Below are positions 1 to 64,000 of a stretch of DNA of 64,000 nucleotides, piece after piece (position 1 is the first letter of the stretch; each line of letters starts with the position of its first letter). The position numbers were made by a program, and so were the translations under genes. The DNA is from Flavobacteriales bacterium. GTDB taxonomy: Bacteria; Bacteroidota; Bacteroidia; Flavobacteriales_F; PHOS-HE28. The stretch covers positions 124,001-188,000 of the forward strand of contig JAHBUL010000006.1 in the NCBI GenBank assembly GCA_019638085.1, in the 5' to 3' direction. The notes beneath the pieces were generated by a model. That model searched no databases. It was not told the DNA's origin and saw nothing but the letters and a program-made list of their open reading frames with translations.

Positions 1-14
1 GGGTTTGGTTGGTT

Positions 15-79
15 GTGAATACGGCCATTCGAGTGCCTCAGGGACCGTATTCACCGAGTGCCTAAACGCACCGTATGAG
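15..79. promoter_or_regulatory. Repeat-rich upstream region of fumarylacetoacetase
   Basis: A perfect 10-bp inverted repeat, GTGAATACGG (15-24) and CCGTATTCAC (45-54), lies upstream of the fah start. An imperfect direct repeat overlaps it: CGAGTGCCT at 30-38 and 55-63, each followed by ACCGTAT about 14-15 nt later. Such symmetry suits an operator or activator site, but no regulator is identified and the region is cut by the window edge. Confidence 0.4.
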
Positions 80-111
80 AGAAACCGGCGCGCGATTGCG
101 ATCTTTGCGCC

Positions 112-1395
112 ATGACCGACCCCAATAATTCCTCGAATAATTCCACTTTGCGATCTTGGTTGAAGGTCCCTGCCAACAGCGACTTCCCTATCCAGAACAT
201 TCCATTCGGCATCTGCAGCACCGAAGGGCACCACCCTCGCCCCTGCACCCGCATCGGCAACCATGTGATCGACCTTGAGGCGCTTTCCGACGCTGACCTG
301 CTGAATGATCTGGGCATTGACAATGCCGTGTTCAGCGCGCCTACTTTGAATCCGCTGATGAAGCATGGCAAGGCCGGCATCCGCCAGCTACGGCAGCGGA
401 TCATGGAGCTGTTCCGATCGGATAACGGCTTTCTACAGGAGCGGACCACCTTGGTGGAGAAGGTCGTGCTGCCTAAAGACCAAGTGAGCATGCACCTGCC
501 GGTACAGGTGGGTGATTACACCGACTTCTACAGCAGCCGCGAGCATGCCACCAACGTGGGCACCATGTTCCGCGGAGCGGAGAACGCATTGATGCCGAAC
601 TGGCTGCACCTGCCCGTGGGCTACCACGGTCGCGCATCGTCCATCGTGGTGAGCGGAACAGCCATCCAGCGTCCCATGGGCCAAATGCGTCCCAACCCCG
701 AGGAGCCGCCGGTCTTCGGCCCTTCCAAGCAATTGGACATTGAACTCGAAACGGCCTTCATCACTTTTGAAGGGCGGCCCTTGGGAGAGCGCATCGATGT
801 GGACGAGGCGGAGGACTTCATCTTCGGCATGGTGCTCTTCAACGACTGGAGCGCACGCGATATCCAGGCCTGGGAATACGTGCCATTGGGTCCCTTCCTT
901 GGGAAGAGCTTCGGTAGCAGCATGAGCCCGTGGATCGTGACGATGGATGCCTTGGAGCCCTTCCGCACGAAAGGCCCCGCACAGGATCCCACGCCCCTGC
1001 CCTACTTGCGCCACTCCGGTGAGCATAGCTTCGACATCACGCTGGAGGCAGCCTTGATCCCGAACAATGCCGAGGAGACCGTGATCTGCCGCACCAACTT
1101 CAAGCATCTGTACTGGAGCATGGCCCAGCAATTGGCCCACCACACGGTGAACGGTTGCAACGTGCGGGCTGGCGATGTAATGGCCAGCGGCACCATCAGC
1201 GGTCCCACACCGGAGAGCTTCGGCAGCTTACTGGAGCTGAGCTGGCGCGGTACCAAACCACTCACACTGAAGGATGGCAGCGAACGCAAATTCCTGGAGG
1301 ACGGTGACACCGTAGTGATCCGCGGGCATTGCGAGCGCGACGGCCTGCGCATCGGCTTCGGGGAAGTACGGGGTGAGATCTTGCCTGCGCGGTAA
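112..1395 (+). CDS. fahA: Fumarylacetoacetase
   Basis: This is the last enzyme of tyrosine/homogentisate catabolism, splitting fumarylacetoacetate into fumarate and acetoacetate in the cytosol. The 427-residue length fits the family. The motif DFYSSREHATNVG carries the general-base His (about residue 145). DIELE supplies metal-ligand glutamates (about 211 and 213), and FNDWSARD supplies the metal-binding Asp (about 245). The start is ATG at 112, preceded by GATCTTTG, a near match to the Bacteroidota -7 box, with only 4 nt between box and ATG. Other tyrosine-degradation genes are not visible here and may lie off the left edge. The identification is secure from whole-length family resemblance. 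Confidence 0.95.
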   Translation: MTDPNNSSNNSTLRSWLKVPANSDFPIQNIPFGICSTEGHHPRPCTRIGNHVIDLEALSDADLLNDLGIDNAVFSAPTLNPLMKHGKAGIRQLRQRIMELFRSDNGFLQERTTLVEKVVLPKDQVSMHLPVQVGDYTDFYSSREHATNVGTMFRGAENALMPNWLHLPVGYHGRASSIVVSGTAIQRPMGQMRPNPEEPPVFGPSKQLDIELETAFITFEGRPLGERIDVDEAEDFIFGMVLFNDWSARDIQAWEYVPLGPFLGKSFGSSMSPWIVTMDALEPFRTKGPAQDPTPLPYLRHSGEHSFDITLEAALIPNNAEETVICRTNFKHLYWSMAQQLAHHTVNGCNVRAGDVMASGTISGPTPESFGSLLELSWRGTKPLTLKDGSERKFLEDGDTVVIRGHCERDGLRIGFGEVRGEILPAR

Positions 1396-1424
1396 AGGAG
1401 GGGTTTGATGATGTGCCATGCTGA

Positions 1425-1602
1425 CTGTCTTATGTCCTATGTCTTATGTCCTGGGTCTTATGTCCTATGTCTTATGTCCTATGTCTTATGTCCTATGTCT
1501 TATGTCCTATGTCTTATGTCCTATGTCTTATGCCGGTTGTCCGATGTCGTATGCCGGGACCTCGCTGGACCCTGCTCAGGACATAAGACAGTCCGCATTG
1601 GA
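1425..1602. repeat. Heptamer tandem array with inverted arm (element A)
   Basis: From 1427 to 1524 there are seven copies of a 14-mer made of two heptamers, GTCTTAT and GTCCTAT; the second copy ends GG instead of AT. Degenerate copies follow to about 1552. A right arm GGACATAAGACAG (1579-1591) is the exact reverse complement of CTGTCTTATGTCC (1425-1437), so the array can fold back. It fills the gap between fahA and relA. The open frames across it (repeats of MSYVLCP) are products of the repeat and are not taken as genes. Confidence 0.9.
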
Positions 1603-1626
1603 CATCCTTCACGTCTCGTAAATTTG
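1597..1626 (+). promoter_or_regulatory. Bacteroidota-type promoter of relA/spoT
   Basis: ATTG (1597-1600), an 18-bp spacer and TAAATTTG (1619-1626) match the Bacteroidota pattern TTTG-N17-23-TAnnTTTG. The ATG of the next gene follows after only 4 nt, so the transcript may be leaderless or nearly so. Confidence 0.6.
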
Positions 1627-1630
1627 AGGC

Positions 1631-3856
1631 ATGGCCAGTACCGTTGAAACCACCCCCGCCATCGATCTGGAGGCGGAGAAGGAACAGATCCTGCGACGCT
1701 ATCGCGGGCTGCTCCGTTCCGTAAGGGGTGAGCGTACCACGGAGAATACGCGCCTGATCCGCAAGGCCTTCAACATCGCCTTGGAAGCGCACAAGGGTCA
1801 GCGGCGGAAGAGCGGTGAGCCCTACATCTACCACCCCATTGCTGTGGCGCGGATCTGCGCTGAGGAGATCGGACTGGGCGTCACCAGCGTGGTGGCTGCA
1901 CTGCTGCACGATACCGTTGAGGACACCGACCTCACCCTGGAGGATGTGCGCGACATCTTCGGGGATACCGTGGCCACCATCATCGATGGGCTCACCAAGA
2001 TCAGCGGGGTGAACTGGCAAACGGACAGCATGCAGGCGGAGAACTTCCGCAAGGTGCTGCTCACCCTGGCGCAGGACGTGCGCGTGATCCTGATCAAGCT
2101 CGCCGACCGCCTGCACAACATGCGCACATTGGAGAGCATGGCGCGCGAGAAGCAACTGAAGATCGCCAGCGAAACGCTCTTCCTGTACGCGCCATTGGCG
2201 CACCGTTTAGGGCTATACAACATCAAGAGTGAATTGGAAGATCTTTCCCTGCGTTCCAAGGAACCGGAGATCTACCATGATATTGAGCAGCGCCTGAAGA
2301 AAGGTGAATCCGTGCGCCGCCGCTTCATCAGCCGCTTCATCCTCCCCATCCGCCAAGCATTGGCCAAGGAGGGCTTCGATTTCGAGATCAAGGGGAGGCC
2401 CAAGAGCATCTACAGCATCTATCAGAAGATGCTGACCAAGCACGTCACTTTCGACGAGGTGTACGACCTCTTCGCCATCCGTATCATCGTGGAGAGCACG
2501 CCAGAATTGGAGAAGGCGGATTGCTGGAAGGTCTATTCGATCGTTACCGATTTCTACCAGCCCAGCCCGGACAGGCTGCGTGATTGGATCAGCCTGCCCA
2601 AGGCCAATGGCTATGAGAGCTTGCACACCACGGTGATGAGCCCCGGTGGCAAATGGGTGGAAGTGCAGATCCGCAGCCGACGCATGGACCATGTGGCCGA
2701 GATGGGCCTGGCCGCACACTACCGCTATAAGGGGGAAGAGGACCATGTACATGCCATGGAGGGCATGCTGAACAAGATCCGCGAGATCCTCGCCGATCCC
2801 GGCAGCAATGCGCTCGATTTCGTGAACGACTTCAAGCTGAACCTGTTCAACGATGTGATCATGGCCTTCACCCCGAAAGGGGAAATGCGCAACCTGCCAG
2901 TGGGTGCCACGGCCTTGGATTTCGCCTTCGACATCCACAGCCAGATCGGGCGCCACTGCATCGGTGCCAAGGTGAACCACAAGCTGGTGCCCATGAGCCA
3001 TGTGCTGCGCAACGGCGACCAAGTGGAAGTGATCACCAGCCGCAAGCAGCAACCACAGCAAGAGTGGTTGAACTACGTGGTGACCGCACGTGCGCGACAC
3101 AAGATCAAGCAGGCGCTGCGTGAGCAGAAGCGCAAGCTGGCGATCGTGGGCAAGGAGACCGTGCAACGCAAACTACGCGCCTGGGGTGCGAAGGTGAACG
3201 ATGAGAACGTGGCCGTTCTGGAGGATCATCTCCTGGCCTCTTCGCCCATGGACCTATACTGGAAGATCGCTCGGGAACGCCACGACCTGGACGCCATGCC
3301 CACGCCTAAGGTGAAGAACGGCCGACTGATCCTGCCCAAGGGTGAACGTGCCAAGGATGAGCGTCCGCTCGAGGAGATCGTGGCGGAGATCCGCGGTACA
3401 CAAGGTGGTACCCTCACCATCGGGGACGAGCTGCAGAGCATGGAATACAAGCTATCGCCCTGTTGCCACCCGATACCCGGCGACGATGTATTCGGCTTCA
3501 TCACGCCGGGTGATGGCATCCGCATCCACCGGGTGAACTGCCCCAATGCGGTGCAGCTGATGAGCAACTTCGCCATGCGGATCGTGAAGGCCCGTTGGAA
3601 AGGCAAGGACAGCGTGGAATTCCTCGCAGGCATCCAGTTCAGCGGTATCGATGCGGTGGGCTTGGTGAACCGGATCACCAACATCATCAGCCACGAGAAC
3701 AACGTGAACATGCGCAGCATCAGCTTCGAGAGCAAGGACGGCATCTTCGAAGGCAAGGTGATGGCCTATGTACATGATGCCGAGCACCTCCACTCACTGG
3801 TGGACAAGCTCCGCGAATTGCCGGAGGTGAAGCGGGTGGAGCGGATCGATCATTGA
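1631..3856 (+). CDS. relA: Bifunctional (p)ppGpp synthetase/hydrolase, RelA/SpoT family
   Basis: Makes and degrades the stringent-response alarmone (p)ppGpp. The 741 residues follow the long RSH layout. An HD hydrolase domain at the N-terminus has LLHDTVEDTD near residue 92 and ADRLHNMRTL after it, so hydrolase activity is probably intact. A synthetase domain follows (GRPKSIYSIYQKM, YDLFAIRII, ANGYESLHTTV). A TGS domain comes next (AFTPKGEMRNLPVGATALDF), then a conserved Cys-Cys-His segment (LSPCCHPIPGDD) and a C-terminal ACT domain. The start is ATG at 1631, four bases after a good -7 box. It is the only RSH gene in the window. Downstream it converges with the 4016-4426 gene across element B. 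Confidence 0.95.
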   Translation: MASTVETTPAIDLEAEKEQILRRYRGLLRSVRGERTTENTRLIRKAFNIALEAHKGQRRKSGEPYIYHPIAVARICAEEIGLGVTSVVAALLHDTVEDTDLTLEDVRDIFGDTVATIIDGLTKISGVNWQTDSMQAENFRKVLLTLAQDVRVILIKLADRLHNMRTLESMAREKQLKIASETLFLYAPLAHRLGLYNIKSELEDLSLRSKEPEIYHDIEQRLKKGESVRRRFISRFILPIRQALAKEGFDFEIKGRPKSIYSIYQKMLTKHVTFDEVYDLFAIRIIVESTPELEKADCWKVYSIVTDFYQPSPDRLRDWISLPKANGYESLHTTVMSPGGKWVEVQIRSRRMDHVAEMGLAAHYRYKGEEDHVHAMEGMLNKIREILADPGSNALDFVNDFKLNLFNDVIMAFTPKGEMRNLPVGATALDFAFDIHSQIGRHCIGAKVNHKLVPMSHVLRNGDQVEVITSRKQQPQQEWLNYVVTARARHKIKQALREQKRKLAIVGKETVQRKLRAWGAKVNDENVAVLEDHLLASSPMDLYWKIARERHDLDAMPTPKVKNGRLILPKGERAKDERPLEEIVAEIRGTQGGTLTIGDELQSMEYKLSPCCHPIPGDDVFGFITPGDGIRIHRVNCPNAVQLMSNFAMRIVKARWKGKDSVEFLAGIQFSGIDAVGLVNRITNIISHENNVNMRSISFESKDGIFEGKVMAYVHDAEHLHSLVDKLRELPEVKRVERIDH

Positions 3857-3860
3857 TGCA

Positions 3861-4000
3861 GTTGTCTTTTGTCCGTTGTCAGGACTTCCTGAACCTTTTC
3901 CGCAACTTTCAGGTCCGGAACTCTTGGCGGATCTTGATGCACGGGTGGTAACGAACATGCGTCTACGGATCGGATAATAGCACGCCGGACAACGGACAAC
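3861..4000. repeat. Heptamer repeat pair with inverted arms (element B)
   Basis: The left part reads GTCTTTT, GTCCGTT, GTCAGGA from 3864 at an exact 7-bp step. The right part is two tandem GGACAAC heptamers (3987-4000). TTGTCCGTTGTC (3869-3880) and GACAACGGACAA (3988-3999) are perfect 12-bp inverted arms separated by 107 bp. It lies between two convergent genes and could act as a two-way terminator. Nothing coding is seen in the interior. Confidence 0.75.
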
Positions 4001-4015
4001 TAGAGCACCCAGCAC

Positions 4016-4426
4016 CTACTCCCTCGAATACTTATGCGGATCCTTATGATCGTCCTCGATCTGCATTTTCACCGACCACATCTTCAGGCCTAGCATGGCC
4101 AGTTCGCGGTGCCCTTTGCTTAGCAGCCATTGGAAGGCTTCATCGTCGCCGCCGCATTCGGCCACCTTCCGCAGCACTAGCATATCGTGTGTCTCCAGCC
4201 ATTCCAGCGCTTTTTCATCGCCCTCTATCCCGCGGATCACCGCCATCAGGTGGGCCTGGCGGTTCTCCATGAGCCACTTTCGGGCATCGGCCTTCAGGTG
4301 CAGGGCGAACACGAAGATGCCGAGCTCGGGATAACCGTTCTTAGTGAGCCAATCACGGATCACTGTATTGCCACTGATGGCCTCTCCCCAGGCAACGAGG
4401 ATCTTGGCGGGGTATTGAAGACGCAT
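4016..4426 (-). CDS. Small conserved-looking hypothetical protein
   Basis: A 136-residue soluble protein with no signal peptide or membrane segment. It is rich in charged residues and helices and appears to be built from short alpha-helical repeats, with units containing KALEWLETHD, EAFQWLLSKGH and DARKWLMENRQ. This resembles a small helical-repeat protein, but I do not recognise a named domain. The ATG at 4426 is preceded by TATCTTCA (4433-4440 on the minus strand), consistent with its own promoter. It converges with relA. Function unknown. Confidence 0.7.
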   Translation of the reverse strand: MRLQYPAKILVAWGEAISGNTVIRDWLTKNGYPELGIFVFALHLKADARKWLMENRQAHLMAVIRGIEGDEKALEWLETHDMLVLRKVAECGGDDEAFQWLLSKGHRELAMLGLKMWSVKMQIEDDHKDPHKYSRE

Positions 4427-4432
4427 AAGGTG

Positions 4433-4440
4433 TGAAGATA
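4433..4440 (-). promoter_or_regulatory. Candidate -7 box for the 4016-4426 gene
   Basis: TATCTTCA on the minus strand, 6 nt upstream of the ATG at 4426. It is close to the TAnCTTYG form seen repeatedly in this window. No clear -33 element. Confidence 0.4.
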
Positions 4441-4497
4441 ACGGGAGGAAGCATGAAGGCCGCTATGCGAAGCGTAACCTCTGCACCCTATAGCGCA

Positions 4498-5532
4498 TTA
4501 TGGGTTCCTTGATATCACTAAGGGTGTTGACCATGATCCGATCCTGACGAAATATAGACCCTCCGGGAGTGTCGAAACATTCACACTTCCTGCGTCTGAT
4601 ACCACGGTCTCAAGTATCCGACGACCACTGCCATCCATGATGCACAACGTTCCCTTTCCAGGCAAATGCACGCGGATGTGATCGCTGGCAGGGTTGGGTT
4701 CCAACCCAAAGGTCGGCCTGGTGTAGGAGGGTATATCGGTTGAACAATTGATGGGCTCGAATGAAAGCAGACCTGATTGCGTGTTAGGGATCATCAGTTC
4801 GCCATGGTAGTTGTCGAAGTGGATGAAACCCGGATTGTCCAACCCGCTAAACAGAACGGTGCCTGGTCCAGTAAGGTCCGCTGGATAGGCTACCACTTGA
4901 TCGGGGAACCAGGTGGAGATAAGGATCCTGCCTAGGCAATCGATCGTAATTCCGTGGATGTTCGTGTAGGTCGTCTGTAACAACAGGGTATCCTCCCCGG
5001 TGTTCAGGTCAATAGCATGAATGCCGGCATTCGTACCCCATGCACCAACAAGAAGGCGATCGTTCACGGGATCATATACAATACCGCACGGTTCCCATCC
5101 GAGCGAAAGGCTCAGGAAAGTGCTGCTGCCGTTCATAGCATTGATCTTCCAGATGCTTTGGTCGTTGCGATCCGTTGCGTAAAGCCACGGTCCATTAGTG
5201 GTCAGTCCCCAGAGATCTTGGCCGAAGCCCACGTTCACATTGATGCTTGCGGCGGTCGAAGGGAAGCGCCAAGCAATCAATCCCCCCGACGCATGTACAC
5301 AAAAAAGACTGTCGCCCTTTACCAACAGGTCGCGCGGAAGAAAAGCTGTACCCACCCATGAAGTTGAATTACCACCAACAATATTTCGGATGCCCCAAGG
5401 CGATCCCGCTTCGGCAACGTAGTATCGATCGTAGATGGGGTCGTAGGCAGCACTGTTCGGCGATACGAACGCGACCTGTCCGAACGCTACGACGGGAATT
5501 GTGAGCGTGGCAAATAAGATGTAGAGGCGCAT
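4498..5532 (-). CDS. Secreted beta-propeller-like protein with T9SS sorting domain
   Basis: A 344-residue exported protein. An N-terminal signal peptide (MRLYILFATLTIPVVAFGQ) is followed by repeated blades with the flavour of NHL/SMP-30 propellers (ATDRNDQSIWKINA, GIVYDPVNDRLLVG, GITIDCLGRILIST). The C-terminus is a typical type A T9SS sorting domain (GLEPNPASDHIRVHLPG, then MDGSGRRI and LPEGLYFVRI). It is likely transported over the outer membrane by the type IX system and either anchored or released. The start at 5532 is supported by the signal peptide and by TATCTTCG at 5559-5566. The ligand or substrate is unknown. Confidence 0.85.
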   Translation of the reverse strand: MRLYILFATLTIPVVAFGQVAFVSPNSAAYDPIYDRYYVAEAGSPWGIRNIVGGNSTSWVGTAFLPRDLLVKGDSLFCVHASGGLIAWRFPSTAASINVNVGFGQDLWGLTTNGPWLYATDRNDQSIWKINAMNGSSTFLSLSLGWEPCGIVYDPVNDRLLVGAWGTNAGIHAIDLNTGEDTLLLQTTYTNIHGITIDCLGRILISTWFPDQVVAYPADLTGPGTVLFSGLDNPGFIHFDNYHGELMIPNTQSGLLSFEPINCSTDIPSYTRPTFGLEPNPASDHIRVHLPGKGTLCIMDGSGRRILETVVSDAGSVNVSTLPEGLYFVRIGSWSTPLVISRNP

Positions 5533-5558
5533 AGAGCAAGGGGGGGTATAAGGAGTTC

Positions 5559-5566
5559 CGAAGATA
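5559..5566 (-). promoter_or_regulatory. -7 box upstream of the 4498-5532 T9SS gene
   Basis: TATCTTCG on the minus strand, 26 nt before the ATG. The identical octamer precedes the fdhA start (10365-10372) and the 16310 gene (16284-16291). Confidence 0.45.
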
Positions 5567-5639
5567 CAGGCGAAAACTACCCAGATGAATAGGGAAGACG
5601 GAATAGGTCGTAGCCGATGTCGGCACTCAGGTTACACCA

Positions 5640-5843
5640 TTAGCCGACCCGATCCAACTCTACATTGGCCATGCGGCTTCGGAGAAGCAAGGGGGCTTTT
5701 GTGAGAGGGCACCACCTGTCCCGCATCAGCGGGATGGCCTCGCCATCGTGCCTGCCTTCCGTAAAGACTGGCACGTCGCTGGTGATCAGGTTCAGCATGA
5801 GTTCCGGGAAGTGGAAGGTACTGTTGAGGATGCCGGGCTTCAC
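5640..5843 (-). pseudogene. 3'-end remnant of a formate dehydrogenase alpha gene
   Basis: Read on the minus strand from GTG at 5843, the first 23 codons (VKPGILNSTFHFPELMLNL and the next few residues) nearly repeat the C-terminal part of the intact FdhA (VKPGILSSTFHFPEIMLNL). Roughly nine in ten bases agree by eye over about 70 bp. After an insertion, HDGEAI still resembles HDSEAM of FdhA; beyond that the similarity is lost before a stop at 5640. No Mo-binding domain is present. The stop codon of the neighbouring T9SS gene (TGA, 5840-5842) lies exactly at the edge of the homology, so this marks a rearrangement breakpoint. It is a gene fragment and not a functional gene. Confidence 0.8.
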
Positions 5844-7465
5844 TCCTTGATCAACTTCCCACAGATTGTCCTGCCGCTGCGTGTAACTACGCGGTACAGA
5901 TAGACACCACTTGATAGTGTGCTGAGGTCAACACGTATATCCGTCGCTGAGAGCGTGGTGCTCTTGATCCGCTTTCCGAACAGGTCAACGACAATAAGGC
6001 TAGCTCCGAGGAAATGATCGGGAAATCGTACGGTTGTGAAACTACTTGTCGGGTTAGGAAAGATCAAGAGTTCATCTGACCAGCCAAGTTCGGAGACGCC
6101 AACTTCGAACAAACAGGCGTCCACCATTTGCGGGCCATAAGCTAATGAGTCGTTCAGGTACAACGACTGGGAGATCATCGGGGGAGCGAACTCATCGAGC
6201 ACCACATCAACCAATGAGAGGGGAAATGTCGTTGCGGTCAACACACCATTCGCAGGCATAATGCAATCATTGATCCCGGTAGAGTCCAACCCGCTTAAAT
6301 AATAGTACACCGACCAATTCTGGATAAGCTGGGTGCCCGTGAGCATCGTGAAAGTATTGTCCTCGTTCTCAACAAGGTCAACGAGCCACTCGTAATTCTC
6401 ATTACCGTAAGCGCGCTCCCATTGCGCGGTGCCCAAGGAGTCCACTTTGAAGAAGTACACGTCTGAACCGCCACCACTATCAGGCATCTGCGCTGTTAGT
6501 ACAAAACCGTGATCATGCGTGGGGACAATGCCCGCCCCCCAAGTCGGCAATGGAAACGACATAGTATAGCGTTTGCTCCACAATGGAATACCGGCTGTAT
6601 CCATCTCAAGGATGTAGATGCTGGAGGTGTCCATCGCACTGACAACATAATGCCCGTCCACCTTCACACAACCCGTAAGCATCCCTTGGAAACCATCGAT
6701 CCGCTTCGACCAAAGCGTTGAACCATCTGGGTCGATCTTCGTCAGAATACAGTTGTCACTGATGACCAGCAACGCGGTGTCGACATGGAATCCCAGCAAT
6801 GTTTCGCCGTTCAGACCGACGCAGGATGCGATATGCCAGGCATGTCTTTGATCTAGATGATAGGTCTTGCTCCAAAGAACATTTCCGAGGCCATCCAATT
6901 TCATGATCACGGGTGCACTGGAATCGGCCGTTGTCGTTCTAAGCCCCGTGATCAAATAACCGTCGTCAGGAGTTTCTTCAAAGGCTTGGTCCATTGCTCC
7001 GGCAAAGCTGAATGCATAACTGGGGTTAGCATATTGGATCTGCCGGTTCCAATTGATCGACCCCAGCGAGGTGGTATTGAAAACACGTATCGAAGGCCGA
7101 TATCCTCCGTTGTACGGATTGCTGCCGAACAGAAAGGCAAAGGTTCCGTCCGAACGTGTCCGTGATAAAGCTCCCCATTGCATGACATTCACCAATGAGC
7201 CGGCCGAAAAGGCTCTCGTGAGCATCGCATTGCCTAAGGAGTCGAATCTCGTGAATTGAAAGCCATCGATGTATCCCAGACCATAACGAACTGTCGAGCA
7301 GATAAGGAATCCACTCGGACCAGTGATTGGTTCCAAATTTCCCATATCGCTTTCATAGGCAAAGCTCTTGTTGAACAGAGATTGAGCGGATGAGGGTAAT
7401 GTTATAAGTACTGAAGAAGCAACCACCAGTTGCCTGAGTGATCCGAAGCATTCTATCAATGGCAT
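5840..7465 (-). CDS. Large secreted protein with T9SS sorting domain
   Basis: A 541-residue exported protein whose N-terminal hydrophobic segment ends in SSAQS, a likely signal peptidase site. The body has repeated motifs of the type LDGLGNVLWSKTY, IDPDGSTLWSKR, MDTAGIPLWSKRY and VDSLGTAQWERAYG. These repeat about every 50-60 residues, as in propeller or tachylectin-like repeat proteins of Bacteroidota. The C-terminus is a T9SS type A domain (LLIFPNPTSSFTTVRFPD, VVDLFGKRI, LSSGVYLYRV). It lies between intact fdhA and the fdhA remnant, and its last codons abut the remnant. The position may therefore result from insertion or recombination. Ligand unknown. Confidence 0.85.
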   Translation of the reverse strand: MPLIECFGSLRQLVVASSVLITLPSSAQSLFNKSFAYESDMGNLEPITGPSGFLICSTVRYGLGYIDGFQFTRFDSLGNAMLTRAFSAGSLVNVMQWGALSRTRSDGTFAFLFGSNPYNGGYRPSIRVFNTTSLGSINWNRQIQYANPSYAFSFAGAMDQAFEETPDDGYLITGLRTTTADSSAPVIMKLDGLGNVLWSKTYHLDQRHAWHIASCVGLNGETLLGFHVDTALLVISDNCILTKIDPDGSTLWSKRIDGFQGMLTGCVKVDGHYVVSAMDTSSIYILEMDTAGIPLWSKRYTMSFPLPTWGAGIVPTHDHGFVLTAQMPDSGGGSDVYFFKVDSLGTAQWERAYGNENYEWLVDLVENEDNTFTMLTGTQLIQNWSVYYYLSGLDSTGINDCIMPANGVLTATTFPLSLVDVVLDEFAPPMISQSLYLNDSLAYGPQMVDACLFEVGVSELGWSDELLIFPNPTSSFTTVRFPDHFLGASLIVVDLFGKRIKSTTLSATDIRVDLSTLSSGVYLYRVVTRSGRTICGKLIKE

Positions 7466-7499
7466 TTCGACTTCAAAATTGAGGTTGCCCGATTTGAGG

Positions 7500-10346
7500 T
7501 TACACTTTCTCCACCACCTCCCCAGCTTTCCTCAAATACCCCTTCTTCGCTTTCCGGATCCTGCAGCTCACCACCTTGTACTCGGGGCACATCGCCTCGC
7601 TGTCGTGTATGTTGCTGGTGATCAGGTTCAGCATGATCTCCGGGAAGTGGAAGGTGCTGCTGAGGATGCCGGGCTTCACCTCGTCGGTGATGCGCGCCTT
7701 GATGTCCACTTTGCCGCGCGGGCTTTCCACGCAGACCATGTCGCCGTCCTTCAGGTTCTCCTTGGCGGCATCATCCGGATGGATCATCAGCACGTCCTCG
7801 GTGAGGATGTCGCTGTTCAGCGTGCGGCGCGTCATGGTACCGCTGTTGTAGTGTTCCAGCTCGCGGTTGGTGGTGATGATGTAGGGGTAGTGGGTGCCGT
7901 GTTCGGTGACCTCCTTGCTTTCGATCCAGTCCGGCGCGAAGAACTTGCCCAGTCCACGTTTGAAGCTGGTGCCGTGGAGGATCTGCGTGTCGGTGCCATC
8001 GGCGGCCACGGGCCACTGCTTGCCGTTCTCGCCGAGGTTCTCCCAGCGGATGCCTTTGAAGAAGGGGATGATGCGGCTGATCTCCTCCAGCACCCAGCTC
8101 GGGTGGTAGTCGGGCTGCTTGTAGCCCATGCGGTTCATCAGGTCCACGATGATCTGGCCGTCGGGCTTGGTGCCTTCCAGTGGTGCCACGGTGGCGTTCA
8201 CGCGTTGCACGCGGCGCTCGCCGTTGGTGAAGGTGCCGCTCTTCTCCAAGAAGCTGGCCCCGGGCAGGATCACATCGGCATGCCTAGCGGTCTCGGTCAT
8301 GAAGAGCTCCTGCACCACGAGCAGTTCCAGCGCATCCATGGCCTCCATCACCTTGGTGGTGTTGGGGTCCGTTTGCACCACGTCCTCCCCGATCAGCCAC
8401 AGCGCTTTCAGCTTACCGGCGATCGCGGCATCGAACATCTCGGGGATCTTGTATCCGATGTGGCTCGGCACGGGCACGCCGTAGTGCTCCTCGTACAGCT
8501 TGTTGATCTCCGGGGCGGTCACATCGTGGTAGCCCGCGCCCTGGTGCGGTTGCGCACCCATGTCGGCCGCACCCTGCACGTTGTTCTGTCCGCGCAGCGG
8601 GTTCACGCCCACACCGCGCCTGCCGATGTTGCCGGTCATCATGGCGAGGTCGGCGATCTGCATCACGGTGAAGGTGCCCTGCGAATGCTCGGTAACGCCC
8701 AGGCCGTGGAAGCTCATGGCGGCGGGGCTCTTCGCGTAGGCGATCGCGGCGGCACGCACTTGTTCGCGCGGTACGCCGGTCACGGCTTCCATCCGGTCGA
8801 TATCGAGCGCCAACAAATGGTCGCGGAACTCGGTGTAACCCTCGGTGCGATTGTCAATGAACTTCTGGTCCACCAGCCCTTCCTTGATGATGTAGTGCAT
8901 CATCATGTTCAGCAGTGCCACGTTGGTGCCGGGCTTCAGCTGCAGGAAGTGTTGCGCGTACTTGGCCAAATGGATGCGGCGTGGATCGATCACGATCAGC
9001 GTCTTGCCCTTCATGGCCTGCTGCTTGATCTTGGCACCGGTGACGGGGTGTGCATCGGTGGGGTTGGCACCGATCACCATCATGCAATCGGTGGCGTTGA
9101 TGTCGTCGATGCTGTTAGTGGCGGCGCCCGTACCGTAGGTGTACTGCATGCCCAGCGCGGTGGGGCTGTGGCACACGCGTGCGCAACAGTCGATGTTGTT
9201 GGTACCGATCACCGCCCGCATGAACTTCTGCATCAGGTAATTCTCCTCGTTCGGGCAGCGCGCACTGCTGATCCCCGCAATGCTATCGGGACCGAAGTCC
9301 TTTTTCAATTGCGCGAATTTGTTCGCGATGAAGTCGTAAGCCTCGTCCCACGTTGCTTCAACGAACGCACCGTCCTTCTTGATCAGCGGCGTGCGAATGC
9401 GATCCGGGTGGTCGTAGAAGCTGAAGGCGTAACGGCCTTTCAGGCAGGTGTGCCCTTGGTTCGCTTCGGCATCGTAGGGCGCGCGGATGGCCACCACCTT
9501 CTCGTCCTTGACGCGCACATCGAGGTTGCAACCCACGCCGCAATATGTACACACGGTGCGCACGATGCGGTCGGCCACGGTCTCCTTGCTCCTGAACACA
9601 TCGGTGATCGCACTGGTGGGGCAGGCTTGTGCACAGGCGCCACAGCTCACGCAATCGCTGTCGTTGAAGCTTTCACCGGTGCCTTTGGAGATCCAACTGT
9701 CGAAGCCACGTCCGGTCATGGTAAGCACCATCTCGCCCTGCACTTCATCGCAGGCCCGCACACAGCGGTAGCAGTTGATGCAGCTTTCCAGATCGCTGAC
9801 CATGTAGGGGTGCGTGGTGTCCAGCGCGAACTCCTTGTCAGGTCCTGCCGCATCCAAGGGAAGCGCACCTTTCGGGTAGCGCACGCTGTCCATGTCGAAG
9901 CCCGTTTGCTGCACCACGTTGTACAGTTCGTTTGCGCCGTGGTCCTCGGTCTTCAGCTTCTCCACCGGGTAATTCGTCAGTACCAGCTCCACGATGTTCT
10001 TGCGCAGGCGCTTCATGCGCTCGCTGTGCGTGATGATGTACTGGCCTTGCGCCACGGGGGTGTGACAACTGGCCATCACTTTCGTCGGTCCGTCCTCCTT
10101 CAACGCCACTTCCACACTGCACACACGGCAGCTGCCGAATGCCTCCAAATTGGGAGCATCGCAAAGCGTGGGCACGGGGTCCGGACCCATGTTGCGGCGC
10201 AGCAGGTCGAGGATGGTCTCGCCTTCCACGATCGGCGTGGCCTTGCCGTTGATGTATGCGACCTGCGTATCCGTTGCCGTGCGGTTACCAGCGGGTTTGG
10301 CTGGAGCATTACGGGTAGGGGTCTTGGCTTCGACGTTCGTATTCAT
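7500..10346 (-). CDS. fdhA: NAD-dependent formate dehydrogenase, catalytic alpha subunit
   Basis: Molybdenum or tungsten bis-MGD enzyme oxidising formate to CO2, probably passing electrons to NAD+ through the FdhB-like subunit at 11887. From the ATG at 10346 it has 948 residues. Cofactor sites in order: an N-terminal [2Fe-2S] domain (Cys about 62, 73, 76, 94); two [4Fe-4S] motifs, CINCYRCVRAC (about 189-199) and CVSCGACAQAC (about 232-242); the Mo-domain cluster CTYCGVGC (about 266-273); and the active-site Cys in CARVCHSPT, cysteine rather than selenocysteine. An in-frame ATG at 10424 overlaps the stop of the upstream cyclo-ligase gene (TAATG). I prefer 10346 because TATCTTCG lies just upstream (10365-10372) and the extra 26 residues look non-conserved. 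Confidence 0.93.
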   Translation of the reverse strand: MNTNVEAKTPTRNAPAKPAGNRTATDTQVAYINGKATPIVEGETILDLLRRNMGPDPVPTLCDAPNLEAFGSCRVCSVEVALKEDGPTKVMASCHTPVAQGQYIITHSERMKRLRKNIVELVLTNYPVEKLKTEDHGANELYNVVQQTGFDMDSVRYPKGALPLDAAGPDKEFALDTTHPYMVSDLESCINCYRCVRACDEVQGEMVLTMTGRGFDSWISKGTGESFNDSDCVSCGACAQACPTSAITDVFRSKETVADRIVRTVCTYCGVGCNLDVRVKDEKVVAIRAPYDAEANQGHTCLKGRYAFSFYDHPDRIRTPLIKKDGAFVEATWDEAYDFIANKFAQLKKDFGPDSIAGISSARCPNEENYLMQKFMRAVIGTNNIDCCARVCHSPTALGMQYTYGTGAATNSIDDINATDCMMVIGANPTDAHPVTGAKIKQQAMKGKTLIVIDPRRIHLAKYAQHFLQLKPGTNVALLNMMMHYIIKEGLVDQKFIDNRTEGYTEFRDHLLALDIDRMEAVTGVPREQVRAAAIAYAKSPAAMSFHGLGVTEHSQGTFTVMQIADLAMMTGNIGRRGVGVNPLRGQNNVQGAADMGAQPHQGAGYHDVTAPEINKLYEEHYGVPVPSHIGYKIPEMFDAAIAGKLKALWLIGEDVVQTDPNTTKVMEAMDALELLVVQELFMTETARHADVILPGASFLEKSGTFTNGERRVQRVNATVAPLEGTKPDGQIIVDLMNRMGYKQPDYHPSWVLEEISRIIPFFKGIRWENLGENGKQWPVAADGTDTQILHGTSFKRGLGKFFAPDWIESKEVTEHGTHYPYIITTNRELEHYNSGTMTRRTLNSDILTEDVLMIHPDDAAKENLKDGDMVCVESPRGKVDIKARITDEVKPGILSSTFHFPEIMLNLITSNIHDSEAMCPEYKVVSCRIRKAKKGYLRKAGEVVEKV

Positions 10347-10364
10347 GGCAAGTGGCGTGATGTA

Positions 10365-10372
10365 CGAAGATA
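10365..10372 (-). promoter_or_regulatory. -7 box upstream of fdhA
   Basis: TATCTTCG on the minus strand, 18 nt before the chosen fdhA start. It suggests that fdhA can be transcribed apart from the genes before it. Confidence 0.45.
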
Positions 10373-10423
10373 CATTAGGCGAATGACGGGAAAGAGGGAC
10401 TCGCTGTGCAGCGTTGTGGGTCA

Positions 10424-10984
10424 TTACCCAGCTGCACCGCTCACCACCTGTGCCATGCGATGGTCATGCGGTTCCACGGGCAGTTGGGCGTGTACTTGGA
10501 AAGGAAAACAGACCGCTACCGTGAATGCCTCCGGGTGCTGGGGAAGAAAAGTGTCGTAATACCCGGCGCCGTAGCCCAGACGGTCGCCGCTTGCGGTGAA
10601 CGCAAGGCCCGGAACAAGGATCATGTCGAAGGTGCCGGTGTACGGTTCGTCGCCCGCTGGATGGCGTGTACCGAAAACACCCGGTACCAAGTGATGCTGA
10701 CCCACGTAGCGGTAGTTTTCCAGCACGCGGCCCTTCAAGGACTTCGGAGCATAAATGGCGACACCTTGCTCCAGCAGTTCGTCCAGCAAAGGGTACAGAT
10801 CAACTTCCGAACCCATGGGCAGGAAGCAGTGCAGCACGCGCACCTTGCGTTCGCGGATCAGGTGAAGTAATTCAGTGCGAATGGCAGCGCTCATTCCCGC
10901 GTGTTCGGCAGGAGCGATCGCATCGCGCAGGGCGATCATCTGCTGGCGCAAGGCTTTCTTTTTTTCGGGTATGGTATCAGCCAT
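10424..10984 (-). CDS. 5-formyltetrahydrofolate cyclo-ligase
   Basis: Converts 5-formyl-THF to 5,10-methenyl-THF using ATP. The 186-residue length suits the YgfA/MTHFS family. Key motifs are the N-terminal KKKALRQQM, FLPMGSEVDLYPLL in the middle, and the C-terminal signature VPGLAFT..GDRLGYGAGYYD. Its stop codon (TAA, 10424-10426) overlaps by one base an upstream in-frame ATG of fdhA. It sits between fdhA and the toxin-antitoxin pair on the same strand. One-carbon (folate) and formate chemistry are metabolically linked, so the position next to formate dehydrogenase may be meaningful, although ygfA genes are also found in many other contexts. Confidence 0.93.
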   Translation of the reverse strand: MADTIPEKKKALRQQMIALRDAIAPAEHAGMSAAIRTELLHLIRERKVRVLHCFLPMGSEVDLYPLLDELLEQGVAIYAPKSLKGRVLENYRYVGQHHLVPGVFGTRHPAGDEPYTGTFDMILVPGLAFTASGDRLGYGAGYYDTFLPQHPEAFTVAVCFPFQVHAQLPVEPHDHRMAQVVSGAAG

Positions 10985-11088
10985 GGAATTGATGAAGGGA
11001 GAGCGGTGCGAAAGCCAAGAACTCGTTTCGATCGGTCACAAGACAAAGCTCTTGGCAATAAGATCGATCCATGAAGATCCGTATGCGG

Positions 11089-11496
11089 CTACCTGCGTAC
11101 TCTTGTCCGAACAGTTCGTTTTCGTGGATTCACTGTATACTCCTTGATCAGTGTTTCGGCAGGAATGTTCAACTCCTTGTGGAGCATGCGGATCATACCC
11201 AGACTGAGTTTTCGCGTCCCGCGGAATACTTCGCTACGGCGTTGGCGCGAACCCAAGATGCGGTCGAGGTCCGAATCGGTCATGCCCAGTTGTTCAACGC
11301 GGAATTTGATCGCCTCCAAGGGGGCCGGTGGTAACACGGGTGTATGCTCATCCTCATACTCTTCCACCACCATGGCCAACAACTCGAGCTCGTCGAGTTC
11401 GGGCGTGCCATCAGCAGGTTCCGCCTCCATCAATTCATAGACGCGGGCCAACGCAGCCTTGTGCTCCTTTTTGGTTCTGATCGGCTTAATGTTCAT
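11089..11496 (-). CDS. higA: HigA-type antitoxin, HTH protein
   Basis: A 135-residue protein with an acidic N-terminal half and an Xre-like helix-turn-helix in the C-terminal half (LGMTDSDLDRILGSRQRRSE, followed by LSLGMIRMLHKELNIPAETL). This is the usual form of antitoxins paired with HigB toxins: the protein binds the toxin and represses the operon. Its ATG lies inside the 3' end of the toxin gene, an 11-bp overlap (11486-11496), so the order is toxin first, as in higBA loci. The last residues are very basic (NPRKRTVRTRVRR). Located inside the formate dehydrogenase cluster. Confidence 0.85.
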   Translation of the reverse strand: MNIKPIRTKKEHKAALARVYELMEAEPADGTPELDELELLAMVVEEYEDEHTPVLPPAPLEAIKFRVEQLGMTDSDLDRILGSRQRRSEVFRGTRKLSLGMIRMLHKELNIPAETLIKEYTVNPRKRTVRTRVRR

Positions 11497-11806
11497 GGCG
11501 AAGTTTTGTTACATCCACTTTGTTGTAGGCTGCATGAGTGAGGATCCGGATGATATACACGATCCCATGTTTCATAGCAGGTCTTTTGTACGTCACCTTT
11601 ACAACCAACCGGTAGCTGTTCCCCTTGATGTTGAACACCACCCGGTTCCCGGCCAAGAATGATGCCGAGGCGAAAAGTCGTTTGATGTCCTCGGGAGTTG
11701 ACCATTGGCTATTCTTCGCAATGGAATACCAAGATCGTAATGGTTCGAGCGCGTCCGCATGTTCGCGCCCGTAACGTTCTATGGTCCCTTTCGCGATGAT
11801 CCGCAT
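11486..11806 (-). CDS. higB: HigB-type mRNA interferase toxin
   Basis: A 106-residue basic protein matching the HigB_toxin form of the RelE/HigB fold. Features are an N-terminal MRIIAKGTI, then Trp/Pro-containing W(Y)SIAKNSQWSTPEDIKR, a central FNIKGNSYRLVVKV strand and a C-terminal HAAYNKVDV, which carries the conserved His-x4 Lys/Tyr features of these RNases. The expected action is cleavage of mRNA on the ribosome when the antitoxin is lost. The start is either ATG 11806 or an in-frame ATG five codons earlier (11821); 11806 better matches family N-termini. It overlaps the antitoxin gene. Confidence 0.85.
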   Translation of the reverse strand: MRIIAKGTIERYGREHADALEPLRSWYSIAKNSQWSTPEDIKRLFASASFLAGNRVVFNIKGNSYRLVVKVTYKRPAMKHGIVYIIRILTHAAYNKVDVTKLRHEH

Positions 11807-11886
11807 ACGAAGATACGACAAACGTAACCAAAATGGTTACAATCGTTCAAATGCTAATTGATGGACCTGTGGTTTGATAGGCAACA

Positions 11887-13593
11887 TCAAGCCTTGAAAT
11901 AAGCCTTCAACTCCCCATCGAAATACTGCAAGGCGTTCTTGATGCCAAGCGGCAAACCACCACCAAGGGCACAGAGACTACCGATCTCCAACGTCTCCAA
12001 AAGGTCGTCGAAGAGGGCGCGATCGATGGTGTCATTGTTCTTCCTGGCACGGTTCAAAAGCTCCTCGCCGCGCTTGCTTCCGATACGGCACGGGAAGCAC
12101 TTGCCGCAGCTTTCCACGGCGGTGAACTGGAAGAGATGCTCAAGGTATTCCACCATCGGGAAGTCCTCTGGAATGCTGAGCACGCTGGCGTGTCCCAGGA
12201 GAAAACCTTCCTGCTGGAAGCTCTCGAAGTCGATGCTGAGCTTGTCGATCTTGCTCATGGGCACGATGCCGCCGAGCGGTCCGCCGATGTGGAGCGCTTT
12301 TACCTTCTTCTTGAAGCCCTGGCCCAGCTCGTCGATCACCTTGCGCAGCGGCGTGCCGCATTCCACCTCGTATAGTCCGGGGCGCTTGAAGGCACTGTCC
12401 AAGCTCACCAACTTACTGCCGTTGCTCTTCTCGGTACCCATTTTCGCGAAAGCAGCGCCACCGTTTTCGATCACCCAGGGAACGCAGGCCAGCGTCTCCA
12501 CGTTGTTCACCAAGGTGGGCCGGTTGAAGAGCCCTTGTTGCGCAGGGTATGGCGGACGTGTGCGTACCTCGCCGCGCTTGCCTTCGATGCTGTTGAGCAA
12601 CGCGGTCTCCTCACCGCAGACATACGAGCCAGCGGCCACGATCACCTTGAAGCGGAAGTTGAACCCGCTGCCTTTGATGTCCTTCCCGATCCAGCCCTTC
12701 GCCTCGATATCCTTCACCGCCTGCTTCACGATCGCGACGGCTTCGGGGTACTCGGCTCGGATGTACAACACGCCGGTATCGGCACCTGCGCAGTAGCCCG
12801 CGATCATCATGCCCAGCAACACCAGGTGCGGCCGTTGCTCCAACAAGTAGCGATCGCTGAACGCAGCGGGATCGCCCTCGTCGGCGTTGCATACGATGTA
12901 TTTCCGCGGCGTGCCGTTTCCGGTCACATCCACCGCATCCCTGCACGCCTGCAGTTTGAAACCCATCGGGAATCCGGCACCACCGCGACCACGGATCGTG
13001 GCGATCTTGATCTCGTTGAGGATGTCGCTCGGATCGGCTTTCAGCACGCGTTCCCACAGGCCGTAGAAATCACCCAGCGCAGGCATCGGGGCGGTGAGGA
13101 TGGGCTGTTCCATCGACGTGCCGACATGGTGCTTTCCTCCCGCAAGATCGACCCGGTGGGTCGACGCTACGGCCGCACCTTTCACGATCGCGTCCATTTC
13201 ATTGATCGCATCGCCACTGTAATTGAGGCCGCCGATGTTGAATGCGCTGTTCTCGTGGCAACGCCCGAGGCAGCACATGTGGCCGATCTCCTCGGCCTTG
13301 AAATGCTGGCTCAGCGCCTGGTGTACCTTGTCCTGCGTGCCGGCCACCAAACAGGTACTGCCGTTACACACGTATGCCTTTACGCCCTTGTTCCCACGCT
13401 TCAGGAAATCGTAGAAGGAACTGGTGCCGTAGGTGACGGCCTCGCCCACGAGAAATTCATCCGCAACGGTGGTCAGCGCGTCGGTCGAGGGCGAACCGAC
13501 GTTGGTTTTTGCGGCTTGCTGAAGGCGCTCCCACAGCGAATCGTCGAGTTCCTTGCCATCCCTACCGCTCAATGAAGAGATATTCCTTGACAT
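11887..13593 (-). CDS. Formate dehydrogenase beta subunit (NuoE/NuoF-type, NADH-binding)
   Basis: A 568-residue fusion. The first part holds a thioredoxin-like [2Fe-2S] domain with YVCNGSTCLVAG and MCCLGRC (four Cys), equivalent to NuoE/HoxE. The main part is NuoF-like, with NADH/FMN motifs GRGGAGFPMGFK and VCNADEGDPAAFSDRY, and C-terminal [4Fe-4S] ligands in SCGKCFPCRIG. In cytosolic NAD-dependent formate dehydrogenases this subunit takes electrons from FdhA and reduces NAD+. fdhA lies 1.5 kb downstream on the same strand, separated by the HigBA pair and the cyclo-ligase gene. A short near-copy of its first ten codons lies just upstream (13597-13671). Complex I NuoF is less likely because no other nuo genes are present. 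Confidence 0.9.
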   Translation of the reverse strand: MSRNISSLSGRDGKELDDSLWERLQQAAKTNVGSPSTDALTTVADEFLVGEAVTYGTSSFYDFLKRGNKGVKAYVCNGSTCLVAGTQDKVHQALSQHFKAEEIGHMCCLGRCHENSAFNIGGLNYSGDAINEMDAIVKGAAVASTHRVDLAGGKHHVGTSMEQPILTAPMPALGDFYGLWERVLKADPSDILNEIKIATIRGRGGAGFPMGFKLQACRDAVDVTGNGTPRKYIVCNADEGDPAAFSDRYLLEQRPHLVLLGMMIAGYCAGADTGVLYIRAEYPEAVAIVKQAVKDIEAKGWIGKDIKGSGFNFRFKVIVAAGSYVCGEETALLNSIEGKRGEVRTRPPYPAQQGLFNRPTLVNNVETLACVPWVIENGGAAFAKMGTEKSNGSKLVSLDSAFKRPGLYEVECGTPLRKVIDELGQGFKKKVKALHIGGPLGGIVPMSKIDKLSIDFESFQQEGFLLGHASVLSIPEDFPMVEYLEHLFQFTAVESCGKCFPCRIGSKRGEELLNRARKNNDTIDRALFDDLLETLEIGSLCALGGGLPLGIKNALQYFDGELKAYFKA

Positions 13594-13596
13594 GCT

Positions 13597-13671
13597 CTAG
13601 TGTGGCATTGGGGTTCGTCGCGTCGGCTTGCCGAATGCAGGACCGCTGAGCGATGTGATGTTCTTGGACAT
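13597..13671 (-). pseudogene. Duplicated 5' end of the fdhB-like gene, or leader peptide
   Basis: A 24-codon ORF that begins MSKNITSLSG, against MSRNISSLSG at the start of the intact gene. About 22 of 30 bases agree, with several differences synonymous. After ten codons it diverges (PAFGKPTRR) and stops at 13597-13599, three bases before the ATG of the intact gene at 13593. A small hairpin (CCCC, TTTT, GGGG at 13684-13695) and a weak -7 box (TACCTTGT, 13702-13709) lie upstream, so the original gene start may have been here. It may be a relic of an earlier fdhB or may be translated as a coupled leader. Confidence 0.6.
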
Positions 13672-13932
13672 GCTTGTACGGTACCCCTTTTGGGGGACGT
13701 GACAAGGTAGGAAGAGAATTGGAGAACCCATGACTTGCGTCGCGCCTTCGGAAAGGTCCGGAAACACCGCTGCACTACCCCCGTGGACCTGGCCGGGGGA
13801 AAAGCTGCGATCCGCCAAATTCCATGATCATCGTCATGAACAGCTTCGCAAGGATGCCCTTGTGCCAACCCTTCGCCAGTAGCGGTACACCCCGTCTTCA
13901 TCCACATGCACAAAAGCACCCTGCCTCCACCC
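13672..13932. other. Intergenic region upstream of fdhB and the TPR gene
   Basis: About 260 bp between the fdhB leader ORF and the divergent TPR gene. It holds the CCCCTTTTGGGGG hairpin and a weak minus-strand -7 box (13702-13709). Open frames here have no domain resemblance and no supported start. The promoters for both directions presumably lie here. Confidence 0.5.
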
Positions 13933-13940
13933 TACCTTAG
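13933..13940 (+). promoter_or_regulatory. -7 box of the TPR protein gene
   Basis: TACCTTAG, 4 nt before the ATG at 13945, the same close spacing as relA and the 54415 gene. It helps select 13945 over the upstream in-frame ATG at 13906. Confidence 0.4.
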
Positions 13941-13944
13941 CCCC

Positions 13945-14973
13945 ATGCGTTCAGTGGTATTGATCATGGCAGCGGTCCTGCCGATATTTCTGCTGGCCCA
14001 GGGCGAAACGCGGCAAGAGCGGAAAGTGCGTGCCCAACTGGCCAAGGGAAAGGCCTATCCGGCGATCCGGATCTCCTCGGGGATGCTGGGCAAGGGCGAC
14101 CATCCGGAGTTTTATGCCTTACGCGCCGAGGGCTACAACAGCATCGCCGAACATGCCAAGGCCGAGGCCGATGCACGCATGGCCATACGCCTGTTGCCCG
14201 ACAGTGTGTCGGGACTCTACCAACTGGCCTTGGCCGAGCAGGGCTTGGGCCGCTTGGACAGTGCCGCGATCCATCTTCGGATGGTGTTGGAACGCGCACC
14301 CGGCACCGAGGTCCGTTACCGCTTGGCCCTGGTGGAGCAAATGCAGGGGAACCTGCCCGAAGGGATGCGGGAGATCGACAAGGCACTGGCCGAGGTGGAT
14401 GCCACTGCTCCCGCCTCCGCTCGGCTCCACCGTGTGAAAGGTGAGCTGGCGGCGATGATGGGCGACTCCGCGATGGCAAGGAAGCAACTGGACAAAGCGG
14501 TGGAGCTGGCACCCTCGGACCCGGTGAACTACAACAGCCGGGGTTTCTACGGGCACGCCTGGCTCGGCGACCATGAAGGAGCGATCGCTGATTACGACCG
14601 GGCCATCAAGCTGAACCCGAACTACAGCTACGCCTTCAACAACCGGGGATGGAGCTACTACAAGATCGGCGAGACCGACCGGGGCATCAAGGACATCCAA
14701 CGAGCAAGGAGGAAGAAGGTACACAACCCGTACATCTATCGAAATCTGGGCGTGATCGCACTGGAGACCGGTGACACTGCCAAGGCCTGCATGCTGTTGC
14801 GGCAAGCCCTGGACAGAGGATTCACCGCCCAGTACGGCGATGAGGTGAAGGACCGGATCGGCGCGTCCTGTGGAAGTTCGCCGGATGCCCCGGTAGTTCC
14901 GGTACAGCCCTCGCAGGGAACCATTGACCGAAAGACGGACCAGCCCGTGCCTCGGAGCAATGCGCCAGAGTGA
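13945..14973 (+). CDS. Exported tetratricopeptide-repeat protein
   Basis: A 342-residue protein with a signal peptide (MRSVVLIMAAVLPIFLLAQG), so it acts in the periplasm or at the outer membrane. The mature part is a chain of TPR units of about 34 residues. The clearest are LYQLALAEQGLGRLDSAAIH, VNYNSRGFYGHAWLGDHEGA and AFNNRGWSYYKIGETDRGIK, the last followed by a unit starting YIYRNLGVIALETGDTAKA. TPR proteins act as binding scaffolds; the partner is unknown. The C-terminal tail is Pro/Ser rich and disordered. The start was chosen for the signal peptide and the -7 box at 13933. The downstream SDR gene begins 52 bp after the stop across a purine-rich spacer. Confidence 0.85.
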   Translation: MRSVVLIMAAVLPIFLLAQGETRQERKVRAQLAKGKAYPAIRISSGMLGKGDHPEFYALRAEGYNSIAEHAKAEADARMAIRLLPDSVSGLYQLALAEQGLGRLDSAAIHLRMVLERAPGTEVRYRLALVEQMQGNLPEGMREIDKALAEVDATAPASARLHRVKGELAAMMGDSAMARKQLDKAVELAPSDPVNYNSRGFYGHAWLGDHEGAIADYDRAIKLNPNYSYAFNNRGWSYYKIGETDRGIKDIQRARRKKVHNPYIYRNLGVIALETGDTAKACMLLRQALDRGFTAQYGDEVKDRIGASCGSSPDAPVVPVQPSQGTIDRKTDQPVPRSNAPE

Positions 14974-15025
14974 TGTGGAAAGAGGAAAGCTGAAAGAGGA
15001 AATAGGAAAGTTGAAAAAGGGAAAC

Positions 15026-15904
15026 ATGGAAAAAAAAGCAAGCATGCTCCACGATGGCGCCTTGGAAGGGCAAGTGATCGTGGTGACCGGAGGAGGCACC
15101 GGCCTGGGCCGAAGCATGGCCGAAGCATTCCTGCGCTTGGGTGCCAAGGTGTGCATCACCAGCCGGAAGCTCGATGTACTGAAGGCCACTGCGGCGGAAA
15201 TGGAGAAGGCCACTGGCGGCACGGTGCTGCCCGTGGCCTGCGATGTGCGGAACTGGCAGGACGTGGACCGTATGCTGGAAGAGGTCATTGCGGCGTTCGG
15301 CCAAGTGGACGGTCTGGTGAACAACGCCGCGGGCAACTTCATCAGCCCCACGGAGCGCCTGAGCACGAAGGCCTTCGAGACCATCATCGGTATCGTGCTG
15401 ATGGGCACCGTGAACTGCACGCTTGCCTTCGGAAAGCATTGGATCGCCAAGGGCGAAAAGGACAAGAAGGTGCTCAACATCACCACCACCTACGCGTGGA
15501 CGGGCAGTGGCTACGTGGTGCCCAGTGCTTGTGCGAAGGCGGGGGTGTTGGCGCTCACGCGATCACTGGCGGTGGAATGGGCCAAGTACGGTATCCGCAC
15601 CAACGCCATTGCTCCAGGCCCCTTCCCCACCAAGGGTGCATGGCAACGCCTGCTACCCGGTGAACTGGTGGAGAAGTTCGACATGGCCAAGCGTGTACCC
15701 TTGGGCCGTGTTGGTGAACACCGCGAGCTCACCGACCTGGCCTCCTACTTGATCTCCTCGTACAGCGGTTACATCAACGGTGAAGTGGTCACCATCGACG
15801 GCGGCGAATGGTTGAAGGGCGCGGGCCAGTTCAATATGCTGGAGATGATCGAGCCGGAAATGTGGGATTCGATCGAGCGGATGGTGCGTGGGGTGAAGTC
15901 GTAG
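15026..15904 (+). CDS. SDR oxidoreductase, 2,4-dienoyl-CoA reductase type
   Basis: A 292-residue short-chain dehydrogenase/reductase. The N-terminal Rossmann motif TGGGTGLG binds NADP(H), and NNAAGNF follows. The active-site region reads TTYAWTGSGYVVPSACAKAG, which corresponds to the mitochondrial-type 2,4-dienoyl-CoA reductase (Tyr, then Ser and Lys in SxSxK) rather than the standard YxxxK layout. IDGGEWLKGAGQF near the C-terminus also fits this group. The expected role is reduction of 2,4-dienoyl-CoA during beta-oxidation of unsaturated fatty acids. ATG 15026 is chosen; the frame stays open upstream into the TPR gene (ATG 14924), but the extra residues are encoded by a purine-rich spacer and look unconserved. 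Confidence 0.85.
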   Translation: MEKKASMLHDGALEGQVIVVTGGGTGLGRSMAEAFLRLGAKVCITSRKLDVLKATAAEMEKATGGTVLPVACDVRNWQDVDRMLEEVIAAFGQVDGLVNNAAGNFISPTERLSTKAFETIIGIVLMGTVNCTLAFGKHWIAKGEKDKKVLNITTTYAWTGSGYVVPSACAKAGVLALTRSLAVEWAKYGIRTNAIAPGPFPTKGAWQRLLPGELVEKFDMAKRVPLGRVGEHRELTDLASYLISSYSGYINGEVVTIDGGEWLKGAGQFNMLEMIEPEMWDSIERMVRGVKS

Positions 15905-15967
15905 TCCTGGAGTCGGGAGTCCTGAGTCGGCAGTCCTGAGTCCTGGGTCTTGGGTCCTGGGTATGAA
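15904..15967. repeat. Heptamer tandem array (element C)
   Basis: GTC occurs at 15912, 15919, 15926, 15933, 15940, 15947 and 15954, and GTA at 15961: an exact 7-bp step. Units include GTCCTGA, GTCGGCA, GTCTTGG and GTCCTGG. The array starts on the stop codon of the SDR gene. No inverted partner was seen. Confidence 0.85.
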
Positions 15968-16283
15968 TTCACCACAGCGGCACATAGGTAGTCTTGGATC
16001 TGAATTCATCACCCTTCAGACTTTGCTCACCGCAGAGGCACCCTTGGACTCCTCCAACGCTGTGCGTTCTGCGGAGTATCGCTTCGCCATTGCTCAGGGT
16101 AGAGAGATGGATCAGTCTTGGCCTTTCAGCCCTTTAGGATGAAACATGCAAGCTGAAGGTTGAAAATAGCTTTCCCTCCTTCTCTTTTTCTTGGCACCTT
16201 CTTTGCCTTGTAGCCGTATAACAGGTAGCTGACCGATCAAAACCAACTTCCATCGCCTCAGCTACCGTTCACAAAGAACCTTC
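15968..16283. other. Intergenic region after element C
   Basis: No gene is supported. It holds a second imperfect copy of the phrase GAATTCAYCAC (15964-15974 and about 16001-16011), the phrase CACCGCAGAGGCACC near 16028, and a pyrimidine-rich stretch (about 16170-16200). A sigma-factor -7 box for the next gene follows at 16284. Confidence 0.5.
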
Positions 16284-16291
16284 TATCTTCG
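16284..16291 (+). promoter_or_regulatory. -7 box upstream of the 16310 gene
   Basis: TATCTTCG, 18 nt upstream of the ATG at 16310. The box sequence and the spacing to the start are the same as at fdhA. Confidence 0.45.
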
Positions 16292-16309
16292 TAACCACAA
16301 AAACCAAAC

Positions 16310-16783
16310 ATGCCCATGAGGACGTTCAAATTGTTCGCTGCCGCACTCTTGATCAGTGTCGCTTCACTGGCGAGCGCCCAATCCGATAAGGAAACCGCCC
16401 AGGCTTGCGCCGATGTCGCGAAGGCCAAGGCCGAAATGCTGACCAAGGAGCTTGCCTTGAATGATGAACAAGCCGCCAAAGTGAGCGACTTGTTGATGAA
16501 GAATGAAGAAAGCCTGATCGGCATGCGTGGCCATTGCGAAATGATGGATGCGAAGGCCAAGAAGCAGGACGAGGCGACCTATGCATCGATAAACGAGATC
16601 CTCGACCCCAAGCAACAAAAGCAGATGGCGGAGCTCCAAAGCTCCGGCAAGCTGGATGCCTGCGGCAAGAAGGACGGCAAGGGCTGTTGCGCAGGTAAGA
16701 AGGACGCGAAGGCCAAGAAAGAGCAAACCATGAAGCAGGAGAGCTTGAAGACAGCTCAGCCAGCTGTGAAATCGGTACAGTAA
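16310..16783 (+). CDS. Small exported Spy/CpxP-like protein with Cys-Lys tail
   Basis: A 157-residue protein with a signal peptide (ending SLASAQS). The mature part is alpha-helical, with two short motifs LALNDEQAAKV and ILDPKQQKQM. These recall the LTxxQ repeats of Spy/CpxP periplasmic proteins and of Bacteroidota proteins annotated as DUF4890-like; this resemblance is by eye and weak. The C-terminal part is dominated by Lys, Gly and Cys (CGKKDGKGCCAGKKDAKAKK), which could bind metal. It has its own promoter and a strong terminator (16805-16840), so it is probably monocistronic. Two ATGs (16310 and 16316) are possible. Confidence 0.75.
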   Translation: MPMRTFKLFAAALLISVASLASAQSDKETAQACADVAKAKAEMLTKELALNDEQAAKVSDLLMKNEESLIGMRGHCEMMDAKAKKQDEATYASINEILDPKQQKQMAELQSSGKLDACGKKDGKGCCAGKKDAKAKKEQTMKQESLKTAQPAVKSVQ

Positions 16784-16804
16784 TAAGGTCGATCGGACCA
16801 ATTG

Positions 16805-16840
16805 GGAAGGGCCGCAAATTGCGGCCCTTCCTTCATTTAT
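16805..16840 (+). terminator. Rho-independent terminator
   Basis: A perfect 11-bp stem GGAAGGGCCGC / GCGGCCCTTCC with loop AAATT, followed by TTCATTTAT. It lies 21 bp after the stop of the 16310 gene. Confidence 0.85.
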
Positions 16841-16916
16841 AACCGATCGCTGCTTCCGATCCCTCTGCTGGGCGATCGGAATTCAGCCTCCGAACGTATG
16901 CTCCGGTCAGCGATGA

Positions 16917-17765
16917 TCACTCCACCTGGATCACCAGGTACTTCGAGAGGCTCCAGAACGCATCCGCATCCTTGATCGTCAGGTTATCCACACGATCCTT
17001 GCCCATTAGCTCATAGCTCCCGGCCGGGTGCGCCGTGACCACCTTCGCCTTCTTGGCATCCACCGGGATCACGGTCACCTTACTGATGTCGATCTCCTTG
17101 AAGTAATCCTTGTTCAGGTCAGCCGTGTTCAGCTTGTTCACGCTGCCGATACCAATGACGCCGCCCTCCTTGGTGAGGATGTTGTTATCGCGCAGTTCCT
17201 TTTGGCTACCCACGCAGTAATAGGCGGTATGCAGTTCATTCAACTGCATGTTGGCCTGCTGCTCCTTGTCCTGGTACATCTGGATCATGCTGGCCAAGGA
17301 GGCATTGGTGCTGGCGAGTTGCTCCTTGATGGACCCTATCTCCGCATCCTTTTCCTTCATGGACTTCTCGAACTCCGCGATCGTCTTGGTCAACTCGCTC
17401 AACTTATGGTCATCGGCCGCAGAACTCTTCTTCATGCGGGCAATGATCTTCTTGTTCTCGTTCAACAAGGAATCGATCATGCGCAGGTCATTCACGATGC
17501 CTTGCTCCATAGTGGCACCGCCCTCCACGCCTTTTCCTCCCTTGTCCAGCAATCCTTGCTTTTCGCGGATCAAGCGGAGGTTCTCGCTCACGCGATTAAA
17601 AGCCCCGAACATCTCGTTGATGGTGGAATCCTTCAAGGTACTCTGTTCCGCCACCACGGTCTTGTCGTGCTCCAATTGCTTGTACTGCTCGCTCTCGGTG
17701 GGGTCATTCTTGCAAGCACTGAAGAGGAGCAATGTGGCTGCGCAGGTTGTAAGGAGTGTTCTCAT
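16917..17765 (-). CDS. Coiled-coil lipoprotein
   Basis: A 282-residue protein with a lipoprotein signal (TLLLFSACKND, lipobox Cys about residue 18). A long heptad-rich coiled coil follows, from about residue 25 to 165. The C-terminal domain is globular (YYCVGSQKELRDNNILTKEG, then DISKVTVIPVDAKKAKVVT). The YCVGSQKEL segment is shared with Bacteroidota proteins annotated as hypothetical; I know no function. ATG 17765 was chosen because it gives the lipobox; the frame is open further upstream. It is divergent from the 17918 gene, and the shared 152-bp gap must hold both promoters. Confidence 0.75.
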   Translation of the reverse strand: MRTLLTTCAATLLLFSACKNDPTESEQYKQLEHDKTVVAEQSTLKDSTINEMFGAFNRVSENLRLIREKQGLLDKGGKGVEGGATMEQGIVNDLRMIDSLLNENKKIIARMKKSSAADDHKLSELTKTIAEFEKSMKEKDAEIGSIKEQLASTNASLASMIQMYQDKEQQANMQLNELHTAYYCVGSQKELRDNNILTKEGGVIGIGSVNKLNTADLNKDYFKEIDISKVTVIPVDAKKAKVVTAHPAGSYELMGKDRVDNLTIKDADAFWSLSKYLVIQVE

Positions 17766-17917
17766 TCTGTTTGTTTCTTGTGGTTGATCCCGATCCGATC
17801 GTTGCTGATCGGGCCTACAAATGTGCGTGTTTGTTGCGGATGGAACGCTTAGGACCTGAAAAACGTACACCGACCGGCCGCTACATGCCGCATCTTTGTG
17901 TCCCGTACGATCCACCG

Positions 17918-18739
17918 ATGAACACCCGTTCAGCAATTCTTGTTCGCCTGCTGTGCATGCTCATGTTGAGTACATGGACTTTGCACGGAACGGCCCAAGG
18001 CAAGAACGGGGAACTCACCAAGGACTTCGACAAGCTCTCCCCGAAGGAACGTTCCAGGATAGCTGCCCAGGAGACCAAGGAAGCCGCCGAGGATAGTGGT
18101 TACCAAGCCTTGATGCGCGAGGCCGATCAAGCCTTCCAGGCCGCTCGCTACGAAGAGGCATTGGCCATCTATAAAAAGGCCCGGGTGATGCGCCCGTACA
18201 ATGTGTATCCGAAGGTGAAGATCCAAGACCTACAGGTATTGATCAAGAAGCGCGACCTCGAAAAAGCGGCCGAAGCCCCCTCCCCCGTACCCGAGCCGGA
18301 TGCCACCGAGGTGCAGGAGCTGAGCCCACCTTCGGCCCCGGCACCGGAAGCCCACCCGCCAGCGGCCGCTGTAGCTGCACCGGTGGCTACACCCACACCT
18401 GTACCTGCAACTGTCGCTACACCTTCTCCTCTACCAACACCTGCATCAACCCCAGCACCCATTAGCAACCCCGAACCGGTTGAGGATACCCGCCCCGTAC
18501 CAACTCCAGTGGTGACCAAGGATCCCGTCCACACCTCTCCTGCTCCCCGGGTCAGCCCAGTACCCTTGGGTGAGCGTGTATATGTGGAGGCGGGCGCAGT
18601 GGTGACCGAGCGCACGGTTGAAGATGATGGCAAGGTGGTGATCTACCGCAAAGTGGTACATGCCTGGGGGCAGACCTTCTATTTCAAGGAAGGCCTCGCC
18701 ATTTCCCAATTCCAGTGGGACCAGCGCTTCAGCGAGTAG
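17918..18739 (+). CDS. Exported protein with Pro/Ala/Thr-rich linker
   Basis: A 273-residue protein. A signal peptide (ending HGTAQG) is followed by a charged helical segment with one TPR-like motif (DQAFQAARYEEALAIYKKA), which resembles OmpA-associated TPR segments in Bacteroidota. About 100 residues of Pro/Ala/Thr/Val low complexity come next, then a small conserved-looking C-terminal domain (YVEAGAVVTERTV, KVVIYRKVVHAWGQTFYFK, then FQWDQRFSE). The linker suggests a wall-spanning or extended protein. ATG 17918 was chosen for the signal peptide, with CATCTTTG about 20 nt upstream. Its end overlaps the convergent SiaC-like gene by 11 bp. Confidence 0.75.
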   Translation: MNTRSAILVRLLCMLMLSTWTLHGTAQGKNGELTKDFDKLSPKERSRIAAQETKEAAEDSGYQALMREADQAFQAARYEEALAIYKKARVMRPYNVYPKVKIQDLQVLIKKRDLEKAAEAPSPVPEPDATEVQELSPPSAPAPEAHPPAAAVAAPVATPTPVPATVATPSPLPTPASTPAPISNPEPVEDTRPVPTPVVTKDPVHTSPAPRVSPVPLGERVYVEAGAVVTERTVEDDGKVVIYRKVVHAWGQTFYFKEGLAISQFQWDQRFSE

Positions 18740-19115
18740 GGTTGCACACCAGCTTCACCGGCATTTCCAGCAGGGACCTGTAGTCCTGGCCGGCCTCTTG
18801 CATGTCGAGGTCCTCCTGTTCATAGTGCCATTCCATCCGCACTTTCCCTTTGCCGGAGAAGTGTATCTCGTCCAGCAACTTCAGCAGATCCAATATGTAC
18901 TTGGAACTACTGGAGTTGAAATAGGTGAGTGAGAGCTTCACCACGGTCTCAGGCGCGGGATCCTCAATATACCCCTCCACCATTGACAGCAGTGGTCTGA
19001 AAAAGCGCTCAGCGTTCTCATGGATGGAGCACCCCTTCAATTGGAAAGAGCCGTTCAATGAATCGAAAAGGACTTCCGGTGTCTTTTCCGTACTCGCCAG
19101 ATGAAGAGATGCCAT
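18729..19115 (-). CDS. SiaC-family (DUF1987) regulatory protein
   Basis: A 128-residue protein with the DUF1987/SiaC pattern: GCSIHENAERFFRPLL, then LTYFNSSSSKYILDLLKLL and WHYEQEDLDMQEAGQDY. In Pseudomonas aeruginosa, SiaC is an adaptor controlled by reversible phosphorylation and acts on a diguanylate cyclase. The conserved FN-[ST]-SS segment, here FNSSSS, is the likely phosphoacceptor region (inference). No kinase, phosphatase or cyclase partner is adjacent. It is convergent with and overlaps the 17918 gene, and divergent from the universal stress protein gene at 19235. Confidence 0.85.
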   Translation of the reverse strand: MASLHLASTEKTPEVLFDSLNGSFQLKGCSIHENAERFFRPLLSMVEGYIEDPAPETVVKLSLTYFNSSSSKYILDLLKLLDEIHFSGKGKVRMEWHYEQEDLDMQEAGQDYRSLLEMPVKLVCNPTR

Positions 19116-19234
19116 GGTGGGCGGTGAAGGTATAAATGAACGGGTCCGGTATATGTGGGATGGAAAATCGACGGTCGGAATTTGAACGGATCATTAGTTC
19201 GAGTAACTTCATGCCCGGCAGAAACCCAATAGCC

Positions 19235-20035
19235 ATGTCCATCAAACACATCCTCGTCCCGTACGATTTTTCGGATTGTGCCACCGATGCACTGCGGGTA
19301 GCAGCCAAGCTGGCCCGCCTCACCAAGGCAACACTTCATCTGGTGCATGTCTATGAGGACATGACGGATTTCCACTCGAGCAACCATCGCATGCGTGAGG
19401 AGATCGAGCTCCGCTTGGACCAAGTACCGGAGTTGCCATTCCTGCAAGGCATCCCCATGAAGCGTTTCATGCTGCGCCAGTTCGGCATCACCGAGATGTT
19501 CCGGAATGAGCAATTGCGCAACATGGACCTGGTGGTAATGGGCAGCAACGGTGCCCGGGGCCTGGGTGGTATGGTAGGTTCAAACACGCAGCGGGTGGTT
19601 CGCATCGCACCCATGCCGGTGCTTGTGATCAAGCATAATGTGGAGGATTTTGATGTGAAGGACATGGTCTATGCCTCCAATTTCACCCCCACGGACATTG
19701 AGAAGTTCGATTCCTTCTTGCCGATCGTGAGATTGTTCGATCCGAAGGTGCATCTATTGAAGGTGAACACCCCGGGAAGTTTCCAACGCAGCACGGACAG
19801 CTACAAGGCGATCGATGCTTTCTTGCAACGGCATGAGCTGCGTAAGTTCAGCACCACGATATACAACGACCTGAGCGTTGAGGAGGGCATCCTCGGTTTC
19901 GCTCGTGCGATCGATGCGGATATGATCGCCATGGCCACGCACGGCCGTAAGGGGTTTTTCCATGTGGTGAACGGCAGCGTAACGGAGGACATCGTCAATC
20001 GCACCACCTTTCCGGTGCTCAGCGTGAAGCTCTGA
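19235..20035 (+). CDS. Universal stress protein, tandem UspA domains
   Basis: A 266-residue protein with two Usp units. The first begins KHILVPYDFSDCATDALR and contains GSNGARGLGGMVGSNTQRVV, the ATP-binding G-2x-G-9x-G(S/T) type motif of UspA proteins. The second is shorter and ends in ATHGRKGFFHVVNGSVTEDI, the same phosphate-binding signature. It is likely a cytosolic nucleotide-binding stress protein. Start ATG 19235 gives the canonical N-terminus; the upstream in-frame ATG at 19136 adds unconserved residues. It is divergent from the SiaC-like gene. Confidence 0.9.
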   Translation: MSIKHILVPYDFSDCATDALRVAAKLARLTKATLHLVHVYEDMTDFHSSNHRMREEIELRLDQVPELPFLQGIPMKRFMLRQFGITEMFRNEQLRNMDLVVMGSNGARGLGGMVGSNTQRVVRIAPMPVLVIKHNVEDFDVKDMVYASNFTPTDIEKFDSFLPIVRLFDPKVHLLKVNTPGSFQRSTDSYKAIDAFLQRHELRKFSTTIYNDLSVEEGILGFARAIDADMIAMATHGRKGFFHVVNGSVTEDIVNRTTFPVLSVKL

Positions 20036-20048
20036 CCGAGTACACCAT

Positions 20049-20056
20049 TAACTTAG
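20049..20056 (+). promoter_or_regulatory. -7 box upstream of the 20076 gene
   Basis: TAACTTAG, 19 nt before the ATG at 20076. Near match to TAnnTTTG. Confidence 0.35.
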
Positions 20057-20075
20057 CCCTATCAACCACACACAC

Positions 20076-20417
20076 ATGAAGTTCCTGTTCAGGAAATACC
20101 CGGCGAAGAAAGGAGAAGTGATCGAAGTGGAACCCAGTGCACCCACCGTGGTGAAGTTCATGACCTCCAAAGAGTTCAAGAACTATGCGGGCGGCCGCAC
20201 CCATACCTACTACAAAGGCCAACAAGAGGATGAGTTGATCCGGTTCTCCTTGCCCTTTGACAGCATCTGGTATGCCGTGGTGGAAAAAGGTGATGAGGCG
20301 ATTACCGCAAAATGCAAGCTATGTGCAGCGCCACCGGCCAGTGAGAATTGGATCCAAGCTCCTGAAGCGGAAGCAGAACTGGAAAGCCTGGGCACCGGAG
20401 AGCAAAGTGAGGAATAA
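20076..20417 (+). CDS. Small protein resembling DUF1883
   Basis: A 113-residue cytosolic protein. The segments VVKFMTSKEFKNYAGGRTH, HTYYKGQQEDE and FDSIWYAVVEKG resemble the DUF1883 pattern (a short beta-rich domain with GR.H.YYGG and a W-Y-V strand), which is found alone and in putative TIR or stress-associated proteins. This is a by-eye match. The C-terminal tail is acidic. It sits 25 bp before the 20443 membrane-protein gene on the same strand, so the two may be co-transcribed. Function unknown. Confidence 0.65.
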   Translation: MKFLFRKYPAKKGEVIEVEPSAPTVVKFMTSKEFKNYAGGRTHTYYKGQQEDELIRFSLPFDSIWYAVVEKGDEAITAKCKLCAAPPASENWIQAPEAEAELESLGTGEQSEE

Positions 20418-20442
20418 CATGTGAGTCCAAAGCCCGATCAGC

Positions 20443-21150
20443 ATGTCGCACACCAAGGAAGATGAGCTAGCCAGCCTCTTGAGGGGGCAGGGCGGAATTA
20501 TGCAGGAGGTGTATTCCATCCTGGAGAAGGAAGAGAAAAAGGACGACCTGGCGCGGGCGGCGATACATTCCAGTTTGAAGCCGCGCGAGAACCGGATCCG
20601 CGGGCTGGATCCTTCACGCCTGTTCGATGTGGAGGACATCCGAAGTAATTGTGTGCGTTACCGACTTCGTTTTCTTCCCGCAGGTCGTTTCAAGGGTGTG
20701 ATTCCGCGGGAGGCGGTCTACGCTATCCGCCAGCTTGAAGCACGTGCCGAGGCCCCGCTCGGTGGCTTTATGATCATGGCCCCTGCGAAGCGCTTCCAGT
20801 TATGTGATTGTGATGCGGACCCGTTGTTGTTCGCACCTGTCGGGAACGGCAAACATTACCTCGTGCATCAGTGGGGCCGGGAACTGCATCCGTGGCGCGC
20901 CGCATGGGGTTGGCCGGTGCGCAGTTGGCTGCACTTGGTCATTACCGTACTGGCCTTCTCGGCGCTCCTTTCCGCGTTCGTGCCAACGGGTTGGTTATCG
21001 GCGGACCCGGATGCACCTTGGTGGGGCCTCCATCGCTTCGGTGCCTTCTTCTGCACCACGATGTTCCTATGCGCTGCCACTGCCTTCAGCTGGTTCGCCT
21101 TCTTCGGGCAGTTCAGCAAGGACGCTTGGGACAGCAAGACCTTCAACTAG
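20443..21150 (+). CDS. Uncharacterised protein with two C-terminal membrane helices
   Basis: A 235-residue protein. The first about 155 residues are soluble and charged (DELASLLRGQGGIMQEVY, GVIPREAVYAIRQLEA, APAKRFQLCDCDADPLLFAP). Two hydrophobic helices follow: one around LHLVITVLAFSALLSAFVP and one around FGAFFCTTMFLCAATAFSWF. A short tail follows (GQFSKDAWDSKTFN). The layout is a cytosolic domain tethered by a hairpin of membrane helices. I do not recognise the family. It follows the DUF1883-like gene closely, and its end overlaps the convergent small gene at 21147 by 4 bp. Confidence 0.7.
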   Translation: MSHTKEDELASLLRGQGGIMQEVYSILEKEEKKDDLARAAIHSSLKPRENRIRGLDPSRLFDVEDIRSNCVRYRLRFLPAGRFKGVIPREAVYAIRQLEARAEAPLGGFMIMAPAKRFQLCDCDADPLLFAPVGNGKHYLVHQWGRELHPWRAAWGWPVRSWLHLVITVLAFSALLSAFVPTGWLSADPDAPWWGLHRFGAFFCTTMFLCAATAFSWFAFFGQFSKDAWDSKTFN

Positions 21151-21368
21151 GATCCCTGGTGCGCACCGGTTGCGCTCGCAGCTTCCTCGTTCCTTCCAAC
21201 ATCCGTCTTGCACACACATGAAGAACGGAACCACCGTTTCAGGTCTTCGCGCTCTTCGGGCACCAAGCGACGGAAGGCTTTGCGCATTTCCTTGCGAAAG
21301 ACAGCTTGATCCGCATAGCTGATCTTCGACAAAACCTCCTTATAGTATTCGATCAACGGTTTGGCCAT
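21147..21368 (-). CDS. Small hypothetical protein
   Basis: A 73-residue protein starting MAKPLIEYYKEVLSKISYAD. It is helical and basic (FRKEMRKAFRRLVPEEREDL), with a C-terminal tail containing CVCKTDVG. Its compact helical N-terminus and the defined ATG at 21368 support a real small gene, and I prefer this to the longer frame starting at 21455. It is downstream of hsp20 on the same strand but separated by a hairpin (21427-21458). Function unknown. Confidence 0.6.
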   Translation of the reverse strand: MAKPLIEYYKEVLSKISYADQAVFRKEMRKAFRRLVPEEREDLKRWFRSSCVCKTDVGRNEEAASATGAHQGS

Positions 21369-21426
21369 GGTAATGCTATTACGAGTAAATGCAAGGGATG
21401 TTGCATGCCAAGGCATGCGCTTCATC

Positions 21427-21458
21427 AGGATGGGTTCCCGCCTCGGGGAACCCATCCT
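21427..21458 (-). terminator. Hairpin terminator after hsp20
   Basis: A perfect 13-bp stem AGGATGGGTTCCC / GGGAACCCATCCT with a 6-nt loop, about 18 bp downstream of the hsp20 stop. There is no clear T-run on the minus strand, so its strength is uncertain. Confidence 0.65.
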
Positions 21459-21476
21459 TTGACGGTCTCTTCGTGA

Positions 21477-21917
21477 TCAGCCGATGCTGATCTCCTTAAC
21501 GGCCGGCTTCACCTCAGCCTTCTTCGGGATGCTCACCGTGAGCACACCATTGAGGTGTTCCGCCTTGATGCCATCGGCATCCACCAGGTCCGGCAGGCGG
21601 AAGCTGCGGATGAAGGAGCGCTTGGCGAATTCGCGACGTGTGAAGCGCTCGCTCTCCTGCTCGTCCTGCTGCTCCTGCTCCGCGCTGATGGTAAGCACGT
21701 CCTCCTTTACGTTCAATTTCAGCTCCTCCTTTGCATAGCCGGGGGCCTGAAGTTCCAATTTGTAGCCCTCGCTCTGCTCCGTGATGTTCACACGGGGAAG
21801 GTTGCCCGGCATGTCATCACGTCCCTGTATCTGTTCCATGTTGCCCAGGAAATGTTCCAGCATGCCGCTGAAGGGCTGATAGGTCCCTACGAAGGGACGG
21901 GTCCTCAAGTAGTTCAT
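21477..21917 (-). CDS. Hsp20/alpha-crystallin small heat-shock protein
   Basis: A 146-residue ATP-independent holdase chaperone. The alpha-crystallin domain spans roughly residues 38-140: PRVNITEQSEGYKLELQAPG, then ELKLNVKEDVLTISAE, RSFRLPDLVDADGIKAEH and the hallmark LNGVLTVSIPKK. The N-terminal arm is short and Phe/Met rich, as in the IbpA/Hsp18 type of Bacteroidota. It has its own hairpin terminator downstream. Regulation is probably by heat or stress, but no CIRCE or other operator was recognised. Confidence 0.95.
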   Translation of the reverse strand: MNYLRTRPFVGTYQPFSGMLEHFLGNMEQIQGRDDMPGNLPRVNITEQSEGYKLELQAPGYAKEELKLNVKEDVLTISAEQEQQDEQESERFTRREFAKRSFIRSFRLPDLVDADGIKAEHLNGVLTVSIPKKAEVKPAVKEISIG

Positions 21918-22066
21918 GTTGTAATCCTTTTTAGGTGATCGTTCAGGTGATCACACCGCACTGCGCGAACAGGATGCCAATGCTCGAAAACTGCCAGAAG
22001 GTGGAGAAGCGGCGCTTGTCGAATGTCGAATTGTCCGCTCTGGCCAAGGCTTTCAGCCATTCTGGC

Positions 22067-22819
22067 CTATTGGGCCAGAAAGACGTAGGTAATGGTTCCT
22101 CGCTGTGGCTGTGGCGCGGATGCGGAGCTGGAAAAGCGGGCACTACTTGCCGAGGAGAGGGCATTTTCCACCATGCATGTTTGGGTGGTACTAACGCCCG
22201 CATCCACTTCAGCCTTGGTGACATTGCCCGTGCGATCCACCGCCACACGCACCACTACCTTCCCACTGCCCTTGCACAAGTACGCCGGCACTTCCAATCT
22301 TATATCGCTGCGTCCCACCAGATCATAGGAAACGGTGGTGAGCCCCTCCACCTTCACCGGCTTCGGGGTCTTATCCATGTAGCGGTTCTTATCGAATTTG
22401 CTGGGGTCCAGTTCGGGCACCGTGATCTCCTTGCCTTGCGCCCTTCGCTCTTCCGCCAGCCGATCGAACTCCTCCTTTTCCATATCCAAGAGGTCCTTCT
22501 CCACATTCTTTGCCATGCGCTCCTGGGCCGAGCGCGACAGTGAGCGCTCGGGACTCGTTTCAGCAGTGACGTTGCTGGCCAGGTTGGTCACCTGTTGGGG
22601 TGTCAACGGAACCTCATCGGATTGCTGTTGTTCCGGCATTGGTTCCGGCTCCTCGCTCTCAAAGGTCAACAGGATCGGTTCGGGACCTTCCTGCGCAACA
22701 TGGTTCTGCACATTGCTGATGTTCAGAAAGAACAGCAGCAGTGTATGGAGCATGAGTGTCCCGATGATGCCATACTTATGGCGATCGAAGAGATCGAGGG
22801 TGCGGTCGAGCAGGGACAT
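22067..22819 (-). CDS. TonB-like energy-transducer family protein
   Basis: A 250-residue inner-membrane-anchored periplasmic protein. A single N-terminal helix (GIIGTLMLHTLLLFFLNI) is followed by a charged acidic linker with PEPMPEQQ, and a C-terminal domain of TonB/TolA type (AYLCKGSGKVVVRVAVDRTG, then VTKAEVDAG). A TonB C-terminal domain usually contacts outer-membrane receptors. Here the last strand region is Ser/Ala-rich (ALSSASSARFSSSASAP), as in the TonB-family proteins of Bacteroidota that lack clear receptor partners. No ExbB/ExbD genes are near. The stop codon lies within a small hairpin (22060-22080). Confidence 0.75.
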   Translation of the reverse strand: MSLLDRTLDLFDRHKYGIIGTLMLHTLLLFFLNISNVQNHVAQEGPEPILLTFESEEPEPMPEQQQSDEVPLTPQQVTNLASNVTAETSPERSLSRSAQERMAKNVEKDLLDMEKEEFDRLAEERRAQGKEITVPELDPSKFDKNRYMDKTPKPVKVEGLTTVSYDLVGRSDIRLEVPAYLCKGSGKVVVRVAVDRTGNVTKAEVDAGVSTTQTCMVENALSSASSARFSSSASAPQPQRGTITYVFLAQ

Positions 22820-22864
22820 ATCACATGCAAAGTAATCGCCCCGGCGGCTGCGGCGCGCTCCAGT

Positions 22865-24217
22865 TCAACGCATGCGGATGCGCCATGGTGCGGGCCATTT
22901 GTTATTCCACCGTTTTCCGGCCCCGTTCACCCAACCCATTCCCAGACCTTGGTAGCGCACCAAGGCTATACCGCTGGCATCCGGTGCGGGTAGCGCTTCG
23001 CCATGCAGATACCGCAGTACCTCGGTCCGGTCCATATCAATTACCGGGAACGCCGGTGGATCGAGCATGCCATTGAGCGCCAGCGCGGCGTGCGGAATCC
23101 AAGCCTCCCCTTTACGCTGCGCCACGGGAATACCCGGGGCCAATACGTGGAGCGTGTTGGCCAAAGCACTTATCAACCCGGACCACCGCAGATCCACAGC
23201 GTACTGCACGCCTTCCACCTCCCGCGAAGAGAAGTCCGTTGGATCCTTCACCCACGAGCTCCATGGCAGATCCTCCCCGGCTGTGCCACTTATCCGTAGT
23301 GCCGGTGGATCGATCTCCCGCGCGGAAACCGGCTTGCGCATCACGGCCATGAAAAAACCTTCTCCCCGCAGCCGGTGCGGGTAGCAACGCAGGCCCCTGC
23401 CCGTTGCCTCCACACCCCAGGCTGGATCTACCGGGATCTCCACCCCTTCGGCTCCCCGCTGGTACATCCTTTCAACTTGCTCCTCATTCTCGCATGCTTC
23501 CCAAGTACATGTGCTATAGATCAGGTAGCCACCGGGCCGCAGCGCTTCCCATGCTGCGTCCAGAATGCCTTGTTGGCGTGTCGCGCAGGTCTCCACCAAG
23601 TGGGGTCCCCATTGTGCACGAGCATAGGGGTCCTTGCGGAACATGCCTTCGCCTGAGCAGGGCGCATCCACGAGCACCAGGTCGCAGAAGGTGCCCATGG
23701 GCTGGAAGGCCTCCGGGGCAGCACCCGTGATCACCACGTTCGGTCGCCCCCACTTCCAGAGGTTCTCGGTAAGGCTGGGTTGCCGCGTACGCACCGGCTC
23801 ATTGCAGATCAGCAGAGCGTGCTTTGGTAAAAGCGCTGCCAAATGAGTGGACTTTCCGCCCGGTGCCGCACATAGGTCCAGCACGACGGCATCCGATGGC
23901 AGTGCGGAACACGAGCGAAATGCTTGCTCCAAGAGCATGCTGCTGGCTTCTTGCACGTAGTAGACCCCGGCATGCAACAAGGGATCGAGGGTGAAGATCG
24001 GGCGGCTCTCCAGGTACCTGCCGTGTTCGCACCAGGGCACGTTATCTCCGGGCAGTGAAACGAATTTCAGCGGGTTCAGCCGGATGCTTACCGGCGGTGG
24101 CAATGCCAAGGCCGCAAGCAATTGATCACTCTCGGCACCCAGTGTCTCTCTTACGTTCGGCGGCAATTCCAGCGGTGTCTCCGGAGGCCCTTGCTGGCGC
24201 GATCGTCGTCCACCCAT
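22865..24217 (-). CDS. RNA (cytosine-5) methyltransferase, RsmF/NOL1-NOP2-Sun family
   Basis: SAM-dependent m5C methyltransferase acting on rRNA or tRNA. Motifs: VLDLCAAPGGKSTHLA (SAM binding), VDAPCSGEGMFRKD with the motif IV Cys, and STCTWEACENEEQV with the catalytic motif VI Cys. A C-terminal region of about 150 residues resembles the PUA-like extension of RsmF/YebU. The TTG at 24229 would overlap the purA stop as TTGA, suggesting coupling, while ATG 24217 is the first standard start. ATG 24217 is given here, about 450 residues. The exact target base cannot be set from sequence alone. Confidence 0.88.
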   Translation of the reverse strand: MGGRRSRQQGPPETPLELPPNVRETLGAESDQLLAALALPPPVSIRLNPLKFVSLPGDNVPWCEHGRYLESRPIFTLDPLLHAGVYYVQEASSMLLEQAFRSCSALPSDAVVLDLCAAPGGKSTHLAALLPKHALLICNEPVRTRQPSLTENLWKWGRPNVVITGAAPEAFQPMGTFCDLVLVDAPCSGEGMFRKDPYARAQWGPHLVETCATRQQGILDAAWEALRPGGYLIYSTCTWEACENEEQVERMYQRGAEGVEIPVDPAWGVEATGRGLRCYPHRLRGEGFFMAVMRKPVSAREIDPPALRISGTAGEDLPWSSWVKDPTDFSSREVEGVQYAVDLRWSGLISALANTLHVLAPGIPVAQRKGEAWIPHAALALNGMLDPPAFPVIDMDRTEVLRYLHGEALPAPDASGIALVRYQGLGMGWVNGAGKRWNNKWPAPWRIRMR

Positions 24218-24225
24218 CCACAGGC

Positions 24226-25503
24226 TCAACGGGACACCGCTGCCATGTCGCGGATCATGGTGGCGGAACGATCCGGTCCTACGGAAACAATGCGAACGGG
24301 TATGCCGGTGGCCTGCTCGATATAGGCGATATAGGCCTCTGCTGTTGCGGGTAGTGGCTTATTGGCGTCCAGTTCTCCCCAGCCGGGCAGATCCGTGTAG
24401 ACCGGTTCCAGATCGTCGGGGATCTGGTATGGGAGTTGATCGATCTCCTTGCCTTGGATGCGGTAGCTGGTACACACACGGATGGTATCCATGCCGCTGA
24501 GCACATCGGCCTTCATCATGGCCAGTTCGGTCACCCCGTTGATCATTACGGCATAGCGCAGCGCAGGCAGGTCCAACCAGCCACAGCGCCGTGGCCTGCC
24601 GGTGGTGCTACCGAATTCCTTACCGGCCTCGCGGATGGCATCACCCGCAGCATCGTGCAATTCAGTAGGGAACGGTCCACTGCCTACGCGGGTGCAATAG
24701 GCCTTGAAGATGCCGATGACCTTTCCGATGCGGGAGGGTCCGATGCCCAGGCCCGTGCAGGCCCCGGCACTGATGGTATTGCTGGAGGTGACGAAAGGGT
24801 AGGTTCCGAAGTCGATGTCCAACAGGGTGCCTTGTGCGCCCTCGGCCAGCACGGAATTTCCTTGACGGAGTTGTTCGTCCAGCCAGTGTTCACTATCCAC
24901 CAGGGTGAACTGGCGCAGTGCCTCTATGGCCTCCAGCCATTCGGCCTCCTTGCTGCGCCATTCCACTTGGTGATCGTAGATGGAGAACAGCCGTTCGTGC
25001 TTCGCGACCAGCGCCTTGTACCGGTCCATGAAATCGGGCCGTTCGATATCCCCCATGCGCAAGCCGTTCCTTCCGGTCTTGTCCATATAGGTAGGCCCGA
25101 TGCCCTTTAGCGTGCTACCGATCTTCTCTTTGCCCTTGTCCGTTTCACTGGCTTCATCCAGTGCCCGGTGTGTGGGCAGGATCAAGTGGGCCCTTCTACT
25201 GATGAGCAGCCGTGGTCTCACGTCCACGCCGGCTTCGTCCAATGCTTTCACCTCGCGGAGAAAGATCACGGGATCGATCACTACGCCGTTGCCTACCAGA
25301 TTCCATACGCCCTTGCGGAACACCCCGCTGGGGATGGTGTGCAGTACGTGCTTCTTTCCGTCGAAGATGAGGGTATGGCCCGCATTCGGCCCCCCTTGGA
25401 AACGGGCGATCACCGCATACTCCGGCGCCACCACGTCCACTACCTTGCCCTTGCCCTCGTCGCCCCATTGAGCGCCGAGGAGAACGTCCACTTTTGCTGC
25501 CAT
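24226..25503 (-). CDS. purA: Adenylosuccinate synthetase
   Basis: Converts IMP and aspartate to adenylosuccinate using GTP, the first step of AMP synthesis. The 425-residue length is typical. Signature motifs are the N-terminal QWGDEGKGK (phosphate-binding loop with catalytic Asp) and GPNAGHT. Others are KGIGPTYMDK, EGAQGTLLDIDFGTYPFVTS and TTGRPRRCGWLD near the C-terminal third. It lies in a tight minus-strand run Fur, STAS, purA, RNA methyltransferase, with gaps of 3 bp or overlaps, so the four are probably one operon. Confidence 0.97.
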   Translation of the reverse strand: MAAKVDVLLGAQWGDEGKGKVVDVVAPEYAVIARFQGGPNAGHTLIFDGKKHVLHTIPSGVFRKGVWNLVGNGVVIDPVIFLREVKALDEAGVDVRPRLLISRRAHLILPTHRALDEASETDKGKEKIGSTLKGIGPTYMDKTGRNGLRMGDIERPDFMDRYKALVAKHERLFSIYDHQVEWRSKEAEWLEAIEALRQFTLVDSEHWLDEQLRQGNSVLAEGAQGTLLDIDFGTYPFVTSSNTISAGACTGLGIGPSRIGKVIGIFKAYCTRVGSGPFPTELHDAAGDAIREAGKEFGSTTGRPRRCGWLDLPALRYAVMINGVTELAMMKADVLSGMDTIRVCTSYRIQGKEIDQLPYQIPDDLEPVYTDLPGWGELDANKPLPATAEAYIAYIEQATGIPVRIVSVGPDRSATMIRDMAAVSR

Positions 25504-25506
25504 GGT

Positions 25507-25881
25507 TCAAGCGCGCAGCTTCGCCAGGGCGAGCTCCACGGAGTCGAGAATGGGGAATACGGTGTCCAGCTTGGTGACCACGAAGAGCTGGCGGACGCCA
25601 TGGGAAATGTTGGCGAGCAGTACTTCGCCCCCGGCCTTGCGCGTGCGGGTGAGCACGCTGATCATGATGTTCAGGCCCGTGCTGTTCATGTAGAGCAGAT
25701 CGCTCATGTCCAGGATCACGTTGACACCTTCGTTATCCTTCAGGTTGGTATCCAGCACCTCCATCAAGTGGTCCGCCTGCTGTTGGTCCATCAAGCGGCC
25801 CTTGAGGTGGAACACTTTCGCGCCTTCCTGTTCGGTTACATGTAGGCTGAATGCGGGTTTATCCGTTGCTGTGCTGGTCAT
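25507..25881 (-). CDS. STAS-domain protein (anti-anti-sigma type)
   Basis: A 124-residue single STAS domain: [39 protein letters not shown] (with the usual D-x-S-x3 phosphoacceptor area at MNSTG) and [17 protein letters not shown]. Such proteins bind anti-sigma factors and are controlled by Ser/Thr phosphorylation; the Ser in the MNSTG motif is the likely site. No switch kinase or sigma factor is adjacent. The start (ATG 25881) overlaps the end of the Fur gene by 23 bp, indicating tight coupling. purA begins 3 bp after the stop. Confidence 0.88.
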
Positions 25882-26341
25882 TCTTGCTGTTGCGTTCTTT
25901 GATACAGTCTGGGCAGAGCCCGTAAATATGCAATGCGTGGTGGCTTACTTCAAAACCCATCACCTCGGCGATGGTGGTGCGGATGTTCTGGATGCGCGGA
26001 TCGCAGAACTCCATCACCTTGTCGCAGCCGGTGCAGATCACATGGTCGTGCTGGCGGAAGCTATGTGCCCGCTCGAACTGGGCCTGGCTTGAGCCGAAGC
26101 GATGCTTGCGCACCAGGCGGCAATCCAGCAGCAGGTCCATGGTGTTGTACAAGGTGGCGCGGCTCACCCGGTACTTCTTCCGCTTCATCGATACGTAAAG
26201 CCGCTCGATGTCGAAGTGCCCGTCCTGGGCGTAGATCTCGTTAAGGATGGCAAAGCGTTCAGGGGTCTTGCGGTGGCCTTGTTGTTCAAGGTACTCGCTG
26301 AAGATGTTCTGCACGTTCTGTTGGATGTCCGGGGGCGTCAT
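25859..26341 (-). CDS. Fur-family transcriptional regulator
   Basis: A 160-residue metalloregulator. The N-terminal winged helix contains [17 protein letters not shown] and [15 protein letters not shown]; the dimer/metal domain contains [14 protein letters not shown] and LYGLCPDC-type CxxC motifs (CTGC, CPDC) for structural zinc. It is within the Fur/PerR/Zur superfamily; the metal or signal cannot be assigned by eye. The start is ATG 26341, since the longer frame upstream has no family sequence, and TACCTTCG lies 7 nt before it. First gene of the presumed operon with STAS, purA and the methyltransferase. Confidence 0.9.
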
Positions 26342-26348
26342 CGCGATG

Positions 26349-26356
26349 CGAAGGTA
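26349..26356 (-). promoter_or_regulatory. -7 box upstream of the Fur-family gene
   Basis: TACCTTCG on the minus strand, 7 nt before the ATG at 26341. Short leader as elsewhere in this window. Confidence 0.4.
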
Positions 26357-26510
26357 ACTTGCTTGGTGATCGAATAAAAAAGCAGCGTAAAGCCCAGTGT
26401 TCGCGGGAGTTACCTTAAGATCGGGGTGCGCCCCCTCCTGCTTGGGAGCCCCATCCGGAGGCCCCGGTACCCGGGAACGCAATGTGCGTTGGAACAAGGG
26501 TGCTGCTTGG

Positions 26511-28010
26511 CTATGGAAGATCAAAGGCATCGCCCTCCTCGTCCTCATCATCCACATCATCGGACAATATGGAGCTGAGCACATCCCCGAACCGGATCCC
26601 CGTGGCGAAGTTGGAGCGCCCGATGCGGCTATGCTCAGCCAAGCCGTGCAGGATGAATTCCATCCAGATGGCGCGTTCCTCCTTGGCAATGGGTGCAGGG
26701 TATAAGGGCAGGAGCTTGTCCAGCCCGTCCACGGTATTCAATGCTGCGGTGTAGGATGTTGATCTTCCATCGAGCAGCAAATCGGTCTCGTTCTCATTGA
26801 ACCAAGTGACCACCTCCGCATAGGGATCGTTGGTGCCGGCCCGTCGCTTGGGGGATGGATCGGGAAAGAGGCTCTTGAAGGTGTTCCGCAAGGCCAGACC
26901 GATAAGGTGATGGGCCACTTTTTCAGGCCCCTCCTGCTCCCCCTCATAGACCAGTTCGATCTTGCCGGTAATGGCCGGTACCACCGCGAAGAGATCACTG
27001 ATGCGCACCATGGTCTGCTTCTCGCCATTGTACAGGGCCCTGCGCTCGGCCGCGCTCACCACGCTCTCCAAGGCACCGATGGCCAGGCGGGCACTCACTC
27101 CGCTCTTGCGGTCCACGAACTCGCTCTCGCGGGCCTCCATGGCGATGCGTTCCACCAGCACCCGCATCAGGTCCGGCACGTCCACCATGGCGCGTTGTTG
27201 ATCCGACGAGCGTACTTCCTGCGCGGTGATCTTCATGCCGAGTTCAATGCTGTCGGGGTAGTGCGTGAGGATCTGGCTCTGGATGCGGTCCTTCAGCGGG
27301 GTGATGATGGCACCGCGATTGGTGTAGTCCTCCGGGTTGGCGGTGAAGACGAACTGAATGTCCAGCGGCAGGCGCATCTTGAAGCCGCGCACCTGCACAT
27401 CGCCTTCTTGCAGGATATTGAAGAGCGCCACTTGGATCCGGGGCTGCAGGTCGGGTAGCTCGTTGATGACGAAGATGCCGCGATTGCTGCGTGGCACGAG
27501 GCCGAAGTGGATCACGCGCTCGTCGCTGTAATCCAGCTTCAGGTTGGCGGCCTTGATGGGGTCGCTGTCTCCGATAAGGTCCGCCACCGTTACGTCGGGC
27601 GTGGCCAATTTCTCGGTGTAGCGTTCATCGCGGTGCATCCACGCAATGGGTGTGGCATCGCCCTTGGCGGCCACCAGGTCCTTCGCATAGCGCGATACCG
27701 GAGCAAAGGGATCGTCGTTCAGTTCACTGCCGGCCACCACGGGCAGCCATTCGTCCAGCAATTGGACGAGGGAACGGGCCATGCGCGTTTTTGCCTGCCC
27801 ACGCAGGCCGAGCAGGTTGATGCTGTGGCCCGCCAGTATGGCGCGCTCCAATGCCGGGATCACCGTATCGGCATAGCCATGGATACCCTCGAAAAGCGGT
27901 TTGCCGCTGCGGATGCGTGCGATCAGGTTGGCACGCAATTCCTCTTTCACGGAGCGGGAGGTGTAACCGCTCTTTCTCAATTCACCGAGGGTCTTTGGTT
28001 CTTTAGGCAT
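26511..28010 (-). CDS. MoxR-type AAA+ ATPase
   Basis: About 499 residues from the ATG at 28010. An in-frame TTG at 28064 overlaps the upstream VWA stop (TTGA) and would add 18 residues. Walker A is [10 protein letters not shown], the Walker B region is [12 protein letters not shown], and [20 protein letters not shown] carries sensor and Arg-finger elements. The N-terminal half resembles magnesium-chelatase I/MoxR proteins. The C-terminal half includes a Ser/Thr-poor helical region not seen in short MoxR proteins. MoxR ATPases remodel or activate partner proteins together with VWA proteins. Its partner is the gene immediately upstream. Confidence 0.85.
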
Positions 28011-28060
28011 GTTGGGGCGGAAGCTCTCCCGCCCGAACGGCGGGGTATGGAGGTTGGAAT

Positions 28061-29149
28061 TCAAGAGGCTTTACGGTTGCTGGCATGATCGCGGAACACC
28101 ATGTCCGCCAAACCCTGTAGGCCGGTATAGAAGGCGCGCCCTTGGTTCACTTCGGTGAACCGCTCGATGAAGCGCTGCAGGTAGGGGTCTTGCGCGATCA
28201 TGAAGGTGGTAATGGGGATCTTGGCCTTGCGTGCGCGCATGGCGGCATCGAGGGTACGGGCCACGATGTAGTCATCCAGGCCGAAGCTGTTCATGTAGTA
28301 CTCGCCTTCGCGCTTGATGCAGCTGGGCTTGCCGTCGGTGATCATCACGATGCGGCGGTTCTTCAGCTTGCGCCTGCGGAGGATGTCCATCGCCAGTTCC
28401 AGCCCGGCCACGGTGTTGGTGTGGAAAGGCCCCACTTGCAGGTAGGGCAGGTCCTTCAGGCTAACTTGCCAAGCATCGTTACCGAACACCACGATGTCCA
28501 GCGTGTCCTTTGGATAGCGTCGTGCGATCAATTCCGCCAAGGCCATGGCCACCTTCTTCGCTGGGGTGATGCGGTCCTCGCCATAGAGGATCATGCTGTG
28601 GCTGATGTCGATCATCAGCACGGTGGCGCAAGCGCTCTGGTGCTCGGTCTCCACCACTTCGAGGTCGTCCTCGGTCAGGTGCAGCTCGTCGATGCCCCGC
28701 TGCTGTGCATTGCGGATGCTGTCGCTCATGGCCACCTGCTCCATGCCATCGCCGAAGCGGAAGGAGCGCCGGTCGCTGGTGGTCTCATCGCCCTGCCCAC
28801 TTCGCCGCAAGCCATGGCTGCCACGGTCGCTCTTCTTCAGCTTGCCGAAGACCTGCTCCAAGGCCCGCTCGCGGATCAGCCGTTCCGCCTTGCCGGTCAG
28901 GCTCATCGCCTCCCCTTTCGTGGGAACGCCAAGGATACCCTGCTTGAAGAGGTCCTCCTTGAAATCCTCGAAAGTGTATTCCGCAGTGAAGAGCCCGTGT
29001 TCCTTGTCCACCTCCAGCATCCAATCCAGGGCCTCCTCCACATCGCCACTGGTGTGGGTAAGGATCTCCAGAAAGATCGGCAGCAGCTTCTCGAAGGGCG
29101 TACGATCGTCCTTCGGCGGCAGGTATTTTTCAAAGCGGATCCCAAGCAT
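28061..29149 (-). CDS. VWA-domain partner of the MoxR ATPase
   Basis: About 362 residues from ATG 29149. A von Willebrand A domain lies in the C-terminal half with the MIDAS motif DISHS (VLMIDISHSMILYG) and MITDGKPS. The N-terminal half is charged (GDVEEALDWMLEVDKEHGLF, then KLKKSDRGSHGLRR). MIDAS metal binding suggests that it grips substrate proteins while the ATPase remodels them. It is directly upstream of the AAA gene, with the stop and the alternative TTG start overlapping. TACCTTTG at 29187-29194 is an exact -7 box 37 nt before the start. Confidence 0.87.
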   Translation of the reverse strand: MLGIRFEKYLPPKDDRTPFEKLLPIFLEILTHTSGDVEEALDWMLEVDKEHGLFTAEYTFEDFKEDLFKQGILGVPTKGEAMSLTGKAERLIRERALEQVFGKLKKSDRGSHGLRRSGQGDETTSDRRSFRFGDGMEQVAMSDSIRNAQQRGIDELHLTEDDLEVVETEHQSACATVLMIDISHSMILYGEDRITPAKKVAMALAELIARRYPKDTLDIVVFGNDAWQVSLKDLPYLQVGPFHTNTVAGLELAMDILRRRKLKNRRIVMITDGKPSCIKREGEYYMNSFGLDDYIVARTLDAAMRARKAKIPITTFMIAQDPYLQRFIERFTEVNQGRAFYTGLQGLADMVFRDHASNRKAS

Positions 29150-29186
29150 TCCCTCGTGGCCGCGCAACGGGTGCAGGCCACAGGTA

Positions 29187-29194
29187 CAAAGGTA
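29187..29194 (-). promoter_or_regulatory. -7 box upstream of the VWA/MoxR pair
   Basis: TACCTTTG on the minus strand, a perfect TAnnTTTG. A transcript from here would have about a 30-nt leader before ATG 29149. Confidence 0.5.
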
Positions 29195-29239
29195 GCCGAG
29201 CGCCGATCGGCCCGGTCGCTGCTGGTGCGGAGCCGATGC

Positions 29240-30262
29240 TCACTCGATCACCACCCTGCGCGTTCCGCGCTGGCCGTGGTCGTCGGTGATGTGCAGCAGG
29301 TAGATGCCGGACGAGAGACCTTGCACATCCAGCACGGTGCGCTGTATGCCGCTTCCTCCCGTGAACTCCTGCAGTGCTCGCACCTGCCTGCCGCTGGCAT
29401 CGTACAATTCGATGCTCACCTTGTGCCCGCCCGCCAAGCCATAGCTCACGTTCAACAGGTCACGAGCGGGTACTGGCCAAGCCTCCACGCCGATGGCATC
29501 CGAGGCATGCTCCTGTAATCCTGCGAACGTGCTCTGGGAGAGGTAGTACAGGGAACTCCCGGTCTGCTGCAGCTCACCGTTCACATAACTGGAAAATTCA
29601 CTGGCTGACAGCACGTAGTACGGAATGCCGGGGCGATAGAAAATGACCATATCGGAAACGGAATGGTAGATCGTTCCGGGAACGCTTTCCACGCCCGAAC
29701 TGGTCCCCGTGAGCATCAGCACGTTGTGGATGGTATCGTACGGCAGCACCAAGGAACCAAAACCCGTTACCGTGTAGGCCTTGGAGCCACCGCCATGCAC
29801 GGTATCCCCTTGGAAGGGATAGCTGTAGGTGGAGGTGTCCGCGAACGCGGTGTTGTAGGTGCAGGGGTATGGCAATACCAATTCCTCATCGCTGAAATGG
29901 ATCCGCAATTGGAAACCACTGGTCGCCTGGTACTGCCCTACCGTGTACATGCCAGTGGCATCCGTACGCAGATACATCTGCACCGCTCCATCGGTGAGCA
30001 CCACGTTGGATGTGGGGTATTCAGCACCGTGTCCGGTCACGGCCGGGTCGAGGAAGCTGAGCATCTGTTCCTCGCCTGTGGAAAGTGAGGAAAGGTCCCA
30101 GATCACATCCTCTCCGGTGGTGGTTATCGCCACATGGCTGGCCGGCATGTACCACAATTGGTCCCCATCCTGCGGGGCATCCACTTGGTCCATCACCGGT
30201 TGGGCCATCAGGGCGGTGGCGGTGAACAGCGTTACGGGTAGAAGGAACAGCAGAGGCTTCAT
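29240..30262 (-). CDS. T9SS-sorted secreted protein
   Basis: A 340-residue exported protein beginning MKPLLFLLPVTLFTATALMA, a signal peptide. The mature part is beta-rich with no recognised domain. It ends in a T9SS type A sorting domain (EAWPVPARDLLNVSYGLAGG, then ELYDASGRQVRAL and SGIYLLHITDDHG). It follows the 30297 paralogue-like gene on the same strand, 34 bp away. The two share the layout of an approx. 250-residue body plus sorting domain and may be related cargoes. Function unknown. Confidence 0.82.
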   Translation of the reverse strand: MKPLLFLLPVTLFTATALMAQPVMDQVDAPQDGDQLWYMPASHVAITTTGEDVIWDLSSLSTGEEQMLSFLDPAVTGHGAEYPTSNVVLTDGAVQMYLRTDATGMYTVGQYQATSGFQLRIHFSDEELVLPYPCTYNTAFADTSTYSYPFQGDTVHGGGSKAYTVTGFGSLVLPYDTIHNVLMLTGTSSGVESVPGTIYHSVSDMVIFYRPGIPYYVLSASEFSSYVNGELQQTGSSLYYLSQSTFAGLQEHASDAIGVEAWPVPARDLLNVSYGLAGGHKVSIELYDASGRQVRALQEFTGGSGIQRTVLDVQGLSSGIYLLHITDDHGQRGTRRVVIE

Positions 30263-30296
30263 GACCGATCGACCTTGGGTATTGAAGGAAAGTTGC

Positions 30297-31343
30297 TCAA
30301 TGCGCCACCACAAGTGGGCGCACGCTCCGTTGGCCATCCGCGTGCGTGAGCACTACTTGGTAGAGACCTGCCTCCCACTTGGAAACCTCCAGGTCCACCC
30401 TGCGGCCCGTTGTCTGCACGTGCTGCACTACAGCTCCGCGTGCATCGATCACCTGTACATCAAAGCTCCCCGTGGAAGCGCTGGCAAACACCACCGTGGC
30501 CCGCTCCTTTGCCGGGTTGGGGAATACCTGCAGGGCTGCAGCCCCCATCTCGGCATCAGCAACGCCTAAGGCAGTGGCATCCAGCCATTCGGTGTATGAA
30601 TAATCCTGGTTCAGGAACTGGGAGGTCAATGAATCCGATACCGTGCGCACTACCGGGAACTTGCCCCAGGCCGGATAATAGGCGTTCACGTTATGTATGT
30701 GGTTCACTTCGATGGGAAAACCACTTATTGTCAGCGGGATGGCCTCCGTCAGTCGCGTGGTCACACGCAGTACGTGGACCGTATCCTGGCCTCCGGGCAT
30801 CACGATGTAGCCCCATGCATCCGCAGAGCCGGTGATACTGCCATTGCGAACGGCCGGGGTCCCATCCACAGTGAACGATCCCTCGAAAAGGTCCGTCCAG
30901 AATGGATCTCCGTAGGTGAGGGGCAGTGCCAGCTCCAGTACGCTGTTGGAAAAAACCGTGGTGAAGGGGTAATCGGTCCCTACCGCGGAGATGGTCTGCG
31001 TATCTCCGATGCGCTCAATGCCGGCGGCCGTCGCCTTGTAGAAGATGGTATCCGGCCCCGCGTTGGTCAACGCAAATTCCGCGTCGGGAAATTGCCCGCC
31101 ATTTGGCAAGCTGGCAGGATCCTGCCAGCTATAGGTGGTGGAAGATGTACTGGTCAACGCATTGAGATCGAAGAACTGACCCGCACCACCGGGCTGCGGT
31201 GCCACGTACGCTCCACGATGCACAAGGAAGGAACTCCCGGGCACAGGCACGTTCCCTGGATCGACCAAGGTGATGGATTGCGCGCCAGCGGCGCATGCAA
31301 GTGGGAAGGCGAGGGCAAGAACAGTGTAACGAGCAAGGACCAT
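30297..31343 (-). CDS. T9SS-sorted secreted protein
   Basis: A 348-residue exported protein. The signal peptide ends near ACAAGAQS. The mature part is beta-rich (NGGQFPDAEFALTNAGPDTI, DAWGYIVMPGGQDTVHVLRV) and its overall layout is like that of the 29240 protein. A C-terminal T9SS domain is present (LQVFPNPAKERATVVFASAS, VIDARGAVVQHV, EAGLYQVVLTHADG). Start ATG 31343 is chosen over 31367 for the signal peptide. TAGGTTTG lies 21 nt upstream. It is divergent from the nitroreductase gene. Confidence 0.82.
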   Translation of the reverse strand: MVLARYTVLALAFPLACAAGAQSITLVDPGNVPVPGSSFLVHRGAYVAPQPGGAGQFFDLNALTSTSSTTYSWQDPASLPNGGQFPDAEFALTNAGPDTIFYKATAAGIERIGDTQTISAVGTDYPFTTVFSNSVLELALPLTYGDPFWTDLFEGSFTVDGTPAVRNGSITGSADAWGYIVMPGGQDTVHVLRVTTRLTEAIPLTISGFPIEVNHIHNVNAYYPAWGKFPVVRTVSDSLTSQFLNQDYSYTEWLDATALGVADAEMGAAALQVFPNPAKERATVVFASASTGSFDVQVIDARGAVVQHVQTTGRRVDLEVSKWEAGLYQVVLTHADGQRSVRPLVVAH

Positions 31344-31364
31344 CTGTTGTGTTTTAGTTGTGTG

Positions 31365-31372
31365 CAAACCTA
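31365..31372 (-). promoter_or_regulatory. -7 box upstream of the T9SS pair
   Basis: TAGGTTTG on the minus strand, exact TAnnTTTG, 21 nt before ATG 31343. No convincing -33 TTTG was found. Confidence 0.45.
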
Positions 31373-31475
31373 CGACATGCGGGAAATGGATTCTGTTGCC
31401 TCGGTGCTGGAATTAGTCCTACTCCACTACTCTGCCGTTTCTTCGTCCCTTTGCGGCGAACAATCCAAATTCAGT

Positions 31476-32063
31476 ATGCGACACAGTGTGAGCGAGATCA
31501 CCGCGATCATCCGCGACAGGCGGACCATCCAGCCAAAGGACTATAGCGACCGGGAGGTGCAGCGGGATGTGATCAATCAAGTGCTGGGCAATGCCATCTG
31601 GGCACCCACGCACGGCATGACACAGCCTTGGCGCTTCAGCGTTTTCACCGGTGCTGGGCGGGAACGGCTTTCAGCCTTCATGGGTTCGGAATACATGCGC
31701 ATTACACCGCCGGAAAAATTCATGCAACGGAAATACGACAACCACGTGCAGCGGCCGTTGCAGAGCAGCGTTGCGATCACCCTCGGTATGGCCCGTGATC
31801 CCAAAGGAAAGATCCCGCTACACGAGGAACAATATGCCGTGGCCTGTGCCGTGCAGAACATGTACCTCACCTGCGCAGCCTACGGACTGGGCGCATTCTG
31901 GAGCACCGGCGCCGTGCTCACCGGCGATGCCATGCGTGATTTTGTGGAACTCGGCCCTGAGGGTCACTGCCTCGGTCTCTTTTACCTGGGTTACCCCAAG
32001 GGGGAATGGCCCAAAGGCTACCGCAAGCCGTTGCCGGATTTCGTGCGGTATTTTGAAGGGTAG
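31476..32063 (+). CDS. Nitroreductase-family FMN oxidoreductase
   Basis: A 195-residue protein of the nitroreductase fold: RDRRTIQPKDYSDREV, IWAPTHGMTQPWRFSVF (FMN contact) and YGLGAFWSTGAVL. It is likely a dimeric FMN enzyme reducing nitro or quinone substrates with NAD(P)H. The start is ATG 31476, as the long upstream extension of the frame runs antisense through the T9SS gene and has no family match. It is divergent from the 30297 gene. Substrate not determined. Confidence 0.88.
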   Translation: MRHSVSEITAIIRDRRTIQPKDYSDREVQRDVINQVLGNAIWAPTHGMTQPWRFSVFTGAGRERLSAFMGSEYMRITPPEKFMQRKYDNHVQRPLQSSVAITLGMARDPKGKIPLHEEQYAVACAVQNMYLTCAAYGLGAFWSTGAVLTGDAMRDFVELGPEGHCLGLFYLGYPKGEWPKGYRKPLPDFVRYFEG

Positions 32064-32089
32064 TTGCCAACCTGCTCGGAATTGGCTCA

Positions 32090-32103
32090 CAGGCAGCTGC
32101 CTG
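32090..32103. repeat. 14-bp perfect palindrome
   Basis: CAGGCAGCTGCCTG, in the short gap between the nitroreductase gene and the convergent OstA-like gene. It may form a small terminator-like hairpin or be a protein site; nothing further supports either. Confidence 0.4.
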
Positions 32104-32211
32104 TATGCTGTGCCGGCCTTATCGTTCCTTCCGTAGCGTTCGTCGCGACCTCCCGAGAAGAACGGGATGAAATAGGGTTCAATTCAGGAAACATCGAAAG
32201 CGGTCCAATCG

Positions 32212-33783
32212 CTATTTCGAGCCTGTCGCTTTATTCAGATCCCTCAGCTCCGGTGTCTCCCGGAAAATATCCTCCCGGTCCTCGGGCCTGGCTGCAGCAT
32301 TCCAGCGAAAGCCTTCAAAGCGCATTTCCTCCATGGGTGCCTTTTCCAAGGGGTAAAGTGTGGCTGCCGGTTGCGTAATGAAGCTTACGGTGGTCACCTT
32401 GCCGCTATCCAAGCCTACGGTAATGCGGCTACAATCTGCGCGGTTCACCCCGGTGACCTGCTTCACGGAATCCTTGACCTCCGTTGCGAAATAGATCGTC
32501 CGGCTGTTGCCTTCGGCGATCAGCTGGGTGAGCTGGTCATCGCGGAACTTCCCTGTCATGGTGAGGCCGGTCACTTGGTCGAAGTGGATGCTGTCCACTT
32601 GGGATACCATGAAGGCGTTGCCCTCCACCAACAAGGTTTCAGCTTTCCCTTCGCGGAGCTTGATGCGCACGGTATCCCCGCTGATCTGGTCCGCCTTGCT
32701 CCAGATGAACGGCTGCCCGCGTAAGGTGATGAGGCTATCGGCGCCCACATAGGTCATGGTATCGCACACCCCTTGCAGGTCGCTTTTGAAGAAACGGACA
32801 TTCCTGCGTGCATCCACACGCCGCTGCCCTGAACTATCCTGGCTCGCGAACAGCGTATCGGCATGGAGGAAAAGTGAATCCGCGCCCATGACCAGCACCA
32901 TTTCCGCACGGCCTGTTACCATGGACCGTCCCTCCATCTGGTTATGTGTGCCCAGCTGGCCATATACCAAAAGATCGTTCACGGTATCGGAGATGGTCAC
33001 GTGGCCCCATCCAATTCCTTGGCCGGTATTGCGGTCATAATGCAGGGTGTCCCCGGTGAGGGTCTGTCCTTCGCTGAAAATGCGGGCGGCCTTGGTGAAG
33101 CGCCCTTGTCCGGTGCGCGTATTGTAGCTGCCGCGCTCGCAGTACATGCGTGTATTCCCTTGGGTAATGCGCGTAGGGCCGAAGAACTCCGCGAGCCCCG
33201 TAGCGGTGGAATAGTGGAGGGTATCCGCCTCGATGGTGCGTTCGGGATGGGTGAGGCGCACACTGTCGCTGAAGATGAACAGGCGCCCATCGGCGTAGTA
33301 GGCCCCTTTGCCACTGGTCAGGACATTATCGTCGCGTTTGCTAACGATGCGCGCACCCTGATCATATTCGGCCTTGTGCGCCCGCACATTGTAGAGCAAG
33401 GATTCCGTGGTGAGTTCCATCCCCGGATCACTCAGGTGTACATCCCCGGTGATCCGCGCTGTTCTTTCCGCACCGGAATAATCCAACCGATGGCCTGTGA
33501 TGAGCAGCGTATCGCCCTGTGTTAGCCGGATCTTCCCGAAGGCGGTCACACGTTCATCCTCGTAGAGGTATGCGCTATCGCATTGCATGATCGCGTCCTC
33601 CTGCCTGAAGCGCACATTTCCGATCAACCGTTGAGCCCCCTTCACCAAATTCTCATCGAACTCCCAACGGTCCGCATTGAGGATCTCCACGCGGTCCTTG
33701 TTCCGGGTGGTCCCCGGCTGTGCGTTCGCCTCAATGGTGAGGATCGCCAGCATAAGGAAGGCGAAGGTCTTCATGGTTGTCAT
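32212..33783 (-). CDS. OstA/LptA-like outer-membrane biogenesis protein
   Basis: About 523 residues with a signal peptide (ending IEANAQ). The mature part is a long run of beta repeats in the OstA/LptA style: LIGNVRFRQEDAIMQCDSAY, ERTARITGDVHLSDPG, then RTIEADTLHYSTATGLAEFF and LTGDTLHYDRNTGQG. The fold normally bridges lipopolysaccharide from the inner to the outer membrane; Bacteroidota carry such OstA-like proteins next to Skp/OmpH genes. ATG 33783 gives the signal peptide; ATG 33774 is also possible. The gene is 55 bp from the OmpH-like gene and probably in one unit with it. Confidence 0.88.
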   Translation of the reverse strand: MTTMKTFAFLMLAILTIEANAQPGTTRNKDRVEILNADRWEFDENLVKGAQRLIGNVRFRQEDAIMQCDSAYLYEDERVTAFGKIRLTQGDTLLITGHRLDYSGAERTARITGDVHLSDPGMELTTESLLYNVRAHKAEYDQGARIVSKRDDNVLTSGKGAYYADGRLFIFSDSVRLTHPERTIEADTLHYSTATGLAEFFGPTRITQGNTRMYCERGSYNTRTGQGRFTKAARIFSEGQTLTGDTLHYDRNTGQGIGWGHVTISDTVNDLLVYGQLGTHNQMEGRSMVTGRAEMVLVMGADSLFLHADTLFASQDSSGQRRVDARRNVRFFKSDLQGVCDTMTYVGADSLITLRGQPFIWSKADQISGDTVRIKLREGKAETLLVEGNAFMVSQVDSIHFDQVTGLTMTGKFRDDQLTQLIAEGNSRTIYFATEVKDSVKQVTGVNRADCSRITVGLDSGKVTTVSFITQPAATLYPLEKAPMEEMRFEGFRWNAAARPEDREDIFRETPELRDLNKATGSK

Positions 33784-33838
33784 CCTTGAAGGAATGGATG
33801 CGCTTCCACCACTGCCCTTGCCCGGACCGGTAGTGGTA

Positions 33839-34501
33839 CTATTTGGCTTTCTCCGCTTTCCGGGCCCGGTGCTGTGCATTCAGGCCGGAGACCACGGCGG
33901 GGGTGATGTCCAATCCCTTGTTGCCCACCCAGATCTGTCCGGCATCCTGAATGCTGAAGATGTAATCGTACCCGGCGACCTTATTGTATTCTTCCAAGTA
34001 TTGCTGGATCTGGCCGGTAATGTCGATGAGCATCCGGGTCTGGAGTTCATCCAATTGCTGCTGTGAGTTGGCCTGCATCTCCTGGATCTTTTCCCCCAAG
34101 CGCTCCACCTCGGCTTGGTCGGCCTTCAATTCGGACTGCGTGCTGTAGGTATGATCCTTGCTCATCAGTTCCTGATAGCGCGCTTGGGCCTTCTGCATTT
34201 CGCGCTGCAGGTTCCCTTCCATCCGCTGGCCTTCGCTGCGTACGCGAGCGGCACTTTCCTTCACCAGTTCGAAGTTGTTCTGCACGGAATCCATCAGGAA
34301 GTACGCGATACGGGCCTCGGGCATGGCACTGCTGTCCTGGAGCAGCGGCGATGCAGCGGTATCCACATCGTTCTGCAGGCCGGTCAGTTTTTCCTTCAGT
34401 ATCCGATCCGGGACCCGCGCACGGGTAAGAGACCAAATGATGGCGCCTGTGAGCAGGATGTTCCAAAAAACGAGCAATAACAACAGGGACCTTTTCGACA
34501 T
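33839..34501 (-). CDS. OmpH/Skp-family periplasmic chaperone
   Basis: A 220-residue protein with an N-terminal hydrophobic segment (LLLLLVFWNILLTGAIIWSL) and long coiled coils (RSEGQRMEGNLQREMQKAQA, ADQAEVERLGEKIQEMQANS). It ends in a short beta-rich section (YDYIFSIQDAGQIWVGNKGL), the pattern of Skp-like holdases that deliver outer-membrane proteins. The hydrophobic segment may stay as a membrane anchor, not typical of classical Skp. Located beside the OstA-like gene. Its promoter lies in the loop and stem of a hairpin at 34513-34543. Confidence 0.88.
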   Translation of the reverse strand: MSKRSLLLLLVFWNILLTGAIIWSLTRARVPDRILKEKLTGLQNDVDTAASPLLQDSSAMPEARIAYFLMDSVQNNFELVKESAARVRSEGQRMEGNLQREMQKAQARYQELMSKDHTYSTQSELKADQAEVERLGEKIQEMQANSQQQLDELQTRMLIDITGQIQQYLEEYNKVAGYDYIFSIQDAGQIWVGNKGLDITPAVVSGLNAQHRARKAEKAK

Positions 34502-34512
34502 GTTCAGGAATG

Positions 34513-34543
34513 GAATGGCGCGAAGTTAGCCTTCGCGCCATTC
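34513..34543 (-). terminator. 13-bp hairpin: terminator overlapping a promoter
   Basis: GAATGGCGCGAAG / CTTCGCGCCATTC, a perfect 13-bp stem with loop TTAGC, 17 bp after the stop of the T9SS gene at 34561. The minus-strand octamer TAACTTCG (34521-34528) within it is a -7 box for the OmpH gene starting at 34501. Confidence 0.7.
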
Positions 34544-34560
34544 TTCAAACTCCGTGCCGC

Positions 34561-36660
34561 TCAATGCTGCACAACAAATCGCCCGTGGAATACCGCGGAA
34601 CCCATCACACAACGCAATGCGTAGGCTCCATCGCGCAAGCCCCGAACGTCAAGGGACCAACGATCACCTTGCGAGGACCGCTCACCGGCCAGTACCTGCC
34701 GGCCTTGAACATCCAGCACTTGGAATGCCAATCGCCCTGTGGGCATACCCTCAACCGCCACGAGGTCCCGAGCAGGATTGGGCAGCATCGTCAATTCAAC
34801 CCGGTCCAGCTCCTTGATGCCGGCCAGCACATCAACGCTCACGCATGCCGTGTCGTTCTGGCCAAGGACATCGGTGCTTGCAGAGGTCCACACACATAGA
34901 TCGCCCAAGGCGCTCTCCGTTGGCAGAAGAGGTTGGGTGAAGGTCATGATCGCGGAGTTCCCCGGAGCGATATTGTTCCCGGTGTAATTCTGCGTGACCA
35001 CCGGTCCGTTATTGAAGCTGTAGTTCACCGGAAAACCACTGGCGGGGGTATTCCCATAGTTCTGGACCAAGGCCTGTACCGTGGTGGCGGCAGTGATGGT
35101 CTGTCCATTACTGATGCCGATAAGTCCGGCCACGCCCACATCCAGGAAGGGTGCCTGTTGGATCTGGAGGCCCAGGTGGAAATCGGATGTGACCCTGTCG
35201 CGATACTCGGACCACGCCCCGCCGAGCACTTCAAAACAGCGCAACGAGAAAGGCCCCACGTTATCCACGGCGATGTTCACGTTCGGCCCCACCATGTACC
35301 ATACCACGTAGTAGCCCCCTTGGGTCACTTGGATGGTGGTGTTCAACGGATAAACATGATCTCCCACACCCCCATTGGCGGCGGACACCATCACGCTGTC
35401 CAGGAGTGTACCGGGTGCGCCATCAACTCCGTCGTCATCATACACCTTCATGCAGAAATCGCTTCCTGCATTGCTGGAAATACGGACCGTGGTACCGGTG
35501 ATCTGGCAGGGATAGAACGGGGGCATGATGTATACGCCGATGCCACCGTCACCACCGTTCCAGGCCAAGCCCAGGCCATCGTCCGTCAGCCCTGCCCAGC
35601 TCACCAAATTGACGTTCGCCGTGGGCGAATAGACCACTACCTCGCGCTCCAGGATGTTGTTGGTGGTCACCAGTTCACCGGAGATCCCCGAAAGCGTGAT
35701 CTGGTGTTTGTAGGTACCTGCTGCGGAAGGAACAAAAGCCTGTGTTAGCACGGGTTCCACGGTGCCGTTGGGTTGAAGGGAGTCCACGGTGAGCGTTTCG
35801 GTCAATATCGTTTGTCCGGATGCCGAGATCACCTTGCTTACCAGGGTGAAAGGTATCAAGGGTTGATTTCCCGTGTTCTGTATCCGCGTGGCCAGCGGGA
35901 GGGTGGCACCCACGGCCATGGTAACACCACCGGTCCCGGGCTCACCCACCCAATCCACGGAGGCATCCTTCACCTGCAACAAGGGCGTTGCCGGGTTGTA
36001 GAACCGTACGGCATAACCTGCAGTGGGCATCAAGCTTTGTGAGCGTGCCAGACCAATGCTACCCGTGATGCTTTCAATGCCGATGATGGGTCCATTGCTT
36101 CCAGTGACCCCGGAAGTGCTCTGATATTGCATGGTGATGGTACTGTCCACCTTGTTCAATATCAATTGGAACGTATTGCTGCCTGTATATCCGGGTGCAT
36201 TCACGCTCCAGAAGGGAACGTTGATCCAGGATACGATGAATTGCGTTGCTTCGTCCTGCACGAAGCATTGGCCCGGATTCCCCGCGCCGGTGTATGTAAG
36301 GTCCGACATGAGCACCGCGACGTAATTGTCCGTCCCCCCTGCTGCTGGCAAAGCCGGGAAATTGGCCGCGATATTTCCCCCGTTGAAGGCCACATAGCCA
36401 TTGCTGGCCACCCAGACCTTCTTTGCATCATACCAGTAGTAAGGCATGTTGGAGGACATGATGATGGGACCATGGAGGTTGTCGTCCGCGAGGTCCGTGA
36501 TGGCCGTACCAGTGGTGGTAATGTCGATCCAGGAATAGACCGGGCCATCGGCCTCGTTGCTGTCCTTCCAGATATAGCCGTACTGATCGGGGCCACCAGA
36601 GGCCGCGAAAAGGGTGGATGCAGCAAAGAACAGGAGAAGCAGTGTGTAGGATCTTTTCAT
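34561..36660 (-). CDS. Large T9SS-sorted secreted protein with CARDB-like segments
   Basis: A 699-residue exported protein (signal peptide MKRSYTLLLLFFAASTLFAA). The N-terminal half includes WIDITTTGTAITDLADDN, YWYDAKKVWVASNGYVAFN and TIMQYQSTSGVTGSNGPIIG, resembling the leading domain of secreted Bacteroidota surface proteins. Two later segments (VGATLPLATRIQNTGNQPL and TAATTVQALVQNYGNTPASG) resemble CARDB-type repeats. The C-terminus is a T9SS type A domain (LTMLPNPARDLVAVEGMP, VLDVQGRQVL, RDGAYALRCV). ATG 36660 gives the signal peptide. Likely a cell-surface or released protein; no catalytic motif was seen. Confidence 0.82.
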   Translation of the reverse strand: MKRSYTLLLLFFAASTLFAASGGPDQYGYIWKDSNEADGPVYSWIDITTTGTAITDLADDNLHGPIIMSSNMPYYWYDAKKVWVASNGYVAFNGGNIAANFPALPAAGGTDNYVAVLMSDLTYTGAGNPGQCFVQDEATQFIVSWINVPFWSVNAPGYTGSNTFQLILNKVDSTITMQYQSTSGVTGSNGPIIGIESITGSIGLARSQSLMPTAGYAVRFYNPATPLLQVKDASVDWVGEPGTGGVTMAVGATLPLATRIQNTGNQPLIPFTLVSKVISASGQTILTETLTVDSLQPNGTVEPVLTQAFVPSAAGTYKHQITLSGISGELVTTNNILEREVVVYSPTANVNLVSWAGLTDDGLGLAWNGGDGGIGVYIMPPFYPCQITGTTVRISSNAGSDFCMKVYDDDGVDGAPGTLLDSVMVSAANGGVGDHVYPLNTTIQVTQGGYYVVWYMVGPNVNIAVDNVGPFSLRCFEVLGGAWSEYRDRVTSDFHLGLQIQQAPFLDVGVAGLIGISNGQTITAATTVQALVQNYGNTPASGFPVNYSFNNGPVVTQNYTGNNIAPGNSAIMTFTQPLLPTESALGDLCVWTSASTDVLGQNDTACVSVDVLAGIKELDRVELTMLPNPARDLVAVEGMPTGRLAFQVLDVQGRQVLAGERSSQGDRWSLDVRGLRDGAYALRCVMGSAVFHGRFVVQH

Positions 36661-36800
36661 GGCGAGAGGGATTTGTGAACAAGGTATCAAATACCTCGAT
36701 CCCCCCCGAAGGGAGGTCGAAGTTCCATCAACTGCGGATGGTGCTCAACCCCGGGGGATCAGCGGTCATTTCCGAGGCACGCGCACTGCAACGCGGGTGT

Positions 36801-37511
36801 TCAGAGGCTCATGAGTTCCTTGAATCGCAAGGCTTGGCGCCGGCTTACCTCCACCACCTCCCCTGTACTGAGGGTGCAATTGAGCCCCCCACTGAACCAC
36901 GGCTCGATCTTGTCCACGAACGCGAGATTGATCATCTGCTTGCGGTTTGCGCGGAAGTATACATGGGGGTCCAGCTTCTTCTCCAGGTTGTTCAGCGAAC
37001 GCAGCACCAAGGGTTTGTTCTCCCCGAAACGCACGCGCACATAATTGCCTTCGCTCTCGAACAGGCGTACCTCCTTCAGGGTAACGAACCAGCATTTCTC
37101 TCCATCCTTGATGAAGATCCGATCCTCTGCAGTGAGGTTTTCGCGTGCGGCCTCATTTTCCTTTGGCAACTGGGCCAGCTTGCTGATCGCTGCCCCGAGC
37201 CGCTCGGGATCAATGGGCTTCAGCAGATAGTCCAAGGCATTCACTTCGAAAGCCTGCACGGCATGTTCGTCGTAGGCCGTCACGAAGATCACGTGCGGCA
37301 CCACTTCCAAGGCGGCCAGCAGCTCGAAGCCATCCTTGCCGGGCATGTTGATGTCGAGAAAGAGCAGGTCCGGCTTCAGTTCGCCCACCAGTTTCTCCGC
37401 CTCATCGGCATTGGCGGCCTCGCCCACCACTTCAATATTGGCGAAGGGTTGGAGCAACCGGCCCAGTTCGTTCCGGGCCAGGCGTTCATCATCAATGATC
37501 AATGCTTTCAT
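36801..37511 (-). CDS. LytTR-type response regulator
   Basis: A 236-residue DNA-binding regulator. The receiver domain has the phosphoacceptor Asp in LLFLDINMPGKDGFELL, with acidic residues near the start (IIDDE) and a Lys in LLKPIDPERLG. The C-terminal LytTR domain is FIKDGEKCWFVTLKEVRLFE, then YVRVRFGENK, YFRANRKQMINLAFVDKIEP. It is the partner of the overlapping histidine kinase gene upstream (37492-37511, 20-bp overlap). An in-frame TTG at 37517 is possible, but ATG 37511 gives the usual N-terminus. The target genes are unknown. Confidence 0.93.
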   Translation of the reverse strand: MKALIIDDERLARNELGRLLQPFANIEVVGEAANADEAEKLVGELKPDLLFLDINMPGKDGFELLAALEVVPHVIFVTAYDEHAVQAFEVNALDYLLKPIDPERLGAAISKLAQLPKENEAARENLTAEDRIFIKDGEKCWFVTLKEVRLFESEGNYVRVRFGENKPLVLRSLNNLEKKLDPHVYFRANRKQMINLAFVDKIEPWFSGGLNCTLSTGEVVEVSRRQALRFKELMSL

Positions 37512-38598
37512 GGTCAATGGTTCGTTTGGATGGATCCGTTGGAGAGGGCTCTACAAAAAGCGGAAGATGGATCTCGCACACCACCATCCCGCCGTCGTTG
37601 AAGATCCTGAGTGATGCGTTCCTTCCATAAATATGGTTGAGCCGTTTTTGTGTATTGCGCAGTCCGATACCCACATCCTTGGAACGGCTCCGCTCATATT
37701 GGCCTGTATTCCGCACGCTGATCAGCATGCCCTCCTGCTCCGGCCGGGCCGTAATGGAAACTTCCCCGCCTTCCTTCCGCCTCGCAATACCGTGTCTTAC
37801 CGCATTCTCCACCAGCGTTTGCAGCATCATGGGTGGTACGGGGCTCCGCTCCAGCACAGGGTCCACATCGATGTGCACACGCAAGCGCTCCTCATATCTC
37901 ATGGATTCCAAGGAGAGGTATGAACGCACCATATCGATCTCCTCGCCGAGCGGCACCGTCCTTCGTTTCACGGTTGACATCGCGTTGCGCAAAATGGCAC
38001 TGAGCAAGGTGATGGAGCGTTTGGCACGCTCGGGATCCTCCTCGATGAGCGCTCTGATGCTATTCAGCGCATTGAACATGAAGTGCGGGTTGAGCTGGCT
38101 GCGCAGGTTGGACAGTTGACCTTCGCGATTGGCAGCCTCAAGCCGAAGTGACCTCAACTCCTCCATTCGGCTGCGCACGGTGTAGTGATAGGCCACATAG
38201 ACCACGGACCATACGAAAAGCTGGAGCACCCAGCTCAGGAGCACCTCCACGATGCGCCTTCCCGGCCCTGCTATCAAGGGTTCCGCATCCCGGAACACCG
38301 CATCGTGCAAGGCCGCTTGTAGCAGGCCTGCCATGGTACCCAGGAGCAACGCCCCCAATACCATGCGCACCAGCAACTTGCCGACCGGCATATCCAGCCA
38401 GCGCCATTCCTTGAAGGAAGAACGCAGCGCATGGCTACTGATGATCCCGATAAGCGCCATGGCGAAGGTGACCGCTGCGAAGCGGCCCGTGTATTGGCCA
38501 TCCAGCCAAGCAGGCAGCCCGAGCAGGAGCATGTACCCCGTCCACGCCAGTACTTGTGTGGACCAGTAGAGCAACATGGTGGATCGTCCGGAGGCCAT
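37492..38598 (-). CDS. LytS-type sensor histidine kinase
   Basis: A 368-residue membrane kinase of the His_kinase/LytS family. Four hydrophobic helices fill the first about 150 residues (VLAWTGYMLLLGLPAWL, AAVTFAMALIGIISSH, LVRMVLGALLLGTMAGLL, LLSWVLQLFVWSVVYVAY). The kinase core has LRSQLNPHFMFNALNSIRAL, with the likely phosphoacceptor His, and an HATPase domain MMLQTLVENAVRHGIA plus VGIGLRNTQKRL. It signals to the LytTR regulator just downstream. ATG 38598 removes a long unconserved extension. TAAATTGG about 7 nt before the start resembles a -7 box. Confidence 0.92.
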   Translation of the reverse strand: MASGRSTMLLYWSTQVLAWTGYMLLLGLPAWLDGQYTGRFAAVTFAMALIGIISSHALRSSFKEWRWLDMPVGKLLVRMVLGALLLGTMAGLLQAALHDAVFRDAEPLIAGPGRRIVEVLLSWVLQLFVWSVVYVAYHYTVRSRMEELRSLRLEAANREGQLSNLRSQLNPHFMFNALNSIRALIEEDPERAKRSITLLSAILRNAMSTVKRRTVPLGEEIDMVRSYLSLESMRYEERLRVHIDVDPVLERSPVPPMMLQTLVENAVRHGIARRKEGGEVSITARPEQEGMLISVRNTGQYERSRSKDVGIGLRNTQKRLNHIYGRNASLRIFNDGGMVVCEIHLPLFVEPSPTDPSKRTIDHESIDH

Positions 38599-38901
38599 GG
38601 GTGCCAATTTACCGGCTTCAAGGCATGCAACGCGGTTGGATACATAAGCGGACGGATCGTGCGTTGTCCGGTAGGACCAGTCCGGAGCACGGAACCACAC
38701 ATTCGCAGCCCGAAGGATTATTTTGAGATGCGCTCTAATTCCCGATCAGCTGATCGCTGTGCTCTGGTCCTTGGCGGGTCCACATCGGATCAGGGATCAG
38801 CGAATTGCACTCGGAACTCCGCTGGAACGCCTCTCTGGCCCGGCCTTTGAGGAGGGGAGTTCACGTTGGGAACGGGAAGGATATCTTTCCCAACAAGTAG
38901 C
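38599..38901. other. Intergenic region between histidine kinase and ACP phosphodiesterase
   Basis: About 300 bp with divergent promoters presumed. It contains a perfect 14-bp palindrome CGATCAGCTGATCG (38743-38756) and, close to the acpH start, TATCTTTC (38881-38888) as a -7 candidate. No gene is supported here: the open frames have no conserved content. Confidence 0.5.
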
Positions 38902-39480
38902 ATGAACTTTCTGGGTCATCTTCTCGTATCGGGTAAAGCCCCCATGGTGATCGTGGGCAACTTCATGGCGGATGCCGTGAAGGGTCGCGATCTTTCAGCT
39001 TGGTCCGCCGGGCTACGAAAAGGTATCCGCATGCACCGTCAGATCGACAGTTACACGGACAACCACCCGCTGACCATGAAGGGTCGGGAGCGGCTGCGGG
39101 AGCATTGCGGAAAATATGCCGGGGTTGCATTGGACCTCTTCTATGACCACGTCATCGCCAGTCGCTGGGAAGAGCTCCGCGATGAGCCCCTTCCGGATTT
39201 CACCCGACGTATGTACGCGTTGCTGGAGTCGCACGCACACTTGATGCCCGCCCGCACGCAGCATATGTTGCCGTACATGGTGCGCAACGATTGGCTGACC
39301 TCATATGCCCGTATCGATGGTATTGCCCGCGCACTTAATGGGCTTGCCGCCCGCGTTCCCGCCGGGGAATTGCTCCTCGGTGCCGAGAACGTGCTGCAAG
39401 AGCATCAGGCTGAATTCGCCGAGGAGTGCCTGCTCTTCCTGCCCGATCTGAAAAACCACTTGGCCCGAATCGATGCGTAG
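38902..39480 (+). CDS. Acyl carrier protein phosphodiesterase (AcpH family)
   Basis: A 192-residue HD-like hydrolase expected to remove the phosphopantetheine arm from holo-ACP. The N-terminus MNFLGHLLVSGKAPMVIVGN, then FMADAVKGRDL, MHRQIDSYTDNH and LFYDHVIASRWEEL fit the family, including the conserved His/Asp set (HRQID and FYDH). Some members of this family in Bacteroidota may have other targets. Start ATG 38902 is supported by the strong N-terminal motif. The 3' end overlaps the mltF-like gene by 8 bp (ATGCGTAG). Confidence 0.85.
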   Translation: MNFLGHLLVSGKAPMVIVGNFMADAVKGRDLSAWSAGLRKGIRMHRQIDSYTDNHPLTMKGRERLREHCGKYAGVALDLFYDHVIASRWEELRDEPLPDFTRRMYALLESHAHLMPARTQHMLPYMVRNDWLTSYARIDGIARALNGLAARVPAGELLLGAENVLQEHQAEFAEECLLFLPDLKNHLARIDA

Positions 39481-40873
39481 CGCGGAATACATAGGCATCG
39501 GCTTGTTCGCTGCCCTGCTGGTGCTTCCCTTGGCGGAGACACCGAGGGATGGCATGCACCAAGGGGATCCGCAGGACCCGAGGGCACACCCCCATGTGGT
39601 ACGCGATCTCGCCCAGATCAAGCGGGACACCTTGCGGGTATTGGTGCTCCCAGACCCACTTTCCTGGGAAGAACGCCCCGGAGCCATGACCGGCCTCGAA
39701 TGGGAGCTGCTGGAGCGCTTCGCGCGCAGGCATCGGATGCCGATAAAGGCCATACCGGTGCAGGATAGGGACAGCATGCTGGTGATGCTGCAGAACGGGC
39801 ATGGCGATGTGATCGCGGCACAACTTTCTCCGAAAGGATGGGCGGCTCCCTATACGCACGTAACCCGCTCCTATCGGAAAGTGGCGCGAATGGAAGCACG
39901 TTCCCGAAAGGGGCGCACCAGCACATCCGGTTCTCCGGACCTCGATACGCTTACCGTAAGTACATGGTCACCCTTCCTGGATAGTTCAAATACATTGGCG
40001 AGTACGGATAGTACCCGATTCGTGAAAATAACCGAACGCACACCTGATGACCTTCTTTCGGATGCCGCGTTGGGTCGTGTGGGTGCATTATTGGTGACCG
40101 ATGCCAGCGGTTCCATGGAGGCCAAGCGGCTTCCGTTGGTGAAGTTCGGGGCACGGGAGGGCCTGTCCATTCCCTTGGTATTCGCCGTGCGCACGAACTC
40201 CGACCACTTGCTGCATGCACTGGATACGTGGCTGGCCTCATCCCGGGAATACGAGGCGCGGCAAGCATTGATCGCTGCGTACGACAATGGGCTCGAAACG
40301 CGTGTAAGCCATCAACCCTTCCGGACCCTTGCATTCGGCAGCGACAGCATCTCCCGATTTGATAGCCTCTTCCAAGCACATGCGGACAGTCTTACATGGG
40401 ATTGGAAGCTCTTGGCTGCCGTCGCCTTCAAGGAATCGCGTTTCGATACGGCCGCGTTATCCTATGCCGGTGCTGGAGGCTTGATGCAGATGATGCCCAA
40501 CACCGCTGCGCTCATGGGTGTGGCAGCAGGGAGTGGCGTGAACGCCCATATCAGTGGTGCCACGCGGTATTTGGACCGGTTGGACCGCATCTGGCGCAAG
40601 GAAATTCCAGCACCTGCACAGCGCTTGAAGTTCGTATTGGCCGCATACAATGCCGGTCCGGGGCATGTAAAGGATGCCCAACGATTGGCCTTGGAGCTCG
40701 GTATGGATCCGCAGCGCTGGGATGGTAATGTGGAAAGAGCGATCGTGCTGTTGAACCGCCCGCGTTACTTCACCAGTCCCAGTGCCAAGACCGGCTATTG
40801 CCGTGGACAGGATACGTACTGGTATGTCCGTGAGGTGGTGGAACTTTACGCTTGGTTGAGCGGAAAGGGGTGA
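39473..40873 (+). CDS. Membrane-bound lytic transglycosylase, MltF type
   Basis: A 466-residue protein. An N-terminal hydrophobic segment is followed by a periplasmic solute-binding-like domain (about residues 55-285; e.g. LRVLVLPDPLSWEERPGAM, VIAAQLSPKGWAAPYTHV). A C-terminal SLT lytic transglycosylase domain follows, with the catalytic Glu in AVAFKESRFDTAA and the motif GGLMQMMPNTAALMG, then LAAYNAGPGHVKDA. This two-domain layout defines MltF, which cleaves peptidoglycan glycan strands. The 5' end overlaps acpH by 8 bp, so the two are likely co-translated. Located near envelope genes. Confidence 0.9.
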   Translation: MRSAEYIGIGLFAALLVLPLAETPRDGMHQGDPQDPRAHPHVVRDLAQIKRDTLRVLVLPDPLSWEERPGAMTGLEWELLERFARRHRMPIKAIPVQDRDSMLVMLQNGHGDVIAAQLSPKGWAAPYTHVTRSYRKVARMEARSRKGRTSTSGSPDLDTLTVSTWSPFLDSSNTLASTDSTRFVKITERTPDDLLSDAALGRVGALLVTDASGSMEAKRLPLVKFGAREGLSIPLVFAVRTNSDHLLHALDTWLASSREYEARQALIAAYDNGLETRVSHQPFRTLAFGSDSISRFDSLFQAHADSLTWDWKLLAAVAFKESRFDTAALSYAGAGGLMQMMPNTAALMGVAAGSGVNAHISGATRYLDRLDRIWRKEIPAPAQRLKFVLAAYNAGPGHVKDAQRLALELGMDPQRWDGNVERAIVLLNRPRYFTSPSAKTGYCRGQDTYWYVREVVELYAWLSGKG

Positions 40874-41032
40874 TGCGAACGGACCAGCTCGCCATGTTCG
40901 GCATACACCTTTCCTTGTGCAGCAACACAGACCTTCGCACCTGAAAGGCGGTGGTCAGCTCAGGTGCCACATCATACAACTTCATGGTTCGTCGATCCAG
41001 GACTCCCTAACTTTCCGGTCTTCCTTACACCC
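40874..41032. other. Intergenic region with possible eroded ORF
   Basis: No intact gene. On the minus strand an ATG at 40985 starts KLYDVAPELTTAF, and after a one-base shift the reading is GAKVCVAAQGKVYAEHGELV, with protein-like composition. This might be a decayed small ORF, but there is no homology evidence. On the plus strand TAACTTTC (41008-41015) is a -7 candidate for the next gene. Confidence 0.35.
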
Positions 41033-42808
41033 ATGAGAACCATTCTAGCAACCCTTGCTTTAGGTGCCTTCCTGGTCGCCAATGCACAACAGCAAGGCCT
41101 TCCGCACAAGCTTGCCCCCGAGGAACTCCATCTTATCCCCGCATACAGGGACAGTCGGGCTTCCCTCCAACGCAGTATTCAAGGTCCTCCGGAATTCCCG
41201 GTGCGCACCATGGCCGAATGGGAGGAAGTGCAAAGTTTAGTGATCACATGGACCGGTTTCCCGTCCATCCTGAAACAGATCGTGCGCTACGCTAAGGAGG
41301 AGTGCGAAGTGATCATCGTGTGCGACAACCCTGCAGCGGTCAGCCAGGTATTGAATAACTCAAGCGCTGGCGGTCCCTTGGATGACCTCTCCAACATCAC
41401 TTTTCTCCAAGCCGGGTTCAACAGCATTTGGGTGCGGGATTATGGTGCGGAAACGATCTACCGCAACGAAGTGGACAGCCTGCTTCTGTTGGACTGGATC
41501 TACAATCGGCCCCGGCCTTTGGACGATGTACTTCCGGATGCGATCGCTAGCCTGAAGAACATCCCGATCTATGGCACCACCCAAGCGCCATACGATCTTG
41601 TACACACGGGTGGGAATTTCATGTGTGATGGTGCCGGCACTGCCTTCAGCAGCAACTTGGTATTGGAAGAGAACGGCCCGCAAGGAGGCTTCAACCAGAC
41701 CGTGAAGAGCGCAGCCCAAGTGGACACGTTGATGAGCGAATGGATGGGGATCGACCTGGGGCGCTACATCAAAATGAATACGCTTCCTTACGATGCGATC
41801 CATCACATTGACATGCACATGAAGTTGCTGGATGAGGAGACCCTGTTGGTAGGTGAATTTCCGCAAGGCGTGAGCGATGGTCCTCAGCTGGAGCAGAACC
41901 TCCAAGGGATCATGAATGGCTATGACAATGTGTTCGGTGACCCCTACGACGTGGTGCGTATCCCGATGCCGCCCAGCACCAGTGGTGGTTATGCACCCAG
42001 CGCTTCCTATCGCACCTATGCGAACAATGTATTCATCAACAAAACAGTACTGGTGCCCACCTACCGCACCGAGTATGATACCACCGGCCTTCGGATCCTG
42101 CGCGAGAGCCTGCCGGGCTACCGCGTGGTGGGTATCGATTGCGATGAGGGAGGATCCAACATCATCGCCCAGAGCGGAGCCATCCATTGCATCACCAAGG
42201 CCATCGGGGTGGAGGACCCGTTGTTGATTCGCCACAAAAAGCTGCGCGACACCTACGAGACGGTGACCCCCTATACGGTCAGTGCGTATATCCGCCACCG
42301 CAGTGGCATTGCTTCTGCGGAGCTTTACTGGACAACGGATACGGCACAAGGCTTTATCGCCGTGCCAATGATCGCCGGGGCCGACAATGACTGGACGGCG
42401 GCGATCCCTGCGCAGAGCGCTTCATCCGTCATATTCTACTACATCCGTGCTGTTGCTGAAAATGGTAAAGTGCAGGTCCGTCCCATGGTCGCGCCGGAAG
42501 GCTGGTGGCGTTTCAAGGTGTTGGATCTGGGCACGGCCGTCGCCGACCCGGATGGCCCGTTGATCACCGAAGTGTTCCCGAACCCGACGCAAGGTGTGCT
42601 CGTGGTAACATTGGAGCGGTTCCGCAATGAGCCCGTGCGCGTAGCCTTGTACGATGCCACGGGCCGCCAAGCCCGTGTGTTGCACGATGGCCCTATGTTC
42701 ACGGATGGTAAACTGATCCTGGATATTTCATCCTTGGCTCCGGGTGCCTATGCACTGGTGGCCACCAGCCAACTGGGCAGTTCCACCATGCGGGTGCTGA
42801 AGCAGTGA
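41033..42808 (+). CDS. Secreted agmatine/peptidylarginine deiminase-like protein with T9SS domain
   Basis: A 591-residue protein with a signal peptide (ATLALGAFLVANAQQ). The catalytic domain is of the agmatine deiminase fold (PAD_porph, as in P. gingivalis PPAD). By motif position the catalytic residues are Asp136 (WVRDYG), His258-x-Asp260 (HHIDMH), Asn331/332 (YANNVF) and the nucleophile Cys386 (AIHCIT), all present. GGNFMCDGAGTAFSSN is also a family motif. A mid-region of unknown function and a C-terminal T9SS domain follow (FPNPTQGVLVVTLERFRN, ALYDATGRQARVL, LAPGAYALVA). It may citrullinate arginine of peptides or hydrolyse agmatine; substrate not known from sequence. Single gene ending in a bidirectional terminator. 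Confidence 0.85.
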   Translation: MRTILATLALGAFLVANAQQQGLPHKLAPEELHLIPAYRDSRASLQRSIQGPPEFPVRTMAEWEEVQSLVITWTGFPSILKQIVRYAKEECEVIIVCDNPAAVSQVLNNSSAGGPLDDLSNITFLQAGFNSIWVRDYGAETIYRNEVDSLLLLDWIYNRPRPLDDVLPDAIASLKNIPIYGTTQAPYDLVHTGGNFMCDGAGTAFSSNLVLEENGPQGGFNQTVKSAAQVDTLMSEWMGIDLGRYIKMNTLPYDAIHHIDMHMKLLDEETLLVGEFPQGVSDGPQLEQNLQGIMNGYDNVFGDPYDVVRIPMPPSTSGGYAPSASYRTYANNVFINKTVLVPTYRTEYDTTGLRILRESLPGYRVVGIDCDEGGSNIIAQSGAIHCITKAIGVEDPLLIRHKKLRDTYETVTPYTVSAYIRHRSGIASAELYWTTDTAQGFIAVPMIAGADNDWTAAIPAQSASSVIFYYIRAVAENGKVQVRPMVAPEGWWRFKVLDLGTAVADPDGPLITEVFPNPTQGVLVVTLERFRNEPVRVALYDATGRQARVLHDGPMFTDGKLILDISSLAPGAYALVATSQLGSSTMRVLKQ

Positions 42809-42839
42809 ACTTGAAGGCCCGAACGGATCACCCAAAAAA

Positions 42840-42870
42840 GAAGCCCCGCCGGTCGGACCGGCGGGGCTTC
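42840..42870. terminator. Strong bidirectional terminator
   Basis: A perfect 14-bp stem GAAGCCCCGCCGGT / ACCGGCGGGGCTTC with loop CGG, preceded by AAAAAA (42834-42839) and followed by CTTCAATT. It lies between the convergent deiminase and LPP20-like genes. The A-run gives a T-run for the minus-strand transcript. Confidence 0.88.
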
Positions 42871-42889
42871 CTTCAATTCATGCCTCTCC

Positions 42890-43483
42890 TCACTTCCCCA
42901 TCTTCTCCATCTCCTTGTCGAAGGTCTCCTTGAACTTCTCGTAGTCGTAGTCGATCTTCAACTTATCGTCCTTGCTGAGGCGCTCGTTGTAGGCTGCGAG
43001 CAGGTCCTGCGCACTGAGTTCGATGGCCACGTAGCACTTGTAATTTCCTGTGCCGTCCACCTTCATCATCTTCTCGCAGATGGTACGTGTGCCGGTGAGC
43101 TTCTGGTCCACCACTTCGCGGGTGAGTCCTTCAAAGCGCTCGGCGATCTCCTCCTTGTTGTTCATCTCGCGGCTGTTCACGTAGTTGTCGATCACGCTCT
43201 TCACCTGCGTGTTGATCGCACTGGCCATGTCAGCACGCGCGTTGGAGAGGGCCTTCTTCTTCGCTGTGGCCTGGTCCATGCTCTCGCCGAGGTTGTTGGC
43301 GCGGAAGTTCTTCTCATCGGTAAAGAACTCGGGGCCCGAGCAGAGCACCTTCACTTCGGTCTCGCCACTGGGTGGCTTAGCGGCCTCGGCTGCTTTCTTT
43401 TTGCCTTTGCAGGCGCTCAGCCCGCCAACAAGCATCAAGCCCATGAAGGCGATCGATGCGATCTTGGATGTAGTGGTTCTCAT
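42890..43483 (-). CDS. Small LPP20-like lipoprotein
   Basis: A 197-residue protein with a lipobox (MLVGGLSACKGK). The mature part has LPP20-like features: an Ala-rich helical stretch DQATAKKKALSNARADMASA, then QVKSVIDNYVNSREMNNKEE, and a short YKCYVAIELSAQDLLAAYNE. It is the last gene of a minus-strand group with an LPP20 protein, a CsgG-like protein and a DUF4476 protein. ATG 43483 gives the lipoprotein signal; the frame is open upstream. Predicted to sit in the outer membrane. Function unknown. Confidence 0.78.
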   Translation of the reverse strand: MRTTTSKIASIAFMGLMLVGGLSACKGKKKAAEAAKPPSGETEVKVLCSGPEFFTDEKNFRANNLGESMDQATAKKKALSNARADMASAINTQVKSVIDNYVNSREMNNKEEIAERFEGLTREVVDQKLTGTRTICEKMMKVDGTGNYKCYVAIELSAQDLLAAYNERLSKDDKLKIDYDYEKFKETFDKEMEKMGK

Positions 43484-43551
43484 GGTCTTCGTTTTTTTGG
43501 TGGTTGTGGTTATGTATCTTCCAATGGCGTGCCAAAGTGCGCAATGTAGCG

Positions 43552-45009
43552 TCACTGTTGAAGTAGCGTGTTGATCATGGCGGGCAAAAGATCGTTCCGA
43601 AGGTCCTGCGCGGCCTTTTTGTAGGCATCGATCCCGGCTTTCCGGTAATCGAGTTGGATCCCCTTGATACCCTGCTTGCCGCTTTCGTGCACGACCTCTC
43701 CGCTGCGCTGATCGGTCACCTTGAGCACCTCGTCCAAGGCCACGGTGAAAAAGCCGTTGCTCTCCCCCATTTCCCGGGTGCTTGCATTCATCTCGATGAT
43801 CAAGTCGGCTTCCGTCGGCCGGTCCACTGCACGGAAACCGGTGGCTGTCAGCTCCTGCTTCAGCACCAAGGATAGCGGTGCATCGTTCATGCGTTGACCC
43901 AGATTGCTTTCCGCTCCTTTGAAGAAGACCTTGGGCATCACGCGATCGATGGGCACATGTGCTTCCGTGGCCGTGAGGCTGCCGATAAGTGGTGCAGTGA
44001 ATGCCGGGTCCAGGTCCTTGCTCACCAATGCATCCATATCCAAACGCACCACCACGGCAGGTGCTGGGGCTGTGAGGTCAAGCCGCTGCACGGTGGTGCG
44101 GGCCCGCCCTTCGGCATCGGTGTTCCGGCTCTCGGTGACCTTCCCCACATGCCCCGGATATTCAATGATGATGGGCAATTGAGGCAATGCTTGTGCTCTA
44201 TCCCCATAGACGGCAGTGATCAGCAGTTCCCGTTTGAACCGGTTTGACCAATCCACCACGCAACGCTCCGGAAGTACGGTCAAACGCACTCCGCTTGCCA
44301 TACGCTGCAGATCGTTGAAGAGTTCATTCGCCAAGGGCACTGAGCGGCCTTCCACGGTCACTTGATCATTCTCACCCCAATACTCCTTCATGGCGATCAA
44401 TGCGCGCAGGTCCAGGTCGAATGCGCTCCGGAGGTCACCCTTGCTCAGGCCTGCCTTGGCGCGACCATACAGGTCCGTGGCCTGGTCGATGGCCTTCTGC
44501 TTCCGCTCCGCTTTGATCCGTGCGTGCTCGCTCTTGTCCAACCGGTAGTAGATCCAGTACTGATCCCGATCCTCAAAACTGTCCACCAGCTCATAGCCTT
44601 CGAGGCGCTCCTTGGTGCTGGTATTGATGGTACTGGTGAATTCCTCATCGAACTTGTACTTGCGGTCCAAGGTGTAGAGCAGACTGTTGCCTTCCACGGT
44701 CACGCTGATCTCACTGGCCAGGTCGTTCAGCGCGTTCTTCTTCGCAGCCTCCTGATAGTCGGGCCGTGCCTTGGAGGCTACACCGATGCCGATGTATGCC
44801 ATGCTGGTCACCGGCCTCGCATTCAGCCATGCGGGTCGCTGGACCTCGCTTACTGCAGGGCTCACCACCGGTGCTACGGCTTGCTTCGCCTTGCAAGCGG
44901 AAAGAGAGAAGACCAGAAAGGCGATCCAGAAGGTGGAACTGACGCGACCGCGGCCTCGAAGCCGGGTCATCGCCACCTTTTCTTCCTTCCCTCCCACGTT
45001 CAGATTCAT
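43552..45009 (-). CDS. LPP20-family lipoprotein with large C-terminal domain
   Basis: A 485-residue lipoprotein (lipobox FSLSACKAK, about residue 38 from ATG 45009; ATG at residue 14 is an alternative). The N-terminal part has the LPP20 pattern: YIGIGVASKARPDYQEAAKK, NALNDLASEISVTVEGNSLL, YWIYYRLDKSEHARIKA. The remaining about 300 residues are less recognisable (RSVPLANELFNDLQRMASGV, then VVVRLDMDALVSKDLDPAFT, TGFRAVDRPTEADLIIEMNA) and may bind other envelope parts. Its ATG overlaps the stop of the CsgG-like gene (ATGA), so the two are translationally coupled. Confidence 0.8.
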   Translation of the reverse strand: MNLNVGGKEEKVAMTRLRGRGRVSSTFWIAFLVFSLSACKAKQAVAPVVSPAVSEVQRPAWLNARPVTSMAYIGIGVASKARPDYQEAAKKNALNDLASEISVTVEGNSLLYTLDRKYKFDEEFTSTINTSTKERLEGYELVDSFEDRDQYWIYYRLDKSEHARIKAERKQKAIDQATDLYGRAKAGLSKGDLRSAFDLDLRALIAMKEYWGENDQVTVEGRSVPLANELFNDLQRMASGVRLTVLPERCVVDWSNRFKRELLITAVYGDRAQALPQLPIIIEYPGHVGKVTESRNTDAEGRARTTVQRLDLTAPAPAVVVRLDMDALVSKDLDPAFTAPLIGSLTATEAHVPIDRVMPKVFFKGAESNLGQRMNDAPLSLVLKQELTATGFRAVDRPTEADLIIEMNASTREMGESNGFFTVALDEVLKVTDQRSGEVVHESGKQGIKGIQLDYRKAGIDAYKKAAQDLRNDLLPAMINTLLQQ

Positions 45010-46388
45010 GGCAGCTTGCTCGCGAGTTCCTGTTGGATGGTACCGGCCGCAGCCGCAGAAGTGCTCCGTAACAGTTCGTTGGCGAGTACTGTGGTGCTTT
45101 TCACTTCCCTTGGTGCGGAGAGCAGCGAAGACAGGTCGCGGCGCGCACTGCTGCGCGTATCCACCGTACCATTCTGTTTGGGATAAAGCGCCTTCACGTT
45201 CCCGGAATAGCTGGCATACCATGCATGGTCATCAGCTTCGCGCTCCACCACTTTGCTCAGCAAGACCTGCCCTGTTTCCAAAGAGACCAATTTGAAGCTG
45301 AAGGAGATCATCGCCTTGTTCTCCTTGTAGAATTCCGTGTAGTTCACGGGCTTGTAGCGCGTCACGTATACCGACTCGTTCGTTTCGCTATTGAGTTCCT
45401 TCACCTGATAACTTTCGTAGCCCTCCTTCGTGCTTTTACGGGGACTTCCAGGCACTTCCTGATAGGAGATCACCGTGCCCATGACCACGGCCTGCGCACC
45501 CATCAGCTTACCGGCACTTACCGCAGTGGATTCATCCACCACGCCGGACATTCCCAAGCGTTGCTCATCGAGGATCTTCTGGATGTTGTCCCGGTCCACC
45601 ACGTGGATGAACGGATCGTTGATGTTTGTAAGTGCGGAGGTAACATAGGCTTGGAGCGTGGCGGCCTGCGCCGTCTGCATCTGGTTGCCCGCTACGTTGA
45701 AAGGAAGCACGGCGATGGCGTAGCGGCCCTTATCCACACATTGCTGCCGGAGTGCGGAAGCATCCTTGTAGATAGCGCTGCGCTCCATCACGCGGTTGAG
45801 GTCGGCATAGGCCTTACGGTATTGCCCGCCCGCCAGCGCTGCCTTACCTGAAAGGTACAACGGCTCCAAGTAGGCGATGTCCTGCAGGCTTCCGGCATCC
45901 TTGTACCCCGGTTCCAGCTTACCGATCTTGGCGAACGCCGCCTCCGCTGCCGCATAGTCCTTCTTCTCCAAGAGCTCATGGCCCTGGGTGTACAACTGCA
46001 CCAAATACTCCCCCTTCACCTGTTCGAAATCCGTCGTATAGCTATCCGGGATCTCCAAGCTCACCCCAACGCGTTGTACGCGTTCCTGGTAGTACTTGGC
46101 GTCGAGGTAGGCATTCACCGCAGCTTCCTTGTTGTCCCCCAAGCTGAATGCCTTGAAGAAGGCGCTCAGCTTATCGTTCAGCACCATCTGGCCGGTCTTC
46201 TTCAGGCCGATCTTCGCATCAATGTTCTTCGCGTTACGCACCGCGCTCTGCAAATACATGTCCGCAGCTTCCGCATACATGCCGCTGCCATCCAGCTTGG
46301 CGGCCTTCTTCGAGTACGACTTCGAGCCTGAGCACGCTGCCGTGAACAGAAGAAGGACCAGACCGATGACGAGGTGGAAAGCTTTCAT
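45006..46388 (-). CDS. CsgG-like lipoprotein
   Basis: A 460-residue lipoprotein (lipobox FTAACSGSK). The N-terminal half is helical and TPR-like (AAEAAFAKIGKLEPGYKDAG, KAYADLNRVMERSAIYKDAS). The C-terminal half carries a CsgG-type domain: RYAIAVLPFNVAGNQMQ, VTSALTNINDPFIHVVDRDN, IQKILDEQRLGMSGVVDE and KLMGAQAVVMGTVISYQE. CsgG forms outer-membrane secretion pores for curli; CsgG-like domains in other lineages also serve assembly of surface or periplasmic structures. Here the N-terminal TPR-like region and LPP20 neighbours suggest a distinct envelope complex. Function not established. Confidence 0.8.
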   Translation of the reverse strand: MKAFHLVIGLVLLLFTAACSGSKSYSKKAAKLDGSGMYAEAADMYLQSAVRNAKNIDAKIGLKKTGQMVLNDKLSAFFKAFSLGDNKEAAVNAYLDAKYYQERVQRVGVSLEIPDSYTTDFEQVKGEYLVQLYTQGHELLEKKDYAAAEAAFAKIGKLEPGYKDAGSLQDIAYLEPLYLSGKAALAGGQYRKAYADLNRVMERSAIYKDASALRQQCVDKGRYAIAVLPFNVAGNQMQTAQAATLQAYVTSALTNINDPFIHVVDRDNIQKILDEQRLGMSGVVDESTAVSAGKLMGAQAVVMGTVISYQEVPGSPRKSTKEGYESYQVKELNSETNESVYVTRYKPVNYTEFYKENKAMISFSFKLVSLETGQVLLSKVVEREADDHAWYASYSGNVKALYPKQNGTVDTRSSARRDLSSLLSAPREVKSTTVLANELLRSTSAAAAGTIQQELASKLP

Positions 46389-46418
46389 CTTGGTGGTGAT
46401 GATGGGATCAGGGGAGGA

Positions 46419-47375
46419 TCAACGGCTTTGAATGTAACTGTTCAGTTCATCAATGGAACTGGAGAAGCCGAAGGCGTCATTCACTTTGTAATAGTTGTTC
46501 GTGTCCATCACGTGGTCGTAGGCGAACTTGGCAAAATCCAGCTTACTGTCCTCGAAGCCGAAGAGTTCCATGATGCTCTTTACTTGGGAGGTGGACAAAC
46601 AATTGCTGCCCGCTATCTGCTTGGCCAGCGTGAGCTTGCTATCATCAAAACCCTTTGAATCGATGCTTTTCTTGGCATCGTCGAAATCCGCTGTGGACAT
46701 GGCTTGCCTACAACCACTTACGGTTACCGGGGTTTCCGGTGCCGGTGCCTGTGTGGAAGTACCCGTTGTAGTGGATGAACTATAGGTGGTCGTAGTAGTT
46801 GTCGTGGTGGTGGTTGAAGTACCACCCATGCCATCGGTAACGGCAACATTGAGACCCACCCCGTTCACCCCAATGCTCATGTTCACATTCCCGTCCGGCA
46901 CACCCTCCGTCGTGGTGATGGTGGTAGTGGACTTTGTGGTCGGATGGTCCGTGGCGATCACTTCCTGCGTGCTTGCAGGTGCTGGTGCATCCTCCGTGAA
47001 CTGGCTTGGGGTTGGCTTGGCGGCCGGTTCGGCACTGGCGGTGCCCAAAGGCGCTTGGCCTTGCATGCGGAGCACCTTTGCACCCTTCTTATTGGTGGTA
47101 ATGCGCAAGGTGTATTCCAGGCCCGGCTCCATCCAGCCGTTCTGCTTCAAGGTAGGGATCTGCTTATCCTCGAAATTAACGATCAGCAGAGGTGTTTCAT
47201 TCCTGATCCCCTTAGCGATCACACGGGAGGCGGGCACTTCGTTCTTCACATCCCCATCGATCACCAAGGTGAACTTGTCCCCTTCATCGGAGAAGACGAC
47301 AATGTCGCTGGTTTGTGCACGAAGGCCTGAAACAAGGGCAAAAGCTGCGAAAATGAAGGCGTAGTGGCGTTCCAT
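46419..47375 (-). CDS. Exported DUF4476 protein with Thr-rich linker
   Basis: A 318-residue protein with a signal peptide (AAFALVSGLRAQ). The N-terminal domain is beta-rich (DIVVFSDEGDKFTLVIDGDV, then GWMEPGLEYTLRITTNKKGA). A long linker is low complexity, including a run of about ten Thr followed by Tyr/Ser-rich residues, which suits exposure outside the cell. The C-terminus is the DUF4476 domain (FDDAKKSIDSKGFDDSKLT, SNCLSTSQVKSIMELFGFED, LDFAKFAYDHV), a helical tail frequent in Bacteroidota. First gene of the operon with the CsgG-like and LPP20 genes. TACATTCG (47396-47403) is a -7 candidate. Confidence 0.8.
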   Translation of the reverse strand: MERHYAFIFAAFALVSGLRAQTSDIVVFSDEGDKFTLVIDGDVKNEVPASRVIAKGIRNETPLLIVNFEDKQIPTLKQNGWMEPGLEYTLRITTNKKGAKVLRMQGQAPLGTASAEPAAKPTPSQFTEDAPAPASTQEVIATDHPTTKSTTTITTTEGVPDGNVNMSIGVNGVGLNVAVTDGMGGTSTTTTTTTTTTYSSSTTTGTSTQAPAPETPVTVSGCRQAMSTADFDDAKKSIDSKGFDDSKLTLAKQIAGSNCLSTSQVKSIMELFGFEDSKLDFAKFAYDHVMDTNNYYKVNDAFGFSSSIDELNSYIQSR

Positions 47376-47395
47376 GTCAGTGGTTTTTGGAGTTG

Positions 47396-47403
47396 CGAAT
47401 GTA
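47396..47403 (-). promoter_or_regulatory. -7 box candidate for the CsgG/LPP20 operon
   Basis: TACATTCG on the minus strand, 20 nt before ATG 47375. It would drive the four-gene unit ending at the terminator 42840-42870. Confidence 0.35.
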
Positions 47404-47531
47404 ATCCGCGCTGCATAGGCAAGCCTTGTGCCAGATCCAATTTCCCGTTCCGGCGGTGCCAGCAACATGTCCGCTCGAACGAAGGACCAACCGTTCATGT
47501 AAGAGCTTTGCCGCGATGGTGAAGACACCGG

Positions 47532-47539
47532 TACTTTCG
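47532..47539 (+). promoter_or_regulatory. -7 box candidate for the MacAB-like operon
   Basis: TACTTTCG, 19 nt before the ATG at 47559. Divergent partner of the 47396 box. Confidence 0.35.
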
Positions 47540-47558
47540 TACCTGTCCCGACCCGAGC

Positions 47559-48266
47559 ATGATCCAACTGAAGAACATCCACAAATCCTACCACATGGGC
47601 AGCAATGTCCTGCAGGTATTGAAAGGCATCGACCTGCACATCCGGAAGGGCGAGATGGTGAGCATCATGGGCTCTTCAGGTTCGGGGAAAAGCACACTGC
47701 TGAACATCATCGGCATACTGGACAATGCGGATAGCGGAGAGTATCTGTTGGACGGACTGGCGATCAAGAACCTCACCGAGACCCGGGCCGCGGAGCTGCG
47801 CAGCAAATACTTGGGGTTTGTGTTCCAGAGCTTCAATCTGATCAACTTCAAGAACGCCATGGAGAACGTGGCCCTGCCGCTATACTACCAAGGGGTTTCC
47901 ACGCGGAAGCGGAATGAATTGGCCGTGGACATGTTGGCCAGCGTGGGCCTGAAGGACTGGGCACGCCACATGCCGAATGAATTGAGCGGAGGGCAGAAAC
48001 AACGTGTGGCCATCGCCCGTGCACTGATCGCCAACCCCAAGGTGATACTGGCTGACGAGCCCACGGGGGCCTTGGACAGCACCACCAGCGATGAGGTGAT
48101 GGAACTCTTGAAGAAGGTGAACAAGGAACTCGGGATGACGTTGGTGATCGTGACCCATGAACCCAATGTCGCAGCACTTACCGAGCGCATCATCCGCTTG
48201 AAGGATGGCGAGATCGAAAGCCACGATGGGCAACCCATAATTGAGCCGGCACATGTTCGACGCTGA
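47559..48266 (+). CDS. ABC transporter ATP-binding protein, MacB/LolD type
   Basis: A 235-residue ABC ATPase. Walker A GSSGSGKSTLLN, signature LSGGQKQRVAIARAL, Walker B VILADEPTGALD and the H-loop IVTHE are all intact. By sequence it is of the MacB/LolD class, which powers MacB-type permeases in three-component efflux or lipoprotein release. It is the first gene of a unit with two FtsX/MacB-type permeases and a MacA-like adaptor, so it likely drives efflux of an unknown substrate. The next gene starts inside its last codons (14-bp overlap, ATG 48253). Confidence 0.93.
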   Translation: MIQLKNIHKSYHMGSNVLQVLKGIDLHIRKGEMVSIMGSSGSGKSTLLNIIGILDNADSGEYLLDGLAIKNLTETRAAELRSKYLGFVFQSFNLINFKNAMENVALPLYYQGVSTRKRNELAVDMLASVGLKDWARHMPNELSGGQKQRVAIARALIANPKVILADEPTGALDSTTSDEVMELLKKVNKELGMTLVIVTHEPNVAALTERIIRLKDGEIESHDGQPIIEPAHVRR

Positions 48267-49497
48267 GAAATGGGCGGAGATATTCGACACCATCAGCAAG
48301 AACAAATTGCGGACGGTGCTCACCGGCTTCAGTGTGTTCTGGGGGATCTTCATGCTGATCATTCTCTTGGGGACCGGGAAAGGATTGAGCAACGGTTTCT
48401 CGTACAACTTCCGGAACACGGCGAAGAACACCATTGACATCTGGGGTGGCCAGACCACCAAACCGTGGCAGGGCCTTGCGGTGGACCGGGAGATCCAACT
48501 GGATACGCGCGATGTGGAGGCGATGCGCACCGCGATCCCTGGGCTTGAGCACATTACCGGCAACCTGCGTGTTTGGCGCGGGTCAAGCCAGCTGAGCCGT
48601 GGCAAGAATTACGGGAATTTCACTATCAGCGGTATAACTCCGGAATTCACCGAGCTGCAGGACCAACAGATCCTCCAAGGCCGGTTCATCAACGAAGTGG
48701 ACCAGATCCACACGCGTAAAGTGATCGTCCTGGCTGAGGATTCACGGGATGCCTTGTTCAAGGGCGAGGACCCGATCGATCAGTGGGTGCAGGTGAACAA
48801 CATCCCCTTCCAAGTGGTGGGCGTATATCGCTTTGAAAGCAGCGGTCGCGGGATGAACCAGAACAGCCAGGTCTTCATTCCCTTAAGCGTAGTGCAACGG
48901 GTTTTCAATGCGCAGCAGAGCGTGGATAAGATCACCTTCAGCTTCCTGGATGGATCGATACAAGGTGCAGAACAGGCAGCGAAGCGTGCAGTGGCCGTGC
49001 TGGCCTCCCGGCACCGCTTCGATCCCACGGATGACCGTGCGGTATACGTGAACAACAACGTGGAGAATGCGGAGGTTTTCGGGAAGATCTTCGGCGGGAT
49101 CAATGCCTTCCTGTGGATCATCGGCATCGGAACCATTGTTGCGGGCATCGTGGGGGTAAGCAACATCATGCTGATCGTGGTGAAGGAACGCACCCGCGAG
49201 ATCGGCATCCGCAAGGCACTGGGTGCCAAGCCCGCTGACGTGGTGGGCCAAGTGATCATGGAAGCGATCTTCGTGAGCGCGGTGGCGGGCTATTTCGGGC
49301 TGGTCTGCGGTGTGGGCCTGCTGGAATTCATCTCAGCCAATGTGCCCGGCAACGAAATGTTCCGGGATCCCACGGTCGATATTGGCGTAGCTCTTTGGGC
49401 CACGGCAGTCTTGGTAGTGGCCGGTGCATTGGCAGGACTGATCCCCGCGCGGCGAGCAGCAGCCATACGACCCATTGAAGCACTTCGGGACGAATGA
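48253..49497 (+). CDS. MacB-like ABC permease (first copy)
   Basis: A 414-residue permease. An N-terminal helix (NKLRTVLTGFSVFWGIFMLI) precedes a large periplasmic domain of about 230 residues. The C-terminal FtsX core has three helices; it contains GTIVAGIVGVSNIMLIVVKE, RTREIGIRKALGAKPADV and AGYFGLVCGVGLLEF. This is the MacB permease layout without a fused ATPase. The second copy at 49684 has the same layout, so the pair probably forms a heterodimer with the shared ATPase. The ATG at 48253 is coupled to the ATPase gene by overlap. Confidence 0.9.
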   Translation: MFDAEKWAEIFDTISKNKLRTVLTGFSVFWGIFMLIILLGTGKGLSNGFSYNFRNTAKNTIDIWGGQTTKPWQGLAVDREIQLDTRDVEAMRTAIPGLEHITGNLRVWRGSSQLSRGKNYGNFTISGITPEFTELQDQQILQGRFINEVDQIHTRKVIVLAEDSRDALFKGEDPIDQWVQVNNIPFQVVGVYRFESSGRGMNQNSQVFIPLSVVQRVFNAQQSVDKITFSFLDGSIQGAEQAAKRAVAVLASRHRFDPTDDRAVYVNNNVENAEVFGKIFGGINAFLWIIGIGTIVAGIVGVSNIMLIVVKERTREIGIRKALGAKPADVVGQVIMEAIFVSAVAGYFGLVCGVGLLEFISANVPGNEMFRDPTVDIGVALWATAVLVVAGALAGLIPARRAAAIRPIEALRDE

Positions 49498-49521
49498 GAA
49501 TGGGAAACCGCAAAGACGCAA

Positions 49522-49617
49522 GGTACTTGGTACCGGGTACCGGGTACCGGGTATTGGGTACCGCCTACTTGTCGTTCCTCGCGGCTTTGTACCCTGTCCC
49601 CAATACCCTGTACCCAA
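49522..49617. repeat. Heptamer array with inverted partner inside an operon (element D)
   Basis: Six heptamers run without a gap at 49522-49563: GGTACTT, three GGTACCG, GGTATTG, GGTACCG. A 26-bp gap follows, then four heptamers in the opposite sense (TACCCTG, TCCCCAA, TACCCTG, TACCCAA; 49590-49617). The parts can pair into a long hairpin. The phrases CGCAAAGACGCAA (49509-49521) and CCGTGCCTCCGTGCC (49648-49662) beside it are also repeat-like. It lies between the two permease genes. Confidence 0.85.
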
Positions 49618-49683
49618 CATCGTTCCGTGCTAACACGCTCTTCCCCGTGCCTCCGTGCCTGCGTGGTGTAAAACCAGCCCCCC

Positions 49684-50928
49684 ATGTTCGATAGTGAGCG
49701 CTGGAGCGAGATCTGGGTCACGCTCACCCGCAATAAATTACGGAGCGGGCTCACCATGTTCGGTGTGTTCTGGGGCATCTTCATGCTGGTGATCATGCTC
49801 GGCATGGGCAGGGGCCTGAGCAACGGTGTGTTGGGGGGATTCAGCGGCTGGGCCACGAACAGTTTCTTCATGTGGACCCAGAGCACATCCGTTCCTTACG
49901 CCGGTTTCAAACGCGGACGCCGGTTCAATTTCGACAACAGCGATATCGCGACCATCAAGGCCATTCCGGGGGTGGACCAAGTGGCTCCACGGTTGCAGCT
50001 CGGCGGCTATCGGGGGGCGAACAACGTGAACTACAAGGACAAGAACGGCGGCTTCAGCGTGAATGGCGATATGCCCTCGATCCTTCATTTCCAGAGCGCG
50101 AACATCACCGAAGGACGGTTCCTGAACGAGAAGGACATCAGTGATGAGCGGAAGGTGTGCGTGCTAGGGCCGGATGTGGTGAAGACGCTGTTCGGCATGG
50201 AAGACCCCATGGGCAAGTACATCCGGATCCAAGGGGTCTATTTCCAAGTGGTGGGCCTGCATGTACCGAAGGCATCGGCCATGCGCGACGATGGGCAAGC
50301 CAGCACCATCTACATCCCCTTCAGCACGTTCCAGAAAGCGTTCAACAGCATGAACATCGTGCATTGGTTCAGCATTAGCGCCAAGCCGGGCGTGAAAGTG
50401 TCCGACATCGAGGAGCGGGCGAAAAAGGAAATGGCCAAGCGCCACAAGGTCTCGCCGGACGATCCCTTGGCATTCGGTGGCTTCAACATGCAGGAGATGT
50501 ATGACAAGATGAACATGCTCTTCATTGCCATCGCCGCGTTGAGCTGGTTCGTGGGCACGCTCACGCTGATCGCCGGGGTGATCGGCATCAGCAACATCAT
50601 GCTGGTGATCGTGAAGGAACGCACCAAGGAGATCGGCATCCGACGTAGCATCGGTGCGAGACCTGGGAACATTACGGTACAGATCATGCTCGAAGCGCTT
50701 ACACTCACCTTCGTAGCAGGCTACTTCGGCCTGGTGGGAGGCATCGGTGTTCTCCAGCTCATCAACTCCATCCAGATCGACTCCGGCTTCTTCACCAACC
50801 CGGAAGTGGATCTCAACGTTGCGCTCACCGCTCTTGTCATCCTTATCATCAGCGGGCTGATCGCCGGGTACATCCCTGCGAAACGCGCATTAAGCATTAA
50901 ACCCGTGGACGCCCTCCGGGCGGAGTAG
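49684..50928 (+). CDS. MacB-like ABC permease (second copy)
   Basis: A 414-residue paralogue of the 48253 permease with the same length and layout: KLRSGLTMFGVFWGIFMLVI at the start, a periplasmic domain, then GTLTLIAGVIGISNIMLVIV, RTKEIGIRRSIGARPGN and AGYFGLVGGIGVLQL. The start is ATG 49684, just after the heptamer-rich spacer of about 185 bp that follows the first permease. The spacer may reduce or alter translation between the two copies. The adaptor gene follows 46 bp later. Heterodimer partner is the most likely role. Confidence 0.9.
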   Translation: MFDSERWSEIWVTLTRNKLRSGLTMFGVFWGIFMLVIMLGMGRGLSNGVLGGFSGWATNSFFMWTQSTSVPYAGFKRGRRFNFDNSDIATIKAIPGVDQVAPRLQLGGYRGANNVNYKDKNGGFSVNGDMPSILHFQSANITEGRFLNEKDISDERKVCVLGPDVVKTLFGMEDPMGKYIRIQGVYFQVVGLHVPKASAMRDDGQASTIYIPFSTFQKAFNSMNIVHWFSISAKPGVKVSDIEERAKKEMAKRHKVSPDDPLAFGGFNMQEMYDKMNMLFIAIAALSWFVGTLTLIAGVIGISNIMLVIVKERTKEIGIRRSIGARPGNITVQIMLEALTLTFVAGYFGLVGGIGVLQLINSIQIDSGFFTNPEVDLNVALTALVILIISGLIAGYIPAKRALSIKPVDALRAE

Positions 50929-50974
50929 GGGCGGAAGACCTTTCGCCCATACCCTGCCCAAGCAAACCCTCAAC

Positions 50975-52078
50975 ATGAAAAAAGCCCTCAAGTACATCAT
51001 CCTGATCCTGCTCGGTTTCCTCTTCATATGGACGCTCTGGTTCCTCTACCAAAAGAGCGTGACCAAGGAGCCTGAATACAAGGTGGTGAAGCCCAAAGTG
51101 AGCACGATCGTGAAGAAGACCGTAGCGAACGGCACCATTGAGCCGCGGCAGGAGATCGACATCAAACCGGTGGTGAGCGGGGTGATCCGGCAGCTCTTCG
51201 TGGAAGCCGGACAAAAAGTGAAGGAAGGGGACAAATTGGCCACCATCCAGATCGTGCCCGACATGCTTTCCTTGAACCAAGCGGAGAGCCGGGTGAACAG
51301 TTCCGCCATCGCGGTGACCAACGCGCAAATGAACTTCGACAGGAACAAGCCCTTGGCGGATAAGGGGGTGATCTCGGCCAGCGAAATGCAGACCTATGAC
51401 ATTGCGCTGCGCAACGCCAAGCAGGAACAAAGCGCTGCCCAGGATGCACTGCAACTGGTGCGCGACGGCATCAGCAAGACCAGTGGCAGCGCCAGCAACA
51501 CCATTGTACGCAGCACCATCACCGGCATGGTGCTGGACGTGCCCGTGAAGGTGGGCACCAGCGTGATCGAGCGGAACAACTTCAACGAAGGCACCACCAT
51601 AGCCACCGTGGCGGACATGAATGATCTGATCTTCAAGGGCAACGTGGATGAAAGCGAAGTGGGCAAGGTCCGCCTCGAGATGCCTGTGGTGATCACCGTG
51701 GGCGCCATTGACAGCACCACTTGGGATGCCAACTTGGAATACATCGCACCGAAGGGCGTGGAGGTGAACGGCGCCATCCAGTTCGAGATCCGCGCGGCCG
51801 TAAAGGTGAAGGAAGGTCAGACCCTGCGTGCCGGGTACAGCGCCAACGCCGATATCGTGCTGGATCGCAGGGACAGTGTGCTCACCATCCCGGAGAGCGT
51901 GATCACATTCAGCCCGAAAGGTGATAGTGCGTTCGTGGAGGTGAAGAACAAGGAAACGTGGGACAAGACCTACGTCAGGACAGGCCTGAGTGATGGAGTG
52001 AACATCGAATTGCTCGGTGGCATAAGCGACACGACCTCCTTGAAAGGTGCCCTGAAGGTGGATGAGCCGAAGCCATAA
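50975..52078 (+). CDS. MacA-like periplasmic adaptor (HlyD/RND family)
   Basis: A 367-residue membrane-fusion protein. An N-terminal helix anchors it (KYIILILLGFLFIWTLWFLY). A lipoyl/hairpin region contains KPVVSGVIRQLFVEAGQKVK, a coiled coil of about 70 residues (ESRVNSSAIAVTNAQMNFDR, LRNAKQEQSAAQDALQLVRD) and the returning lipoyl half (TGMVLDVPVKVGTSVIE). A beta barrel and a membrane-proximal domain follow. It links the inner-membrane permeases to an outer-membrane channel. No TolC-type gene lies beside the operon, so the channel would come from elsewhere. Last gene before the serine hydrolase. Confidence 0.92.
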   Translation: MKKALKYIILILLGFLFIWTLWFLYQKSVTKEPEYKVVKPKVSTIVKKTVANGTIEPRQEIDIKPVVSGVIRQLFVEAGQKVKEGDKLATIQIVPDMLSLNQAESRVNSSAIAVTNAQMNFDRNKPLADKGVISASEMQTYDIALRNAKQEQSAAQDALQLVRDGISKTSGSASNTIVRSTITGMVLDVPVKVGTSVIERNNFNEGTTIATVADMNDLIFKGNVDESEVGKVRLEMPVVITVGAIDSTTWDANLEYIAPKGVEVNGAIQFEIRAAVKVKEGQTLRAGYSANADIVLDRRDSVLTIPESVITFSPKGDSAFVEVKNKETWDKTYVRTGLSDGVNIELLGGISDTTSLKGALKVDEPKP

Positions 52079-52124
52079 CGGAAGATCGTGCATCTTGCCA
52101 TCCCTATCCTGATCGACCAGTACC

Positions 52125-53627
52125 ATGCGCCAGTCATTTCTGCTACTCTCGTTTCTACTCCTAAGCGGTCTTTCAGCCCAGGAACAACCGGACCTTTCGC
52201 AACTTGATGCCTACATCGCGGATGCCGTAAAGCAATTCGACCAACCCGGTCTGGCCGTGGGGATCGTGAAGGATGGTGAGTTGGTTTGGAGCAAGGGTTA
52301 CGGCAAACTCGACCTCGCCAAGAGTGATCCAGTAACGCCGAATTCGATCTTCTTCATCGCCAGCATGAGCAAGGCCTTCACCGCCTGTGCGATCGGTCTG
52401 CTGGTGGATGAGGGCAAACTCGCTTTCGATGATCCCGTGCGGAACTACATGCCGGAGTTCAACACCACGAACCCGTATGTGACCACCAACATGACCGTGC
52501 GGGACCTGCTCTGCCACCGTAGCGGCTGGGCAACTTTCGATGGCGATCTCCTATGGTACGGCACCCATTACTCGCAACCTGAGATGCTTGCCCGACATGC
52601 CGGACAACCATTCGAATACAGCTTCCGCGAGAAGTTCGGCTACAGCAACCTGATGTATATCGCTGCTGCGCAATTGATCGAACGGGTAAGCGGGAAGACC
52701 TGGGATGACTTCATCAACGAGCGGATCTTGAAGCCGCTGCACATGGACCGAAGCACTGTGGAGACCTCCGACCTGTCCCGCTTCACCGATGTGGCCCTCC
52801 CCCACGTCCGCAAGGGCCAGGACCCGCATGCTCCCCAGCGCAGCATGCCCTACCAAGCACTGCAAGGTGCAGATGGCGCCACCGGTATCAATAGCTGCGT
52901 GACCGACGTGGCCAAGTGGGATGCCATGTGGGCCAATGAAGGCAAAGTGGGCGATAAGCCCTTTCTCAGCCGAAGCACGTTCAATACGATCACCTCCACG
53001 CAATTGGCCATGGGTGGCCGCCGGGATGGTGCGGCCATGGGCTGGTTCGTGGAATACAACAACGGCGAAAAGGTGATCACCCACAGCGGCGGGATGCCCG
53101 GCTTCGTACTGAACCATGCGGTAGTTCCGGATAAGGACCTGGCAGTGATCGCCCTGGGCAACGGCGAGAGCTACAGTGTATTCGCGGTCACGAACAAGAT
53201 CCTGGATCTCTACTTGGGCGATGGCACGGCCGATCCCGTAGCTACCATGATCCCGCGGATCAAGCAGATGGACGAGAAGGAAGCAGAACGCCGGGCGGAG
53301 CGGGTGTCTGCGCGCAAGTTGAAGACCAAGCCTACGGTCGCCTTGGATTCATTGCAGGGGACCTATTCGGATAAGATCTACGGCGATGCGACGATAACCA
53401 TGAAGGGCGGCGTGGCCACGCTCTCCCTCCTCCCCGCACCGGAACTCTTCACGGGAACGTTGGAGCATTGGCACTACGATACCTGGAAGTGGAACCACGC
53501 GGATCCCTTTCTTGAGCCGGGCTACATCACCTTCAACTTCGATGCGGACCATCGGATCACCGCATTCAAGATCGACCTGCACAGCCCGGACTTCCATTTT
53601 GGGAAGTTGGACTTCGTGAAGAAATAG
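52125..53627 (+). CDS. Serine hydrolase, class C beta-lactamase fold, with DUF3471
   Basis: A 500-residue exported protein (signal peptide ending LSAQ). The catalytic SxxK is S80-M-S-K83 (FIASMSKAFTA), YxN is Y173-S-N175, and the third motif is HSGG in VITHSGGMPGF. The core resembles AmpC/DD-peptidase and esterase serine hydrolases. A C-terminal DUF3471 domain (about residues 400-500, QGTYSDKIYGDATITMKG, WNHADPFLEPGYITFNFD) is typical of such enzymes in Bacteroidota. The substrate could be a peptide, ester or beta-lactam; not decided by sequence. It starts 46 bp after the MacA-like gene and could be part of that unit. Confidence 0.88.
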   Translation: MRQSFLLLSFLLLSGLSAQEQPDLSQLDAYIADAVKQFDQPGLAVGIVKDGELVWSKGYGKLDLAKSDPVTPNSIFFIASMSKAFTACAIGLLVDEGKLAFDDPVRNYMPEFNTTNPYVTTNMTVRDLLCHRSGWATFDGDLLWYGTHYSQPEMLARHAGQPFEYSFREKFGYSNLMYIAAAQLIERVSGKTWDDFINERILKPLHMDRSTVETSDLSRFTDVALPHVRKGQDPHAPQRSMPYQALQGADGATGINSCVTDVAKWDAMWANEGKVGDKPFLSRSTFNTITSTQLAMGGRRDGAAMGWFVEYNNGEKVITHSGGMPGFVLNHAVVPDKDLAVIALGNGESYSVFAVTNKILDLYLGDGTADPVATMIPRIKQMDEKEAERRAERVSARKLKTKPTVALDSLQGTYSDKIYGDATITMKGGVATLSLLPAPELFTGTLEHWHYDTWKWNHADPFLEPGYITFNFDADHRITAFKIDLHSPDFHFGKLDFVKK

Positions 53628-53649
53628 CGCTACTGCACTCGGCATCGTT

Positions 53650-54351
53650 ATGCATCTCTTCCACAGCCCTGATCTTGGCCCCACCCTCATTGAACTTCCG
53701 GAGGAAGAGGCGCACCACGCACTGCACGTGCTTCGCTTACAGGCGGGCAGTTCAATCGGCTTAGTGGACGGGAAAGGGAATTTTGCAGAAGCGGAGATCG
53801 TCACTGTATCCAAGCGGAATTGCACGGTGCGGGTGCTGCGGAAGGAATCCTTCCCGGTGGAACGGTCGGCGCGCATTCACCTTGCTGTGGCGCCCACCAA
53901 GCAAATGGACCGCTTCGAGTGGTTCTTGGAGAAGGCCACGGAGATCGGTGTGGACCGCATTGCCCCGGTACTTACGCATCGCACGGAACGCAGTAAACTG
54001 CGCCACGATCGAATGGAGAAAGTGCTCGTGGGTGCGATGAAGCAAAGCCAGCGCAAATGGCTCCCTCAGCTGGATGAATTGACCAAGCTGAAGGACTTGG
54101 GCACCGATGGTATCCCTCAGAAATTCTTCGGCTGGTGCGAAGGCGAACACCTTGATCTCACTTCCGCCTATGATCCGACGCAGGATGCGCTCCTGCTCAT
54201 CGGCCCGGAAGGGGACTTCACAACGGAGGAAGCGGAATGGATGATCGCGAATGGCTTTCAAGCGGTGAGCATGGGCATGGCTCGATTGCGCACGGAAACC
54301 GCAGCCATAGCGGCTTGCACGTGGATGAATTTTGCGCAGCGCAAATTTTAA
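53650..54351 (+). CDS. rsmE: 16S rRNA (uracil-1498-N3)-methyltransferase
   Basis: A 233-residue SPOUT methyltransferase that modifies U1498 of 16S rRNA. The N-terminal RNA-binding segment is EEEAHHALHVLRLQAGSSIG, followed by APTKQMDRFEWFLEKATEIG and THRTERSKL. The C-terminal SAM-knot motifs are LLIGPEGDFTTEEAEW and MGMARLRTETAAIAAC. The length is typical. ATG 53650 is 22 bp after the serine hydrolase stop, and the gene ends 63 bp before the DUF4159 gene, which has its own -7 box. Confidence 0.94.
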   Translation: MHLFHSPDLGPTLIELPEEEAHHALHVLRLQAGSSIGLVDGKGNFAEAEIVTVSKRNCTVRVLRKESFPVERSARIHLAVAPTKQMDRFEWFLEKATEIGVDRIAPVLTHRTERSKLRHDRMEKVLVGAMKQSQRKWLPQLDELTKLKDLGTDGIPQKFFGWCEGEHLDLTSAYDPTQDALLLIGPEGDFTTEEAEWMIANGFQAVSMGMARLRTETAAIAACTWMNFAQRKF

Positions 54352-54402
54352 GCACCATCAGGCCTCCCCGCAGCGGACCCTGAGACCATCAAGGTCACCA
54401 GC

Positions 54403-54410
54403 TAACTTTG
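54403..54410 (+). promoter_or_regulatory. -7 box of the DUF4159 gene
   Basis: TAACTTTG, an exact TAnnTTTG, only 4 nt before the ATG at 54415. A -33 TTTG was not found. Points to a leaderless or very short-leader transcript. Confidence 0.5.
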
Positions 54411-54414
54411 CCGT

Positions 54415-55071
54415 ATGCGCGTCATTCTGCTTTCTCTCACCATACTCCTTGGCATCTCCGCTTCATCCCAAGGCACCTACCAGTTGGCCGTGCTGAAATA
54501 CAGCGGTGGCGGTGACTGGTACGCCAACCCCACTGCCGTACCCAACTTGGTGAAGTTCTGCAATGAACAGCTGGGCATGAACATCAATCCCGAGGTGCCT
54601 ACCGTGGACGTGGGCAGCCCGGACATCTTCACCTACCCTTGGCTGGATGTGACCGGTCATGGCAACATCACCTTCAATCCACAAGAGGCGGAGAACCTGC
54701 GCAACTACTTGATCGGTGGTGGCTTCCTGCACGTCAGTGACAACTATGGCATGGACAAATTCCTTCGGCCTGCATTGAAACTCGTTTTCCCTGAACTGGA
54801 CCTTGTGGAGCTACCCTTTTCGCATCCGATCTATCACCAGAAGTATGATTTCCCGCGTGGTTTGCCGAAGATCCACGAACATGACGGGTTACCTGCACAA
54901 GGCTTCGGATTGATCTGGGAAGGGCGGCTGGTCTGTTTCTATGATTACGAGACCGACCTGGGCGATGGCTGGGAAGACCCGGAGGTGCATAACGACCCAC
55001 CAGAGCTACGGACCAAGGCGCTACAGATGGGTGCCAATATGGTACAATACGTGTTCGGAGGAGCGGAGTGA
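54415..55071 (+). CDS. DUF4159 exported protein
   Basis: A 218-residue protein with a signal peptide (LTILLGISASSQG). The mature part is DUF4159: LAVLKYSGGGDWYANPTAVP, VTGHGNITFNPQEAENLRNY, GGGFLHVSDNYGMDKFLRP, FSHPIYHQKYDFPRGLPKI and EHDGLPAQGFGLIWEG. This family is common in Bacteroidota beside BatA/MoxR-type loci, and its fold is similar to a glutamine-amidotransferase-like one (from family knowledge, not shown here). Its 3' end is repeated directly after the stop (see the 174-bp duplication). Confidence 0.85.
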   Translation: MRVILLSLTILLGISASSQGTYQLAVLKYSGGGDWYANPTAVPNLVKFCNEQLGMNINPEVPTVDVGSPDIFTYPWLDVTGHGNITFNPQEAENLRNYLIGGGFLHVSDNYGMDKFLRPALKLVFPELDLVELPFSHPIYHQKYDFPRGLPKIHEHDGLPAQGFGLIWEGRLVCFYDYETDLGDGWEDPEVHNDPPELRTKALQMGANMVQYVFGGAE

Positions 55072-55245
55072 GAGAGGAATGTCCTATGCTGGTTGTCCTA
55101 TGTCTTATGCTTGCAATGCCTATGTCTGCACTCGCGACACGCGAGCGCAGACATAGGGGTGCATAACGACCCACCAGAGCTACGGACCAAGGCGCCACAG
55201 ATGGGTGCCAATATGGTGCAGTACGTGTTCGGAGGAGCGGAGTGA
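54984..55245. repeat. 174-bp tandem duplication of the DUF4159 3' end
   Basis: The last 88 bp of the gene (54984-55071) recur at 55158-55245 with period 174. Only three differences lie in the copied coding part: CTA to CCA (Leu to Pro), GTA to GTG and CAA to CAG. The second copy has no start and ends in a stop at 55243-55245. The first unit ends with an 18-bp hairpin (55119-55157), and its end is exactly at the junction. Confidence 0.88.
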
Positions 55246-55318
55246 AAGGCGAATGTCCTCTCCTTGCTGTCTTATGTCCTATGCTTCGAGCGTGCATAAG
55301 ACATTGGACATAAGACAG
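55080..55318. repeat. Heptamer repeats with two hairpins (element E)
   Basis: GTCCTAT, GCTGGTT, GTCCTAT, GTCTTAT, GCTTGCA run from 55081 at a 7-bp step. An 18-bp stem with one mismatch and loop ACA sits at 55119-55157. A second copy of the DUF4159 end lies between. A further 13-bp perfect arm pair, CTGTCTTATGTCC (55267-55279) and GGACATAAGACAG (55306-55318), has the same arms as element A; an inner TATGC/GCATA stem follows. It is just past the terC stop and probably ends both transcripts. Confidence 0.88.
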
Positions 55319-55322
55319 CCTC

Positions 55323-56072
55323 TTAGCCTCCGGCCCCTGTATCCTTATCCTTCCTCATCTTCATGATCAGCAGCTCCACACCGAAGCTGAAGGCCATGGC
55401 CACGTATGCGTAGGTCTTCGGAATTTCGCTGTGGTGAAGCGGTTCGAGGCCTTCGAAGAATAGCATGAAGCCCACTACCCCTAGGAAACAAAGGGCGAGG
55501 ATCTTGAACGTGGGGTTTCTTTCAATGAAATTACTAATGCTTTTGGCGAAATAGAACATCGCGATCATGGCGATGACCACCGCGAGTATCATCACTTCCA
55601 AGTTCGCGCCGAGTCCGATCGCGGTGAGCACACTGTCGAAGGACAACACCGCATCCAACAGCACCACTTGGAGCATCAAGGCACCGAAACCTTTGGCCTT
55701 CACGCCGGCCGGAGCTTTCCTGCGCCCCCCCTCCATGCGGAGGTGGATGTCATTCACGGCCTTGTACAGCAGGAAGGCCCCGGCCAGTACCAGGATGAGG
55801 TGACGTAACGAAAACTCATGTCCGTATAATACAAGTACCGTGGCTTCCCCGTTATTCACCAGTGCGATAAGGCCGACAAGCAGTCCGCTCCGGACCAGGA
55901 TGCCAAAGACCATCCACAGCCTGCGTCCCCTTGCGCGATCCTTCTCCGGCATGTGGCCCAGCATGAGACTGACAAAGACCACGTTGTCAATGCCCAGTGC
56001 CACCTCCATCAGGACCAGCGTTGCGAAGCTGATCAGTACACTGAACGTAAGCAGCTCATCGAGAGGTGTCAT
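55323..56072 (-). CDS. TerC-family integral membrane protein
   Basis: A 249-residue protein with seven or more hydrophobic helices (ISFATLVLMEVALGIDNVVF, GILVRSGLLVGLIALVNNGE, LILVLAGAFLLYKAVNDI, AVVIAMIAMFYFAKSISN, ALCFLGVVGFMLFFEGL). The conserved acidic residues DNVVF and LLDAVLSFDSVLTAIG (acidic pair in helices) mark the TerC group, linked to metal handling and tellurite resistance and to protein metalation at the membrane in other bacteria. It converges with the DUF4159 gene; the gap is element E. The start is ATG 56072, which overlaps the stop of the hydrolase gene upstream (ATGA). Confidence 0.93.
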   Translation of the reverse strand: MTPLDELLTFSVLISFATLVLMEVALGIDNVVFVSLMLGHMPEKDRARGRRLWMVFGILVRSGLLVGLIALVNNGEATVLVLYGHEFSLRHLILVLAGAFLLYKAVNDIHLRMEGGRRKAPAGVKAKGFGALMLQVVLLDAVLSFDSVLTAIGLGANLEVMILAVVIAMIAMFYFAKSISNFIERNPTFKILALCFLGVVGFMLFFEGLEPLHHSEIPKTYAYVAMAFSFGVELLIMKMRKDKDTGAGG

Positions 56073-56719
56073 GCCGGAGAGCTTTGTTCAATGGATTCCC
56101 AAATTGCCCTGGAGACCTCATGAGGGCGCGTCAACACCATGATATGTTCGCCTCCGTGTATCACATGGTCCACCGGGAACCGCAAGGGTGTCACATGGTC
56201 ATTGTCCCCATGTATGCGGACCAAGGGTCCTTTCCACTTCGTGCCTTCCCAGCGAAGAACAGCATTCAAGCCACGGCGGATCTTCCCCGCGGTTTGCTCC
56301 GCCGCCATGTCCCACAGCAATCGATCAATGTCCTTGGGCCGGGGCCCGAGAAGTCGCTTCAAGGGCCAAGTGATACGCAAGGTGATCGATCCCACCAAGC
56401 CATACAGGTGGAGCAGTTTGGCCGCATGCACATGCCATGGCCACTCCTGCGGCCCGGTCCATGAAGAGATCAGGAGGACCTTTTCGGGTGCCGTTAGTAG
56501 CGCTAATTCCTCCGCCACCATACCCCCCATGCTCACTCCTGCCAAAATGTGCGGCTTGGTCACATCCACTCCGGAGCGCATGGTGGCGGCGAGTTCCTTC
56601 AAGGTGCAGCCCTTGGGGAAAGATGGCCACTCCAGCATCACTACTTCCAGCTCTGCAAGGTCCAGGCGCGAGAAAAGGCGAGCATCGCAGCCAATGCCAG
56701 GGAGCAGGTAAAGGGTCAT
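56069..56719 (-). CDS. Alpha/beta hydrolase
   Basis: A 216-residue hydrolase. The N-terminus is MTLYLLPGIGCDARLF. The nucleophile elbow GVSMGGM carries the Ser, and the C-terminal HGDNDHVTP and HGGEHIMVLTRPHEV supply the acid and His. Substrate is unknown; small esters or thioesters are possible. ATG 56719 is chosen, since the longer frame adds 13 residues without family content; CAACTTTG at 56724-56731 is a near -7 box. The stop overlaps the terC start by 4 bp, so the two are co-translated. Confidence 0.85.
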   Translation of the reverse strand: MTLYLLPGIGCDARLFSRLDLAELEVVMLEWPSFPKGCTLKELAATMRSGVDVTKPHILAGVSMGGMVAEELALLTAPEKVLLISSWTGPQEWPWHVHAAKLLHLYGLVGSITLRITWPLKRLLGPRPKDIDRLLWDMAAEQTAGKIRRGLNAVLRWEGTKWKGPLVRIHGDNDHVTPLRFPVDHVIHGGEHIMVLTRPHEVSRAIWESIEQSSPA

Positions 56720-56723
56720 GCCG

Positions 56724-56731
56724 ACAAAGTT
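56724..56731 (-). promoter_or_regulatory. -7 box candidate for the hydrolase-terC pair
   Basis: CAACTTTG on the minus strand, 4 nt before the chosen ATG 56719. One base off TAnnTTTG, with the tight spacing seen at relA and the 54415 gene. Confidence 0.4.
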
Positions 56732-56915
56732 GGTTGTTAAAGCGCAGAACGTCCGCACATGAGATCATCCATCACCGTTGATCGGGCGGCGTCTCTTTGG
56801 ATCCTCTCCTTGTCCAGTGCCAAGGTCGTTCCTAATTCAACACTTGAACGAAATTATATGGGGACCCTTACCTTGGATGCCAAGTAACACCGATTCGTAA
56901 TCTGATCAATATCCC

Positions 56916-58595
56916 ATGGCTGATCAAGGACAGAATACCAAACCGATCGTGGCGATGAACAACCCGATCGGGGTGAATGTGGAAAAGGGAAAGGAATACC
57001 GGTGGTGTACATGCGGGCGATCAGTCAGCCAACCTTACTGCGACGATTCATGTGAACACACTCCCTTTGAGCCACTGCAGTTCACGGCCAAGGAAACGGG
57101 GGAGATCTGGCTTTGTCGCTGCAAGCAAACACATGACGCACCCTATTGCGACGGTCATCATGCGCAGGTGCCCGTGGAGCAAGTGGGCAAGGAATTCGCT
57201 TTGGACAGCTACGAGTACAAGTACGCCACGCGGAACTTGTCGGACGCGGACAAGAAAGCCACCGCTGATCAGAAGAAGAAGGGATCCGCAACCGCAACGG
57301 ATAGCGAGAAGGACGATGATAAGTTCACTCGCACGGAGCACTTGCCCGAGGCGGTACCCACGCCGGAAGAGCCTACAGTGGCCTACATCCACCATCTGGC
57401 AAAGGTGGGTTTGAAGGGTATGGGCGAATACGGCGAGATGGTGGCCATGGGCGTACCGCGCAAAGACCTGCCCGACTGGAATAACATCCAGATCATGACC
57501 GCCCAGATCGCGAAGCAGCCGCTGATGGAAGATGTTCCCGTGCGCACCGGTCTGGTGATCGGGCCGCAGGCAAAGAAGCCGTTGGTACTGGACATCCCAC
57601 TGTTCGTGAGTGATATGAGCTTTGGCTCACTTTCGGAGGAGGCCAAGCTCGCCCTGGCCATGGGCGCTCAACGGGCAGGTACGGCCATCGCTTCGGGAGA
57701 AGGTGGCATGTTGCCCGAATCGCAGGCAGCGAACCAGCGCTATATGCTGGAATATGCTTCGGCCAAATTCGGATACAGCGACGACCTGTTGCCCAAGATC
57801 CAAGCCTTCCACTTCAAATGCGGCCAATCCGCCAAGACCGGTACCGGAGGGCATCTGCCGGGCTTGAAGAACGTGGGGCGCATCTCCGAGATCCGCAAGC
57901 TGAAGCCCGGCACCAACGCAGATTCACCGCCCACCTTCAAGGACCTGCACACGCCGAAGGATTTCGCCACGATGGCCGACCACGTGCGAGCGATCACCGG
58001 CGGGATCCCCGTGGGCTTCAAAATGAGCGCGCAGCACATCGAGAAGGACATGGACTTCGCCATTGAAGCAGGTGCGGACTACATCATCCTGGACGGGCGA
58101 GGCGGCGGCACCGGGGATGCGCCCGCCATGTTCCGCGACCACATCTCCGTTCCCACCATACCGGCTTTGGCACGGGCACGCCACCACTTGGACAAGCAAG
58201 GGCTGAGCGGCAAGATCACCCTGATCATCACCGGCGGCCTGCGCACCCACATGGATTTCGTCAAGGCTATGGCCTTGGGCGCCGACGGCATCGCGGTGGC
58301 CAATTCGGCCATGCAGGCCATCGGGTGCATCTCCGCCCGGATCTGCAATACCAACCGCTGCCCCACAGGCATCACCACGCAAGATCCCGAGCTGCGCAAG
58401 CGCTTGAACGTGACCCAGGGCGCCACACGCCTGTTCAACTTCTTCGAGGTGAGCGTACACCTGATGCAGGTGATGGCCAGGGCCTGCGGACACGACCAGC
58501 TCAACCAGTTCAACAAGGAAGATATCTCCAGCTGGCACAAGGAGCTGGCCGAGTTGGCCGGCATCCAGTGGTCGGGATTCGATCCGAACCGGTGA
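56916..58595 (+). CDS. CDGSH iron-sulfur / glutamate synthase-like fusion protein
   Basis: A 559-residue cytosolic protein. The first about 85 residues hold two CDGSH-type clusters. In cluster 2 the ligands are Cys67, Cys69, Cys78 and His82, the standard set. In cluster 1 they are Cys31, Cys33, Cys42 and Cys46: the usual His is Cys. A linker of about 90 residues is Lys/Asp rich. The rest is the FMN-binding alpha/beta barrel of glutamate synthase (PLFVSDMSFGSLSEEAKLAL, GEGGMLPESQAANQR, GHLPGLKNVGRI, DYIILDGRGGGTGDAP) and the Cys-containing CISARICNTNRCPTGIT region that binds the [3Fe-4S] cluster. The amidotransferase domain is missing, so it may take electrons for another amine or FMN reaction. 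Single gene. Confidence 0.88.
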   Translation: MADQGQNTKPIVAMNNPIGVNVEKGKEYRWCTCGRSVSQPYCDDSCEHTPFEPLQFTAKETGEIWLCRCKQTHDAPYCDGHHAQVPVEQVGKEFALDSYEYKYATRNLSDADKKATADQKKKGSATATDSEKDDDKFTRTEHLPEAVPTPEEPTVAYIHHLAKVGLKGMGEYGEMVAMGVPRKDLPDWNNIQIMTAQIAKQPLMEDVPVRTGLVIGPQAKKPLVLDIPLFVSDMSFGSLSEEAKLALAMGAQRAGTAIASGEGGMLPESQAANQRYMLEYASAKFGYSDDLLPKIQAFHFKCGQSAKTGTGGHLPGLKNVGRISEIRKLKPGTNADSPPTFKDLHTPKDFATMADHVRAITGGIPVGFKMSAQHIEKDMDFAIEAGADYIILDGRGGGTGDAPAMFRDHISVPTIPALARARHHLDKQGLSGKITLIITGGLRTHMDFVKAMALGADGIAVANSAMQAIGCISARICNTNRCPTGITTQDPELRKRLNVTQGATRLFNFFEVSVHLMQVMARACGHDQLNQFNKEDISSWHKELAELAGIQWSGFDPNR

Positions 58596-58700
58596 TCGGG
58601 ATCCATTCCAAAATGACGAGGCGGTCCACTGGGCCATTCACGAATAGCGCACCAGCTCGGCCACCTGCTTCAGAAAAGATCGGTCAACAATACGAACCGA

Positions 58701-60203
58701 TCAAGCCCGCAGGAGCATCTCACTCCTGTTGCGCATGAACAACAATGCGCCCTCCATCAAGTCGTGCATCACCACATCTTCTTCCACGAAGGACACCTTC
58801 TTGCGCAACCCCTCATGAATGGCTTCAATGGCCTTGGAAGACTTCAATGGCCTGCGGAACTCCAATGCCTGTGCGGCGGTTAAAAGCTCGATGGCGAGGA
58901 TACGTTCCACATCCTCCGCCACCTGCCATGTCTTAATGGCTGCAGCAGCGCCCATACTTACATGATCCTCTTGCCCGTTACTGCTGTCGATGGTGTCCAC
59001 GCTGTTGGGCATGCAGCGTTGCTTGTTGGCGCTGACCAAGGAGGCCGATGCGTACTGCGGGATCATGAAGCCACTGTTGAGGCCGGGGTGCGCGACCAGG
59101 AACGCTGGCAATCCGCGCTGTCCGCTGAGCAGTTTGTATGTGCGGCGTTCGCTGATGCTGCCGAACTCGGCGAGTGCAATGGCCAGGAAGTCCAATGCAA
59201 GAGCAAGCGGTTGTCCATGAAAATTACCCGCGCTTATGATCAGGTCCTCATCGTCGAAGACCGTGGGATTGTCCGTCACGGATTCCAGCTCGCGTTCCAC
59301 CACGCGCTCCACGTATGCGATCGCATCACGGGAGGCTCCATGCACTTGCGGAATACAACGGAAGGAATACGGATCCTGCACATGCTTCTTCGCACGCTTG
59401 GCGATCGCACTCCCCTTGAGCAACTCGCGCATATGGCCCGCCACCACGGCCTGCCCAGGATGTGGTCGCACCGCATGGACCGAAGCGTGGAACGGCTCGA
59501 TGCGGCCATCGAACGCGTCAAGTGAAAGTGCAGCGATGACATCCGCGAAGTGTGCGATCCGGTTCGCTTTCAGCGTGAGCAGCGCCGCGAATGCACACAT
59601 GAACTGCGTGCCGTTCAGCAGCGCCAACCCTTCCTTGGGTCCCAGTTCGATGGGATCCCATCCGAGCTGCTTCAGCGCCTTGGCGGTTTTCATGCGCTTG
59701 CCCTTCAGCATCACTTCACCTAAGCCGATCAGCGGTAACGCCAGATGTGCGAGCGGCGCAAGGTCTCCGGAAGCGCCGAGTGAGCCACGCTCGTAGACCA
59801 CTGGGAGCATGTCCGCGTTGAACATCTCCACATACCGTTGCACCGTCGCCAACGCCACTGCGCTATGTCCGAAGGCCATGTTCTGCACCTTCAATACCAG
59901 CATCGTCCGAACGATCTCCTCGGGAACGGGTTCACCGGTTCCGCATGCGTGGCTCATCACCAGGTTCTTCTGCAGTTGCGCGAGCTTGTCCTTCGGAATG
60001 CTCGTGTCGGCCAAGGCACCGAAGCCGGTGTTCACACCGTAGATCGGTGCGTCGCTCTTCTTCAGTCTATCCCGCAGGTAGCTGTGGCTGCGCTTCACGG
60101 CAGCGACGGCATCCTTGCTGAGCGCGATGGGACCTCCGGAGGAAAGAATGTGATCGAGTTCGGCCAGTTCGAGGCCGATGGTACCTATTTGATGGGGCTT
60201 CAT
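58701..60203 (-). CDS. hutH: Histidine ammonia-lyase
   Basis: Converts L-histidine to trans-urocanate and ammonia, the first step of histidine breakdown. The 500-residue length is typical. The self-formed MIO cofactor site Ala144-Ser145-Gly146 lies in GSLGASGDLAP, with the catalytic Tyr in YGVNTGFG (Tyr55). Other family parts are LLNGTQFMCAF, QVHGASRDAIAYVERV, EDLIISAGNFHGQPLAL and SSNGQEDHVSMGA. Other hut genes are not present here. hisS lies 42 bp upstream on the same strand, so a shared transcript is likely. Confidence 0.95.
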   Translation of the reverse strand: MKPHQIGTIGLELAELDHILSSGGPIALSKDAVAAVKRSHSYLRDRLKKSDAPIYGVNTGFGALADTSIPKDKLAQLQKNLVMSHACGTGEPVPEEIVRTMLVLKVQNMAFGHSAVALATVQRYVEMFNADMLPVVYERGSLGASGDLAPLAHLALPLIGLGEVMLKGKRMKTAKALKQLGWDPIELGPKEGLALLNGTQFMCAFAALLTLKANRIAHFADVIAALSLDAFDGRIEPFHASVHAVRPHPGQAVVAGHMRELLKGSAIAKRAKKHVQDPYSFRCIPQVHGASRDAIAYVERVVERELESVTDNPTVFDDEDLIISAGNFHGQPLALALDFLAIALAEFGSISERRTYKLLSGQRGLPAFLVAHPGLNSGFMIPQYASASLVSANKQRCMPNSVDTIDSSNGQEDHVSMGAAAAIKTWQVAEDVERILAIELLTAAQALEFRRPLKSSKAIEAIHEGLRKKVSFVEEDVVMHDLMEGALLFMRNRSEMLLRA

Positions 60204-60245
60204 TGGGATCGTATTGTCGATACAATGGATCGACGGTCCAGGTGC

Positions 60246-61625
60246 TTATGAGATTATACTTAGCAAGTCTTCCTCCTTCACGGCCTTCTGCTCGCCGCTC
60301 TTCATCTCCTTCACGGTCACGATGCCTTGCTTCAGCTCGTTTTCACCAATGATGGCCACGAACGAGATGCCTTTATCATCGGCATACTTGAATTGCTTGG
60401 CCATCTTCACCGGATCGGGATAGAGTTCCGCTGCGATGCCCGCTTCGCGCACCGTTCGTAACAGCTTCAGGCAATGGATGGCTTCCTTCTCACCGAAATT
60501 GGCGAAGAGCACGCGCGTGCTTCCACCGAGTTCCGCCGGGAATTTGTTCGTCTCCAGCAACACGTCGTAGATGCGGTCCGCGCCGAAACTGATGCCCACG
60601 CCGCTCATGTCCTTGAGGCCGAAGATGCCGGTAAGGTCGTCGTAGCGGCCGCCGCCGCAGATGCTTCCGGGCATGTTGCCTTCCTGCGACTTCACCTCGA
60701 AGATCGCGCCGGTGTAATAGTCAAGACCGCGGGCAAGTGTGGGATCGAATTCCAACGTGGCACCGTTCCGCGTTCCCACCGCATTGAAAATGGTGGACAG
60801 GTTCCTCAAGCCTTCCTGCGCGATGGTTGAGGAAGCCAGCCATTGCTCCAGCTTCGGCCGTTGTTCCATCCACGTTCCTTCCAACTCGAAGAGCGGTGCG
60901 ATCTCGGATATGGCAGCATCGGTGATGCCCTTGGTCCGCATCTCCTCCTCCACCTTCTCCCGGCCGATCTTGTCCAGCTTATCGATGGCGGTCACCATGT
61001 CCACCACCCTTTCCGGCTGGCCGCTGATCTCCGCGATGCCACTGAGCACCTTGCGATCGTTCACTTTGATGACCACCTGCAGATCGAGTGCGGCGAACAC
61101 ATCTCCGATCAATTCCACCAACTCCACTTCGTTCAACAAGCTCTTGCTTCCGATCACGTCCGCATCGCACTGGTAGAACTCGCGGTAGCGACCCTTCTGC
61201 GGCCGATCGGCGCGCCACACGGGCTGGATCTGGTAACGCTTGAACGGGAAGGTGATCTCGTTGCGGTGCTGTACCACGTAGCGCGCGAAGGGCACGGTAA
61301 GGTCGTAGCGCAAGGCCTTTTCGGAAAGTTCACCGGCCAATCTTCCCGGATGCACCTCCTCTCCTTTCGTCAGCATCTCCCTCACCTCACCAGATACCGA
61401 CCTCCATGCATCCCCGCTGTTAAGCACCTTGAAGATCAGCCGATCACCCTCCTCGCCATACTTGCCGGTGAGGGTACTGAGGTTCTCCATCGCCGGGGTT
61501 TCCAGCGGGAGGAAGCCGTACTTCTGAAAAACCGCCTCAATGGTGCGGAATATGTACTTGCGGCGCAGCATCTCCGCAGGGGAGAAATCGCGCGTGCCCT
61601 TGGGAATGGAAGGCATGTTGGCCAT
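60246..61625 (-). CDS. hisS: Histidyl-tRNA synthetase
   Basis: A 459-residue class II synthetase. Motif 2 is RYQIQPVWRADRPQKGRYRE, followed by FYQCDADVIG; motif 3 includes GVGISFGADRIYDVLL. The histidine-binding segment is LARGLDYYTGAIFEVK. The C-terminal anticodon-binding domain follows (LLRTVREAGIAAELYPDPV and KYADDKGISFVAIIGENELK). Start ATG 61625 gives the standard N-terminus (MANMPSIPKGTRDFSPAEM). TACCTTCG at 61631-61638 lies 5 nt before it. It is followed by hutH, an unusual neighbour. Confidence 0.96.
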   Translation of the reverse strand: MANMPSIPKGTRDFSPAEMLRRKYIFRTIEAVFQKYGFLPLETPAMENLSTLTGKYGEEGDRLIFKVLNSGDAWRSVSGEVREMLTKGEEVHPGRLAGELSEKALRYDLTVPFARYVVQHRNEITFPFKRYQIQPVWRADRPQKGRYREFYQCDADVIGSKSLLNEVELVELIGDVFAALDLQVVIKVNDRKVLSGIAEISGQPERVVDMVTAIDKLDKIGREKVEEEMRTKGITDAAISEIAPLFELEGTWMEQRPKLEQWLASSTIAQEGLRNLSTIFNAVGTRNGATLEFDPTLARGLDYYTGAIFEVKSQEGNMPGSICGGGRYDDLTGIFGLKDMSGVGISFGADRIYDVLLETNKFPAELGGSTRVLFANFGEKEAIHCLKLLRTVREAGIAAELYPDPVKMAKQFKYADDKGISFVAIIGENELKQGIVTVKEMKSGEQKAVKEEDLLSIIS

Positions 61626-61630
61626 GGCGG

Positions 61631-61638
61631 CGAAGGTA
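61631..61638 (-). promoter_or_regulatory. -7 box upstream of hisS
   Basis: TACCTTCG on the minus strand, 5 nt before the ATG at 61625. Same form as the Fur-gene box. Confidence 0.45.
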
Positions 61639-61816
61639 AGCGGGGCGGGAAGAGGTTGGAATGGACTGCTGGGAAGAGCATGCATATGGCACTCAGAGGC
61701 GCGGAGAGGACAAATCCTCAATTATTCCATCGCGATCTTTCCGGAAGGCCGTACTGCAGGACAGGAGGCGAGAATGGGTTGGGCCTTCCTCCCTTATGGT
61801 TGTCCTTACGCTCCTG

Positions 61817-62917
61817 CTACGCTCTGAACCGACCACGCAAGCGCAGGAAACGCGACTCAAAAAAACGATGGGAAGCCCAGGACACGATGATGGTGAACAG
61901 GAAAATGAACGGATATGGAAGGAGATCGGTAGGCAGGTTCAACCGTAGGAAGAGATGCATGACAAGCATGGTAACGGCGATGTGGTAGATGTAGATCCCA
62001 TAGGATATCCGACCCAAATAACGAAGCAACGGATACTCAAGTAATTGCGACAATCGCGGATTGACGGCCAGGTTGAGCACAAGCACCCCGTACAGGATCG
62101 AATAGGCACGATACCCCACCAGACCCTTGGGATCCACGGCCATGGTAACGATGACAATAAGGAGCACTACAAGGAAGAGGCGCAAGTCCACAAGCACATT
62201 GAGCGCTTTATGACCTCGGAAGAACAAAAGAGCCATGAGCGCACCCACTGCCATACAATCGATGTTGAAGTTCGCCCAATACTTGAGCAAATACCATTGC
62301 ATTGTCCCGGATCCTTCTGAACCCGGGGCAAGGCTTCGATACACCGCTGCATAGCCAATGAAAACGGCGATCATGAGCGCGAGCCTGTAGCGCTTGAACA
62401 GACGAAGGAGAATCGGCCAGATCAAATAAAAATGCTCTTCGGTTCCGATCGACCATAGATGCATCGCATCCGGCACGGGCCCCACCATGGCCGTGACCCA
62501 AGTAGGAATGAACAGAATGAACAACCCGAGCTTTTGCGGCCAATCCGTGATCACCACGCGAGCATCGGTATTCGGCAGATGTAGCACCGGTATCAATGGC
62601 AACACGAACAGCGAGAGCAGGACCATCAAGAAGTACAAAGGCCAGATTCGCAGGATGCGGCGCATTTGGAAATTGCGCACCTTGAACCGGCCATGTGCCT
62701 CCTCCTCTTGCAACAAGAGGTAGGTGATCAGGAAACCACTGATGGCGAAGAACAACAGTACTCCCAGATGGCCGATCTGGTCCCACTGCTCCAGACTACT
62801 CGTGTGCGGCAGGTCCAACAAGGCCTTGATGTTCTCCGTGTGATGAACGACCACCAAGCTTGCGGCGAGAAAGCGAAGGCCGTCCAGATTAGGAAAATAA
62901 ACCTTTGCCGCAGACAT
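61817..62917 (-). CDS. Acyltransferase 3 (OafA/YrhL-like) membrane protein
   Basis: A 366-residue protein with about ten membrane helices. The N-terminal catalytic motif NLDGLRFLAASLVVVHH (His-His, helix 2) and the Arg of LDGLR are conserved in acyltransferase-3 enzymes. These transfer acyl groups, usually acetyl, to sugars of surface polysaccharide or peptidoglycan. LWSIGTEEHFYLIWPILLRL is a second family motif. The start is ATG 62917. There is no nearby glycan gene set, so the acceptor is unknown. Confidence 0.9.
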   Translation of the reverse strand: MSAAKVYFPNLDGLRFLAASLVVVHHTENIKALLDLPHTSSLEQWDQIGHLGVLLFFAISGFLITYLLLQEEEAHGRFKVRNFQMRRILRIWPLYFLMVLLSLFVLPLIPVLHLPNTDARVVITDWPQKLGLFILFIPTWVTAMVGPVPDAMHLWSIGTEEHFYLIWPILLRLFKRYRLALMIAVFIGYAAVYRSLAPGSEGSGTMQWYLLKYWANFNIDCMAVGALMALLFFRGHKALNVLVDLRLFLVVLLIVIVTMAVDPKGLVGYRAYSILYGVLVLNLAVNPRLSQLLEYPLLRYLGRISYGIYIYHIAVTMLVMHLFLRLNLPTDLLPYPFIFLFTIIVSWASHRFFESRFLRLRGRFRA

Positions 62918-63115
62918 GGGCGTGCAATCTAAACGGGTTATTGAGCGCAGCGCAATACGAGGTCTGGAACGCTGGTTGAATAGATCACGCCGGAGGAACG
63001 TGCATGTTTCATCCCGTTCGTTCCCATGAAGCACCACGGTGATGCAACATCACTGTGGCAATGGCGGTCAACCCGACTTCCAACCAGGTCCACCCGTTCA
63101 AGAATGGAAGGCGGT
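62918..63115. other. Intergenic region without recognised gene
   Basis: About 200 bp between the acyltransferase start and the stop of the oxidoreductase. TAGATTGC lies near 62931 on the minus strand and could be a weak -7 box. No gene or structured RNA was seen. Confidence 0.4.
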
Positions 63116-64000
63116 TCACTTCAGCATTGCCCGCACCATGGGCACCACTTTGGTGGCGTACAGCTCAATGCTGCGTAACATCATCTCATGCGGCAAAGTT
63201 CCAGCACTGTACTTCATATCGAACCGTGACAGTCCGAGCGCTTTCACGGTGTTGGCGATCTTGAGTGCCACGGTCTCCGGTGCACCGGCGCACAAGGCAC
63301 CCGATGGAGCCGCCAATTGCTCAAAGCTGGCCCGCGACAGCGGCGGCCATCCGCGCTCCCGGCCGATCTTGGCATACATGGCCGCAAAATGCGGGAAGAG
63401 TTCCTCGCGGGCCTGATCGTCCGTATCGGCCACATAGCCAGGCGAATGCACACCGATGGGAAGGGGCTTCATTTCACGCTTCGCCAACGTCCTCTTGTAT
63501 AATTCCACCAAGGGTCGGAAGCTCAATGGATCACCGCCAATGATGGCAAGCATGAGCGGCAAGCCATGGTCTGCGGCTCGCACGACCGAGGCCGGTGTGC
63601 CCCCGACGGCTACCCATGTTCGTAGGGAACCCATCGCCGTGGGTGGATACACCTGCTGATCCTTCAACGCTGAACGCGTTGCACCTTGCCAGGTCACCGG
63701 TTTCTCCTTGAGCAGTTCGGTGAACAGTTTGAGGCGTTCCTCGAACAGCAGCTCGTATTGGTCCAGATTGAAGCCGAATAACGGGAAGGATTCCGTGAAT
63801 GACCCCCGCCCGATGATCACTTCCGCGCGTCCATTGGATATGGCATCCAAAGTGGAGAAGCGCTGGAACACACGCACCGGGTCATCCGAACTGAGCACGG
63901 TAACGGCGGAACCCAAGCGGATATGCTCGGTCCGCCCTGCAATGGCGGCCAACAGAACATCGGGTGCGGAAACCGCAAAATCAGCACGATGATGTTCGCC
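63116..64000 (-). CDS. LLM-class flavin-dependent oxidoreductase (5' end cut off)
   Basis: The window ends inside the gene. The visible 294 codons are a luciferase-like monooxygenase barrel: GEHHRADFAVSAPDVLLAAI at the right edge, GSAVTVLSSDDPVRVFQRFS, NGRAEVIIGRGSF, VAVGGTPASVVRAADHGLP and a C-terminal LSRFDMKYSAGTLPHEMML. Such enzymes are FMN or F420 dependent; in this lineage FMN is expected. Substrate unknown. The frame runs through to the last base, so the missing N-terminal part lies outside. Confidence 0.88.
   Translation of the reverse strand, partial: GEHHRADFAVSAPDVLLAAIAGRTEHIRLGSAVTVLSSDDPVRVFQRFSTLDAISNGRAEVIIGRGSFTESFPLFGFNLDQYELLFEERLKLFTELLKEKPVTWQGATRSALKDQQVYPPTAMGSLRTWVAVGGTPASVVRAADHGLPLMLAIIGGDPLSFRPLVELYKRTLAKREMKPLPIGVHSPGYVADTDDQAREELFPHFAAMYAKIGRERGWPPLSRASFEQLAAPSGALCAGAPETVALKIANTVKALGLSRFDMKYSAGTLPHEMMLRSIELYATKVVPMVRAMLK

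Follow-up and report, generated by a model that had tools for sequence, protein, structure and literature searches.

Most known rings of lipoproteins with LPP20 and CsgG folds belong to flagellar motors, curli and a few exporters. The Vibrio H-ring of FlgO, FlgP and FlgT and the Campylobacter basal disk of FlgP both involve outer-membrane-associated proteins of this kind, and a study of the Campylobacter motor reported a link between ring formation by FlgP/FlgT-family proteins and an insert at one site of the LPP20 domain (PMC12222027). Additionally, PqiC and PelC are described as lipoprotein toroids or rings (PMC10897342, PMC12141448), with the PelC ring placed on the PelB channel (PMC12141448). 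Further points of comparison are provided by the curli channel CsgG, a lipoprotein, and by the outer-membrane lipoprotein LpoB. No description of LPP20 and CsgG together, or of such genes in Bacteroidota, was found in the open-access literature; the individual domains are known, whereas their combination appears to be undescribed in the literature searched.

Such a combination is encoded by an operon located in the window analysed here, a stretch of 64,000 nucleotides of Flavobacteriales DNA. The features of the locus are as follows.

Gene A, 46419-47375, minus strand: secreted DUF4476 protein of 318 residues, accessory and outside the conserved core.
Gene B, 45006-46388, minus strand: lipoprotein (Cys19) with a TPR-like region (residues 22-221) and a CsgG-like domain (residues 222-460; 45009-45725).
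Gene C, 43552-45009, minus strand: lipoprotein (Cys39) of 485 residues with LPP20, Ig/macroglobulin-like and TolB-N/CsgG/FlgT-like domains.
Gene D, 42890-43483, minus strand: small lipoprotein (Cys25) with a sub-threshold LPP20 domain (residues 72-148).
ATGA overlap, 45006-45009, minus strand: 4 bp shared by the stop of B and the start of C.
Rho-independent terminator, 42834-42871, minus strand: 15-bp stem and T run, between convergent genes.
MacAB-type genes, 47559-52078, plus strand: divergent genes immediately upstream of the operon, encoding an ABC ATPase, two FtsX-like permeases and a membrane-fusion protein.

The initial annotation had placed four genes in tight order on one strand, ending at a strong terminator and including three lipoboxes, and each of these points was recovered: the coordinates agree, the spacing consists of a 30-bp gap between A and B, the ATGA overlap between B and C and a 68-bp gap between C and D, the terminator 3' of D has a predicted energy of -32.1 kcal/mol (z -5.1), and lipoboxes are present in B (AAC-SGSK), C (SAC-KAK) and D (SAC-KGK). 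Because it lies between convergent genes, the terminator may serve both directions. The convergent gene on its far side (40964-42808, plus strand) encodes an agmatine-deiminase-like protein with a C-terminal stretch resembling a type IX sorting domain. No RNA families were found in the operon region. The order A-B-C(-D) and the strand are kept in 22 of 22 related loci in public genomes, wherever the contig is long enough, so the operon reflects more than chance; the nearest public relative is a Flavobacteriales metagenome-assembled genome (91% for B). At the B-C junction, the relatives carry ATGA in 12 of 21 cases and GTGA in 5 more, and the overlap is suggestive of translational coupling.

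The four genes do not, however, form a single conserved system as initially proposed. Gene A encodes an N-terminal beta-rich domain, a Thr-rich linker at about residues 142-214 (already noted in the initial annotation) and a C-terminal DUF4476 domain at residues 226-314 (46434-46700; 82.2 bits against a cut-off of 22.5), preceded by a cleavable Sec signal ending in AQ and lacking a lipobox; a search of A for the Bacteroidota-type O-glycosylation motif found none. Since, apart from a handful of other genomes, it is restricted to the home genus, and is absent from most B-bearing genomes outside the home genus, A was ruled out as a core part and is a local, lineage-specific addition to B, C and D.

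The remaining three genes constitute a conserved module, kept even when its members separate on the chromosome. Profile searches of 396 Bacteroidia genomes recovered B in 99, C in 89 and D in 95, with all three present in 84 genomes from 14 families. B and C lie in one place in most families: B, C and D are found together in families f1, f33, f40, f51 and f73 and in the module genomes of f49; B and C adjoin, with D elsewhere, in f5, f11 and f28; and C and D adjoin, with B elsewhere, in f10. Fisher p values for co-occurrence range from 1e-61 to 1e-78, which is an overstatement given that the genomes are related, and the differently broken linkage across families is the stronger evidence: because every link is lost in one family or another while the three genes persist, a joint function of B, C and D is very probable. 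At the thresholds used for the searches, the three are not an obligate set in the strict sense, since 13 genomes (in f28, f49, f10 and f2) carry B alone and family f14 (G047, G175, G220 and G388) has adjacent C and D with no B found, possibly a two-lipoprotein version. Outside the class, 5 of 287 genomes sampled from the phylum carry C. The possibility that the genes lie apart in other genomes had been raised as a test in the initial annotation; B, C and D stay together across the class. When the neighbours of B-C-D loci were clustered, no family shared across host families was found, and the neighbouring genes give no functional clue. The MacAB-type genes were rejected as part of the system, as they adjoin the operon in only part of the home genus.

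Protein B matches Pfam CsgG at 54.9 bits (cut-off 20.8), as do 22 of 22 homologues. The TPR-like N-terminus reported in the initial annotation is weak from the single sequence (TPR_2, E 0.19) but is borne out by 21 of 22 homologues (best 7e-8) and by the structural model (mean pLDDT 87.9), in which residues 22-221 are helical and TPR-like and are followed by an alpha/beta domain. Structural comparison of residues 222-460 gave Z 15.1 with DUF330 (2iqi; 128 aligned, 2.7 Å), Z 14.6 with FlgT (3w1e; 148 aligned, 3.0 Å), Z 14.4 with PelC (5t11; 128 aligned, 2.4 Å) and Z 12.8 with CsgG (6lqh; 174 aligned, 6.3 Å), Z values that differ by 1 or less being regarded as tied. Judged by the model, the C-terminal domain of B thus appears closest to ring-forming, periplasm-facing proteins of the DUF330/PqiC, FlgT and PelC types, with CsgG further away; LpoB, TolB-N and LptE are also in the list of fold matches. 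Sequence searches of the PDB with A, B, C and D gave no significant match.

Protein C (model mean pLDDT 79.4) combines an LPP20 domain at residues 59-158 (44536-44835; 43.2 bits against a cut-off of 25.9, with 18 of 18 homologues matching), a helical hairpin, an Ig/macroglobulin-like domain at about residues 240-325 and a C-terminal TolB-N/CsgG/FlgT-like domain at residues 349-484 (43558-43965). The last of these superposes on CsgG (4q79; Z 11.2, 121 aligned, 3.4 Å), PelC (Z 10.5) and FlgT in the LPHT ring (8z5n; Z 10.1, 124 aligned, 2.8 Å). When FlgT 3w1e is laid over residues 70 to 485 of C, the overall deviation is 25 Å, as single domains fit and their arrangement does not. Within the LPP20 domain, a conserved insert of 38 residues (102-139), modelled with low confidence (pLDDT 33-58), separates a helix (85-101) from the second strand (140-146), the same site at which the insert of FlgP/FlgT-family proteins is found.

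Of the two LPP20-type lipoproteins named in the initial annotation, C is upheld, whereas D, at 19.5 bits, stays below the cut-off of 25.9, with 14 of 19 homologues matching at E 0.1 or better (best 1.2e-4). D is nevertheless the best conserved of the four genes, and carries a 41-residue stretch that seems comparable to the LPP20 insert of C and includes 21 columns of at least 90% identity among 31 sequences. A second, diverged D-like gene is present in the window's genome (contig C36:62765-63244, E 2e-21), and two D-type genes also occur in home-genus genomes and several other families.

Taken against the flagellar systems, the locus likewise encodes three proteins associated with the outer membrane, of which C, and probably D, share the LPP20/SHS2 domain with its insert after the helix, and B and C share the fold of the FlgT-like domain. 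The locus differs from these systems in the TPR arm of B and the Ig/macroglobulin-like domain of C. The trio is not flagellar, since FlgH is absent from the window's own genome and from 80 of 80 module genomes; additionally, no sequence in the home-genus alignments has a listed match to Pfam FlgO or FlgT. PelC and PqiC/DUF330, outer-membrane lipoproteins reported as ring-forming, are among the closest folds to the C-terminal domain of B, but B differs in its TPR arm and long hairpin, the trio includes two LPP20 partners, and no pel or pqi/MCE genes were seen beside the operon.

A periplasm-facing side, as in the H-ring and basal disk, is also predicted here. In Bacteroidota, the export signal of surface lipoproteins consists of acidic residues that closely follow the lipid cysteine (PMC5080379). 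Two acidic residues at positions +2 to +6 were found in none of the B, C and D sequences examined, a scan whose outcome is unaffected by a few rows with a wrong or missing cysteine, and D is strongly basic just after the lipid cysteine. Because this signal is absent, B, C and D are predicted to face the periplasm, and surface exposure is not supported for these three proteins.

With nearly even confidence, we favour the reading that B, C and D assemble into a conserved complex of three lipoproteins on the periplasmic side of the outer membrane, in which B and/or C make a ring or collar and D is packed in or around it, with no flagellum involved. A ring or scaffold is more likely than a secretion pore. 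We infer the ring of B and/or C purely from fold kinship: both share the fold of the ring-forming PelC, PqiC/DUF330, FlgT and CsgG, and the LPP20 insert of C matches the segment tied to FlgP/FlgT ring formation, while the reading is weakened by proteins of the same fold (LpoB, TolB-N and LptE) that have other roles. In such a complex, the CsgG/FlgT-like domains of B and/or C would mediate oligomerisation, giving a ring or collar beneath the outer membrane that the FlgP-like D would fill or surround. The TPR arm of B and the Ig-like domain of C would reach into the periplasm and hold a partner, which could be a channel, another machine or the cell wall itself. This periplasmic or outer-membrane partner would be encoded away from the operon, A would serve as a lineage-specific secreted partner, and the whole would operate without a flagellum but otherwise much as the PelC/PqiC collars or the FlgO/FlgP/FlgT H-ring do. 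If this is true, the presence of the trio in about one fifth of the Bacteroidia sampled, in the absence of flagella and curli, would imply a wider envelope role for such rings, and the three genes offer a defined set for deletion and structural studies in a phylum where the organisation of the outer membrane differs from that of E. coli. Considerably more speculative is the proposal that they represent a new Bacteroidota envelope machine, a flagellum-independent outer-membrane ring or disk of three FlgP/FlgT/CsgG-fold lipoproteins, possibly near the source of the H-ring and basal disk.

The next best guess, although an unlikely one, is that B, C and D serve as the collar of an outer-membrane channel that is encoded elsewhere and devoted to polysaccharide export or lipid transport, in the manner of PelC or PqiC. 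The kinship of B with both types of fold would suit this, as would the PelC ring on PelB: the periplasmic part of PelB consists of TPRs, and B unites TPRs and a PelC-like domain in one chain. Against it, the neighbours annotated around B-C-D included no exporter, polymerase or MCE gene that is conserved there from family to family, and the association with divergent MacAB-type genes is confined to part of the home genus.

It is improbable that B acts as a genuine outer-membrane channel of the CsgG type, secreting A or some other protein while C and D assist in gating or assembly. The Pfam CsgG match is well above the cut-off, Foldseek alone, unlike the Z ranking, places CsgG on top, and B shares with CsgG the lipoprotein character, the alpha/beta core fold and inserts at both hairpin positions, the first of which is modelled as a long confident hairpin (317-332/339-369); furthermore, a secreted protein, A, lies in the same operon. 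The second hairpin is nevertheless not predicted, residues 394-412 being mostly coil, and the pore-like CsgG of the initial annotation is not supported, as the model has one long hairpin rather than two and the best folds by Z are non-pore ring proteins. Compared with 26 canonical CsgG proteins from E. coli and Bacteroidota, the first insert of B is longer (56 vs 31 residues) and more charged (0.30 vs 0.16), and both inserts are less lipophilic, although the lipophilic-face measure is weak evidence, as it does not distinguish CsgG from its own shuffles and reports composition, not strand pattern. B also lacks direct similarity to E. coli CsgG (hhalign probability 1.6%), and profile comparisons of B with E. 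coli CsgG and with C gave no usable signal. At the level of the window's genome, E. coli CsgG has no match at E 0.001, whereas other Bacteroidota have proteins 40-49% identical to it, and CsgF (PF10614) has none either, with the E. coli control positive. The limited distribution of A among B genomes outside the home genus argues in the same direction. Of the separate outer-membrane assembly or export complex initially suggested, the separate envelope complex is supported, as neither CsgF nor a match to E. coli CsgG was found in the genome, and a pore is not supported.

Slightly more doubtful still is a role of B as an LpoB-like activator that crosses the cell wall to contact a peptidoglycan synthase, C and D forming its base at the outer membrane. 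The LpoB profile matches 22 of 22 B homologues weakly (best 2.9e-4), the core fold corresponds (Z 9.6, 112 aligned, 3.1 Å), and a TPR arm would suit contact with a distant partner; B itself, however, scores 18.5 bits against a curated cut-off of 22.3, the structural alignment ends at residue 385 while the domain of B runs to 460, leaving TPR and C-terminal parts as extras, and the two LPP20 partners would be left unexplained. An accessory function in type IX secretion or gliding is very improbable, the presence of SprA in all module genomes tested being uninformative because it is equally present in all tested genomes without the module (80 of 80 in total).

Related genes are also found elsewhere in the phylum. 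Canonical CsgG, 40-49% identical to the E. coli protein, occurs in other Bacteroidota (loci L122-L146), and none of 15 Bacteroidia genomes carrying it is listed with B, C or D, some of the 15 lying outside the module survey. A shorter B paralogue of about 400 residues, which matches B to about residue 312 and lacks the C-terminal part, is absent from the window's own genome and present in many home-genus genomes (L112, L113 and L114). Two D homologues (G079:C10:168177-168749 and G336:C33:83817-84389) each contain one in-frame TAA.
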